From contig CAJQJL010000174.1 in the NCBI GenBank assembly GCA_905478665.1, positions 1 to 43,064 on the forward strand: 43,064 nucleotides of DNA. The letters are read 5' to 3'. Both the position numbers and the translations under genes were made by a program. Below, piece by piece: positions 1-43,064 of the stretch (the first letter of the stretch is position 1; each line of letters begins with the position of its first letter). Under the pieces are notes generated by a model that was given only the letters and a program-made list of their open reading frames with translations, did no database searches and was not told where the DNA came from. The DNA is from an uncultured Flavobacteriales bacterium (GTDB lineage Bacteria; Bacteroidota; Bacteroidia; Flavobacteriales_D; Crocinitomicaceae).

Positions 1-2
1 TG

Positions 3-278
3 TCTATTAACATGACAGAAGAACATGGCGATGTGACCCGAATCATTGGTCAGGTTGTTACGGGAGTTGGATTTCTAGGTGCAGGAATTATCTTTAAAGA
101 AGGGCTGAACATTCACGGGCTTACAACTGCAGCGACAGTTTGGTGCAGTTCGGCTATTGGGTGTGTTGCCGCAGGAGGTTTCTATGCTGAAGCTGCCATT
201 GGAACAGCATTTATTCTGATTGTTAATCTGGTTTTAATGCCGCTTGACAGTTTGCTCTCTAAAAAACAAAGTGATTGA
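3..278 (+). CDS. MgtC/SapB-family inner-membrane protein, C-terminal part (5' end outside window)
   Basis: This is the last ~92 codons of a gene that begins left of the window; the frame is open to the edge, so the internal ATG at 12 is not taken as the start. The segment GQVVTGVGFLGAGIIFKEG followed by HGLTTAATVWCSSAIG is the hallmark of the MgtC/SapB membrane domain: a glycine-rich helix, then the conserved TTAAT-W segment, then two more hydrophobic helices. The protein ends soon after the membrane domain (SLLSKKQSD), so it lacks the cytoplasmic ACT-like tail of virulence MgtC. Family members sit in the inner membrane and are tied to magnesium limitation or ATP-synthase control in some bacteria; the role here is unknown. 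Family assignment is strong. Confidence 0.85.
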   Translation, partial: SINMTEEHGDVTRIIGQVVTGVGFLGAGIIFKEGLNIHGLTTAATVWCSSAIGCVAAGGFYAEAAIGTAFILIVNLVLMPLDSLLSKKQSD

Positions 279-309
279 TCGGAACGAAGTCATCTAATGT
301 CTAAATCGG

Positions 310-1011
310 CTACTGAATCTTCCCCGAATAATTGGTCAATTTCTCGTTTAACTTACGAATGGGTGAACGATAGCGCGATTTTAAGGTTCCGAAATATTTG
401 TAACCTACATAGTACGGAAAAGGATCTCTCAATTGTATAAACTTGCGATCGCGAATGACAAATGCACTTTTGTTGTTCTTTGATCCGCCGTAATATGTTT
501 TTCCTTCTGGATCTTTATCGTTGTTGGTACTTGGTGTTGAGCCTTTGTAATACGAGGTAGTGTCTTGCTCTATGTAACCAAACTCGCCAATGAAGTAATT
601 GTCTCCTGCGTACTTAATGGATGGATCTTCTACGCCATCTTTGTTGTAGAATGAAACTTCATCGAACTTCCCTTCCAAGACCTTGCGCGAATCGTCCATG
701 GCGAAGAAATAGACATCACAAAATTTAAAGTAGGTATTAAAGGCGTCTATGATCTGTGTATTCACCTTTAGCTGTTTCTCTTTGATTTTTGCAACTTCTT
801 TGGTGTTGTTGTACTTCTCAAAATACGCCACCTTTCGTTTTTGAAAATCAAGGCGCACGAGGAGGACACCTTCTTTTAAGGCAATGATGTTCTGTTCCGC
901 GGCGGCTTCGCGCTGATGTCTGTGATCTATTAATCCTGGAACAGTTGCTCTTTCTTGTGCAAAGGTGATAGCGGTGATAAATAGAAGGATAAAACTGGTG
1001 ATGTAACGCAT
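310..1011 (-). CDS. Secreted protein of unknown function
   Basis: The 233-residue product opens with a clear Sec signal peptide (MRYITSFILLFITAITFAQ, probable cleavage after AQ), so it is exported to the periplasm or outer membrane. After the signal there is a charged, probably helical region (about residues 30-90: EAAAEQNIIALKEGVLLVRL, then KRKVAYFEKYNNTKEVAKIKEK), followed by a Tyr/Asp/Gly-rich half with many aromatic residues. I recognise no catalytic motif and no T9SS sorting tail. It stands alone on the minus strand, convergent with the MgtC-like gene. Function not assigned. Confidence 0.75.
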   Translation of the reverse strand: MRYITSFILLFITAITFAQERATVPGLIDHRHQREAAAEQNIIALKEGVLLVRLDFQKRKVAYFEKYNNTKEVAKIKEKQLKVNTQIIDAFNTYFKFCDVYFFAMDDSRKVLEGKFDEVSFYNKDGVEDPSIKYAGDNYFIGEFGYIEQDTTSYYKGSTPSTNNDKDPEGKTYYGGSKNNKSAFVIRDRKFIQLRDPFPYYVGYKYFGTLKSRYRSPIRKLNEKLTNYSGKIQ

Positions 1012-1029
1012 GGGTTAAAGATAGGGAAA

Positions 1030-1112
1030 ATAGATGTTGGATGATGGATATTGGATGTTAGATGTCCACTTCGAGAGCCTCAGTGTACAGATGTTGGATG
1101 ATGGATATTGGA
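1030..1112. repeat. Two copies of a 24-bp direct repeat around a CTTCGAGAGCCTCAG element
   Basis: The sequence AGATGTTGGATGATGGATAT with its TGGA extension occurs at 1032-1055 and again at 1089-1112, a 57-bp period. Between the copies lies CACTTCGAGAGCCTCAGTGT, a member of the interspersed repeat family seen at several other intergenic sites. Nothing coding is supported here. Confidence 0.7.
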
Positions 1113-1367
1113 CGATATGGAATAGTCCTCCCCCTGTATCCCTTCGGTCTTCGGAAGCAGTGCTTCCTCTCCTCCAAAGGGGGAATTTAAAACCTTTGAG
1201 AAGATTTCTGTTCATTTTATATGAAAAAAGCTAACGATACTGCATTGCGGAACGGTTTCAATGAACCAAATGTCCTTCGAAGTGGGAAAGCACCAAACGC
1301 ATTCACCACCTTATCATTTAGGATCCAAGATCTATTCCCCCTTTGGAGGGGGACACAGGGGGAGGAC
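1111..1367. mobile_element. MITE-like element, copy A, with ~30-bp inverted ends
   Basis: This non-coding block matches the element at 3255-3482 almost base for base through its middle (about 1170-1365). The left end begins TCCTCCCCCTGT and closes with CTCCAAAGGGGGAA; the right end (about 1335-1366) is TTCCCCCTTTGGAGGGGG then ACAGGGGGAGGA, which is the reverse complement of the intact left end in copy B. Copy A has ~29 extra bases inside its left end (about 1139-1172). No transposase is encoded, so it would be non-autonomous if it is mobile. Together with 1012-1110 and 1368-1454 it fills the gap between two genes; those flanks hold only CTTCGAGAGCCTCAG-type repeats. Confidence 0.7.
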
Positions 1368-1379
1368 AATGTAGATGTT

Positions 1380-1446
1380 ACACTTCGAGAGCATTTCGAC
1401 ACCCTTCGAGAGCCTCAGGGTTCAGCTCAATGTAAGACCTCAGTGT
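1380..1446. repeat. Interspersed CTTCGAGAGCCTCAGGGTTCAG-type repeats
   Basis: Two adjacent members of the short repeat family are present: CACTTCGAGAGCATTTCGAC near 1381 and CCTTCGAGAGCCTCAGGGTT near 1401, then CAGCTCAATGTAAGACCTCA. The same string with the same CAGCTCAATGTAA tail recurs at about 3186-3230 on the other side of the LRR gene. Confidence 0.65.
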
Positions 1447-1454
1447 ACTATCTG

Positions 1455-3068
1455 CTAATCTCCATAATCATCCCACTGGAAGCTTCTTTGGATCAGGTGA
1501 TTGGAAACCCAAAATTCCCACAGTCGTTTTTCGACGGACGCGAGTTGTGTTCCCTCGAGGTTCATTGTACTTAAGAGCGTGCAGTCCATCATAGCTTCGG
1601 GGAGGGTTTTGATTGGGTTGTTCTCCAATCTTAAGTTTTGTAGGTTCACTAATTGCCCCATTTCATCTGGAATCACACTGATTTGATTCCCGCCCAAACT
1701 AAAGAATTCAAGCCTGAGGAGCGAATCTATTTCTGTAGGAATTGCTGAAAGTTTGTTCTTCTCAAAGTCGAGGTAGATCAGTCGCGTTAGTTTTCCAATC
1801 GCTGAAGGAATGACGGAAACCTGATTCTTTTCCATGTCGAGTTTGGTTAATTGGGTGAGTTTAAACACGCCTTCTGGTACTTCGGTAAACTGGTTGGAGT
1901 CCAACTCGAGCCAAAACAAATTGCTCAACTTCCCAATCGTTGAGGGTAAGGTAGTCAACTGGTTTTCTTCCAGTACAAGTGTTCGCAGCGCGCTCAATTC
2001 ACCTATTTCATCGGGCAAGCTTGTCAGTTGGTTTTTCCAAAGCGACAGCAATGTTAGGTTCTTCAGTTTCCCAATTGCGGCGGGAAGTGTTGTGAGCTGG
2101 TTGGTATCTAATCTCAACTCTTTTAAGTTTTCCATATTACCGATGGACGCGGGAATTGATTTCAGTTGATTGTTGTTGAGCGCCAATTCCTCCACCTTCA
2201 ATTTCCCAATCGATTTTGGTAAGTGTTCTAAGGCGTTGTTGTGAAGGGACAGATGTTCAAGCTTCACAAGGTTTCCAATTTTCTTCGGAAGGGTTTCCAG
2301 TTGATTGTTCGCTAACTCAAGTGTGGTGAGTTTGATCAGCTTGCCCATTGTTGACGGCAAGGTCTTGAGCTTGTTCATTGAGACGTCCATATCCCTCAGG
2401 TTGGTAAGGTTCCCTAGTTCGGATGGCAACTCAGTGAGTTCGTTAAACGCTAGGTTCAAATAGTTGAGCTTGGTGAGCTTTCCCAATTCGGCTGGCAAGT
2501 GTGTAAGCTTGTTGTTCTTTAACGAGAGCCTGTAAATTCCAGTAAGCTTGCCGAAGCCTGGAGGTAATGTGGTCAAGGCATTGTTGTATAGATCAATTCG
2601 CCTCAAACTCCTAAGATTTCCAATTTCATTGGGCAATGTCTCCAGTTGATTGTCGTGTAAGTCGAGGTCTTCGAGTTTGGTCAATTTACCAATAGATGAT
2701 GGTAGAGATGTTAATGCGTTCTGATCTAAATCGAGTTCTATGAGGTTTACCAAATTGCCAATTCCATCAGAGATTTTGGTAAGGTTGTTTTGATCGAGAT
2801 CGAGGCGGGTGAGTTTTGTCAATTGCCACAGTTCTTCGGGCAATTCACTCAGGCTGTTTCCTTCCAATTCCAAGGTTGTGAGGTTGATGAATTTCCCAAT
2901 CTCGGGAGAAAGGCTTGTGAGTCCGTCTTCTTCTAAATCGAGGATGTACACTTCTTCAGGGTTTGCTAACGCAGATGCCATGGATTTGTAGACGGCACCG
3001 GGTTGGGCGTATAGGGCTGTTGCGGTGCTAATAAGGAAGAACAACAGAAAGGTGGTGATTTGTTTCAT
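1455..3068 (-). CDS. Secreted leucine-rich-repeat protein (about 20 repeats)
   Basis: The start is taken as the ATG at 3068, giving MKQITTFLLFFLISTATALYAQ, a clean Sec signal peptide; a TTG 12 bases upstream is possible but adds nothing. From about residue 60 to the end the protein is a run of 23-residue leucine-rich repeats of the form LxxLxLxxNxLxxLPxxIGxLxx, for example LEDLDLHDNQLETLPNEIGN. I count about 20, the first and last degenerate. Such solenoids bind proteins; the export signal suggests a cell-envelope or extracellular ligand. There is no recognisable T9SS tail or membrane anchor; the protein ends in an aromatic segment (WVSNHLIQRSFQWDDYGD). The gene sits between two copies of a MITE-like element. 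Ligand unknown. Confidence 0.9.
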   Translation of the reverse strand: MKQITTFLLFFLISTATALYAQPGAVYKSMASALANPEEVYILDLEEDGLTSLSPEIGKFINLTTLELEGNSLSELPEELWQLTKLTRLDLDQNNLTKISDGIGNLVNLIELDLDQNALTSLPSSIGKLTKLEDLDLHDNQLETLPNEIGNLRSLRRIDLYNNALTTLPPGFGKLTGIYRLSLKNNKLTHLPAELGKLTKLNYLNLAFNELTELPSELGNLTNLRDMDVSMNKLKTLPSTMGKLIKLTTLELANNQLETLPKKIGNLVKLEHLSLHNNALEHLPKSIGKLKVEELALNNNQLKSIPASIGNMENLKELRLDTNQLTTLPAAIGKLKNLTLLSLWKNQLTSLPDEIGELSALRTLVLEENQLTTLPSTIGKLSNLFWLELDSNQFTEVPEGVFKLTQLTKLDMEKNQVSVIPSAIGKLTRLIYLDFEKNKLSAIPTEIDSLLRLEFFSLGGNQISVIPDEMGQLVNLQNLRLENNPIKTLPEAMMDCTLLSTMNLEGTQLASVEKRLWEFWVSNHLIQRSFQWDDYGD

Positions 3069-3126
3069 AGTTCCTAGCAAGTTAATGAAAGAATACTGAA
3101 TTTGGAATGTTGAGTGATGAATTTAG

Positions 3127-3240
3127 AAAACCCGAACCCTGAGGCTCTCGAAGGGAGAGGGTAAACCTAATACCTTTCGATGCCACCCTTCGAGAGCCTC
3201 AGGGTTCAGCTCAATGTAAAACCTCAGGGTTCAGATGTTG
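3127..3240. repeat. Cluster of CTTCGAGAGCCTCAGGGTTCAG repeats in both orientations
   Basis: Near 3130 the reverse orientation appears (CCCGAACCCTGAGGCTCTCG then AAGGG) and near 3186 the forward one (CCCTTCGAGAGCCTCAGGGT), followed by another CCTCAGGGTTCAGATGTTGG. The two orientations face each other and could form a long hairpin in RNA. No coding potential. Confidence 0.65.
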
Positions 3241-3254
3241 GATTTTAGAATTTA

Positions 3255-3482
3255 GACGATATGGAATAATCCTCCCCCTGTGATCCCCCTCCAAAGGGGG
3301 AACTTAAAACCTTTGAGAAGATTTCTGTTCATTTTATATGAAAAAAGCTAACGACGCTGTATTGCGGAACGGTTTCAATGAACCAAATGTCCTCCGAAGT
3401 GGGAAAGCACCAAACTCATTCACCACCTTATCATTTAGGATCCAAGATCTATTCCCCCTTCGGAGGGGGCTAGGGGGAGGAT
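3255..3482. mobile_element. MITE-like element, copy B, with ~30-bp terminal inverted repeats
   Basis: The left end at about 3270-3303 (TCCTCCCCCTGTGATCCCCC then TCCAAAGGGGGAA) is an inverted match to the right end at about 3452-3482 (TTCCCCCTTCGGAGGGGGCT then AGGGGGAGGA). About 150 bp lie between the ends and are nearly identical to copy A, including ATTGCGGAACGGTTTCAATG. No ORF of note. The stretch 3081-3595 has no gene; it holds this element, the flanking CTTCGAGAG repeats, a solo end and a terminator. Confidence 0.75.
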
Positions 3483-3513
3483 GATCCCATAATCATCTAA
3501 CCTTCCAACAATG

Positions 3514-3541
3514 TCCTCCCCCCGCCCCCTCCAAAGGGGGA
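3514..3541. repeat. Solo end of the MITE-like element
   Basis: TCCTCCCCCCGCCCCCTCCA followed by AAGGGGGA is a third copy of the element's left end, with no matching interior or right end nearby. It could be a remnant or a self-standing palindromic repeat. Confidence 0.55.
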
Positions 3542-3547
3542 GAAATC

Positions 3548-3577
3548 AAAAAAAGCCCTTTCATTGCTGAAAGGACT
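3548..3577 (-). terminator. Rho-independent terminator of the coiled-coil protein gene
   Basis: Read on the minus strand: AGTCCTTTCA, loop GCAA, TGAAAGGGCT, then a run of seven T. The 10-bp stem has one G-U pair. It lies ~20 bp after the stop of the gene at 3596-4315. Confidence 0.85.
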
Positions 3578-3595
3578 TCTTTGTGGAATGCCTGT

Positions 3596-4315
3596 TTAGT
3601 ACAGGCTTCCCCCATCATCTGGTTCGCCCGATTTGTCCCCGCTGGGGTTTTCGGGCTTTCTATGACGTGTAGCTGTGTTTACGACAACGCGTGCACTCAA
3701 GTAGAGTTCATAGAATTCAGGAGCTTCGGTGCGAATGACGCTTACCAAACCATCCAAGTGGTCATCGATAAGCTTGTCGATTTCTCTCACCAGTCGCGAA
3801 ATTCGATTGGTCACTGTGCGACGAGAGGCGATTGCTATACGCGGAGCATCAATTTCTGCGCGCAGCACTTCGTACCTTGTCGTTAACAGTTCTCGCTTCT
3901 CTTGCGTGATGCCGTAGTCTTCCAACTCAGCTGTGTACTTCTCAACTTCTTGAACAATTCCGCCGATTCGCACAATGGCACCGTTCAGGGTTGTTTGGGT
4001 AATATCTGATCTTCTGATATCTACCAGGTCTACCAACTGAACGTTTCCTGTTGCCACACCGAAGGAACGCAAAGCCGCCGCACATTGCATCACGCTTTCT
4101 GTTGCTGCTTCCAGCTGCGTTTCGCGCCTGTGTTTAACGCCTGTTGTAATGTGGGACTGAGACACTCCCAGTTCTCCTACTAGAGCTACCTTCTCACTGA
4201 AAACTGTAAAAGCTTCCTCGAATGCTGGTACTCCATTCCAGCTTTCTTCGTGAGCGTTACACACTTCGCGAACTCGGCGATACATGTGCAACTTGTTTCG
4301 TTCTGACTTTTTCAT
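3596..4315 (-). CDS. Conserved-looking helical/coiled-coil protein, function unknown
   Basis: The 239-residue product begins MKKSERNKLHMYRRVREVCN. It has no signal peptide or membrane segment and is predicted by eye to be almost entirely helical, with heptad-like stretches (about residues 115-205). The C-terminal part contains YLSARVVVNTATRH followed by a short Gly/Pro/Ser-rich acidic tail (NPSGDKSGEPDDGGSLY). The overall plan (MYR-V--VC start, YGIT centre, two IASRR/RLVREIDKL helices, SARVVV near the end) resembles a family of orphan proteins I believe occurs in several Bacteroidota genomes, but I cannot name it. It has its own terminator, and the DNA just upstream of it is the 21-bp repeat array. 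Function unknown; the neighbouring repeats hint at an accessory or selfish origin. Confidence 0.75.
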   Translation of the reverse strand: MKKSERNKLHMYRRVREVCNAHEESWNGVPAFEEAFTVFSEKVALVGELGVSQSHITTGVKHRRETQLEAATESVMQCAAALRSFGVATGNVQLVDLVDIRRSDITQTTLNGAIVRIGGIVQEVEKYTAELEDYGITQEKRELLTTRYEVLRAEIDAPRIAIASRRTVTNRISRLVREIDKLIDDHLDGLVSVIRTEAPEFYELYLSARVVVNTATRHRKPENPSGDKSGEPDDGGSLY

Positions 4316-4546
4316 AACGATTTGTTTTACGTGTCGACTACGTCTTGGATGCTGACGCTCAGCAAATGATCTCGCCGACGTTTGTTAATCATCTGTAACT
4401 CTGTGGATGAAAAACGCTCACTGAAAACGTGTTAAAGATTTGTTAATGTGCTATGCGTGCATATATTCTTTTGTAGGTGATCTATTCTGATCGTTAGTGT
4501 TTATAGGGTTTTTTAGCCATTGCGCCCTTCCCGTTTTTACTTCAAT

Positions 4547-4860
4547 AATTTAGCGTGAAGCATCGATAATATGACGTGAAGCAACGATAATATGGGTTGA
4601 AGCATGCGTAATATGGTTTACACCTTCCATAATATGGGCAACAGATTCTGTACTAAAGCTTGGAGCTTAGATCATAGATTTGGGAGGAACGATCGTTTGG
4701 CCTTACGGTCTTGGAATATGGTTTTTTGATGAGAGAATATGGTCTGTAGGGAATGGAATATGAGTAGACGCTTCTAAAATTTGGATTGAACCATTGGGAA
4801 TTTGGTTGGAAGAACGGGTTTGGACTGGAAGAGGAATAATATTCTTGAAATTATGAATCA
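4547..4860. repeat. Degenerate array of 21-bp units with core AATATGG
   Basis: The core AATATG(G) (or AATTTGG) recurs exactly every 21 bases: starts at 4547, 4568, 4589, 4610 and 4631, then, after a degenerate middle (AGCTTGG near 4657, GATTTGG near 4677), again at 4715, 4736, 4757, 4778 and 4799, with a faint continuation to ~4844. In the first block the rest of the unit is also shared (GTGAAGCATCGAT, GTGAAGCAACGAT, GTTGAAGCATGCGT). It is not a CRISPR (no spacers). The gap 4316-4946 holds this array and, next to the coiled-coil gene, a small hairpin (GCTGACGCTCAGC at 4351-4363); no other gene is seen. Confidence 0.75.
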
Positions 4861-4946
4861 TAAATGATGCGTGATGAATTAGGAATGACGGGTTGGAAAG
4901 AATGATTTTTGAAGGAGACCCCGTGATTGACGAACTGGACGTGAAC

Positions 4947-5255
4947 CTAGCCCGCGTGTGCTTGATTTAAGATCTCGCAGAGGTCATTGTAACAATATTC
5001 GGCGTAGGGACGCAGGGAATCTGCGGTGTACTCTACTTCTATGCCTTTGCATTCTGCCATGTAGGTGATGTAGACGCTGCCCCAGTCGAACTCTACGGTT
5101 CCTTCGGGCACTTGCATTAAATTGGCTACGATGTCTAAGAGTTGAAGGCAATGTCTTTCGGATGCTTCTAAGCCGAGTTGGTCCAGGCCTACGATGAGTT
5201 GGCTGTGTTTGAGGTCTTGTTGGATAAGGGAAATGATTAGTTCTTTGTTGGACAT
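4947..5255 (-). CDS. Small acidic protein of unknown function
   Basis: The 102-residue product (MSNKELIISLIQQDLKHSQL...) has no signal peptide and no membrane helix, and looks like an all-helical cytoplasmic protein with an acidic centre (VPEGTVEFDWGSVYITYMAE). It is divergent from the XRE-type regulator at 5400, and the 144-bp region between them carries a repeated candidate operator, so the two are probably co-regulated. Such pairing occurs in toxin-antitoxin modules and phage-like switches, but no toxin or antitoxin fold is recognisable. Confidence 0.65.
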   Translation of the reverse strand: MSNKELIISLIQQDLKHSQLIVGLDQLGLEASERHCLQLLDIVANLMQVPEGTVEFDWGSVYITYMAECKGIEVEYTADSLRPYAEYCYNDLCEILNQAHAG

Positions 5256-5269
5256 GATGCTAAAGTTTG

Positions 5270-5363
5270 GATTTTCTAAATTATAGTTCGTATTTCAGGA
5301 CTAAAGTAATTAGTTTCTGGAATAAATCAAAATTATAGTCCAGATTTTCTAAACTATCAGTCG
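5270..5363. promoter_or_regulatory. Divergent control region with 21-bp direct repeats (candidate XRE operators)
   Basis: GATTTTCTAAATTATAGTTC(G) at 5270-5290 and GATTTTCTAAACTATCAGTC(G) at 5343-5363 match at 18 of 21 positions and are 73 bp (about seven helical turns) apart. Between them lie GGACTAAAG (near 5298) and its near inverted copy TTATAGTCC (near 5333). They flank the divergent starts of the 102-residue protein and the XRE regulator. Operator function is inferred. Confidence 0.5.
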
Positions 5364-5399
5364 AGAAACCTAAATTTGAGTAACGATAATTGAAAATTC

Positions 5400-5615
5400 A
5401 TGACTGAATTAGGACAGTATTTATCTAAGAAGTCAGCGAGTAAAGCTGAGATTTCAAAAAAGACGGGAATAAGCAAATCACGGATGAGTGAATTGACTTT
5501 GAACGAGTCTACTCAATTAAGAGCAAGAGAACTTTATTTGATTGCTTTGGCGCTAGATGTAGATCCTTGTGAAATGATTAAGGAGATTTTTAAGGGGGTG
5601 AAGTTGGAAGGGTAA
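5400..5615 (+). CDS. XRE/Cro-type helix-turn-helix regulator
   Basis: The 71-residue protein consists almost only of a Cro/C1-type helix-turn-helix: SKAEISKKTGISKSRMSELT is the HTH, followed by the usual third and fourth helices (LRARELYLIALALDVDPCEM). Such small proteins bind DNA as dimers, often repressing their own promoter. It is divergent from the 102-residue gene and convergent with the ABC-type ATPase gene, whose stop is only ~30 bp away. It may regulate the divergent gene through the repeats at 5270-5363; a role for the ABC-3C system next door is possible but the geometry does not require it. Confidence 0.85.
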   Translation: MTELGQYLSKKSASKAEISKKTGISKSRMSELTLNESTQLRARELYLIALALDVDPCEMIKEIFKGVKLEG

Positions 5616-5643
5616 CTGGAAAGATCTTCCTACCACTATAGTT

Positions 5644-7671
5644 CTAACCTTCTATCTTCTTGATAAACTTCTCTTTACCTAAGTCAATTAATTTAAACCT
5701 CACATCTTTCGTACATGCCAAGAATGTCTCTTCAGATTGATGAAACGATGAAAACACAATAGATTGGCTATTCGTATATTCGCCAAGTCTTTTTAGTAAG
5801 AATTGTAAATCATTGTCTCCCGCTTCTTGTTGTCCAGGTTCATCAAGTATAAAAAGATTGGGGTGATTCCCCCCGAATTCCTCTGAGGTTTCTTTCAATG
5901 CAATTATAAAGCTCCAAATTGCGCGAGTAAAATCACTCGCTGACGAATCGAACTTTAATGAATACCTATCAACCACCGGCATTAAGGTTTCCCTAGAAAT
6001 CGTTATACTTTCTATTGGCTTACTCCTATAATGGAACTCTCCCAGTAAAGATTTGAATTTAGTTTCAAGCTCAGATATTTTTTTGAAGTCAAATGGAGAT
6101 AATAGCTTTGGTATGGATTTCTCTTCTCCTAGTACATGTACCCATTCATCAGAAAGGCGCTTAAACTTTTCTTGAAACAGAGTAAGGTCTTCATACTTTC
6201 TTTGATACAATTCCAATCTCGCCTTCAATTTGATTCTCTTTTCTAACAATTCAATGGAAGGCAACCTATTATCACTAACTAATTGCGTTTTAAGAGATCT
6301 AATCTCACTCCTAGTTTCAGAAATTTTATTGTTAAGAGAATTGATGCCCAAATCATAGTGTTCTATGTCATTTTCATGATTCTGGATATAAATTTTAATT
6401 AAATTAATCTGTGCCTTCAGATAATCAAGATTTTCTTCAATTTGCATCGGCACAATTTCAATATCCTTTGGCAATAAAGAATCATTTAGTCCTTGACTAC
6501 AATAAGGGCAATTATCATGGGCGATTGCAAAGCCCGATTCAGCTCCTTTCTTCTTAACTTTTAAATGATATTCATTTTGCAATTTATCATTTTCAAGTTC
6601 AATGAGTCTTTCTTTGAAAGACTTGTATTTACTAATCGCTAAGTTTTTACGATTAATTTGATTCGACAAATTAATTGAAGCCCCACTTAAAACTTCGTTT
6701 AATTCACTAATTCTATTTTCATTGTCTGATGCTTGATCACCAATGTTGGGGATTTCTATATTCTTTATTTCATTAAATTGACTCTCAAGGTTCTGAATGT
6801 AGTCTGCCAAAACAAAGTTGCGTTCTTCTGTTGGATACAATAAATAAAGAGAATTTGAGGATTCCAAAATGGATGGATTGCTATCTACTCCACGTATTTC
6901 GCATGAAATTTGGTGAGATAAGGACTTCAACTCAGTAAACAGCTCTTTCCATGATTCCAATATTTGGTTTTTCTCCTGTTTGATTAACGATTTTTTTTGT
7001 TGGATTTTCCATGAATCCAAATTTAGAAGGAACTCTAATGCCCTCGTCTCTTTATCCAACAATGAATAATAGGGAATAGTAGCCAAAAAATCAGTCCATC
7101 CAGCTTTTTGCTCAATAATAAAACTTGGGAAAATGTTCTGCAAATATAATTTACGCTGCCTCCCATCTCTATAATTTACATCGGGTAAATTCCAGCCAAT
7201 TAATTTCTCTAAAAATGAATGAAATCCAAATATATTTTCATTATCCGCAGCTCCCTTGTCATGAACATACATTGGAGAAGAATCATATTGATTCGGTTCT
7301 GTCAAAAGTTTTCCATCATAAACCTCCACTAATCCAGGTTTCTTTGATTCACTACTAATAAACCTTTTAACCGTAACTGATTTTACTCCTTCAATCTCAA
7401 GTAGAATATTTGATTCAATAACGTTGGCTTCAATCTTATTACTGTTATCTAAAATCTCACTTTTAAGGACGGATTGCATCGTTTTCTCATTTTTTCCACC
7501 TATTAATTCTTCGAGACCAAGACAATATAAAATTGATTGAAACAATGTGCTTTTACCCGTCGAGTTAAACCCCTTTAAAATGGTCAAGCCATCAGAAAAC
7601 GTGAGAAGGGGAGTACCATAAACCCCCTTATCAGTTGTGATTGTCACTTTTAACGCTTTTATTTTAAACAT
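5644..7671 (-). CDS. Rad50/SMC-like ABC ATPase with zinc-hook motif (ABC-3C system ATPase)
   Basis: The 675-residue protein is a long-coiled-coil ABC ATPase. Walker A is GFNSTGKST at residues 34-42; a CPYC motif near residue 386 lies at the tip of two long coiled-coil arms (~220-370 and ~400-540), as in the Rad50 zinc hook; Walker B is LFILDEP near residue 609, followed by a D-loop and an H-loop-like SSFHQSE. A canonical LSGGQ signature is not visible (DFTRAIWSFI occupies that place), as is common in divergent AAA_23/AAA_15 members. The start overlaps the upstream gene by 8 bp, and that gene follows a third by 2 bp, so the three are one operon. ABC ATPases coupled to a small 'middle component' and a variable effector were described by Aravind and colleagues as ABC-3C conflict systems; this fits. 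Confidence 0.85.
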   Translation of the reverse strand: MFKIKALKVTITTDKGVYGTPLLTFSDGLTILKGFNSTGKSTLFQSILYCLGLEELIGGKNEKTMQSVLKSEILDNSNKIEANVIESNILLEIEGVKSVTVKRFISSESKKPGLVEVYDGKLLTEPNQYDSSPMYVHDKGAADNENIFGFHSFLEKLIGWNLPDVNYRDGRQRKLYLQNIFPSFIIEQKAGWTDFLATIPYYSLLDKETRALEFLLNLDSWKIQQKKSLIKQEKNQILESWKELFTELKSLSHQISCEIRGVDSNPSILESSNSLYLLYPTEERNFVLADYIQNLESQFNEIKNIEIPNIGDQASDNENRISELNEVLSGASINLSNQINRKNLAISKYKSFKERLIELENDKLQNEYHLKVKKKGAESGFAIAHDNCPYCSQGLNDSLLPKDIEIVPMQIEENLDYLKAQINLIKIYIQNHENDIEHYDLGINSLNNKISETRSEIRSLKTQLVSDNRLPSIELLEKRIKLKARLELYQRKYEDLTLFQEKFKRLSDEWVHVLGEEKSIPKLLSPFDFKKISELETKFKSLLGEFHYRSKPIESITISRETLMPVVDRYSLKFDSSASDFTRAIWSFIIALKETSEEFGGNHPNLFILDEPGQQEAGDNDLQFLLKRLGEYTNSQSIVFSSFHQSEETFLACTKDVRFKLIDLGKEKFIKKIEG

Positions 7672-8122
7672 TCTTCCATTGACTTATTAAATTATTAATT
7701 CTCTTTTCGGGTATTTTCTTACCAATCAACTGTAAAACAGACTTTTCATTGACAAATAGTTCGTCATCTATGTCAAGTGATTTTGCAAACTCCTTTCCTT
7801 TATCAAGCAGCGAATAGCTGCCATTTTTAAAATCAACGAGTTTTTCCGCGTACGCCAGATTAAGGGCTCTATTTAAGGTTGACTCAATTCCGAAAAAATG
7901 TAGCTTATTTTGGTAGTTTGACGTCACAAACAACTTTAAGTCTTCAAGATTTTTATCTGACTTTAACGCCCAAGAAAAGAGGTGTAGTTTCAAAAGGCTT
8001 GCTTTCCCAGCATATCCATTATAATGCAGAATCAACAAAATTTGAGACACCTTGTACATTGGACGATAATTCGGATATAATGGGGTAGCCCTTTCCGTAA
8101 ATGTTATGAACTTATTCTCCAT
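7664..8122 (-). CDS. Probable middle component of an ABC-3C system
   Basis: The 152-residue product has no signal peptide, membrane helix or catalytic motif. It begins MENKFITFTERATPLYPNYR and looks like a winged-helix-type small helical protein (for example LNLAYAEKLVDFKNGSYSLL resembles the recognition helix plus wing), ending LIGKKIPEKRINNLISQWKN. It lies between the nuclease-like gene (2-bp gap) and the ABC ATPase (8-bp overlap). In ABC-3C systems the equivalent gene encodes the 'middle component' that couples ATPase and effector. Assignment rests mainly on size, position and the winged-helix look. Confidence 0.65.
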   Translation of the reverse strand: MENKFITFTERATPLYPNYRPMYKVSQILLILHYNGYAGKASLLKLHLFSWALKSDKNLEDLKLFVTSNYQNKLHFFGIESTLNRALNLAYAEKLVDFKNGSYSLLDKGKEFAKSLDIDDELFVNEKSVLQLIGKKIPEKRINNLISQWKNV

Positions 8123-8124
8123 CT

Positions 8125-9096
8125 TTAGCTAAAATCTAATGAACATTCCAATACCCAATATGACACTAAATAAGAGGTTAACTCTTCTTTATTCGATTCG
8201 GATAAAAAATGAGGGAACTCATTGTTTAATGCTTCTTTAACTATCTCCTTTATTTCTTTAAGTTTTTCTGGGTTATTGGCTACAGGTATTAAACTTTCGT
8301 GCTTGATTCTTTTTTCTAGAGTCTTTCTTACTCGAACGAATTTCTCATACTGCTTGTCGTATGCATTCGACCAAAGTTTTAAAATGCTCTCTCCGATTAT
8401 ATTGTATTCTATGTTCGAGTCCGTCAACTTTATAATATTTTCGGCGTAGTCCTTTCCATCAACTTTTGAAAATAGTTTTTCGTTCTTTCTTAACCCATTT
8501 TCGACGAACTTATTGTTTTCGTACGTAGCCTTATAGTCTTCTATAAGCTGCGATGAGGGTTCTTCTGCTGGAAAATCTATCCCTCGCGAATTCATTGGAT
8601 ATAAAACCTTGCTTGACGAAATCACCAACGGAATTTCAGGCAGGAAATACTCATAATCTTTTAGGCCAATTTGAAAATCATCATCTATGAAATCCAAATT
8701 CCAACTTTTGACTAGTTTCTCCTTTGTATTACAATGATGGATTAGTTGTTTCGATTTTAATAACGGGGTTGTAAAATGCCAGGTTTTGATTTTATTCCCG
8801 TTTAAAATCTTCTTCAACTTGACTTTATAGTCATACAGTTTTTGAATATCAGTTGTTACTTTATCTCTTTGATGTTCATAGAGTTCCTTGTCTGTGTACT
8901 CTTTTTCAGGACAATAACATTGGTAGGCGTCTCCAATTGAATTAAATCCATCTAATCCACAATCACCATCGCCATCATCAGCAGGAACCGATTTAAAGTT
9001 ATTATGTTGATGCTTTATTTTAAGGCAACTCTGACAAAACTCTTCCCACTCGTCTCCATCCGTAAAAGTTAATCCAATTTGTGGTAAATTAATCAT
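8125..9096 (-). CDS. Restriction-endonuclease-like effector protein of ABC-3C system
   Basis: The 323-residue protein is first in the operon. Its N-terminus carries the pattern GDEWEEFC (13-21), GDGDCGLDG (42-50) and AYQCYCPE (57-64). An acidic residue in the first helix, then D-GLDG, then a Q-x-Y strand is the look of a restriction-endonuclease (PD-(D/E)xK-like) core, as in several defence effectors. A helical connector follows (65-115), and the C-terminal ~170 residues are helical with no named motif, perhaps the part that docks to the middle component. I infer a nucleic-acid-cutting effector held in check by the ATPase complex; the active site is not proven, because a classical E-x-K is not clear. 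Confidence 0.65.
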   Translation of the reverse strand: MINLPQIGLTFTDGDEWEEFCQSCLKIKHQHNNFKSVPADDGDGDCGLDGFNSIGDAYQCYCPEKEYTDKELYEHQRDKVTTDIQKLYDYKVKLKKILNGNKIKTWHFTTPLLKSKQLIHHCNTKEKLVKSWNLDFIDDDFQIGLKDYEYFLPEIPLVISSSKVLYPMNSRGIDFPAEEPSSQLIEDYKATYENNKFVENGLRKNEKLFSKVDGKDYAENIIKLTDSNIEYNIIGESILKLWSNAYDKQYEKFVRVRKTLEKRIKHESLIPVANNPEKLKEIKEIVKEALNNEFPHFLSESNKEELTSYLVSYWVLECSLDFS

Positions 9097-9114
9097 GCAA
9101 TTGTAGATTGATTG

Positions 9115-9185
9115 ATATGCTCACGTTGTTTCACGTAAAGCATATACTTTTCAAAGCTAAGTAACATCTGAACCAATGTCAATAC
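9115..9185 (-). promoter_or_regulatory. Promoter and inverted repeat upstream of the ABC-3C operon
   Basis: On the minus strand TAGCTTTG (9159-9152) is a perfect Bacteroidota -7 element (TAnnTTTG), with an ATTGAC-like -33 region about 20 bp upstream. Between it and the first gene, ATATGCT (9115-9121) and AGCATAT (9139-9145) form an inverted repeat that could bind a regulator. The gap 9097-9504 holds no other supported feature; a short minus-strand frame there has no family resemblance. Confidence 0.5.
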
Positions 9186-9504
9186 GTATAACTACTCAAT
9201 CTTCCCCCCTAAATAGTTGCAACAAATACCTGATTTCCAAAGTCTTTTCACATCCGATTAAACTATTCTTATCTTTAAGAAAGCGGTGGGAATCGTACAC
9301 ACAAAGGATTTCGCCAAAATACCGGTAACCAGTCAGAAGTATGGATCAGGAAAAAGCCATTACGAATGAGGCGATTGCAACACTCGACAACAAATAGCAT
9401 TCGGTCTTCGTATATTGAGTAGTTTGAGAGCATATAAGAATTGTGCAGGTAGCTTTCGTCATACTGCAAAAGATATTGCTAAAGTTTAAATTGATATCAT
9501 AGAA

Positions 9505-9774
9505 TTGAAAAACTCGTTTAAGATAGGACTCAAAATATTTAAATATCTCTTTGTGCTTTACACTTTGATTTATTGGCCATTCGTTATTATCGATGATTTT
9601 GGTTTAATTCAAAAACACTGGTCATCGAATTGGTTGGAATACTTAAGTGGCTATTCAGTTCTGTTTTTGATATATTTTGTAGGTATATCATTGTATTATT
9701 GGATTTCCTGTGTTATTATAATCTTGATTTATCACAAATTAATTAAGCGGACAACTGAAACCAAAGAAGATTAG
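9505..9774 (+). CDS. Small two-helix membrane protein, function unknown
   Basis: The start is a TTG (no ATG lies in frame upstream before a stop). The 89-residue product has two hydrophobic segments (about 12-33 and 50-75) separated by a short loop with Trp and Asn, and a basic-acidic tail KRTTETKED. It has no recognised family. It stands alone between the ABC-3C operon promoter and a repeat-rich gap. Coding status is moderately supported by the coherent membrane-protein composition. Confidence 0.5.
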   Translation: MKNSFKIGLKIFKYLFVLYTLIYWPFVIIDDFGLIQKHWSSNWLEYLSGYSVLFLIYFVGISLYYWISCVIIILIYHKLIKRTTETKED

Positions 9775-9810
9775 AACGCACAATAACCGCACCTACACCC
9801 CGTGCAGGCT

Positions 9811-9870
9811 TCTGCTTCGAGAGCCTCAGGGTTCAGAATAAATCGTTCAGTGTTCAGTTCAGTCTAATTC
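9811..9870. repeat. Interspersed CTTCGAGAGCCTCAGGGTTCAG repeat with AATAAATCGTTCAGTGTTCA tail
   Basis: The repeat core is followed by AATAAATCGTTCAGTGTTCA and GTTCAGT. The same core and tail occur together at about 10894-10940, so the unit copied is longer (~45 bp) than the core alone. Confidence 0.65.
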
Positions 9871-9908
9871 TAGAAATATGTAAATTCGAGAAGCAAACGT
9901 TTTAAAGA

Positions 9909-10304
9909 ATGAAACGCATAATCCAAACAATCATTTTAGCCTCCTTTCCCTTTACGCATTATGCGCAGAGCCCCGAATGCCAAAATTTCAGAATTGGAAA
10001 ATTTCAGAATATTGATAAAGATGGGCCTGGAACATTGATTAAAAGGACTGAAAAGTATCAATTCGAAAAAAATAAAACCAAAGGGACAAAAATTAAACTT
10101 CAAATTAATTGGATCGATGAATGTACTTATCGGCTCAAATTAATAAAAGGAAATAGACAATGGAACAAACTAGATCATGTTCCAAATAGCCCTGATTTAA
10201 TAGTAAAGATTACGGAAACAGGAAGTGATTATTATAAACAGGTATCAGTATTTGAGGGGCTGGAAGATCTTGAGTATGAAAGTAGGCTTAAAATTCTAAA
10301 ATAG
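9909..10304 (+). CDS. Exported small beta-rich protein of unknown function
   Basis: The 131-residue product begins with a signal peptide (MKRIIQTIILASFPFTHYAQ) and continues SPECQNFRIGKFQNIDKDGP. The pattern C-x-NF-x-GKF near the start, ...IKR then alternating hydrophobic strands, and WIDECTYRLKLIKG in the middle resembles a family of small exported Bacteroidota proteins with a lipocalin-like look and two conserved cysteines (C24 and the C in DECTY, possibly disulphide-bonded). No function is known to me. It stands alone, without an obvious operon partner. Confidence 0.7.
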   Translation: MKRIIQTIILASFPFTHYAQSPECQNFRIGKFQNIDKDGPGTLIKRTEKYQFEKNKTKGTKIKLQINWIDECTYRLKLIKGNRQWNKLDHVPNSPDLIVKITETGSDYYKQVSVFEGLEDLEYESRLKILK

Positions 10305-10366
10305 GAGAGGATCGACACAAAATCGTAGCTTTGAAATCGGACAAATAATCTACAAGCATTCAAACC

Positions 10367-10738
10367 ATGCGACTATTTACCAAACTAACAATCATCTTAT
10401 TCTCCCTTATTGGCACGTCGTTTTTTGGAGCCTTGTTGTTTTCAGACAACCTTAAGCAGGTTGAGAAAAGCAAATTTATTGCTCCAACAATCATATTTGG
10501 AATGCTTTGGACTGTCGTTATAAATAGGGTCATCGCTCCGATCCCAATTCCTTTTTTGTCCTTCGCAATTACGAACCTAATTGGCGGGCTAATTCTGGCG
10601 GGCCCTATGTGGAACCATTATATCGACAAAGATTTGGACTTTGTAAAACGACCTATTTGGGGACCATTACTCTCCTTGGTCGTTTTGGCTGGTGCGATAT
10701 TGACTATGCTTTATTGGGCTGGGTACAGGGTGCGATAG
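10367..10738 (+). CDS. Polytopic membrane protein of unknown function
   Basis: The 123-residue protein has four hydrophobic segments (about 6-25, 39-58, 62-82 and 98-120) joined by short loops, with charged residues between the first two (SDNLKQVEKSKF). I recognise no family. It begins ~62 bp after the preceding exported protein but reads as a separate unit; the gap has no terminator. The 3' flank is immediately filled with interspersed repeats. Confidence 0.65.
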   Translation: MRLFTKLTIILFSLIGTSFFGALLFSDNLKQVEKSKFIAPTIIFGMLWTVVINRVIAPIPIPFLSFAITNLIGGLILAGPMWNHYIDKDLDFVKRPIWGPLLSLVVLAGAILTMLYWAGYRVR

Positions 10739-10754
10739 CATATAGATATTGGAT

Positions 10755-11025
10755 GTTACACTTCGTTACTTCACACTTCGACAGGCTCAGTGCAAACTTC
10801 GACTACGCTCAGTGCACAGATGTTGGATAAACCGAACCCTGAGGCTCTCGAAGGGTGGCTTATAAAAATGTAAATGCCTAACTTCTTCTCCCTTCGAGAG
10901 CCTCAGGGTTCAGAATAAATCGTTCAGTGTTCAGTTCAAAGTTCAATGTAAAAGCTCAGGGTTCAGCGCATCACTCATCACTCCACATTCATAACTCATA
11001 ATTCCAAATTCATCATTCACTAAAA
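10755..11025. repeat. Dense cluster of interspersed short repeats
   Basis: This non-coding block holds CACTTCGTTACTTCACACTT, CTTCGACAGGCTCAGTGCAA, CTTCGACTACGCTCAGTGCA, the inverted CCGAACCCTGAGGCTCTCGA (10831-10850), the forward CCCTTCGAGAGCCTCAGGGT (about 10891-10910), and a tail of degenerate ATTCATAACTCATAATTCC-type words (10980-11020). All share the theme CTTCGA-n(3-5)-CTCAG. The gap 10739-11223 holds this cluster and the hairpin at 11037-11067 only. Confidence 0.7.
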
Positions 11026-11036
11026 TCTACCGCGTA

Positions 11037-11067
11037 GAACTACGTGTTTCATTGAAACACGTAGTTC
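11037..11067. terminator. Perfect 14-bp hairpin (possible terminator)
   Basis: GAACTACGTGTTTC, loop ATT, GAAACACGTAGTTC. The stem is perfect; the downstream base run is CTTTCATT, a poor U-tract, so terminator function is uncertain and it may be another palindromic repeat. Confidence 0.45.
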
Positions 11068-11223
11068 CTTTCATTCTCCAACTGTCTAATCTCCCGATGT
11101 TTGTAGGGCAGAACAAAGGAACATTATTCGATTAATTAGCTATACCAATTTTCCTTTTGAATGCGCTGGCGGAATCCGAAAAGCCTCTTTTAAACAGAGT
11201 AGGAAAACTTAACAATTAATATT

Positions 11224-11589
11224 ATGGGATACGGTGGATTCGTGAATATCAAAAATAGCACAACAGATTTAGTACAAGTTCAACTTGGAAGCAGCAAATG
11301 TATGAACGCTGTAGGGGTATGGAATGATGAGTTAATTGCTCCTGGTAGTACATATCCAAGACAGTATATCGAAGCTAGTGCAAGTTTTCCTTCGTGTATG
11401 AACACAGAAAGCTACTTAAATTTCGTTCTAGCCAAGCTCGATACATCTACGGGTAAGTACACTCCTCTGGGAAGCTTTGAAATGTACGAAAGAATGAACA
11501 ACTGGTCGGTAGAAAATGCAACTACTGATATAACGTTCACAACATCAAAAAATGGAGACCAAGAGGTTATTAACATAGTACTTAGCTAA
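11224..11589 (+). CDS. Small beta-rich protein next to a phospholipase C, function unknown
   Basis: The 121-residue product (MGYGGFVNIKNSTTDLVQVQ...) has no signal peptide or membrane segment. Its alternating pattern (VNIKNST-DLVQVQL at the start, ITFTTSKNGDQEVINIVLS at the end) suggests a compact beta sandwich; the opening 'G-F-V-N-I-K-N-S-T' loosely recalls aegerolysin-like and other small cytolysin or lectin folds, but I cannot confirm a family. Two cysteines (SSKC and FPSC) may pair. The next gene encodes a PF04185-type phosphoesterase, with a strong hairpin terminator between the two, so they are neighbours that may be made at different levels. A membrane- or glycan-binding partner for the enzyme is an inference. 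Confidence 0.7.
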   Translation: MGYGGFVNIKNSTTDLVQVQLGSSKCMNAVGVWNDELIAPGSTYPRQYIEASASFPSCMNTESYLNFVLAKLDTSTGKYTPLGSFEMYERMNNWSVENATTDITFTTSKNGDQEVINIVLS

Positions 11590-11621
11590 AGTACTACGTC
11601 TAAAGTCTACATTACCAATGT

Positions 11622-11660
11622 GTTTGCCAAGAATGGATTCATTCTTGGCAAACTATTTTT
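11622..11660 (+). terminator. Terminator between the small protein and phospholipase C genes
   Basis: GTTTGCCAAGAAT (11622-11634), loop GGATTC, ATTCTTGGCAAAC (11641-11653), then TATTTTTAT. The 13-bp stem is perfect. It would end or attenuate transcription before the phospholipase gene. Confidence 0.85.
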
Positions 11661-11680
11661 ATATCAATAGAACTTAAGCT

Positions 11681-13276
11681 ATGTCAAAAATCAAACACAT
11701 CGTATACCTTATGCTTGAAAACCGATCTACGGATCAGGTTCTTGGTTGGCTATACGACGCAGCAAATCCTCCACTTGTAAATATTCCTGAGCAAAGTCCT
11801 CCCACTTATGATGGGCTAAGCACTGATTTTTACAATTTGGATTCAAAGGGAAATAAGCAATACGTTGTAAAAGGAACAAACAACAACATGAACGTTCCAA
11901 TTCACGATCCGCATGAGGAATTTAGCCATGTTACTTCTCAAGTGTTTGGCAGTAATGGCAGTATCCTTACGCCCCTCACTCCTGAGCCAGCAACAATGGG
12001 CGGGTTCTATCAAGATTTTGAAACCTTCAATTACTTTCCTGAACAAATCATGCAATCGTATACGCCTGAAGAGCTTCCAGTACTGAATGGACTGGCGAAG
12101 AACTTTGCGGTTTCTGATCAGTATTTTTGCTCTGTCCCAACACAAACAAACTGCAACAGGGCATTTGCGGCATGTGGAAATTCATTGGGAATGAACGCAG
12201 GTACAAATCAGCTAGAAGCGTGGGTAAACAACCGAGGAACAAATTATTCATGGCCGGGCATAAGTGAACCAAAGGGACCACAATTCAATCAAAAAACGCT
12301 GTGGAATGTGCTCTCTGAAAATGGATTGGGTACAACATCAGACTGGATGCAGTATTACAGTGATGGAACCTTGTTCGAGGACATTTTGGGACTTGACGGA
12401 TATTCATACACCCGAGATTTGATGAATCAATTGCAAGATCCGAAGTTTGACGCTCATTTTGACAGTATGGATGCTTTCCTTGCAAACGCCAAAGCAGGAA
12501 CCCTTCCGAAATTTAGTTTTCTGGAACCTTCATGGGGTCTGGAAGTTCCTTTCTTGTTGTGGGATATCGGGTTTCCGGGGACAGATTATCATCCGCCAAC
12601 AAATTTAGCACCTGGTGAAAAATTTGTGCAAAGCATTTATGAAGCGTTGACATCCAACAAAGATGCCTGGGCAGAAACCTTGTTTATAATCAATTTTGAT
12701 GAGCACGGAGGTACATACGATCATGTGCCAACACCTTGGGGAGCAAAAGCACCTTGGGCAAATCCAGCGGATGGAACTCCGTCACCTGCTGCAAGCGAGG
12801 GCAATTTCAATTTCGATCGTTTTGGTGTACGTGTTCCCTTGATCTTGGTTTCTCCACAAATTAAACAGTCGACGGTGTTTAGAGCAGAAGGAGATACGCC
12901 TTACGATCATACGTCTGTTATTGCGACCATACTCAAACTCCTTGAAATTCCACAAGAAAAATGGGAATTGGGAAGCAGAACGGCCAATGCGCCTACGTTT
13001 GAAAATGTACTGTCTTCTGATCCTCCAAGAACTGATATTCCCGTTATTGAAGCCAATAGTGCGGGCGATGAATCCAGTTTGGACAGAACTACAATCCCAC
13101 CAAATGATATTCAATTGCGAATGGTGAGAAGTTTAATCGCCCAAGCAATTGAGAAGAAAGGATTGAATGAAGAAACGGTGAACAACTTGGCGCTAGGGTC
13201 AATGGAAAACCAAAAAACACTTTCTGAATTGACCCGTTTGTTCATCGAAATAATGGGGAAGATTAAAGTACTGTAA
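11681..13276 (+). CDS. Phosphoesterase-family enzyme (phospholipase C / acid phosphatase type)
   Basis: The 531-residue protein shows the marks of the bacterial phosphoesterase family PF04185: IKHIVYLMLENRSTDQVLGW at the N-terminus (the ENRS-D metal-binding start), a PTQTNCNRAF segment where the family carries its Thr/Ser nucleophile, and NFDEHGGTYDHVPTPWG (about residue 350), the metal-binding DEHGG-YDH motif, with RFGVRVPLILVSPQ and PYDHTSVIATILKL after it. Members hydrolyse phosphatidylcholine or other phosphate esters. Unusually there is no Tat or Sec signal peptide: the protein starts directly at the catalytic domain. It has a helical C-terminal tail. Preceded by a small beta-rich protein gene. 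The enzyme class is sure, the substrate not. Confidence 0.85.
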   Translation: MSKIKHIVYLMLENRSTDQVLGWLYDAANPPLVNIPEQSPPTYDGLSTDFYNLDSKGNKQYVVKGTNNNMNVPIHDPHEEFSHVTSQVFGSNGSILTPLTPEPATMGGFYQDFETFNYFPEQIMQSYTPEELPVLNGLAKNFAVSDQYFCSVPTQTNCNRAFAACGNSLGMNAGTNQLEAWVNNRGTNYSWPGISEPKGPQFNQKTLWNVLSENGLGTTSDWMQYYSDGTLFEDILGLDGYSYTRDLMNQLQDPKFDAHFDSMDAFLANAKAGTLPKFSFLEPSWGLEVPFLLWDIGFPGTDYHPPTNLAPGEKFVQSIYEALTSNKDAWAETLFIINFDEHGGTYDHVPTPWGAKAPWANPADGTPSPAASEGNFNFDRFGVRVPLILVSPQIKQSTVFRAEGDTPYDHTSVIATILKLLEIPQEKWELGSRTANAPTFENVLSSDPPRTDIPVIEANSAGDESSLDRTTIPPNDIQLRMVRSLIAQAIEKKGLNEETVNNLALGSMENQKTLSELTRLFIEIMGKIKVL

Positions 13277-13283
13277 TTGATAA

Positions 13284-13317
13284 AAATGAGCTCAGGTAGT
13301 ACTACTTGGGCTCATTT
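13284..13317. terminator. Bidirectional terminator between convergent genes
   Basis: AAATGAGCTCAGGTAGT (13284-13300) pairs with ACTACTTGGGCTCATTT (13301-13317), with two G-U pairs and AT-rich flanks on both sides. It serves the phospholipase gene on the plus strand and the response-regulator gene on the minus strand, and its right arm reaches into the last bases of the regulator gene. Confidence 0.8.
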
Positions 13318-13990
13318 AGATCAAAGGAATTGTTGAAGCGTCAATCAATTGGTTTTGAATGGCATAAATTACCAAGCCTGCGGTGTTTCGAGCGCCTGTT
13401 TTTGCAAACAAATTGTTCTTATGGCCTTCTACGGTTCTGGTGGCAATAAACAAAATCTCTGCAATCTCGGGAGCTGTTTTTTGTTGACAAATCAATTTCA
13501 ATATTTCCAGTTCTCTTTCTGAAAGCTGGTTGGCGTCATCCAATACGGGCTTGGGCGACTTGGAAGAAATTTGATTTCGCAGAATTGTCAATTGCTCGGG
13601 CAAAAAGAAATGTCCATTTTCGGCAACTTCCTTGATAATGGTAAGCAGTTCAGCAGGGGAAATGCCCTTTGGAATAAATGCCGAGACCCCAGACTTGAGC
13701 ATAAAGCCCATAAAAGACAATTTATAATGGGATGACATGACAATCACCTTTATTTCTGGATGGGTCGTTTGCAATGCACTGGTCACTTCTACCCCACTCA
13801 TTTCTTCCATTTTCAGATCGAGTAAGAGCACTTCGGGCAACTTTTCTTGTTCGCTCAAAAGAGATAAAAACTCCTCTCCACTTTTTGCGGTCATTACAAC
13901 ATCCACTTCGCTTTGTTGATCTAGATAGGTTTTAACTAATTCAACGATGAGTGCGTCATCATCAACTATCGCTACTGGAATTTGTTTCAT
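13316..13990 (-). CDS. NarL/LuxR-type response regulator
   Basis: The 224-residue protein has a receiver domain (residues 1-120: IPVAIVDDDALIVELVK with the acidic pair, LLLDLKMEEMSGVEV with the phosphoacceptor Asp near 57, VIVMSSHY, and the Lys in FIPKG) and a LuxR-type HTH at the C-terminus (LSERELEILKLICQQKTAPE then IAEILFIATRTVEGHKNNLF). It is the likely partner of the histidine kinase whose stop overlaps its ATG (ATGA, 4 bp). It is the last gene of a four-gene minus-strand operon. Confidence 0.95.
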   Translation of the reverse strand: MKQIPVAIVDDDALIVELVKTYLDQQSEVDVVMTAKSGEEFLSLLSEQEKLPEVLLLDLKMEEMSGVEVTSALQTTHPEIKVIVMSSHYKLSFMGFMLKSGVSAFIPKGISPAELLTIIKEVAENGHFFLPEQLTILRNQISSKSPKPVLDDANQLSERELEILKLICQQKTAPEIAEILFIATRTVEGHKNNLFAKTGARNTAGLVIYAIQNQLIDASTIPLI

Positions 13991-14754
13991 GTTCGTGTCG
14001 TTTTAAGATCGAAGATAAAGAGACTGGAAGTTCCTTTATTTATTGCTGAATTGATTCGAAATTTACCCTTTAAGAATTGAACCCTGGTTTCTATATTTTG
14101 CAACCCCAGTCCTTTCTTCTTTTCCGACGGATCAAAACCAACCCCGTTGTCTTTTATCAATACAATTAATTTGTTGGCACTTTGGCGCAGATGCACACTT
14201 AATTCGCTTGCTTGCGCGTACTTCGACATATTGGTAATTACCTCTTGAATGATTCGGATAAATTGAATTTTAAAATCCTTGTCGTGTTCAATGTCCACGC
14301 GCAAATCTTCTCGGTAGTCTATTTTTATCAATTCTTGCCATGGAAGCAACAACTCTCTTACCAGCTCATCGAGCGACATAAACTCTAGCAAGGGTGGACT
14401 CAAATCATGCGAGATTCTTCTTGCCACAGAAATACAATCATTGACGATGATGGCTGATTCACCATTCTCTTCTCTAATTTGTTCTTTTAACTGAAGAACG
14501 GTCAATTTTGAAATTAATTCATCGTGCAAATCATCAGCAATTCGTTTTCGTTCGATTTCTTGTGTTTTAATCGCAGTGTCGAGCAAATTTTCCTGGTACT
14601 CCAACTTTGCTTTGGACTCGGCCATTTTCGTTCGTACAATTTTCTGAAACATTGCCCGAATAAGCAGGGTGATAAAACCCAGCAATACCAATAAAAAGAC
14701 GACTGCGATAATTACCCACAGTGTAATTGTTTCCGGGTCTTGCCATTCTTCCAT
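13987..14754 (-). CDS. Membrane-anchored HisKA_3-type histidine kinase
   Basis: The 255-residue kinase has one N-terminal membrane helix (about residues 10-34, LWVIIAVVFLLVLLGFITLL), a coiled coil, the dimerisation/phosphoacceptor box QEIERKRIADDLHDELISKL with the His in DDLHDEL, and an ATPase domain with N-box (EVITNMSKYAQASE), DNGVGFD and GLGLQNIETR. This is the NarX/DesK-like class that pairs with LuxR-type regulators, here the next gene. It has no sensor domain of its own. Its start lies 43 bp inside the upstream membrane-protein gene, an unusually long overlap; a later start would remove the membrane helix. The sensing may therefore be done by the two upstream gene products. Confidence 0.93.
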   Translation of the reverse strand: MEEWQDPETITLWVIIAVVFLLVLLGFITLLIRAMFQKIVRTKMAESKAKLEYQENLLDTAIKTQEIERKRIADDLHDELISKLTVLQLKEQIREENGESAIIVNDCISVARRISHDLSPPLLEFMSLDELVRELLLPWQELIKIDYREDLRVDIEHDKDFKIQFIRIIQEVITNMSKYAQASELSVHLRQSANKLIVLIKDNGVGFDPSEKKKGLGLQNIETRVQFLKGKFRINSAINKGTSSLFIFDLKTTRT

Positions 14755-15365
14755 AGGAAAGCGGATAAGTATGAATAAAATAAAACGGTTGCTCCAAGGT
14801 AGGCATACCAGATGTAAATGATAGATGTCGCAATTTGATTGATCATCAGATTAATCGGGAGAAGCAGCAGCAGATTCAACGCGAAATAAGCCAACATGAC
14901 CAAATTGAGCCGTTGCAACTCTGGTGAGATTTCTTTATCCGACTTCAATTTCTGAGTGAAAAACTGCAGTGCGAGCAGAACAATCACAAATGACGAGGCT
15001 ATTTTCGCGTACGATTGAAAGGACTTCACATTGTAGGAATCGATGTACACGATTTCACCCACGATATAAATGGCCCCTAACACAGTTAAAGGAATGAGCA
15101 GCATTTTTTTGACCCCTAAATGGCAATAGATGCTTGCGATAATGAGGAGTTCGAGCACGCTATACAGCGGTAGAATTATTAGGTTGTTCTCATTATACGT
15201 CGAAACTATTCTAGAAGCAATATCAATCCCTAAACTGACAATTAGATAAATAAGGATCCACTTACTTTTTCTATCGAGCCATTTGAACCAATAAATTCCA
15301 ACAAAAGTGCCCACGAAAAGCACTAGTGGTGAAGCATATGCAAGTAAATCGTGAAATAGATTCAC
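14712..15365 (-). CDS. Polytopic membrane protein, probable accessory to the histidine kinase
   Basis: The 217-residue protein has about six or seven hydrophobic helices (MNLFHDLLAYASPLVLFVGT, ILIYLIVSLGIDIASRI, LIILPLYSVLELLIIASIYC and so on) and ends KNGKTRKQLHCG. I recognise no named family, though the plan (even helices, one IVSTYNEN loop) is like membrane sensor modules found detached from their kinase. It overlaps the lipoprotein gene by 4 bp (ATGA) and the kinase by 43 bp, so it is translated together with them. A role in signal perception is inferred from that. Confidence 0.8.
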   Translation of the reverse strand: MNLFHDLLAYASPLVLFVGTFVGIYWFKWLDRKSKWILIYLIVSLGIDIASRIVSTYNENNLIILPLYSVLELLIIASIYCHLGVKKMLLIPLTVLGAIYIVGEIVYIDSYNVKSFQSYAKIASSFVIVLLALQFFTQKLKSDKEISPELQRLNLVMLAYFALNLLLLLPINLMINQIATSIIYIWYAYLGATVLFYSYLSAFLWKNGKTRKQLHCG

Positions 15366-16201
15366 TTTATTCCAAGCATCTTGAGCAATCCAAAATTCGC
15401 TTTCTCAAGAGGTTTAAAGGGTGGAACCAATCGGACAACATCCTCTATCACTCCAGACATATCTGCCTGACTAATTGGTGCCGGCTGAAGAATTTCATGC
15501 GTTCGGGTGTTTACAATGATCAGGTCTCCATGGTAGCCACCAATAGCCGCGCTATCCTCGTGTAAAGCTAAGTAACATTCATGCTTATCTTCTGGAACCA
15601 TGTCTACCGTTTTAATGACAAATATTTGCCCCATTTTATCTCCATTTCTGTCGTTGCAAACTGCAGCGATCCAATTATTTCGTGTTGTATCGTCTATCCA
15701 ACGACCAATGCGCGTTTTTGCGTCTGCCAAGGTTATGGCATCTTCCCTACTTGTATGCCTAGCAACGGACACAGGTAACGTATCCATTGAACCATTTACA
15801 AGGTGTGAATATTGTAAACACTTCAAATTACCCATCGTGTCTGCACTTGAGGCAATTGGATATAAGGTAATTGGATATTCAGCGTCAGGATCAGCATCGT
15901 AACCAATGTAAACATAAATGGAATCAACCGTTTCGTCTGGTCTGACTATTGAAAAATGATTGGTCAGTTCACCAACGCAATTTTGCACACTTTCCGCGTT
16001 CGTGCGCATGGTGTTCCACGCCAACACTTGGTTCGTATCAATGTCTGCTAAGGTAGTATCCACATCACCAATTCCTGCGGACTCTAGGGGGTCATTGTTT
16101 GACGTTGATTCATCGGTTCCATCTGAACAAGAGACGAGTAGAACTCCTCCCAAAAAGAATAATGCGATACTGTTTTTTAGTGCGTTTTTAAATGTTTTCA
16201 T
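15362..16201 (-). CDS. Lipoprotein heading a signal-transduction operon
   Basis: The 279-residue product starts with a lipoprotein signal: MKTFKNALKNSIALFFLGGV followed by LLVSCSDG, where C is the lipidation site. The acidic, Ser/Asp-rich stretch after it (DGTDESTSNNDPLES) is of the kind that carries lipoproteins to the outer membrane or surface in Bacteroidota. The rest is soluble; no family recognised. Visible phrases include VCNDRNGDKMGQIFVIKTVD and YHGDLIIVNTRTHEI. It is the first gene of the operon lipoprotein - membrane protein - kinase - regulator, all overlapping, so I infer it detects or binds the signal. Confidence 0.85.
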   Translation of the reverse strand: MKTFKNALKNSIALFFLGGVLLVSCSDGTDESTSNNDPLESAGIGDVDTTLADIDTNQVLAWNTMRTNAESVQNCVGELTNHFSIVRPDETVDSIYVYIGYDADPDAEYPITLYPIASSADTMGNLKCLQYSHLVNGSMDTLPVSVARHTSREDAITLADAKTRIGRWIDDTTRNNWIAAVCNDRNGDKMGQIFVIKTVDMVPEDKHECYLALHEDSAAIGGYHGDLIIVNTRTHEILQPAPISQADMSGVIEDVVRLVPPFKPLEKANFGLLKMLGIK

Positions 16202-16325
16202 GTTAGTCCAAATTGTGGTTTAATAAAAAGTATAGTCGTTCAGTGAAGTTAGAAAAAATGCAGATTATTTCTTGTAAAAAGGTGGATTTATTACAGGGGG
16301 GAGGTACACTTCCATCACTCCTAAC

Positions 16326-17336
16326 TCAATCTTTCCAAAATCCTTTTCGGTGGAAATACTTGCCTAGATACACAAGTCCGAGCATGATAGGAACTTCCCA
16401 GAACAAGCCCATTGTAGTTCCGAGTGCTGCTTGCGAGCCCAAACCGTATAAAGCAATGGCCGTTGCAATGGCAATTTCAAAGTGACTTGAAGACCCAATG
16501 AGCACGGTGATAATGGCTTCCTTGTATTTCAATTTAAAAATTCTGGTAATGATGATATTAAACGCCACCACGACTGCAAAGCCAAGAAGAAGAGGTACTG
16601 AAACCAGTAACATCTCTTGCGGGTTCTGAATCATTACTTCACCATTCAGTGCGAACAAGACGATTAGCGTAATGAGCAATGCCACGATGGCAATCTTTCC
16701 CACAATGCGTCGATAGGTGTTCTCGAACCAATCGATGCCTTTGTTTTTTATCAAGATCTTTTTTGACAGAAAACCCGCAATCATTGGAAAACCAATAAAG
16801 ACAAGCACAGAAATAAATAGCTCATAACGGTCGATAATGATTCCTTGCACGCCTGTTAACAAGACGACTACCGGAGCGTATAGAAACATAATCGTTAGGG
16901 TATTGATGCTTGTCGTAATCACATTTTGCTCTTGGTTCCCCTTGGCCATACTTCCCCAAACGATGACCATTGCCGTACATGGACTTGATCCTAAAAGGAT
17001 GAGTGCCACAATTAGTTGGTTTTTCCCTTCTAAGAAAAAGTATGCCAATGCTGCAGCTACTACTGGAGCTACTATCCAATTTGAAAGCAAGGTGAGCAGA
17101 ATTGGCTTGGGAGCTTTCATGAGCTTCTTTACTTCGTTCATCTGAAAATTGAGCAATGCGGGATACATCATTAAAAACAGACAAATCCCGATAGGAATGG
17201 ATACGTTCCCAATCTTCCAATTGTTTAACCAAACACTAAATTCAGGGATATAGACCGAAAAGGCTACACCGATTAGCATGCACAAAAAGACCCAAAGCCA
17301 TAGATATTTCTCGAATATTCCAAGTGATTTCTCCAT
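16326..17336 (-). CDS. arsB: ACR3-family arsenite efflux permease
   Basis: The 336-residue protein has ten hydrophobic helices and the conserved motifs of the ACR3 (BASS superfamily) arsenite exporters: LLGSSPCTAMVIVWGSMAKG in helix 4 with the essential cysteine, GSSSHFEIAIATAIALYG, and LFWEVPIMLGLVYLGKY near the C-terminus with the conserved Glu. Length is normal. It would expel arsenite (or antimonite) from the cytoplasm. There is no arsR, arsC or arsM beside it in the window, which is less usual; repeats fill its upstream region. Note that the symbol arsB is also used for an unrelated exporter; acr3 is the precise family. Confidence 0.93.
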   Translation of the reverse strand: MEKSLGIFEKYLWLWVFLCMLIGVAFSVYIPEFSVWLNNWKIGNVSIPIGICLFLMMYPALLNFQMNEVKKLMKAPKPILLTLLSNWIVAPVVAAALAYFFLEGKNQLIVALILLGSSPCTAMVIVWGSMAKGNQEQNVITTSINTLTIMFLYAPVVVLLTGVQGIIIDRYELFISVLVFIGFPMIAGFLSKKILIKNKGIDWFENTYRRIVGKIAIVALLITLIVLFALNGEVMIQNPQEMLLVSVPLLLGFAVVVAFNIIITRIFKLKYKEAIITVLIGSSSHFEIAIATAIALYGLGSQAALGTTMGLFWEVPIMLGLVYLGKYFHRKGFWKD

Positions 17337-17361
17337 TTAACTAAGTTAAGGATTTAGTTGT

Positions 17362-17430
17362 TACACTTCGTTACTTCACACTTCGACTACGCACAGTGTT
17401 CAGCACGAGTCGCTCAGTGTAAAGATGTTA
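17362..17430. repeat. Interspersed CACTTCG...CTCAGTG-type repeat
   Basis: CACTTCGTTACTTCACACTT, CGACTACGCACAGTGTTCAG and CGCTCAGTGTAAAGATGTTA form another member of the family seen at 10755-10830. It lies in the divergent region between the arsenite exporter and the next plus-strand gene. Confidence 0.6.
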
Positions 17431-17557
17431 GACGATTAGATGGTAAACATTAGACAGAACGCTGAGGTTATGCATTGAGCTGGCCGAAGTGGGAGAAGAA
17501 ACGTAACAGAAAAAATTGATTAAATTCAGCCAGTTATCCCTAACCAATAAAAAAACT

Positions 17558-18118
17558 ATGACACGTGAAGAACGACTGAAATTCTGCTCAGTATGCACAA
17601 ACAGAGCTTTCAACCCTAAACAAGGAATGATTTGCGGTATTACCAATGAGGTAGCCTCGTTCGAAGGAACGTGTGCCGATTACAAGGAAGATGCCCGCGA
17701 AGTAGTTATCGAAGACCGTAAGAAGCAAGGGGTGATTGGGGAAACCAATAAATCACTCAATAAGGGACGCTATGCCTTGTTTATTGTAGCAGGGTTGTAC
17801 GTGATTGTTGGGTATATGGAAGCTTACGTTATATTGGGTCATGAGCTTCTTTTTGGAATCATCGACTGGTCCATTGCGGCCATCTTTATTGGATTGGGGA
17901 TCTGGTCCTATTACAAGGCTTTTTTAGCCATGGTCATTGGTTTAGGACTCTATGTTTTAATCAATCTGCTACTTGCTTGGGCTGAACCTTCTAGTCTTTT
18001 TAGTGGCATCATTTGGAAGGCAATTGTGATCACCTATCTTGTGTATGGAATCAAGACTGCAAGGGAAGAAGAGAAAAAACAGAAACCTGTATCGGATGAT
18101 TTATTGGATCAGATTTAG
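17558..18118 (+). CDS. Membrane protein with N-terminal four-cysteine motif
   Basis: The start is taken as the ATG at 17558 (MTREERLKFCSVCTNRAFNP); a frame extending upstream lacks support. The first ~40 residues carry four cysteines, C-x2-C, then GMICGIT and FEGTC, and look like a small metal-binding knuckle of a type found in Bacteroidota membrane proteins. Four hydrophobic helices follow (about residues 70-170), then a charged tail. The knuckle faces the cytoplasm if the basic KK and EEEKKQK segments are inside. No function is known to me. It stands alone. Confidence 0.75.
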   Translation: MTREERLKFCSVCTNRAFNPKQGMICGITNEVASFEGTCADYKEDAREVVIEDRKKQGVIGETNKSLNKGRYALFIVAGLYVIVGYMEAYVILGHELLFGIIDWSIAAIFIGLGIWSYYKAFLAMVIGLGLYVLINLLLAWAEPSSLFSGIIWKAIVITYLVYGIKTAREEEKKQKPVSDDLLDQI

Positions 18119-18219
18119 ATCGTTGGATATTGGAATGCTTGCGCTAAAGCTTTCTCCGGCGGTCGAAACCTAAGGTGAAGAACTCAGCATCGGCGCATGG
18201 TTAGACGGCTCACTTCGAC

Positions 18220-18357
18220 ATGGAAGTTTGTTTCGAATGTTCTCAAATTTATCCAAGCACAGGCGTTCCAAACATGTGGTTCATACCAAATGAGGCCTTC
18301 AAAGAGCTTAATACCCTATTCGAAAAATATGGGTTTGTAATCCTTCAACGGAACTAA
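18220..18357 (+). pseudogene. Fragment of a small Cys-containing protein (possible remnant)
   Basis: A 45-codon frame reads MEVCFECSQIYPSTGVPNMW then FIPNEAFKELNTLFEKYGFV and ILQRN. The CFEC...F-ELN-LFEKYGF plan is like the C-terminal end of small Bacteroidota proteins with a C-F-x-C motif, and here only the tail is present, with a stop just upstream in the same frame. I therefore list it as a likely remnant. The gap 18119-18482 holds this fragment, plus a repeat-like CACTTCGACAGCTTCAGATC near 18391. Confidence 0.35.
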
Positions 18358-18482
18358 TGTTTCGTTGCATTTCGAAACCCATTCTTCAAGAGCACTTCGA
18401 CAGCTTCAGATCAGCGCGTGTGTCATAAATTTCCTATATTCGAGAAACAATGGAAAAGCACTACTAAGCACCATTACGAGCA

Positions 18483-19016
18483 ATGACAAATTCAGAAGAA
18501 TCCATCCATAAACTTGAAGCGATGAGCAATGAAAAGCTCATGGATGTCTGCAGAAACGGAACGTTTTATGGCTATGATGAAGAGATCATAAGACAAGCAT
18601 CTCTGCTACTCGAGGGCAGAGGAATTCAGCTATCAGAGATTAAAATGGGCACAACGAATCGCTCAAGTGAGATGCTTAATGCAATCGAAATTAAGAACTC
18701 TTATTCTCGGTTATCGATAGCAGCACTAATAGGATATACTATAATTATCTCAGTGAATTTCCTTAATTCGTTCGCTGAACAATACCCGCTCATTTATCTA
18801 GCAATTTATTTACTGGCCTTTCTAGGGTTTGTTGGTTGTTTAGTCGGCTCTGTTATTCGTCTAACTCAATTTTTCAAAGCAATTAACAAGTCGGATTCAA
18901 CTGGTGAAGTCCTATTGTACTTATTGGTTGGAATACCACTCTATATTCTAGTCTTCTTATATTTCCTTCCACGGATGAATTCATTATTAAAGGAACATAG
19001 CCGAAAAGCAACGTAA
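18483..19016 (+). CDS. Membrane protein of unknown function
   Basis: The 177-residue product has a soluble acidic N-terminal third (MTNSEESIHKLEAMSNEKLM ... EEIIRQASLLLEGRGIQLSE), a pattern seen in small Bacteroidota membrane proteins where a helical hairpin precedes the membrane part, followed by three hydrophobic segments (about 78-95, 102-127 and 143-160). It ends in a basic tail (LLKEHSRKAT). No family recognised; no operon partner is evident. Confidence 0.65.
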   Translation: MTNSEESIHKLEAMSNEKLMDVCRNGTFYGYDEEIIRQASLLLEGRGIQLSEIKMGTTNRSSEMLNAIEIKNSYSRLSIAALIGYTIIISVNFLNSFAEQYPLIYLAIYLLAFLGFVGCLVGSVIRLTQFFKAINKSDSTGEVLLYLLVGIPLYILVFLYFLPRMNSLLKEHSRKAT

Positions 19017-19237
19017 GTTATACCCACACATTGGTTGCGGTTCATACTACCCTCGCATACCTAGTCTTTGAGAGAATCTGGATTCCAAAATGGATTATGG
19101 CCTGAAATAAAAACCATGTGTCGACTGTCTCAGGTAGATCAATCTGACAATCCTCTTGATTTGAAAATCATTCCTATCTTGTAGTACTATATTTCGGTAG
19201 CGATCCACTCGTGTGAAGCTTCCGACCACTACAGAAC

Positions 19238-19756
19238 ATGAAACTATTTAGTAAAGAACGACTGCGAATACAGAAAAAAGAAGGCACAACCATTGTAAAA
19301 TGGAGGAAGCTCACTGTCGTATCCCTAATTGTCGTCTTTATTATACCTATGGCCAGCATTTGGGCAATTGGCAGCGCATTGGGAAAAGAAGAAATTATTG
19401 GACTCCAGGTCCTACCCATGACCTTCTTGGCAACTGTAATAATGTGGTCTTGCATCGCATTGATGTCCCTGCACATTTTGTTTAACCAAAATTCCAAACT
19501 TGTTGTCACCTCCCGCGAGTTGAGCTACCACAAAAGAGCCTTTCCTTCTATTCGGAAAAGGATTCCCATGAATGCTGTTGCGAACATCACCTTAGAAGAA
19601 AAAGACGATCCCATTGCTGAATCTTCTGGTAATATGACACCAACGATTTGCAAACTCACTATTCATTCAGCCGCAGGAAAACGTATCCGAATCAGAGGCC
19701 TTTCTATGGAAGACATGGAACAGATTAGGGATTTAATTGAAGAGTATCGGCCATGA
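19238..19756 (+). CDS. Membrane protein with bacterial PH-like domain
   Basis: The 172-residue protein has a basic N-terminus, two hydrophobic helices (about residues 24-47 and 55-82) and a C-terminal ~85 residues of alternating strands and a final helix: LVVTSRELSYHKRAFPSIRK, RIPMNAVANITLEEKDDPIA, ICKLTIHSAAGKRIRIRGLS, and MEDMEQIRDLIEEYRP. That order, strands around a 'R-IPM..I..I' element and a closing amphipathic helix, is the layout of the bacterial PH domain found in YdbT/YdbS-like membrane proteins. Role unknown. Confidence 0.7.
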   Translation: MKLFSKERLRIQKKEGTTIVKWRKLTVVSLIVVFIIPMASIWAIGSALGKEEIIGLQVLPMTFLATVIMWSCIALMSLHILFNQNSKLVVTSRELSYHKRAFPSIRKRIPMNAVANITLEEKDDPIAESSGNMTPTICKLTIHSAAGKRIRIRGLSMEDMEQIRDLIEEYRP

Positions 19757-19818
19757 AAAACGCGTCTGATATCATCAATAAAAGAGCATAGTCAAGAAGT
19801 GCGATAAGTAAATCCTGC

Positions 19819-20538
19819 ATGAAGAACACAATTAAGGAGCAGATTTTAGGACAGAAAATTATACGCGTAGATTACTACGAGATTAACCGAAACGAACATT
19901 CTTTTTTCTACGCTGATTTTGACAACTTCGATTTAGGGATCAATCTAGAATTCAGCAATGGGTTCAATTGGCACATTGCCTGGCAAGGAAACGACCGTCC
20001 AGAATTGGGGATTGGTAAATACATCGTTGAAGATCATTATAAAGGATTCATTTCAGTTGACGCTACCGATCGGTGGACTCCCTTTCTTGACCTGTGCATC
20101 AACGATTTTAAACTAGAATATGTTTGCGAGGAGTTAAACATTCCAGCAATGTGCAGTATTCATTTCAGCAATTCAAAAAAGGTAACAATTGTTCTTGGAG
20201 AAGAGTTAAACTTGGATGACTCTTTGCCGCTTCCCTTGAAATATGATGAAGGTCCCGAAATCTATGTATTCTTTTGTCAAGAACTTCCACCTATCGAACT
20301 GGTGAAATTTGTGCTGCCGATAAATCCGCTGGGAGATTATCATCCCGATGGAACTATACGGTGGAAATTGAAAACGCAAGAATTCATCGGTTTTGTAATT
20401 GTTGTCCTTGTGCTGGTAGTATGTCTGCTTGCTTTTATATTGGACCTTTAGAACAAAGATGAACAAGCCCGATACAAAGAAGACATTGATTTAGATGATT
20501 ACCTGAAAGATCCAAAATTGTTTAAACGAAGATCATAG
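19819..20538 (+). pseudogene. Membrane-anchored protein gene interrupted by an in-frame amber codon
   Basis: The frame encodes 210 residues ending in a C-terminal membrane helix (FVIVVLVLVVCLLAFILDL) and a TAG at 20449-20451. Past that stop the same frame stays open for 28 more codons with protein-like composition (NKDEQARYKEDIDLDDYLKD then PKLFKRRS), ending at TAG 20536-20538, three bases before the end of the convergent regulator gene. A cytoplasmic tail after a membrane helix is just what one would expect, so I read the TAG as a recent nonsense mutation. The 210-residue form may still be functional. The soluble part (beta-rich, with GINLEFSNGFNWHIAWQGND) belongs to no family I recognise. 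Confidence 0.6.
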
Positions 20539-20541
20539 ACC

Positions 20542-21006
20542 CTACGAAAGTAAATTCTGTCGCGCGATAAACTCTAATTGTTTGTTGGCTACTTTCAATT
20601 CTTCCATCAATCGTACATTTTCCATACGCAGCGAATAGACTTCATGCGCCTGTTGAATGACCAAAAGCAAATCCTGTGGATCCCAAGGTTTGGAAACGTA
20701 ACGATAAACCTGCCCTTGATTAATGGCGTCAATAACAGCTTCGATGTCTGAATAGCCAGTGATAAGAATACGGATGGTATCAGGATATTTTTCTTTTAGA
20801 ATCTTCAGAAACTCAACGCCCGTCATAACAGGCATTCGTTGGTCAGACAACACGATATGGATTTCATTCTCTTCCAGCACCTTTAATCCTTCCTTGGCGC
20901 TTTCAGCAAAATAGATGTCAAAATCTCTTCGATATGTTGCTTTAAAAGAAGTCAGATTGTGGACTTCATCGTCCACGTACAGCACTTTTAATTTCTCCTC
21001 ATTCAT
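20542..21006 (-). CDS. Receiver-domain response regulator
   Basis: The 154-residue protein is one receiver domain: LKVLYVDDEVHNLTSFKATY with the acidic pair, HIVLSDQRMPVMTGVEFLKI with the phosphoacceptor Asp near residue 55, IRILITGYSD, and the Lys in YRYVSKPWDPQDL. A short helical tail follows. The DQRMP and KPW signature is that of RpfG-like receivers. It lacks an output domain, so it probably acts by protein contact. It is a close paralogue of the receiver in the gene at 26559-27278, and it is divergent from the E1-nitroreductase gene, so it probably belongs to the same signalling set. Confidence 0.92.
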   Translation of the reverse strand: MNEEKLKVLYVDDEVHNLTSFKATYRRDFDIYFAESAKEGLKVLEENEIHIVLSDQRMPVMTGVEFLKILKEKYPDTIRILITGYSDIEAVIDAINQGQVYRYVSKPWDPQDLLLVIQQAHEVYSLRMENVRLMEELKVANKQLEFIARQNLLS

Positions 21007-21089
21007 AAACTAAATTGTTTGCATTCTATGATTCCTAAATCGTATTAAATCGGTTAATCGGAATTTCTAAAATACATATTATTTTGTTA

Positions 21090-21097
21090 CAAACCTA
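21090..21097 (-). promoter_or_regulatory. -7 promoter element of the receiver gene
   Basis: On the minus strand TAGGTTTG fits the Bacteroidota -7 consensus TAnnTTTG, ~84 bp upstream of the receiver ATG. No good -33 element is seen. Confidence 0.4.
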
Positions 21098-21234
21098 GCT
21101 AAAAATGCACCTATACTTTGCCCTGACAGCACTTCTGAAACACCAAAAATACACATAATAAACGTGATTTATACGGTAAAAAATTGCAGATAATACCTGA
21201 TGCTTTGGTGGCTATCCTAAATCCATTTTTTGAA

Positions 21235-21268
21235 TTGGTTTTTTGATGCACCAGTATCTTTATCTTTG
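21235..21268 (+). promoter_or_regulatory. Promoter of the E1-nitroreductase gene; decides its start
   Basis: TATCTTTG at 21261-21268 is a perfect TAnnTTTG, with TTGG (21235-21238) or TTTG (21242-21245) upstream as -33 candidates. Transcription would begin near 21275, so the protein is likely to start at the ATG at 21308 and not at one further upstream. Confidence 0.6.
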
Positions 21269-21307
21269 TCAAATTCCTCAGGCACTTTCCAAACTAATTG
21301 CCTAGTT

Positions 21308-23605
21308 ATGAAGATGAAACTCCAAGCTCTCGCAAAAAATACATCCGCTCACAACAATACTACAGAAGTCCAACTTTTTCGATTGTCATCTGAAAAAGAC
21401 GCTGTAAAATTGTCAAAACTTCTCGAATCAAATCAAGAAATTCGTGTGTTTGATGAACTCAATTCACAGCTTACAGAATTGATCAAATTAAGGTTTCCTA
21501 AACAAAAAAATACTGAAGAAAAAACACAATTACTTGTTTCGGAACACCTAAACGGAACTCCAAGCGAAGAATACGGGGTTTGGGTTTACTACAGTTGGAA
21601 CAATTCACTCGTACACATTCTTGATCGGAAAGAATTTTATGAAGTAAAAACAAATCGTAATCAACATAAGATTACCCAAGCCGAAAGTGACATCTTGAGT
21701 CAGAAAATAGTAGGCGTGGTGGGTTTATCTGTAGGAAGAACCATTGCGGTAACAATGACAATGGAACACAGTTTTGGTGAGATTCGAATTGCTGATTTCG
21801 ATGTGCTTGACCTGAGTAATTACAACCGAATTCGTGCTGGAATCGCAGATCTAGGAATTAAGAAAACAGTCTCTCTTGCACGAGAAATTGCGGAAATTGA
21901 TCCTTATGTTAAGGTAACGTGCTTTCATGAAGGATTGACAGAGGATACCATTGATGACTTTTTCTCCAAAGATGGACAACTGGATGTTTTAGTTGACGAA
22001 TGCGATGGCTTGGACATTAAAATTCGATTGCGTGAAAAAGCCAAGGCACTGAGAATCCCTGTCATTATGGACATGAATGATCGTGGTACTATGGATATTG
22101 AACGCTTTGACCTGGAGCCCGACAGACCCTTATTACACGGATATATTGGACACCTGGACTCTACAAAACTAAAAGGGCTAACAAACGAGCAGAAGATTCC
22201 GTATATTATGCCTATGCTGGGAGAATCTACTATTTCTACAAAACTCAAGGCATCAATGCTCGAAATAGAGCAAACAATAACAACGTGGCCACAATTGGCT
22301 GCTGATGTTACCCTTGGAGGGGCCGTTGCCGCAAATGTATACCGAAGAATTATTCTTAACGAGTTTCAAGACTCGGGCAGGTACTTTGTGGATATGGATG
22401 AGTTGATCTGCAACGAAAACATAGAACTAGAAGAAGAAGAACCAGCAGAAGAATCATTTCGTAAAGCTTCTCCTTTAACTTGGGAAGAATGCCATCAAAT
22501 AGTTGAGCAAACAACGGTTGTCGAGTTGGAAACAAGTGTCCTATTGAATGAATTGGAGTTAAACACCATTCTTGAAGCTGCAATCTTGGCGCCCACTGGA
22601 GGGAATGCACAACCGTGGAAATGGGTTGCATATAACAAAACGATATTCTTATTCAAAGATCAATACCAGTCGGATACTTTATTGGACTATAAAGGCAAAG
22701 CTGCTTTCATTGGATTAGGGGCTGCCATTGAGAATTTATCATTGAAGGCACTTGAGCTAGGTTATGCCGCTAAGGTTATCAACTTCCCATCTCAAGATGA
22801 ATCCTTAGTGTGCAGCATTCAGTTCACAACAGCAGATGGAGCGAAAGATGAACTCAGCAAGTTTATCAACCTTCGATGCACAAATAGAGGTTTAACACCG
22901 AGTAGTAAGATTCCTGAAGATAAGATTTCAGCAATTGCAAAAGAAGGCGGTCAGATTGATGATGCTGAAGTTCTTTTTACAAATGATAGCGATACTGTTC
23001 ATTCTTTGACAGAGATCATAGCTTCGGTGGAACGAATCCGCATGATGGAGAAACAAGGACACCATGATTTTCTGGATGAGATTTGCTGGACAAAAGAAGA
23101 AAGCGAAACTAGGCGCAATGGTCTCGACATTCGAACACTAGAATTGACAGCTGGGGAATTAACTGGATTCAGAATGGCAAAAGATTGGAAAGTTATCGAT
23201 CAACTGAAAAAGTGGAATGGTGGTGGCGCCTTCGAAGGGCTCGCTCGGAAAAGCATGCAAGCTGCTGGCTCTATTGGGTACATCACTATTAAGAACAAGA
23301 CGAATGCCGGTCTTTTGGAGGCTGGACGTTTATTGGAACGGTGTTGGCTTGAAGCTTCTCGTCAGGGACTTGGACTTCAACCGATGTCTCCCTGTACATT
23401 TTTCTTTGAACGCCTTATTGATGGTAACGGAATTGACTTATCCAACGAGGTAATAAACGAACTCACCACCTTACGAAACAAGCTATTGGAGACCTTGCAA
23501 ATTAGCGATCATCCAATATTCATTTTCAGGCTGCACACAAATGGAGAGCCTGAAGTCAAATCATTGAGAAAACCACTTTCTGAAGTTTTTCAGAAAATCA
23601 AATAA
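21308..23605 (+). CDS. E1/ThiF-like - nitroreductase fusion protein (Rv1355c-like)
   Basis: From the ATG at 21308 the product is 765 residues. The first ~120 residues are a conserved-looking N-terminal domain (EVQLFRLSSEKDAVKLSKLL). An E1/ThiF Rossmann domain follows (~130-360), with KIVGVVGLSVGRTIAVTMTM for nucleotide and IADFDVLDLSNYNRIRAGIA, the D-x-D-x-x-x-L-S-N-x-N-R signature of E1-like adenylating enzymes. The last ~320 residues are nitroreductase-like (ILEAAILAPTGGNAQPWKWV is the flavin-binding start). No CxxC zinc pairs or catalytic E1 cysteine stand out. The architecture is that of proteins labelled 'Rv1355c family' in mycobacteria. The enzyme would adenylate a carboxylate and a flavin domain could oxidise or reduce the product; the substrate is unknown. 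A GNAT gene follows after 7 bp. Confidence 0.85.
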   Translation: MKMKLQALAKNTSAHNNTTEVQLFRLSSEKDAVKLSKLLESNQEIRVFDELNSQLTELIKLRFPKQKNTEEKTQLLVSEHLNGTPSEEYGVWVYYSWNNSLVHILDRKEFYEVKTNRNQHKITQAESDILSQKIVGVVGLSVGRTIAVTMTMEHSFGEIRIADFDVLDLSNYNRIRAGIADLGIKKTVSLAREIAEIDPYVKVTCFHEGLTEDTIDDFFSKDGQLDVLVDECDGLDIKIRLREKAKALRIPVIMDMNDRGTMDIERFDLEPDRPLLHGYIGHLDSTKLKGLTNEQKIPYIMPMLGESTISTKLKASMLEIEQTITTWPQLAADVTLGGAVAANVYRRIILNEFQDSGRYFVDMDELICNENIELEEEEPAEESFRKASPLTWEECHQIVEQTTVVELETSVLLNELELNTILEAAILAPTGGNAQPWKWVAYNKTIFLFKDQYQSDTLLDYKGKAAFIGLGAAIENLSLKALELGYAAKVINFPSQDESLVCSIQFTTADGAKDELSKFINLRCTNRGLTPSSKIPEDKISAIAKEGGQIDDAEVLFTNDSDTVHSLTEIIASVERIRMMEKQGHHDFLDEICWTKEESETRRNGLDIRTLELTAGELTGFRMAKDWKVIDQLKKWNGGGAFEGLARKSMQAAGSIGYITIKNKTNAGLLEAGRLLERCWLEASRQGLGLQPMSPCTFFFERLIDGNGIDLSNEVINELTTLRNKLLETLQISDHPIFIFRLHTNGEPEVKSLRKPLSEVFQKIK

Positions 23606-23612
23606 CTACGAA

Positions 23613-24323
23613 ATGCTACGATTAAAAGCCTTTCGCGCTGTCGACAATCCTGAGTTGGCTCAAAAGTATGTCCAAGGGCATCAAGATGTATTAAAAATTT
23701 ATGGTATTACGGAGATCACTTCGGCCAAAGACGACTGGTATAATAACCCTGCAACTTATGCAATCGTCGCAATTGATGAGGACACACAAGAAGTTGTTGG
23801 CGGAATTCGAATGCAAGTTGTTGGTGGAGATCGACCATTGCCAGTGGAAGACGCTGTTGGGTATATGGACGATCGAATTCATGACATCGTACACACATAT
23901 CATACTATTTTTGGAGCAGCTGAATTGTGTGGGTTATGGAATTCCCGAAAGGTTGCTGGCTATGGTGTTAGTTGGCTTCTTACCCGAACAGGGATAGCAA
24001 TAGCGCCTCAAGTAGGTGTCCGCACTTTGTTTGGAATCTGTGCCAACATCACATTACCTATGTTCAAAAAAACGGGCTACGTCATTGAACGTTCTGTAGG
24101 CGTTGATGGAACCTTTTACTATCCAAAATCTGATCTTCTAGCATATACAATAATCATGGATGCTGAATTACTGGATACAGCACATGCCGAAGAAAGGGAG
24201 AAAATTTTTAATCTCAGAAAAGATTTTAACCAGCGCTCGATTATTACAGGTCCGAAAGCAACGTTCGAGGTTCAATACGATCTTGTCCTAAGCCAATGTG
24301 AATTGTTCGAATATAATGGATAA
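23613..24323 (+). CDS. GNAT-fold acyltransferase, autoinducer-synthase-like
   Basis: The 236-residue protein starts 7 bp after the E1-nitroreductase gene, so the two are co-translated. Its core has the GNAT look: TYAIVAIDEDTQEVVGGIRM (the b4-like strand pair), then AAELCGLWNSRKVAGYGVSW (the conserved 'ELCGLW-SR--AGYGVS' acyl-donor loop and helix), then GVRTLFGICANITLPMFKKT (the 'k-Gf' end of the fold). This order resembles the N-acyl amino acid synthase and AHL-synthase branch of GNAT enzymes, which acylate small molecules from acyl-ACP or acyl-CoA. It may acylate the product of the upstream enzyme. Substrate unknown. Confidence 0.8.
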   Translation: MLRLKAFRAVDNPELAQKYVQGHQDVLKIYGITEITSAKDDWYNNPATYAIVAIDEDTQEVVGGIRMQVVGGDRPLPVEDAVGYMDDRIHDIVHTYHTIFGAAELCGLWNSRKVAGYGVSWLLTRTGIAIAPQVGVRTLFGICANITLPMFKKTGYVIERSVGVDGTFYYPKSDLLAYTIIMDAELLDTAHAEEREKIFNLRKDFNQRSIITGPKATFEVQYDLVLSQCELFEYNG

Positions 24324-24401
24324 ATTTACATACTAATATCCGTTGTCTGTGACTAAGCATGGTTTCTGCTTTACGTCACTGGAAGTTAAACTCAAGTTTC
24401 A

Positions 24402-26534
24402 ATGATTTTAATTATTCGTCAGTACATCATCGGCTTACTATTCACTGTTTTAGCGCTTTCTACCAATGCACAAACGGATTATGTAGGCTCCGAAATTCAA
24501 AAGATTGGAGGTGATGTTTTTCTATTAGAAGATAAAGAGAGCAACCTTCGCATTGAAGATGTTGTCACTTCAGACGCATTCGTTAAAAGCGAAAAGCGTG
24601 TCCCAAATATGGGCGTTACTGAATCCTCTTTTTGGCTTAAAATTCCAATTCGAAACAATTCAGACGAAAAGAATATCCTTTTAATGCTTGAGCAACCATT
24701 TATTGACGTGGTTGAACTTTATACCCCTAACTCAGACGGCTCTTTTGACGCGACCAAGATGGGTGAGTATCAAGCTTTTGGCAAGCGTAAATATAACGAC
24801 CCGAATTATTTATTTGACATTGACATTCCTTTAGGAGAAGAGCGTACTTTTTACATGAAAGTAAGTGGTAAAGAACAGATCCAATTGCCTTTAGTTCTTG
24901 GTTCAAAAAAACTCGTCCTCGAAAAAAGAAAACAAAGCGATTTATTGTCTGGACTCTACTTCGGAATCATCATCGTTATGATGCTTTACAATCTCTTTAT
25001 TTACTTCACCACCCGCGATAACAGTTACTTGTATTACGTCGTGTACATCGTATTAATTGGACTTACTCAAATCAGTCTTCAGGGATATCCATTTCAATAC
25101 TTATGGCCAAATATTCCGTGGATGTCTGAGCATTCTCTGTTCATTTTCCCTTCACTTGTTGGAGCATCTGCACTGGTATTTATGCGCAACTTTCTTCAAG
25201 TTAAGACTTCCCTTCCCAAGCTCGACAAGCTCATTACGCTCTTCCTTGTGATTTATGGAATGTGCATCGTTTTAGCCATCTCAGGTTTCTACAAGTTGAG
25301 TTACAATATGATTGAAATCAACGCCATGGTGGTTTCGATTTACATGCTCACCGTGACGATAATAATCGTGCGAAGAGGATACCGTCCTGGACGTTACTTT
25401 CTTCTTGCATGGTCGACTTTCTTATTGGGTGTTATCCTCTTTGTTATGAAAGATCAAGGAGTGCTTCCATACAACGGTCTTACCCGTTACACAATGCATA
25501 TCGGTTCTGCCCTTGAGGTAATTCTACTTTCATTTGCACTGGCAGATAGAATCAATATCCTCAAAGCTGAAAAAGAAGCCTCACAAGCAAAAGCCCTTCA
25601 TGTTTCACTTGAAAATGAACGCATCATTCGAGAGCAAAACGTAATTCTGGAAAAAAAGGTAAAAGAGCGCACAACTGAATTGGAGAATACAAATACTGAG
25701 CTGAACCAAACTTACAATGATCTCAAGCAAACACAATCTAAGTTGGTGGAATCCGAAAAAATGGCATCGCTGGGACAGTTGACAGCGGGAATTGCGCATG
25801 AAATAAACAACCCAATTAATTTCGTGACGGCGAACGTAGAACCACTTAAGCGTGACATCAAAGATCTGCTCACATTAATTGACAATTACGAAGCTATAGA
25901 TCCAGCTGAAAACATCACTGGTCAACTGGAAAGAATCCATGCACTTTCCAAAGAGCTTGATCTTGCTTACCTAAAAACCGAAGTTGACGAGCTGATCGAA
26001 GGAATTGGTGAAGGAGCCAATCGTACCGCTGAAATTGTAAAAGGTCTTCGCAATTTTTCACGTTTAGACGAAGGTGATGTGAAGTTTGCCAATGTGAATG
26101 AAGGAATAGAATCCACATTAACCATATTAGACAATGAACTTTACGCAATAGAAGTTGTCAAGAATCTTGATACGATTGATGCAATTGAATGCTATCCTGG
26201 AAAATTGAATCAATTATTTATGAACTTGCTGTCCAATTCCATTCAAGCTATAAAAGAAAAGAACGATACGGGAGGGAAAATTGAATTGACATCTCGGCAA
26301 ATTGAGGACAAAATTGAACTCCGATTCAAAGACAACGGTATAGGAATGACCGAAGAAACAAAGAACAGACTATTCGAGCCATTTTTCACTACGAAGGACG
26401 TTGGCGAAGGGACTGGTCTCGGACTTTCAATAGCTTATAGCATTGTTGAATTGCATCATGGAACAATTAAAGTTGAATCAGTTTTAGGTGAAGGATCAGA
26501 ATTTATTATTCGATTACCCCTCAAGCAAAGTTAA
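24402..26534 (+). CDS. 7TMR-DISM sensor histidine kinase
   Basis: The 710-residue kinase has a signal peptide (MILIIRQYIIGLLFTVLALS then TNAQ), an extracytoplasmic 7TMR-DISM domain (~30-175; NMGVTESSFWLKIPIRNNSD is typical), seven membrane helices (~185-385), a coiled coil (~395-450), a HisKA box MASLGQLTAGIAHEINNPIN with the phosphoacceptor His, and an ATPase domain with N-box (LNQLFMNLLSNSIQAI), DNGIGMTEE, and GEGTGLGLSIAYSIVELHHG. DISM domains bind small ligands, often carbohydrates or acyl-type molecules. It lies ~80 bp after the GNAT gene and 24 bp before its likely partner regulator. Confidence 0.95.
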   Translation: MILIIRQYIIGLLFTVLALSTNAQTDYVGSEIQKIGGDVFLLEDKESNLRIEDVVTSDAFVKSEKRVPNMGVTESSFWLKIPIRNNSDEKNILLMLEQPFIDVVELYTPNSDGSFDATKMGEYQAFGKRKYNDPNYLFDIDIPLGEERTFYMKVSGKEQIQLPLVLGSKKLVLEKRKQSDLLSGLYFGIIIVMMLYNLFIYFTTRDNSYLYYVVYIVLIGLTQISLQGYPFQYLWPNIPWMSEHSLFIFPSLVGASALVFMRNFLQVKTSLPKLDKLITLFLVIYGMCIVLAISGFYKLSYNMIEINAMVVSIYMLTVTIIIVRRGYRPGRYFLLAWSTFLLGVILFVMKDQGVLPYNGLTRYTMHIGSALEVILLSFALADRINILKAEKEASQAKALHVSLENERIIREQNVILEKKVKERTTELENTNTELNQTYNDLKQTQSKLVESEKMASLGQLTAGIAHEINNPINFVTANVEPLKRDIKDLLTLIDNYEAIDPAENITGQLERIHALSKELDLAYLKTEVDELIEGIGEGANRTAEIVKGLRNFSRLDEGDVKFANVNEGIESTLTILDNELYAIEVVKNLDTIDAIECYPGKLNQLFMNLLSNSIQAIKEKNDTGGKIELTSRQIEDKIELRFKDNGIGMTEETKNRLFEPFFTTKDVGEGTGLGLSIAYSIVELHHGTIKVESVLGEGSEFIIRLPLKQS

Positions 26535-26558
26535 ATTCCATATATTTAGTCCGCTATC

Positions 26559-27278
26559 ATGACTGAATTACTCAAAATACCGCTGCTATACGTTGACGAT
26601 GAGAAGGTTAACCTCTTGGCTTTTCGTGCAAACTTCCGTAGAAACTATGAAGTTTTTACGGCCTCTTCCGGGGAAGAAGGGAAAAAATTACTAGAAGAAC
26701 ATAACATCAAAGTTGTCGTTGCCGACCAGCGAATGCCCAAAATGACAGGGGTTGAATTTTTTGAATGGATTCAAGAAGATCACCCGGACACCGTGCGTAT
26801 TCTGTTGACTGGATTTGCGGATATTTCAGCCGTTATTGATGCAATCAATAAAGGAAAGATATACTCGTATGTAACTAAGCCTTGGCACGAAGATGAACTC
26901 CGACAAACCTTCGAAGGAGGGATTGAACAAAGTCAACGAAACATTGCCTTAAGAAATTTGGAAGTGTGCTATACACACCTTTTTCAACATACCACAGACG
27001 CTGTATTTACAATCGATCAGTTCGGTAAAATCATTAATGTAAATAATGCTGCGACTAAACTCTTTGATTATTCTGCAGATGAAATTCGATCAATACATCT
27101 CGATCAGCTTTTCGATGGGTTTGAATCACTTGAGAAGTTAGTAAGCGACTCTGGGAAAAAAGACCAACTCATTTACAACAAATTTCGAGCACCTATTACC
27201 TGTACCCTTTATGCCATGGCCATTAAGGTCAAAGGGAATTCGGAAGGCTCAGTACAGGTGATCTTACAACAGAATTAA
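26559..27278 (+). CDS. Response regulator with receiver and PAS domains
   Basis: The 239-residue protein has a receiver domain (1-125: LLYVDDEKVNLLAFRANFRR, VVVADQRMPKMTGVEFFEWI with the Asp near 54, VRILLTGFAD, and the Lys of YSYVTKPWHEDEL) and a C-terminal PAS domain (~145-239: FQHTTDAVFTIDQFGKIINV, NNAATKLFDYSADEIRSIHL). There is no HTH or enzymatic output domain. The receiver is highly similar to the one at 20542-21006, across the biosynthetic genes. It lies 24 bp after the kinase gene and is the likely phosphoacceptor partner. Confidence 0.93.
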   Translation: MTELLKIPLLYVDDEKVNLLAFRANFRRNYEVFTASSGEEGKKLLEEHNIKVVVADQRMPKMTGVEFFEWIQEDHPDTVRILLTGFADISAVIDAINKGKIYSYVTKPWHEDELRQTFEGGIEQSQRNIALRNLEVCYTHLFQHTTDAVFTIDQFGKIINVNNAATKLFDYSADEIRSIHLDQLFDGFESLEKLVSDSGKKDQLIYNKFRAPITCTLYAMAIKVKGNSEGSVQVILQQN

Positions 27279-27331
27279 TTCGTTTCTAGAGCCTTCTTAA
27301 ATGGCGGCGTAGCCTCCTCGACCAAACTCGA

Positions 27332-27364
27332 TTTGGAAATTTGAATAAAATTTACCTAGATTTG
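27332..27364 (+). promoter_or_regulatory. Promoter of the histidine operon
   Basis: TTTG at 27332-27335 and TAGATTTG at 27357-27364 match the Bacteroidota -33/-7 consensus (TTTG, 21-bp gap, TAnnTTTG). Transcription would start near 27371, 12 bp before the leader-peptide ATG. Confidence 0.75.
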
Positions 27365-27382
27365 CAACCGAAACAAAAAGAC

Positions 27383-27442
27383 ATGAATTTCAGTCAATTG
27401 CATCATCATCATTTTCATACTTGCTCTCAAGCGAGGAGTTAA
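27383..27442 (+). CDS. hisL: His operon leader peptide
   Basis: A 19-residue frame reads MNFSQLHHHHFHTCSQARS and stops at TAA. Four His codons (CAT) in a row plus one more, near its middle, are what a ribosome would stall on when His-tRNA is short. It lies between the operon promoter and a terminator. Too short to be a typical gene; support is the His run plus the folding of the following RNA. Confidence 0.85.
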   Translation: MNFSQLHHHHFHTCSQARS

Positions 27443-27508
27443 TGATATGTGCTGACTAAAAACAACAATATTATAAACCCGTTTGAGTAATCAGACGGGT
27501 TTTTTGTT
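27420..27508 (+). promoter_or_regulatory. Attenuator of the histidine operon (antiterminator and terminator)
   Basis: Three alternative pairings are visible. Leader hairpin: CTTGCT (27420-27425) with AGCGAG (27430-27435). Antiterminator: CTCAAGCG (27426-27433) with CGTTTGAG (27479-27486). Terminator: AACCCGTTTGA (27475-27485) with TCAGACGGGTT (27490-27500), followed by TTTTTGTTT. The antiterminator would break the terminator's left arm. A ribosome stalled on the His run would free 27426-27433 for it, turning the operon on when histidine is scarce. Confidence 0.8.
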
Positions 27509-27542
27509 TCTCATCGGTTTACTCAGGCGCATTTTTTAACAA

Positions 27543-28400
27543 ATGAGTAAACTAAAAATTGCAATTCAAAAAAGTGGAAGACTCAACGAAGACTCGTTAA
27601 AACTTCTTAAATCCTGTGGTATAAAAATCGAGAATGGAAAGGATCAACTCAAAGTAAGCGTTCCCAATTTTCCGCTTGAGATTCTTTATTTGCGCAATTC
27701 TGACATTCCACAATACCTAGAAGATGGTGTGGTCGATATCGCAATTGTTGGTGAAAACCTATTGATTGAAAAGAACAAGCAAGTAGAAATTGTTGAACGA
27801 CTGGGCTTTTCAAAATGCCGTGTTTCACTTGCCATTCCTAAAGAGGTTGAATTCGAAAACCTCTCCTACTTCAACGGCAAGAAAATCGCTACATCATATC
27901 CCAACACAGTCGAACGCTTCCTTAGCGCCAAAAATATTCAAGCCGATCTTCACATAATATCTGGCTCTGTCGAAATTGCACCAAATATCGGCTTAGCAGA
28001 TGGCATTTGTGACATTGTAAGCTCTGGGTCTACTCTCTTCAAAAATGGATTGAAAGAAACGGAAGTGATTCTTCAATCAGAAGCTGTATTGGCTAGTTCA
28101 CTGAATCTTTCGGAACAAAAACAGGAGCTCCTAGATCGGCTAATTTTCAGAATTAAGGCTGTTCTTCGTGCTAAGAACTCGAAATACATTTTGATGAACG
28201 TTCCAAACGAAAAAATTCCTGAAGTAAGCTCTATCCTGCCAGTATTGAAGTCCCCCACAATTCTTCCATTGGCAGAAGACGGTTGGAGTTCGTTGCACAC
28301 CGTGATAGATGAAGACAAATTCTGGGAGGTCATTGACGAATTAAAAATGGCAGGCGCGGAAGGAATTTTAGTAGTACCCATCGACAAAATTGTAGTGTAA
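27543..28400 (+). CDS. hisG: ATP phosphoribosyltransferase, long form (hisG)
   Basis: The 285-residue enzyme catalyses the first step of histidine synthesis, ATP + PRPP to phosphoribosyl-ATP. It begins MSKLKIAIQKSGRLNEDSLK, with LEDGVVDIAIVGENLLIEKN and the phosphate-loop ISGSVEIAPNIGLADGICDI. The C-terminal ~75 residues (KYILMNVPNEKIPEVSSILP ...) are the regulatory ACT-like domain that binds histidine, so this is the long, HisZ-independent form. Its stop overlaps the hisD start by 1 bp (TAATG). It lies 35 bp after the attenuator. Confidence 0.97.
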   Translation: MSKLKIAIQKSGRLNEDSLKLLKSCGIKIENGKDQLKVSVPNFPLEILYLRNSDIPQYLEDGVVDIAIVGENLLIEKNKQVEIVERLGFSKCRVSLAIPKEVEFENLSYFNGKKIATSYPNTVERFLSAKNIQADLHIISGSVEIAPNIGLADGICDIVSSGSTLFKNGLKETEVILQSEAVLASSLNLSEQKQELLDRLIFRIKAVLRAKNSKYILMNVPNEKIPEVSSILPVLKSPTILPLAEDGWSSLHTVIDEDKFWEVIDELKMAGAEGILVVPIDKIVV

Positions 28401-29689
28401 TGAAAAGATATATATTACCTCGAAGAGACCAATGGTCAGAAATCTGTTCACGACCCGCCTTTGAACAAGGTGAATTGACCGATCGCGTTAGTTCCATTTT
28501 GGAAAAAGTAAAAAAGGTAGGCGATCAAGCATTGTTCAATTACACGGAAGAACTGGATGGCGTGCGATTGCAAAACCTTTTGGTAACGAAAGACGAACTG
28601 GAAGCAGCTGCCGATTTAGTAAGTGACGATCTGAAAAATGCAATTCAATCTGCGAAAAGCAACATCGAAAAATTCCACAGCAGTCAGAAAGATGAATTAA
28701 AATTCGTTGAAACGACAGAAGGTGTTCTCTGTTGGAGAAAAAGCGTTGCGATTGAAAAGGTTGGTCTATACATCCCTGGTGGTTCAGCGCCTTTGTTTTC
28801 AACCATTTTAATGCTTGGAATTCCTGCAACACTTGCTGGTTGCCGTGAAGTCATTTTGTGCACGCCTCCCGATAAAGATGGCAAGGTGAATCCTGCCATT
28901 CTTTACACGGCCAATCTCGTTGGAATTTCCAAAATAGTAAAGATTGGAGGCGCTCAGGCAATTGCGGCAATGGCTTTTGGAACTGAATCGGTGCAACCAG
29001 TCTATAAGATCTTTGGGCCAGGAAACCAATTTGTAACGAAAGCGAAAGAACTTATTCAACAAAAAGGAATCGCCATTGACATGCCTGCTGGACCGAGCGA
29101 AGTTTTGGTGATCGCCGACAATACCTGCAAGCCCGTTTTTGTCGCTGCCGATTTACTCTCTCAAGCGGAACACGGTGCAGACAGTCAGGTAATTCTCTTG
29201 AGCGACGACTCCAAAATAGTGGAGCAGATAAGCAATGAAATCCAAGCTCAATTGGGCAAGCTTCCACGAAAAGAGATCGCTGAGAAAGCATTGGTAAATA
29301 GCAGACTCGTACTCTGTTCCTCAATTCAAGAGTGCATTGATCTAAGCAACGTCTACGCACCAGAACACTTGATTCTTGCTTCTAAAAACGCCAGTGATTA
29401 CGCAGATCTTGTCATTAACGCTGGATCGGTATTCCTAGGAAATTACAGTTGTGAAAGTGCTGGCGATTATGCCAGCGGCACCAATCACACCCTACCAACA
29501 AATGGCTACGCTCGCAATTACAGCGGTGTCTCACTGGACAGCTTTGTTCGAAAAATCACTTTTCAAAAGATCACTGAAAAAGGAATTCAAAACATTGGTC
29601 CAGCGATCGAATTAATGGCAGAAGCTGAAGAACTTTTTGCACACAAAAATGCAGTAACACTGCGACTTAAACAATTAGAAAATGGTTGA
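28400..29689 (+). CDS. hisD: Histidinol dehydrogenase (hisD)
   Basis: The 429-residue enzyme performs the last two oxidations, histidinol to histidine, with NAD and zinc. Motifs visible are GLYIPGGSAPLFSTILMLGI, FGPGNQFVTKAKELIQQKGI, DMPAGPSEVLVIADNTCKPV, LSQAEHGADSQVILLS (zinc and catalytic Gln/His), and YAPEHL with SAGDYASGTNHTLPTNGYAR. Length is normal. The 3' end overlaps hisC by 8 bp. Confidence 0.97.
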   Translation: MKRYILPRRDQWSEICSRPAFEQGELTDRVSSILEKVKKVGDQALFNYTEELDGVRLQNLLVTKDELEAAADLVSDDLKNAIQSAKSNIEKFHSSQKDELKFVETTEGVLCWRKSVAIEKVGLYIPGGSAPLFSTILMLGIPATLAGCREVILCTPPDKDGKVNPAILYTANLVGISKIVKIGGAQAIAAMAFGTESVQPVYKIFGPGNQFVTKAKELIQQKGIAIDMPAGPSEVLVIADNTCKPVFVAADLLSQAEHGADSQVILLSDDSKIVEQISNEIQAQLGKLPRKEIAEKALVNSRLVLCSSIQECIDLSNVYAPEHLILASKNASDYADLVINAGSVFLGNYSCESAGDYASGTNHTLPTNGYARNYSGVSLDSFVRKITFQKITEKGIQNIGPAIELMAEAEELFAHKNAVTLRLKQLENG

Positions 29690-30731
29690 TTTAAATAAGC
29701 TAACGCGTCCGAATATTCAGGAACTCAAGCCTTATTCAAGCGCGCGAGATGAATTCAATGACTCGGAAGGAACGTTTCTGGATGCCAATGAAAACCCTTA
29801 CGGAAATCTCAACAGGTACCCCGATCCTTACCAACGGGAATTAAAGCACGCAATCGGTTCTTACAACGCAATTGATCCTAAGAACATTTTTGTTGGTAAT
29901 GGAAGTGATGAGACAATTGACTTGTTGTTTCGGATTTTCTGCAATCCTGGAGTCGACAAAGCGCTGACCTTCGCGCCGACCTATGGTATGTATGAAGTTG
30001 TCGCTGGTATAAACGCTGTTGAATTGATCAGGGTTGAACTGGACAGCAATTTTGACATTGATTTCCAAAAAGTAGAACCCTACCTATCAGATCCGAAATT
30101 GAAACTCATTCTGATTTGTTCTCCCAACAATCCAACGGGCAATTGTTTCGACGCAGACGCCATTGAATCAATCCTTAAATCATTTAGCGGAATTATACTC
30201 ATTGATGAAGCCTATATTGATTTTAGCGATATCCAGTCTTTTATGGCGCTCATCGAGATCTACCCCAACCTAATCGTTAGTCAAACAATGAGCAAAGCTT
30301 GGGGGCTCGCCGCTGCCCGCGTTGGCTTGGCCTATGCCAATTCAGCCATCATCGAACTCTTGAACAAGGTAAAACCGCCCTACAATGTGAGTGGTCTAAA
30401 TCAACGTGCGGCAATCGATGCAATTAAAAACCGTGATCTGTATTTAAGCAACAAACAACAGATTCTCTTAGAAAAGGACAGGCTTTTCAGTGCCTTGCAA
30501 AAAGTGGCGATCATCAAAAAAATATACCCTTCACAAACCAACTTTTTCTTAGTGGAGACTGAAGATGCTGATACGATTTACAATGCCCTTGTTGAAGACA
30601 AAATAATCGTGAGAAATAGAAACGCTGTCCTCAGAAACTGCATCCGCATCACAGTGGGTACAGCCGAAGAAAACCAACGCCTAATTGACAAATTAAAAAC
30701 CCTAGACAATGAAAAAGGTACTATTTATTGA
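29682..30731 (+). CDS. hisC: Histidinol-phosphate aminotransferase (hisC)
   Basis: The 349-residue PLP enzyme converts imidazole-acetol phosphate to histidinol phosphate. It shows [20 protein letters not shown] at the start, [52 protein letters not shown], and [20 protein letters not shown] with the PLP lysine. It overlaps both neighbours (hisD by 8 bp, hisB by 23 bp). Confidence 0.97.
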
Positions 30732-31800
30732 CCGTGACGGAACATTGGTTATTGAACCGCCGATAGATTTCCAGCTTGACAGTCTTGAAAAACTGGAATT
30801 CTATCCTGGCGTTTTTCAGTGGCTTTCCAAAATTGCCGTAGAACTCGATTACGAATTGGTCATGGTTACAAATCAGGATGGATTGGGAACAAGCTCATTT
30901 CCTGAGAATACATTTTGGCCGACACAGAACAAAATTATTCAAGCATTCGAAAATGAAGGAATTGAATTTAGCGAAGTACTCATCGACAAAAGCCTTCCTG
31001 AAGACAATGCACCGACACGGAAACCAGAAACGGGACTTTTGAATAAGTACATTTTTGGGGATTACGATCTAAGTGCATCTTATGTCATTGGTGATCGGGA
31101 AACAGACATTGAACTCGCCAAAAACTTACAATCGAATGGAATTTTTCTTGGAGAAGAATGCAGTCTAGAAACGAGTCTCACCACCCAAAGTTGGAAAACC
31201 ATCTACGATTTCCTCAAATTCAAACCAAGGACAGCTAAACGGAACAGAACAACCAAGGAAACAGCTATTGATATTCAAATCAATCTTGATGGTTCTGGAA
31301 ATAGTAACATCTCCACAGGACTTGGCTTTTTTGATCACATGTTGGAGCAAATTGCCAAACACGGGGAAATTGATTTAACCGTTCAAGTTCAAGGCGATTT
31401 AGAAATTGATGAGCACCACACCATTGAAGATGTAGCAATTACGCTTGGTGAAACATTGAATGCTGCCTTGGGCTCCAAAAAAGGCGTCGAACGCTATGGT
31501 TTTCTATTGCCAATGGACGATTGTTTGGCGCAGGTAGCCATCGACTTTGGAGGTCGACCTTGGCTGGTTTGGGATGTAAATTTCAAACGGGAAATGATTG
31601 GTGAAATGCCGACAGAAATGTTCATGCACTTCTTCAAGTCGTTTAGTGATGGAGCTAAGTGCAACCTGAACATTAAGGCAGAAGGAGCGAATGAACACCA
31701 CAAAATAGAATCCATCTTCAAGGCACTTTCAAGAGCACTAAAAATGGCAATTAAACAAACGGATGAATTCTCCATTCCGAGTACAAAAGGAACACTATGA
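30709..31800 (+). CDS. hisB: Bifunctional histidinol-phosphatase / IGP dehydratase (hisB)
   Basis: The 363-residue protein fuses two steps. Residues 1-170 are a HAD-type histidinol-phosphate phosphatase ([20 protein letters not shown] with the nucleophile Asp, VMVTNQDG, and [16 protein letters not shown]). Residues ~175-363 are imidazoleglycerol-phosphate dehydratase ([60 protein letters not shown], and [20 protein letters not shown]). The fusion is usual in Bacteroidota and Enterobacteria. Overlaps hisC by 23 bp and hisH by 4 bp. Confidence 0.97.
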
Positions 31801-32375
31801 TAGCAATTGTAAAGTACAACGCAGGCAATATAAAGTCAGTGCAAAATTCACTGAACCGAATGGGCTATGCATCTGTTGTGACAGACGATCCTCAAACGCT
31901 AATGGAAGCAGAAAAAGTCATTTTCCCAGGCGTTGGAGAGGCAAGTTCAGCCATGCGTTATTTGCAAGAACGCGGATTGGATGAGGTGATTATCAACCTG
32001 AAACAACCTGTTCTGGGAATTTGTCTCGGCATGCAACTGATGTGTAAACAATCTGAGGAAGGTGATACGAAAGGCTTCGGAATCTTTAATTCAGTGGTAA
32101 AACGCTTTCCAACGACCGTTCGCGTTCCGCATATGGGCTGGAATGATTTTACGGAAATCAGAGATCCTCTCTTTCGGAATGTTGAGCGATCAGACAACAC
32201 TTATTTTGTCCATGGTTATTATGCAGAAATCTGTGATGATACTGTCGCGGTATGCAACTATGGCGTCGAGTTCAGTGCAGCATTGCAGAAGAACAATTTC
32301 TATGGCGTACAATTTCACCCTGAAAAGTCTGCCACCGTCGGAAATGAAATCTTAAAAAACTTTTTAGAATTATGA
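31797..32375 (+). CDS. hisH: Imidazole glycerol phosphate synthase, glutaminase subunit (hisH)
   Basis: The 192-residue amidotransferase releases ammonia from glutamine for HisF. The class I triad is visible: the nucleophile Cys in [20 protein letters not shown], and His/Glu in [13 protein letters not shown]. The N-terminus ([20 protein letters not shown]) and [11 protein letters not shown] are typical. Overlaps hisB and hisA by 4 bp each. Confidence 0.97.
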
Positions 32376-33085
32376 AACTTATCCCCGCAATCGATATTAT
32401 CGATGGAAAGTGTGTACGCCTCAGCAAGGGTGACTACGCAACTAAGAAAATTTACAATGAAAACCCTGTAGAAGTGGCCCGCGAATTTGAAGCCAACGGA
32501 ATTAACTTCTTGCACTTGGTTGATTTAGACGGTGCGAAGTCGAAGGAAATTGTCAATCACAAAATCCTAGAAGACATCGCGACAAAAACGTCCCTTCAAA
32601 TTGATTTTGGCGGTGGACTAAAGTCGGATAAAGATGTGAAAATTGCATTTGATTCAGGCGCCAGTCAAATTACTGGAGGGAGTGTTGCAGCGAATAACCC
32701 AAGTATGTTTATCGGTTGGTTAGAAAACTACGGCGCCGACAAAATCATACTTGGAGCAGACTGCAACAACCGAAAAATCGCCACGAATGGTTGGCTTCAA
32801 CACTCACAGCTGGATGTAATCGAATTCATAAAAAGCTATGAGCAAAAAGGCGTGCGTCAGGTCATTTCCACAGACATAAATCTTGATGGAATGTTGTTGG
32901 GACCATCGTTGAAGTTGTACGATGAAATTCTAAAGTCCACCGATGTTAATTTAATTGCAAGTGGAGGCGTTTCTTCTATTGAAGATCTGCTGAAGTTAAA
33001 AGAACTCGGGTGTGAAGGGGTTATTATTGGCAAAGCCATCTACGAAGCAAAAATTTCACTAAAAGAACTCTCAGAATTATGTTAA
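32372..33085 (+). CDS. hisA: ProFAR isomerase (hisA)
   Basis: The 237-residue TIM-barrel enzyme isomerises ProFAR to PRFAR. It opens [20 protein letters not shown] (catalytic Asp8), and has [37 protein letters not shown] (second catalytic Asp in a position shared with the family) and [20 protein letters not shown]. Overlaps hisH by 4 bp and hisF by 7 bp. Confidence 0.97.
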
Positions 33086-33837
33086 AGCGCAGAATAATTC
33101 CCTGTTTAGACATCAAGAATGGTCGCACTGTAAAAGGCATTAACTTCCTCAATATTCGCGATGCAGGAGACCCCGTTGAACTGGCAAAAAGATACGTCGA
33201 GGAAGGAGCCGATGAATTGGTTTTTCTGGATATTACAGCTACCGAAGAAAAGCGAGATACACTTGTTGAGTTGGTCGAACGAATTGCTAGCAAGATTAAC
33301 ATCCCCTTCACCGTTGGAGGCGGAATAAATTCGGTCAACGATGTAGCGCGAATGCTAAATGCTGGCGCAGACAAAGTTTCCATTAATTCTTCCGCAGTTC
33401 AATCTCCGGAACTAATCACAGAAATAGCAAACAGATTCGGGAGTCAGTCTGTTGTCGTCGCCATTGACACAAAAAAAACAAACACTGAATGGAAGGTTTT
33501 TGTGCGCGGAGGTAAAACCGAAACAGCACTAACGACTGTTGAGTGGGCAAAAAAAGCAGTTGCGCTTGGCGCAGGCGAAATCCTCTTAACTTCAATGAAC
33601 AACGACGGTACAAAAGAAGGTTTTGCACTTGAAATCACAGAAGAAGTAAGCAAAGCTGTAAACGTTCCTATCATCGCTTCAGGAGGTGCTGGATCAAAAG
33701 AAGATTTCAAATCTCTTTTTACGAAGACAACAGCAACAGGCGGATTGGCAGCCAGCATTTTTCACTACGGAGAAATTCCCATCTCAAAACTCAAAGAATA
33801 TTTACGAACCAATAAAATTCCAGTACGATGCAATTAG
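33079..33837 (+). CDS. hisF: Imidazole glycerol phosphate synthase, cyclase subunit (hisF)
   Basis: The 252-residue TIM barrel takes PRFAR and ammonia to imidazole glycerol phosphate and AICAR. Motifs are [20 protein letters not shown] (catalytic Asp), [60 protein letters not shown] (with the second catalytic Asp) and [13 protein letters not shown]. Overlaps hisA by 7 bp and hisI by 10 bp. Confidence 0.97.
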
Positions 33838-34430
33838 ATTTTACTAAAAACGATGACCTAGTACCTGTCGTAATACAGAACTCTGCAACCTTGCAAGTTT
33901 TAATGTTGGGTTACATGAATGAAGAAGCGCTCTCGAAAACAAGAAAAGAAGGGCTTGTTACTTTTTATAGTAGAAGCAAACAACGCTTGTGGACAAAAGG
34001 AGAAAGCTCAAAGAACTACTTGAAGGTCGATGACATTCAGGTTGATTGTGATATGGATACCCTGCTTATCAAAGCGACTCCATTGGGACCAACTTGTCAC
34101 ACGGGAACAACATCTTGCTTCGGAGAAGAAACGTCAAAAGGATTTATTTACGCACTAGAAAAGACGATCAATCAGCGCATAGATGAAGACGATCCCAATT
34201 CATACACCAATAAACTGTTCAAACGTGGAATCAATAAGGTTGCGCAAAAGGTTGGTGAGGAAGCTGTGGAAGTGGTGATAGAAGCAAAGGACGATAACGA
34301 TGACCTGTTCAAGAACGAAATGGCAGATTTATTCTACCACACACTTATTCTTCTGAAGGCGAAAAATATCAGCTTCAACGAAGTGGAAGAAGTACTCGCC
34401 AGTAGAAGTAGCTTGCCCGATGTGAAATAA
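33828..34430 (+). CDS. hisI: Bifunctional PR-AMP cyclohydrolase / PR-ATP pyrophosphatase (hisIE)
   Basis: The 200-residue protein joins HisI (residues 1-~105: [60 protein letters not shown] with the metal Cys/His ligands) and HisE (~110-200: [58 protein letters not shown]). It performs steps 2 and 3 of the pathway and ends the operon; a new promoter follows at once. Confidence 0.97.
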
Positions 34431-34440
34431 AAAATCATTC

Positions 34441-34448
34441 TAACTTTG
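34441..34448 (+). promoter_or_regulatory. -7 promoter element of the outer-membrane barrel gene
   Basis: TAACTTTG fits TAnnTTTG and lies ~19 bp before the ATG at 34467, immediately after hisIE. A -33 element is weak (GCTTGC near 34411). It suggests the barrel gene is a separate unit, not the tail of the his operon. Confidence 0.5.
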
Positions 34449-34466
34449 CGACTCGACGTTTAAACT

Positions 34467-35783
34467 ATGCTTTTGATTCGTCTTATTTTAGTAATGACAA
34501 TGCTGCTCCCAATTCATGGAAAAGGGCAGACTGATTCCACGAGTTCGTTTGTTCTTTCGTTGGAATTCAGACCTCGTCTTGAATACCGAAATGGCTTTTC
34601 AGAATTGCCTGTAGATACCAGTAAAGCAGCTGCTTTTGTTTCGCAACGCACACGACTTTTTCTGACCTATCAACGACCAAAGTTTAAGTTTCATACTTCT
34701 TTGCAAGATATTCGTGTATGGGGTCAATATGGCTCAAATTCAACAGATAGTGGTTTTGGGATTTTTGAAGCATTTGCAGAAGCAGGAATTACAAAAAAAT
34801 GGGGTATTCGTATTGGACGGCAAGCAGTTGAACTAGACAATGGGCGACTTTTTTCTCGAGCAAATTGGAGTCAGGCATCAAGAGCTCATGAAGGAATAAA
34901 TATTATTTACAGAGGTTGGCGCATTCAATCAGAACTCATGACCTTTTACAATCAGTCTGGTGAGCAACTATTTGCAAACGATTACAGCCCAACGACCAAT
35001 TACACTTCTTTGAGTATTCATTATTTCAATATGAAGGTCAGGGATAACATTGACTTAACGCTTATCAATTCGGCGGATGGTTTTCAAAAGCTTAGCAACA
35101 GCAATATCATGTATGTGCGTGGAACCTCAGGAGGGCGAATTAACTTTAAACATAAGAAATTGAATCTTTCAGCTGCAGGATATTATCAATATGGGCAACT
35201 CCAGAGCGGGCAGCAAATTTCTGCTTACTATATTCAACCAGAGATCAAAGTCACCTTGAAGAAACTACAAGCTCGTTTGGGCGTAGAATACATGAGTGGT
35301 GATGATGTAACAGTGGATACAGAGATCTCTCATTCTTTTCAACCACTTTATGGAGTGTCTTTTAAGTTCATGGGGAACCTAAATCATTTCACTAGTTTCC
35401 CAAGTGACGTCGGTGGTGGAGGTCTCATTAATCCATACATTTTCTTACAATACAAGATCACTCCAAAGATTAAACTCAAATTAGAGGGACACACATTTTT
35501 TCTCGAAAACAATGTCATAATGGCGGGTGGCATTTTAGATCCTTTTCTCGGCATTGAAAGTGATTTAAAATTCAAGTATACGTTCAATGACTTTACATCA
35601 TTGGAATCAGGAATTGCCTACATGCTACCCAGTGAAAGTCTTGCTCGAATTCAATATAAAACGGCCTATGGGTATCGAAATCCGTTGTGGGGATTTGTCA
35701 TGGTAACATTTAAACCTGAACTCCTGAACATTAATACTAAATTGAAGAAGTCAAAAATGAATGAGGTATTAATCTCAGAATAA
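34467..35783 (+). CDS. Outer-membrane beta-barrel of Alginate_exp type
   Basis: The 438-residue protein has a signal peptide (MLLIRLILVMTMLLPIHGKG, cleavage near GQ) and a mature part made of alternating strands. LEFRPRLEYRNGFSELPVDT, FVSQRTRLFLTYQRPKFKFH, WGIRIGRQAVELDNGRLFSR, and WSQASRAHEGINIIYRGWRI are the usual features of the 'alginate export' family of 16-18-strand barrels. Many members are not about alginate but are general porins or specific solute channels. The barrel's last strand seems to be GFVMVTFKPELLNI, followed by a charged tail. As the first gene of the block leading to the ECF-like and Mos genes, it could admit molybdate or another anion; this is inference. Confidence 0.8.
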   Translation: MLLIRLILVMTMLLPIHGKGQTDSTSSFVLSLEFRPRLEYRNGFSELPVDTSKAAAFVSQRTRLFLTYQRPKFKFHTSLQDIRVWGQYGSNSTDSGFGIFEAFAEAGITKKWGIRIGRQAVELDNGRLFSRANWSQASRAHEGINIIYRGWRIQSELMTFYNQSGEQLFANDYSPTTNYTSLSIHYFNMKVRDNIDLTLINSADGFQKLSNSNIMYVRGTSGGRINFKHKKLNLSAAGYYQYGQLQSGQQISAYYIQPEIKVTLKKLQARLGVEYMSGDDVTVDTEISHSFQPLYGVSFKFMGNLNHFTSFPSDVGGGGLINPYIFLQYKITPKIKLKLEGHTFFLENNVIMAGGILDPFLGIESDLKFKYTFNDFTSLESGIAYMLPSESLARIQYKTAYGYRNPLWGFVMVTFKPELLNINTKLKKSKMNEVLISE

Positions 35784-35977
35784 CTTGTAATCGTATATAA
35801 GGTAAATGCATGGCTTCCAATTCTCTTTGCTGGAACATGAAAAATATACTCAAGAAAGCAACTGTTGGACATTGTGAGTAGCAAGATTGTTTTGACTAAA
35901 ACTGACAAAGCTTGGTTTTTAAGTTTGTACGAAATTGAAAGAAAATTTTTGGCATTACAAAACGCTCGTCTTTTTCT

Positions 35978-35985
35978 TAACTTTG
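35978..35985 (+). promoter_or_regulatory. -7 promoter element of the ECF-like/mosAB operon
   Basis: TAACTTTG (TAnnTTTG) lies 53 bp before the TTG start at 36039. The best -33 match (TTTGG near 35948) is 6-7 bp too far upstream, so confidence is moderate. The 255-bp gap 35784-36038 holds nothing else I can name. Confidence 0.5.
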
Positions 35986-36038
35986 GCTTCGATCAATAAT
36001 TGAACCTCTAAACAGTATTACTCAAATCATAGACTTGT

Positions 36039-37127
36039 TTGAAAAACGCGCTTAAAATACTATACATTTTTATTGCAGGCATCGGTGTCTTCTTCATCAA
36101 TGACATCTATATTTTGTCGGCGATAATAGGCGTACACCTCCTCTTGTTTCTTGTATATCCGTCAAAAGAAAAGAGCCTCAAGTTTTTATGGAAAGTCAAA
36201 TGGTTTGTTTTGATTATTTTCCTCTTTCATGCCTTGTCAGGCGCGAACGACATTGAACTTCTGAAACTAAAGAAGTGGACAGTTGCCCTCAGCTATGATG
36301 GTTTACTAAGAGGTAGTATCATGGCTTCAAAGCTTATTTCGATGCTCCTCATTACACAGGTGGTTCGCCTCACGATGAAGAAGAGGGACTTTGTTGACGG
36401 AATGACACGGATTGGATTGAGCCAGTCTTCTGCCGAAATCATTGACCAAATCATTGAGATTACCGCCCAAGAAAAAGGTGACAAACAGCGAAAAGGACAC
36501 CGAAAAAGTAAGAAGAATAAGGAGCAATCAGATGGAAATGAAGTGCGTTCAAGAGATGTCTTGTTCAAGGGGAAGGTTGGGAATATTCCAAAGAAATTAT
36601 TGAAGCGAATTGATTTCGCAAAAGATAAATTTGCCAATAACCCAAATGCTGTAGTGGCATCCTCCGCGTTGTCCGTTACCCTGATTCGAATGGTTAAAAT
36701 AGCCCCAGGCTTGCCGCTTGCTCCTGGTCACAAAAACATTCTGGTCTTGCCCGTTCTTATCTATGGAATCACCAAGTCAGAAAAGAAATTGGCTGGTTTA
36801 CAAATCGGGTTTATTTCAGGTGTACTTCATTTCACCATGGGCTTCGGAAAATACGGTCCATTAGGCATTTTACAATTTGCCATTTTAGGGTGGGTCATTG
36901 ACTTATTACTCATGCTACCTATTAAGCGAACTAACTTGCTTTTCTTAATGTTTGTTGGCGGAATGGGTGGTTTTGTGCGCATTTCAACGGAGATAATTCT
37001 CGCATATGTTCTGGGAATGCCTAACATATTTTATCTATTATATTTGCCGTACATAATTTCTCAGGTGTCCTTTGGTGTGGCATCTGGATTCATATCAAAA
37101 TCAATTATTAAACCGAAAGACGAATGA
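36039..37127 (+). CDS. Membrane protein joining an EcfT/CbiQ-like domain and an S-component-like domain
   Basis: The start is a TTG, since a stop lies three codons upstream; the product is 362 residues. Residues 1-~150 have five helices with the plan of the energy-coupling-factor T protein (CbiQ): ALSYDGLLRGSIMASKLISM, LLITQVVRLTMKKRDFVDGM, TRIGLSQSSAEIIDQIIEIT. A very charged linker follows (~155-200; KGHRKSKKNKEQSDGNE), then five or six helices with an S-component look: APGLPLAPGHKNILVLPVLI, GFISGVLHFTMGFGKYGPLG, ILQFAILGWVIDLLLMLPIK. No EcfA ATPase is in the window. The stop overlaps mosA by 4 bp (ATGA), so it is co-translated with the storage-protein genes. Transport of molybdate or tungstate is inferred. 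Confidence 0.7.
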   Translation: MKNALKILYIFIAGIGVFFINDIYILSAIIGVHLLLFLVYPSKEKSLKFLWKVKWFVLIIFLFHALSGANDIELLKLKKWTVALSYDGLLRGSIMASKLISMLLITQVVRLTMKKRDFVDGMTRIGLSQSSAEIIDQIIEITAQEKGDKQRKGHRKSKKNKEQSDGNEVRSRDVLFKGKVGNIPKKLLKRIDFAKDKFANNPNAVVASSALSVTLIRMVKIAPGLPLAPGHKNILVLPVLIYGITKSEKKLAGLQIGFISGVLHFTMGFGKYGPLGILQFAILGWVIDLLLMLPIKRTNLLFLMFVGGMGGFVRISTEIILAYVLGMPNIFYLLYLPYIISQVSFGVASGFISKSIIKPKDE

Positions 37128-37966
37128 GTCAATTTGTTAAAGATAAAGAGGAGAAAGGAAGAACACACATGGACTCACGTTTCATGCGTGAATCACTTGT
37201 TGACAAAGATGTTCTCCACTCCGCAGTAGTAGAAAATGAGATCGCCATACTTCCCTATTTGAACATTATCAATATAGGTGGGAAGAGTATCATCGACCGC
37301 GGAAGAGAGGGTGTATTCCCTGTTTTGGATGAACTCAAAGAATTGAAAGGAAAGTTCAAGTTTGTAATCGGTGTAACGGGTGGTGCACGCGTTAGGCATT
37401 CAATGGCAATTGGACTCGACTTTGGTTTGCCGACTGGTGGATTAGCCATGGTTGTTGGTGCCATAGAAGAACAAAATGCCACAATGATCTACTCATTAAT
37501 GGCCAAAGAAGGAGCCGTGCGTGTACCGAAAGATCATTACACAGATTTACCGCACTACCTCGATAACGGAATGATTCCGATTCTAACATCAAATCCACCG
37601 CATCACTACTGGGAAAAACCACCTAAAAATGGCGTATTGCCTGAAAGCGGAGCCGATTTTGGAGCTTACATGACAGCTGAGGGACTTGGTGGAAGATCAA
37701 TGATTTTTGTAAAAGATCAGGACGGACTATACGACAAAGATCCTTCAAAACATGCAGATGCGAAACATATAGAACGCATTTCAGCACAGGAGATTTTGGC
37801 AGGAGATTTTCCCGATCTAATTGTCGACCGAATGGTTATTGAAATGTTGGCAAAAGCGCGCCACGTGAAGGAAATTCATATTGTGAACGGTTTGAAACCC
37901 GGAAATATCACGAAAGCCATCAATGGAGAGAACGGAGGTACAATCATTTATAAAGAAGAGAAGTAA
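37124..37966 (+). CDS. mosA: Molybdenum storage protein alpha-like subunit (MosA-like)
   Basis: The 280-residue protein is an amino-acid-kinase fold of the Mo-storage type. After an N-terminal extension (HMDSRFMRESLVDKDVLHSA, resembling the start of the Azotobacter alpha subunit) come LNIINIGGKSIIDRGREGVF, GVTGGARVRHSMAIGLDFGL, PTGGLAMVVGAIEEQNATMI, NPPHHYWEKPP, GADFGAYMTAEGLGGRSMIF and VKDQDGLYDKDPSKHADAKH, ending VNGLKPGNITKAINGENGGT. GG(K/R)xx-DRG, the RARH/RVRH turn and the PP(Y/H)HxW loop set these apart from UMP kinase. The subunits form a hollow heterohexamer that stores polyoxomolybdate or tungstate using ATP. Adjacent to the beta subunit gene (1-bp overlap). Confidence 0.9.
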   Translation: MSQFVKDKEEKGRTHMDSRFMRESLVDKDVLHSAVVENEIAILPYLNIINIGGKSIIDRGREGVFPVLDELKELKGKFKFVIGVTGGARVRHSMAIGLDFGLPTGGLAMVVGAIEEQNATMIYSLMAKEGAVRVPKDHYTDLPHYLDNGMIPILTSNPPHHYWEKPPKNGVLPESGADFGAYMTAEGLGGRSMIFVKDQDGLYDKDPSKHADAKHIERISAQEILAGDFPDLIVDRMVIEMLAKARHVKEIHIVNGLKPGNITKAINGENGGTIIYKEEK

Positions 37967-38757
37967 TGAGCAAGATTGAAGAGTTATCGAACTTTATGGA
38001 AAACTCAATGGAGGAAGCTTCGTTGAACTATAAGAATGATTTACGCATCCTGCCTGACGTGAAAGTTATGAAACTTGGTGGGCAAAGCATTACAGATCGA
38101 GGACGAAAGGCTGTATTCCCTATTCTTGATGAAATTGTAGAAAACAGTGAAAAGCATGGAATCATCATCACAACAGGTGGCGGAACACGTGCACGTCATA
38201 CCTATCAAGTAGCAATTGACCTCGGAATGCCCGTTGGTGTTTTGGCTGAAATGGGTGGTGCAATTACCGTTCAAAATGCGCGAATGCTGCAAATGGTAAT
38301 GGCCAAGCATGGTGGAATCTTTTTAGATCATCTCGAATTTGAAAAAATTCCATTGTTTCTGAAATTGGGATGTATTCCTATCATGCCTGGAATGCCGCCG
38401 TATAGTTTTTGGGAAGATATTCCTGATCATGGATCGATTCCAGCACACAGAACGGACGCTGGTGCATTTTTTACAGCTGAAGCGCTCGGTGCAGATGCCG
38501 TTTATTTCATAAAGGATGAGAAAGGCTTGTACACTGAGGATCCCAAAAAGAATCCAGATGCTGAGTTCATTCCCAAAATTCATGTGGATGAGCTTCTCAA
38601 GATGGACTTGGGTGACCTCATCGTAGAGCGTGTTGTTCTTGAATATTTAAAGCGTGCAAAATTCGTTGAAAAGCTTGTTATCATAAACGGCCTGGAGAAA
38701 GGAGCCTTGACCAAAGCATTAAATGGAGAAGAAACTGGAACCATTATTTACCGTTAA
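37966..38757 (+). CDS. mosB: Molybdenum storage protein beta-like subunit (MosB-like)
   Basis: The 263-residue partner has LRILPDVKVMKLGGQSITDR then GRKAVFPILDEI, ITTGGGTRARHTYQVAIDLG, MPVGVLAEMGGAITVQNARM, MPGMPPYSFWEDIPDHGSIP, AHRTDAGAFFTAEALGADAV, YFIKDEKGLYTEDPKKNPDA, DLIVERVVLEYLKRAKFVEK and NGLEKGALTKALNGEETGT. The order and motifs match MosB of Azotobacter vinelandii, and the GGQS-x-DRGR and PPY-x-W loops are closer to beta than alpha. Together with MosA it would form the (ab)3 cage. The TAATG stop-start overlap with mosA implies equal synthesis. Confidence 0.92.
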   Translation: MSKIEELSNFMENSMEEASLNYKNDLRILPDVKVMKLGGQSITDRGRKAVFPILDEIVENSEKHGIIITTGGGTRARHTYQVAIDLGMPVGVLAEMGGAITVQNARMLQMVMAKHGGIFLDHLEFEKIPLFLKLGCIPIMPGMPPYSFWEDIPDHGSIPAHRTDAGAFFTAEALGADAVYFIKDEKGLYTEDPKKNPDAEFIPKIHVDELLKMDLGDLIVERVVLEYLKRAKFVEKLVIINGLEKGALTKALNGEETGTIIYR

Positions 38758-38866
38758 CGTATCGCTGATAAATTAATAACCAATCTAAATAAATGGGATT
38801 CTCAGGATATTTGAAAAAAAATCACGAAATTCGAATTCATAATTGAACACGAACAACTTTATTACT

Positions 38867-40597
38867 ATGAAAAGACTTTTACTTTTAACAGGTTTCCTTA
38901 CACTCTGTTTGACGAAATCTTTCGCGCAGACGGAGCCAATGTACGTTGTATCTCCTTATGTCGATTCTCTTTGGACGTATGACACAATCGCTGGAGCTGT
39001 GCAAATGCCAGGAACAGTTGTGCAAACAATCAATAATGATAGTACGATTACTGGTTTTAATGGCTTGGTTCACAACCCATGTACTGGTGAATTCTTTACC
39101 ATCGCAAAAGTTTCTGGTGTAACAGGACGTATTTTTGGTAGACTCAATGTCAATACTGGAATTTTTACAACTATTGGAAATACTGGTGATAATGTCGCAC
39201 AAATCTCAATGATCAACGACACATTATTTGCCGCAGTTACAGGAGATGGTGGTACAGCTAGTGAAACACTTCACTTTTTAGATCCATCAACAGGTGCTCT
39301 TACACTTGTTACAGCCCTTGGAGCAGGTAGTGATGGAGAATGCATTGGCTATTGCCCTGAAGATACAGCTATCTACCATTGGTCAGGAAGAGATACAGCT
39401 CCAGCAATGGATCGAATCACTTTTGCTAGTGGAAACTTTACAGGTCCAGCGACAGTGACACCTGTTACAAGAACAGGTTATAACTACGATGAACCCCACG
39501 GCGTAACTTACATTGGAAATGGAGAGTTTTTAATGGCTAATTTGGATCAGGAATTCATCATTATTGATACATCAGGTTTTGCTACTTTGCAGACTTATGC
39601 TGTACATAACTATTATAAGGGACTTGCTTACGGAAGCACACCTTCAGTTTGGGTTGCAGGTGCGGATTCAATTTGTCCTTATGGTGATTCAACCTTAATG
39701 ATTGCCTCATCGGCAGATGCTTATCAATGGTATCTTGATGGAAGTGCAATAGCAGGAGCTACAGCCGATAGTATCTACGGAATTGCTACAGGAGCATATA
39801 TGTGTGAATTAACAAAAGGAGCATGTACAAGTTTTGCGCCCGACACATTAAACATCTTCCTTTATCCTTATGACGCTGCAGATGTTACACCATTAATGGC
39901 TGGTTTCTGTGCTGGCGACAGTGTAATGCTTGCTGGTAACACATTAGGTGGAGCATCAGAATGGTGGTATGGTGGCGCGATGGTTGGTTCTTCAACAGAC
40001 CTATATGCGACTTCGGCAGGTACTTACACATACATTCTATATGAATCAACTGGTGCAAATGGTTGCTACGATATGATTGATGTTCCAGTTATGGAATATG
40101 CGTTGCCTACTTCATCATCTACAACTACAGATGAGATGTTAGGAAATGACGGAACGATTGACCTTACAATTACAGGTACTGCAAGTCCATTCATCATCGA
40201 TTGGGATAATGATGGAACTGGAGATAACGATGATACGGAAGATCTTTCTGGATTGACAGCGGGGACATACATTGTTGTTGTAACAGATACTAACGGATGT
40301 ATGACAACTGAAACTGTAATTGTTGGTTCACAAGTTGGATTGGATGAATTCACTGCACAAACAGGATTGAACATCTTCCCAAATCCAAACAACGGGATCT
40401 TCTCAGTAGAGATTACAAACATGCCTGAGGCAACTGTAACAATGCAAATTGTAAATGCAGCTGGTCAGGTTGTGACATCGAATTCATTCACTTCAAACAC
40501 ACTAGACGTGAATATTCAAGAATTTGGAGCAGGTATCTATACAATGGTTCTTACAGATGGAACATTGAGAACTGCGAAGCAAATCATTGTGAAGTAA
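38867..40597 (+). CDS. Secreted T9SS cargo protein with beta-propeller-like and adhesin-like parts
   Basis: The start is taken as the ATG at 38867, giving MKRLLLLTGFLTLCLTKSFA Q (signal peptide). The product is 576 residues. The first ~275 residues hold repeated strand-turn units (GRIFGRLNVNTGIFTTIGNT, GTASETLHFLDPSTGALTLV), suggesting a propeller-like fold. The middle has Ig-like repeats, for example ADSICPYGDSTLMIASSADA. The last ~80 residues are the T9SS type A sorting domain: GLDEFTAQTGLNIFPNPNNG IFSVEITN ... GAGIYTMVLTDGTLRTAKQI. The tail is cut as the protein crosses the outer membrane. It follows mosB by ~110 bp and has no sign of a metal role. Confidence 0.9.
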   Translation: MKRLLLLTGFLTLCLTKSFAQTEPMYVVSPYVDSLWTYDTIAGAVQMPGTVVQTINNDSTITGFNGLVHNPCTGEFFTIAKVSGVTGRIFGRLNVNTGIFTTIGNTGDNVAQISMINDTLFAAVTGDGGTASETLHFLDPSTGALTLVTALGAGSDGECIGYCPEDTAIYHWSGRDTAPAMDRITFASGNFTGPATVTPVTRTGYNYDEPHGVTYIGNGEFLMANLDQEFIIIDTSGFATLQTYAVHNYYKGLAYGSTPSVWVAGADSICPYGDSTLMIASSADAYQWYLDGSAIAGATADSIYGIATGAYMCELTKGACTSFAPDTLNIFLYPYDAADVTPLMAGFCAGDSVMLAGNTLGGASEWWYGGAMVGSSTDLYATSAGTYTYILYESTGANGCYDMIDVPVMEYALPTSSSTTTDEMLGNDGTIDLTITGTASPFIIDWDNDGTGDNDDTEDLSGLTAGTYIVVVTDTNGCMTTETVIVGSQVGLDEFTAQTGLNIFPNPNNGIFSVEITNMPEATVTMQIVNAAGQVVTSNSFTSNTLDVNIQEFGAGIYTMVLTDGTLRTAKQIIVK

Positions 40598-40604
40598 ATC
40601 ATTC

Positions 40605-41456
40605 ATGAAAAATATATTTCAATTCAAAAAGGTGACCATGCGTCGCCTTTTTGTCTTTTTAGTGCTACTGAGTTCATTCCAAACTTTTGCACAGGGAAAT
40701 TGTCAGGCAGGTTTCACTTACGATATGACCCACTGTCCTAATATTTCTTTTTATGATAACTCGACCTCCGACAGTGCAATTTTTTGCTGGATGTATGACT
40801 ACAACGGCGCGGGAAGTGTAGATTGGTGCGAAGATGCACATAACAAGTTCAACCAGAACGGTACTTACGTTGTATGTATTTCCATTATGGCGGTAGATGG
40901 TTGTATGGACACGTGGTGCGATACGATTGTTATTGACTGCAACTGTGAAAAACCGGAAGCAGAATTTATTATGTCACAGAATGGGAACTTCTGTCAATTT
41001 ACAGATCAAAGCATATTGTATGACATTCCAAATACAACATGGCTCTGGGACTTTGGTGACGGACAAACAAGTACAGATCAAAATCCAACGCATACCTATC
41101 TTTCTGACGGAACATTTGTTGCCTGTTTGACGGTTTCCGATTCATGCGAAACTGATATGACTTGCATGAATATGATTATTCAGGTCGCTGGCTTCAACGA
41201 AATTGGGAAAGATGAATTTTCCGTCTACCCTGTTCCAGCGAATGATGCAGTAATCGTTGCTTTTTCTGGAACCAATTCTGAAGAGGCCACGCTATATGTG
41301 CGTGATCTTTTGGGTAATCTGATTATGAAACGCTCGCTAATCACCGAAGGAAAACAGACAATTGACGTGAGCGATTTTGCCAATGGGAAATACATCCTTC
41401 AGCTAATCGACGCGTCAGGAAATGAAACCCATCGATCGATAACTGTTCAACATTAA
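40605..41456 (+). CDS. Secreted PKD-domain protein with T9SS sorting tail
   Basis: The 283-residue protein begins MKNIFQFKKVTMRRLFVFLV; an alternative start at the ATG at 40638 gives a tighter signal peptide (MRRLFVFLVLLSSFQTFAQ). It is cysteine-rich (GNCQAGFTYDMTHCPN, DWCEDAH, DCNCEKPEAEF), has one clear PKD domain (TTWLWDFGDGQTSTDQNPTH then TYLSDGTFVACLTVSDSC), and ends in a T9SS type A domain (DEFSVYPVPANDAVIVAFSG ... FANGKYILQLIDASGNETHR). The gap to the preceding T9SS protein is 7 bp, so they form a unit. Possible function: adhesion or surface matrix; no enzyme motif. Confidence 0.9.
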   Translation: MKNIFQFKKVTMRRLFVFLVLLSSFQTFAQGNCQAGFTYDMTHCPNISFYDNSTSDSAIFCWMYDYNGAGSVDWCEDAHNKFNQNGTYVVCISIMAVDGCMDTWCDTIVIDCNCEKPEAEFIMSQNGNFCQFTDQSILYDIPNTTWLWDFGDGQTSTDQNPTHTYLSDGTFVACLTVSDSCETDMTCMNMIIQVAGFNEIGKDEFSVYPVPANDAVIVAFSGTNSEEATLYVRDLLGNLIMKRSLITEGKQTIDVSDFANGKYILQLIDASGNETHRSITVQH

Positions 41457-41535
41457 AAAAATGGAAGCATTCTTGCAGAGCAGTTTGCCATTCAACGGAT
41501 ATTAACTTTTAAGATTTACACTTATTTTGAAAACT

Positions 41536-42084
41536 ATGAAATCATTCTTATTTATTCTTTTTTTGACTTTCAGCGTATCCAGCATCGCTCAAGAAGATGT
41601 TGTTTATCAATTCAATAATGTCTCGTTTATGACAACAGTTCCTGGAGCTGGAGAAGGTAAAGTAAAACGACTGGCTGCCCTGATCTCTGACTATTTTTCA
41701 GCAGTGGATAAAGACGACTATGATACTTGGTATTCAAAGTTTTCTGACAGCACAATTGCACGTGTTGCTCCTCACAAATTCCCGAACAAATTTCGCCGAA
41801 TGAAAGAGTACAAAATGCATGGAGATTCCATTCGTATACTTTCCGTGAAACGACTTCCAGCTCCTTTTGAAAATGAAGTGGGAACTGAATTTGAAGTTAT
41901 TGTCGACTTCGGTGTAGACATGAATGTTGCGAACCGTGTTAGTTTCGACCATTTAAAACGAAGTAAAGAAAATACCAATCCTCGCCTTTTCGGATTCAAT
42001 ATAATTGCCTCAGAAAAAGGTTATGAAATCTGCATTCATAAATACGGATCTGACAGACAAGGAGACGGAACTGGCCAAAATTAG
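41536..42084 (+). CDS. Exported protein of unknown function
   Basis: The start is taken as the ATG at 41536 (MKSFLFILFLTFSVSSIAQE), as against a TTG nine bases upstream. The 182-residue product has a Sec signal and a soluble mature part with KRLAALISDYFSAVDKDDYD and EFEVIVDFGVDMNVANRVSF. The 'DYFSAVDKDDYDTWYSKFSD' helix followed by strands recalls SnoaL/NTF2-like folds, but the match is weak. It lies downstream of the two T9SS genes and convergent with modC. No function can be given. Confidence 0.7.
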   Translation: MKSFLFILFLTFSVSSIAQEDVVYQFNNVSFMTTVPGAGEGKVKRLAALISDYFSAVDKDDYDTWYSKFSDSTIARVAPHKFPNKFRRMKEYKMHGDSIRILSVKRLPAPFENEVGTEFEVIVDFGVDMNVANRVSFDHLKRSKENTNPRLFGFNIIASEKGYEICIHKYGSDRQGDGTGQN

Positions 42085-42162
42085 ACGGTTGAAGGTTAGA
42101 AGGTACACTTCCGCTCATAGCGAAAGCATCGCATTCATAATTCAACACTCAAAATTCATCAT

Positions 42163-42843
42163 TTAAAAATCCCTCTGCAGGGTGTTTTCTGGCTTTCCGT
42201 GCTCTATTTCACCATTTGGTTTTAAGTGAACGACATAATCGGCCATTTTGAAAATGATATCCTTGCGGTGGCTCACAACAATAATGGTTGTGTTTAAGCT
42301 CTCCTGAATGCGTTTTATCTCCTTGATGAGTTCTGCTATAGCTTCATCATCCAATGCCGAAAAGGGCTCGTCTAAGAGCAATAATTCAGGTTCCTGACAC
42401 AACGCTCTCAATAAGGCAATTCGTTGTCGCTGACCACCCGACAATTCATCTGGATAAGCATCCATTAATGAAGTAAGTCCTGCTGAACTCAATAATTCAG
42501 AAATTCGCTCCGGAATCTTTCCATTTTCACTCGCATATTTCAAGTTGCCTGCAACCGTCATGTTCGGGAAAAGGTTATAATCTTGAAAAACGAATCCGAG
42601 CTTTCGCTTGGCGATGGGAACATTTATTTTTTCTTCTGAGGAAAACCACTGCTCATCGTTGAAGGTAATTTTTCCGCTATTCGGTGTTTCCAATCCCGCA
42701 ATCATTCTTAGTACAGAGGACTTCCCTACTCCCGACTTGCCATAAAGTGCTGTGGTAACAGAAGTATTAATGGACACCGAATAATCAATGTTCACCTCTC
42801 GTCGTTTCGACACAAATCGTTTATGTATTTCGATACTAAGCAA
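42163..42843 (-). CDS. modC: ModC-like molybdate ABC transporter ATPase
   Basis: The 226-residue ATPase shows Walker A GKSGVGKSSVLRMIAG (~residue 36), the Q-loop LGFVFQDYNLFPNMT, the signature DELSGGQRQRIALLRALCQE, Walker B ELLLLDEPFSALDDEAI and the H-loop VVSHRKDIIFKMADYVVHL. It is of the CUT2/sulfate-molybdate branch and, at 226 residues, lacks the C-terminal TOBE/MOP domain that many ModC proteins carry. It overlaps the permease gene by 8 bp. Substrate assignment rests on the permease and on the Mos genes 4 kb away; sulfate or tungstate import cannot be ruled out from sequence. Confidence 0.8.
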   Translation of the reverse strand: MLSIEIHKRFVSKRREVNIDYSVSINTSVTTALYGKSGVGKSSVLRMIAGLETPNSGKITFNDEQWFSSEEKINVPIAKRKLGFVFQDYNLFPNMTVAGNLKYASENGKIPERISELLSSAGLTSLMDAYPDELSGGQRQRIALLRALCQEPELLLLDEPFSALDDEAIAELIKEIKRIQESLNTTIIVVSHRKDIIFKMADYVVHLKPNGEIEHGKPENTLQRDF

Positions 42844-43064
42844 TGGTAGATCGGTTATTACGCGTGATTAGATTCAATGCTACAATCAATACAAAACTGA
42901 TGCACAACAATACGATAGCATAGTTATTTGCGACGTCGTAATTCAGTGCATTCATTTCATCGTAAATGGCCACTGAAGCAACATTCGTTTCCTGCATTTT
43001 GCCACCAATCATCAAGACGAGTCCAAACTCCCCTATTGTATGTGCGAATGTCAATAGCACTGCG
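42836..43064 (-). CDS. modB: ModB-like molybdate permease, C-terminal part (5' end outside window)
   Basis: Only the last ~75 codons are in the window and the gene runs off the right edge. The visible sequence TFAHTIGEFGLVLMIGGKMQ ETNVASVAIYDEMNALNYDV is the EAA-loop and following part of ModB/CysT-type permeases (the A-H-T-x-G-E-F-G-x-x-x-x-x-G motif), and the final hydrophobic helix (AIVLLCISFVLIVALNLITR) closes the protein. Partner of the overlapping ATPase. modA, if present, would be further right. Confidence 0.8.
   Translation of the reverse strand, partial: AVLLTFAHTIGEFGLVLMIGGKMQETNVASVAIYDEMNALNYDVANNYAIVLLCISFVLIVALNLITRNNRSTIA

Follow-up and report, generated by a model that had tools for sequence, protein, structure and literature searches.

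The stretch of DNA analysed here, referred to as the window, comprises 43,064 nucleotides of a contig from an uncultured bacterium of the Flavobacteriales (CAJQJL010000174.1). A preliminary description had placed in it a lone receiver, an E1-nitroreductase fusion, a GNAT, a DISM kinase and a REC-PAS protein, and all five open reading frames were recovered at these positions (Table 1). In a scan for promoters and terminators, including sigma-70 sites, the number of sites did not exceed that in shuffled sequences.

Table 1. Gene block of the window and its features
Feature	Position	Strand	Basis or remark
Lone receiver	20542-21006	-	PF00072, E 5.6e-20; divergent from the other arm
Divergent intergenic region	21007-21307		Candidate promoters of both arms, suggested by gene layout
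TrzS-like E1/ThiF-nitroreductase fusion	21308-23605	+	NF005901, 757 bits
E1/ThiF cyclase domain of the fusion	about 21308-22459	+	
FMN nitroreductase/oxidase domain of the fusion	about 22520-23602	+	
Adenylation Asp of the fusion	22004-22006	+	Aligned catalytic position
GNAT, AHL-synthase/FeeM fold, predicted N-acyl amino-acid synthase (TrzA-like)	23613-24323	+	Model, Foldseek
7TMR-DISM kinase, whole gene	24402-26534	+	Pfam
Kinase sensor half: N-terminal hydrophobic helix, DISMED2, 7TM	24402-25586	+	Pfam, model
Kinase coiled coil and HisKA-HATPase transmitter	25587-26534	+	Pfam
REC-PAS protein	26559-27278	+	

The fusion protein combines a ThiF (2.5e-16) with a Nitroreductase domain (3.9e-10) in a domain search and matches the NCBIfam model NF005901, 'Rv1355c family protein', over positions 4-719 of 722 with 757 bits against a cut-off of 476. 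An open reading frame starting from TTG would span 21230-23605 on the forward strand; because the NF005901 match starts only at residue 38 of this frame, the ATG at 21308 is the more likely start. The adenylation aspartate and the flavin-site arginine are both kept and align with D202 and R525 of the homologue from Mycolicibacterium sp. TY66, to which D217 and R540 of Mycolicibacterium smegmatis TrzS probably correspond by a constant offset of 15. The nearest solved relatives of the E1 domain are t6A dehydratases; assignment to the enzymes that activate ubiquitin-like proteins or sulfur carriers was dropped, the TrzS-family match spanning the whole model. Just 7 bp downstream of the fusion starts the GNAT gene, in the position of the adjacent acyltransferase of the Rv1355c/TrzS family, and a GNAT adjoined in 11 of the 12 NF005901-bearing genomes from a draw of 296. 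The TrzAS pair has been shown elsewhere to make N-acyl oxazolones or N-acyl tryptazolones (PMC12856293). By sequence, the window enzymes are TrzAS-like and so not new chemistry. The earlier statement that no system with this set had been described therefore fails for the enzymes, whereas their linkage to the kinase is new in the literature searched.

The GNAT itself belongs to no Pfam or NCBIfam family at E ≤ 0.01, and membership in LuxI was dropped for this reason; two of its relatives likewise gave no Pfam autoinducer-synthase match, and a sequence search of the PDB with the GNAT profile returned a single insignificant match (E 0.22). Its predicted model (pLDDT 93.2), on the other hand, retrieves AHL synthases and FeeM at ranks 1-11 with Foldseek (TM by target up to 0.82 for FeeM), while other GNATs, including histone and N-terminal acetyltransferases, follow from rank 12 on with E-values of 2e-7 to 6e-7. 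The outcome agrees with the autoinducer-synthase type assigned earlier, for which fold prediction had been proposed as a check, and the alternative that it simply acetylates proteins or antibiotics was dropped. From the model we predict that the GNAT is an N-acyl amino-acid synthase.

The kinase has the domain set of a 7TMR-DISM histidine kinase (7TMR-DISM_7TM 1.3e-60, DISMED2 7.1e-32, HisKA and HATPase), and the H-box is kept in all 86 related kinases longer than 600 amino acids. The sensor half was modelled with a pLDDT of 92.9, and its best solved match is the sensor domain of RetS. The lone receiver and the receiver of the REC-PAS protein are 47% identical in the alignment, that is, related but less close than the preliminary description had put it. 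The C-terminal tail of the lone receiver fits the conserved pattern LEFxxRQxLLS, which is present in 78 of the 85 such receivers from related loci. Of 89 related loci, 81 have a larger receiver protein that fits a REC-histidine kinase profile, and the REC-PAS form of the window recurs in locus L039 (238 amino acids); judged from these domains, the REC-HK of most relatives would fit a phosphate relay at least as well as competition between the receivers, as originally suggested. The loci showed no recognisable DNA-binding output that is conserved among them.

Sets like that of the window are present in many Bacteroidota. Among 395 genomes of the phylum searched, all 13 that bear the GNAT have a DISM kinase no more than two genes from it, and in all 89 called loci it is found within this distance and on the same strand. 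Since 11 of these 13 genomes hold 30 DISM matches in total (2-5 each), the adjacency is not due to chance. Of the 395 genomes, 98 contain relatives of the sensor, and 85 of these 98 are devoid of the GNAT. Seven DISM loci without GNAT served as control, and the stretches retrieved contained neither a GNAT nor an E1 nor a lone receiver of the kind described; in one (L126) a REC-HK lies two genes from the DISM gene. Intergenic gaps are operon-like (n=149, median 10 bp, maximum 133). Thus GNAT, enzyme, DISM kinase and KPW-type receivers do travel together in Bacteroidota, as the proposed co-location check had asked. Actinobacterial plasmid loci carry the enzymes without this kinase in all three cases examined, out of 13 records with a match (profile search included), so that, on the loci examined, the kinase link is particular to Bacteroidota.

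The 89 called loci comprise 11 from an even draw across the phylum and 78 from a GNAT scan, in which the best 80 of at least 530 loci by similarity to the GNAT alignment were taken and which is rich in Sphingobacterium. One scan locus (L091) was dropped as the same place as L034, and L071, where the ORF picker missed the GNAT, was left uncounted; by eye it carries GNAT and methyltransferase, and the DISM kinase is present. A further locus (L038, genome G008) with an NTR-only match does not represent the system and enters none of the counts. Covariation was analysed in the 81 of the 89 loci whose kinase exceeds 600 amino acids, which have a lone receiver and in which the GNAT is not part of a fusion; near-copies such as L087 and L092, identical in their GNAT, were kept.

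The slot beside the GNAT is occupied by different enzymes: E1 in 31 of the 89 loci, E1-nitroreductase in 32, SAM methyltransferase in 23, ICMT-type methyltransferase in two and FAD oxidase in one. Slot enzymes neither ICMT-like nor longer than 400 amino acids were labelled methyltransferase by default, and all 23 were confirmed by blastp as matches of the L056 methyltransferase. No separate flavin gene was found near the 31 E1-only loci. Because these loci are without the flavin domain, the product cannot be identical across all loci. The absence of this domain, which concerns 27 of the 81 analysed loci, together with the several kinds of acyl transfer that E1-like enzymes perform, would also suit a self-sensing circuit of other chemistry, in which the E1-activated carboxylate undergoes, for example, amine or thiol transfer and the signal is some other N-acyl amino-acid derivative. 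We hold this to be very improbable, given the near full-length NF005901 match of the window fusion and the alignment of its conserved positions with the mycobacterial homologue.

It is the sensor half of the kinase that follows the enzyme class. On the trees of the 7TM and DISMED2 regions the four enzyme classes require 3 changes, the fewest possible, as opposed to 11, 10 and 12 on those of the kinase core, GNAT and lone receiver, respectively, and no mismatched class was seen. Sensors of the methyltransferase class form one clade (SH-aLRT 100), which the core, GNAT and receiver data reject (AU p ≤ 3e-10). Between 7TM distance and membership in the same class the partial correlation is -0.45, with none of 2000 label permutations as low, though the permutations ignore relatedness. 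Outside Sphingobacterium the covariation is weaker: the partial correlation is still -0.28 (0/2000 permutations as low, relatedness again ignored) and raw 7TM means differ little (1.09 within the same class versus 1.22 between classes). For DISMED2 the pooled loci show a weak effect on distance (-0.107; 39/2000 permutations as low, on the same terms), and those outside Sphingobacterium show none (0.022). In a sliding window the class effect falls to near 0 from kinase residue 400 on, so that the boundary lies inside the kinase gene and the transmitter does not follow the class. Two Sphingobacterium loci, L064 and L068, differ in a single contiguous block reaching from the GNAT end to kinase residue 391.

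Such contiguity could also arise if the genes were merely linked, with the kinase sensing an unrelated envelope cue and controlling the enzymes, and with covariation stemming from recombination tracts that span both. Since the enzyme and sensor coding regions adjoin in GNAT-first loci, one tract could move both without selection for matching. Moreover, the GNAT covaries with the sensor within classes too: in the 24 E1-first loci the 7TM region covaries with the GNAT as strongly as with the E1 (partial 0.65 and 0.64), and in methyltransferase loci the lone receiver also covaries with the sensor (0.49 and 0.54). Physical linkage may thus explain part of the covariation. As the full explanation we judge it improbable, because the change sits at the sensor/transmitter junction within one gene, the flanks need 10-12 changes where the sensor trees need 3, and a sensor tuned to some other cue would not have to follow the class of the enzyme.

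The earlier proposal that the enzymes make a small molecule and the DISM kinase senses it gains support from the co-travel of the genes and from the sensor half following enzyme class, the sensing itself being deduced. We consider it probable that the locus encodes a self-sensing circuit of an N-acyl amino-acid signal, a swappable capping enzyme and a matching DISM sensor half. In it, the GNAT would acylate the amine of an amino acid. Using ATP, the E1/ThiF domain would activate the carboxylate and cyclise the molecule to an oxazolone, which the flavin domain would desaturate as in TrzS chemistry, yielding a neutral N-acyl oxazolone. This product would be bound by the kinase through its DISMED2/7TM half, and phosphate would pass to the lone receiver and to the REC-PAS protein, whose place a REC-HK takes in most relatives. 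Elsewhere in the family, a methyltransferase or oxidase, presumably acting on the carboxylate, would take over the carboxylate-modifying step and come with a matching sensor half, while GNAT, transmitter and receivers stay.

Such a product need not serve communication. It might be a bioactive or stress lipid with a role as antibiotic or in envelope or redox processes, whose level the kinase monitors for control of its own operon or for self-protection; a sensor-enzyme match is equally expected then, and the discussion in PMC12856293 refers to N-acyl tyrosine derivatives with antimicrobial activity and suggests that oxazolones have roles in stress. We regard this as unlikely, though less so than mere linkage: the gene maps, in which most flanking ORFs are unannotated, showed no recognisable transporter or resistance gene common to the loci, and repeated exchange of a tailoring step is, in our judgement, more typical of specific signals. 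With slightly more confidence than doubt we favour a Bacteroidota cell-to-cell signalling family, in which an AHL-synthase-like N-acyl amino-acid maker is combined with an identity-setting capping enzyme and a cognate 7TM receptor that are exchanged as a chemical pherotype.

For Bacteroidota, we know of no acyl-type autoinducer system of their own that is widely accepted, nor do we know of ligands for most 7TMR-DISM sensors. The discoverers of N-acyl oxazolones regard the physiological function of these compounds as a major unresolved question (PMC12856293). By pointing to a particular synthase, class of product and half of the receptor, the covariation makes these three questions testable, and the natural swap between L064 and L068 provides a ready-made control.

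The closest enzymatic parallels are TrzAS, TyzACB and OxzAB (PMC12856293, PMC10404671), in which, as in the window, a ThiF cyclase is fused to or adjoins a flavin oxidase and an acyltransferase adjoins, its model resembling FeeM/BjaI; unlike in the window, the main text of these papers names no histidine kinase or two-component system. Genes for c-di-GMP adjoin trzAS, a signal role being only suggested in the 2025 paper of the two. FeeM and LuxI-type acyl synthases have their fold in common with the model of the window GNAT, which, having neither a family nor a notable PDB sequence match, is not filed as LuxI. RetS-type 7TMR-DISM kinases share the DISMED2 and 7TM sensor but, to our knowledge, do not adjoin a synthase. 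In layout, Ralstonia PhcBSRQ is similar: the passages of PMC10653808 considered describe one operon with a methyl-ester-making methyltransferase, a sensor kinase, a REC-histidine kinase and a further receiver, its signal being a fatty-acid methyl ester and no GNAT being named there; the likeness is one of layout. In the window, REC-PAS takes the place of the REC-HK and E1-NTR that of the methyltransferase, whereas many of the methyltransferase-type relatives share the Phc arrangement (methyltransferase, HK, REC-HK and REC) as a layout. In the agr and comQXP pherotypes, maker and receptor half are exchanged as a block while transmitter and flanks stay, and the signals are peptides. The block exchange is alike in the family of the window, for which an enzyme-made small molecule is proposed instead; if true, it would be a small-molecule counterpart of the peptide pherotypes.

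The five open reading frames that the preliminary description had placed in the block are all present where it had put them, and Pfam and NCBIfam assign the lone receiver, the E1-nitroreductase fusion (E1-NTR), the DISM kinase and the REC-PAS protein. The GNAT of the window has no Pfam or NCBIfam family match. In line with the autoinducer-synthase type suggested earlier, the predicted GNAT fold (AlphaFold, pLDDT 93.2) is matched at ranks 1 to 11 by the AHL synthases BjaI, RpaI, EsaI, MesI and TofI and the N-acyl amino-acid synthase FeeM; other GNATs, including histone and N-terminal acetyltransferases, follow from rank 12 onward (E 2e-7 and weaker).

Coordinates of features in the window and in related loci
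Feature	Location	Coordinates (strand)	Remark
Lone receiver	window	20542-21006 (-)	C-terminal tail LEFxxRQxLLS
E1-NTR	window	to 23605 (+)	
GNAT	window	23613-24323 (+)	
DISM kinase	window	24402-26534 (+)	
REC-PAS protein	window	26559-27278 (+)	
Leader peptide	window	27383-27442 (+)	MNFSQLHHHHFHTCSQARS
Terminator-like hairpin	window	27475-27502	after the leader peptide, directly 5' of hisG-like gene
Second DISM protein	L129, window genome, contig C141	15374-16552	~700 aa
E1-NTR-GNAT fusion	L041	4025-7045	single 1006-aa ORF
GGDEF protein	L120, Rhodococcus	4003-5738	range given with a hypothetical gene, beside Rv1355c homologue; GGDEF protein two genes away
Small ORF	L042	13960-14361	same strand, 3' of larger receiver protein

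In an even draw of 296 Bacteroidota genomes the E1 family (E <= 1e-30) and the GNAT (E <= 1e-8) each occur in 12, and both, adjoining, in 11. In 395 genomes, a draw including the matches of the former, the GNAT profile matches 13, all at E <= 1e-77, and in all 13 (window counted) a DISM kinase lies at most two genes from the GNAT. Chance adjacency is about 0.3% per locus if an estimated ~4000 genes per genome are assumed; the 13 genomes fall in 11 genera and are therefore not fully independent. Eleven of them hold 30 DISM matches in total, 2-5 each, one below the cut-off. Searching GTDB species genomes with the GNAT alignment gave at least 530 relatives, of which the best 80 were kept. Together with 11 loci from the phylum draw (window excluded), 78 of these give a set of 89 in which a GNAT ORF was called; some of them stop at a contig edge. 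The linkage of GNAT, kinase and receiver foreseen in the preliminary description extends across these loci: a same-strand DISM kinase lies within two genes of the GNAT in 89/89, a lone receiver within ~6 genes in 85/89 (opposite strand in 81), and a larger receiver protein downstream on the same strand in 84/89, 81 matching the profile of the receiver-histidine kinase (REC-HK) whose place REC-PAS takes in the window. GNAT-to-kinase gaps are operon-like (n=149, median 10 bp, maximum 133). Two near-identical loci, L087 and L092, whose records bear the names Azovibrio restrictus and uncultured Bacteroides, are probably mis-named bins of a single Bacteroidota lineage.

The window E1-NTR matches NF005901, the Rv1355c/TrzS family model, with 757 bits (cut-off 476) over positions 4-719 of 722. 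According to a 2025 paper (PMC12856293), Rv1356c is TrzA, a tryptophan N-acyltransferase, and Rv1355c is TrzS, in which a ThiF cyclase and a flavin oxidase are joined in one protein; the two jointly yield N-acyl tryptazolones. Two further papers describe the related TyzACB set (PMC10404671) and ThiF and nitroreductase genes adjoining N-acyl amino-acid synthases in other phyla (the stieleriacine paper, PMC12479983). The adenylation Asp and the flavin-site Arg align and are present in the window protein, with numbering that depends on a constant offset of 15 from the Mycolicibacterium homologue. Among solved proteins, t6A dehydratases come closest to the E1 profile; these enzymes cyclise the carboxylate of an N-acyl amino acid. 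Judged from its sequence, the window pair is therefore already known chemistry.

The enzyme adjoining the GNAT is interchangeable. It is an E1 alone in 31 of the 89 loci, E1-NTR in 32, a class I SAM methyltransferase (MT) of ~254 aa in 23, all of which match the enzyme of L056, an ICMT-type membrane methyltransferase in two (a third lies in L119 of genome G383) and an FAD-linked oxidase in one. The stretches around the 31 E1-only loci hold no separate flavin gene of the nitroreductase kind (0/31). Fusion of E1, nitroreductase and GNAT in L041 supports a common pathway. The theme of the slot would be to cap an N-acyl amino acid at its free carboxylate, a role that we infer for the methyltransferases and the oxidase.

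The sensor half of the kinase (DISMED2 and 7TM) follows this enzyme. For 81 loci (27 E1, 28 E1-NTR, 23 MT, 2 ICMT, 1 FAD), E1 and E1-NTR being pooled to give four classes, the 7TM and DISMED2 trees require three class changes, which is the minimum, as against 11 for the kinase core, 10 for the GNAT and 12 for the lone receiver (shuffle means ~23). IQ-TREE with the window added gave 3 changes for the sensor and 12 for the core; starred branches of the core tree alone force 3 (MT) or 4 (E1). MT sensors form a single clade (SH-aLRT 100), and such a grouping is rejected for core (p 2.9e-10), GNAT (5e-85) and lone receiver (1e-33). Within 34 Sphingobacterium loci (17 E1, 17 MT) the changes number 1 for the sensor, 5 for the core, 4 each for GNAT and lone receiver and 3 for REC-HK. 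With core distance held, same class correlates with 7TM distance at -0.45 (0/2000 permutations as low) and with DISMED2 distance at -0.107 (39/2000); these permutations ignore relatedness, and the between-tree comparison is the stronger test. Corresponding partial correlations are 0.063 for GNAT, 0.036 for the lone receiver and -0.023 for the core. Position by position in the kinase, the correlation ranges between -0.17 and -0.49 before ~residue 400 and between -0.12 and 0.05 beyond, and it stays small along GNAT (-0.14 to 0.09) and REC-HK (-0.13 to 0.09). For 7TM the effect falls to -0.28 (0/2000 permutations) in the 47 non-Sphingobacterium loci, and for DISMED2 it is absent there (0.022).

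Linkage alone could move enzyme and sensor together because their coding regions are neighbours, and it is favoured by the equal covariation of GNAT and E1 with 7TM in 24 E1-first loci (0.65, 0.64) and by that of the lone receiver with the sensor in MT loci (0.49, 0.54); however, it predicts neither a boundary at the sensor/transmitter junction nor the absence of enzyme/sensor mismatches. A natural swap is seen between L064 (S. tabacisoli, E1 type) and L068 (S. paucimobilis, MT type). Their DNA is 97.3% identical up to L064 base 10678, has no blastn match over 10678-13102, a block comprising the GNAT end, the enzyme and the kinase up to residue 391, and is 87% identical afterwards. Identity is 99-100% for the flanking proteins that were compared, five of them upstream and two downstream, and 90% for GNAT, 93% for REC-HK and 92% for the lone receiver; identity per 40-residue window is 10-50% in the sensor up to ~residue 360 and 78-100% in the transmitter from ~residue 380.

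With up to four candidates per genome scored, 98/395 genomes have a sensor relative at E <= 1e-20. GNAT loci supply all of the top 11, and the other two GNAT loci rank amid GNAT-less sensors. Neither the enzymes nor a lone receiver was found in seven GNAT-less DISM loci examined; DISM kinases therefore generally sense other things. The second DISM protein of the window genome has no kinase-core profile match and lies beside genes that by eye are transporter-like and ribosomal-protein-L9-like. In three actinobacterial loci examined, of 13 matching plasmid records, the DISM, kinase and receiver profiles found nothing. In the Rhodococcus locus the neighbours of the Rv1355c homologue include a hypothetical gene that matches the GNAT profile weakly, and the GGDEF protein, two genes away, represents another kind of signalling partner outside Bacteroidota; c-di-GMP genes are noted next to trzAS in PMC12856293. 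A Streptomyces locus has a 'sensor domain-containing protein' ~5 kb off.

We consider it fairly probable that the block is a self-sensing circuit in which the sensor half of the DISM kinase perceives the product of GNAT and enzyme, our confidence being slightly lowered because covariation is weaker outside Sphingobacterium. The N-acyl amino acid formed by the GNAT would be converted by the E1 and flavin domains to a desaturated oxazolone, this would arrive at the DISMED2/7TM half, and phosphate would pass to REC-PAS and the lone receiver. All 86 kinases > 600 aa carry the H-box, 83/85 lone receivers have the receiver Asp motif, and a REC-HK His motif is present in 70/84. For the predicted structure of the sensor (pLDDT 92.9), the RetS sensor domain is a match and human Wntless, which holds a lipid, a weak one (TM 0.39 by query). 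No conserved output domain was recognised in the block. The lone-receiver tail is strongly conserved (78/85) and could be a docking element, either for the kinase or for the missing output. Small ORFs of 125-155 aa as in L042 occur in 26/84 loci; six read resemble CheY-type receivers, one confirmed by Pfam. Further downstream in the window, leader peptide and hairpin look like a histidine attenuator.

Among the literature matches listed, 7TMR-DISM papers included and most subscription journals lying outside coverage, we found no paper describing the Bacteroidota set, nor did the matches describe a swappable enzyme-receptor cassette for small-molecule signals. The general type, a synthase-sensor circuit, is a known kind, and among those matches the nearest in layout is PhcBSRQ of Ralstonia with methyltransferase, kinase, REC-HK and receiver (PMC10653808).
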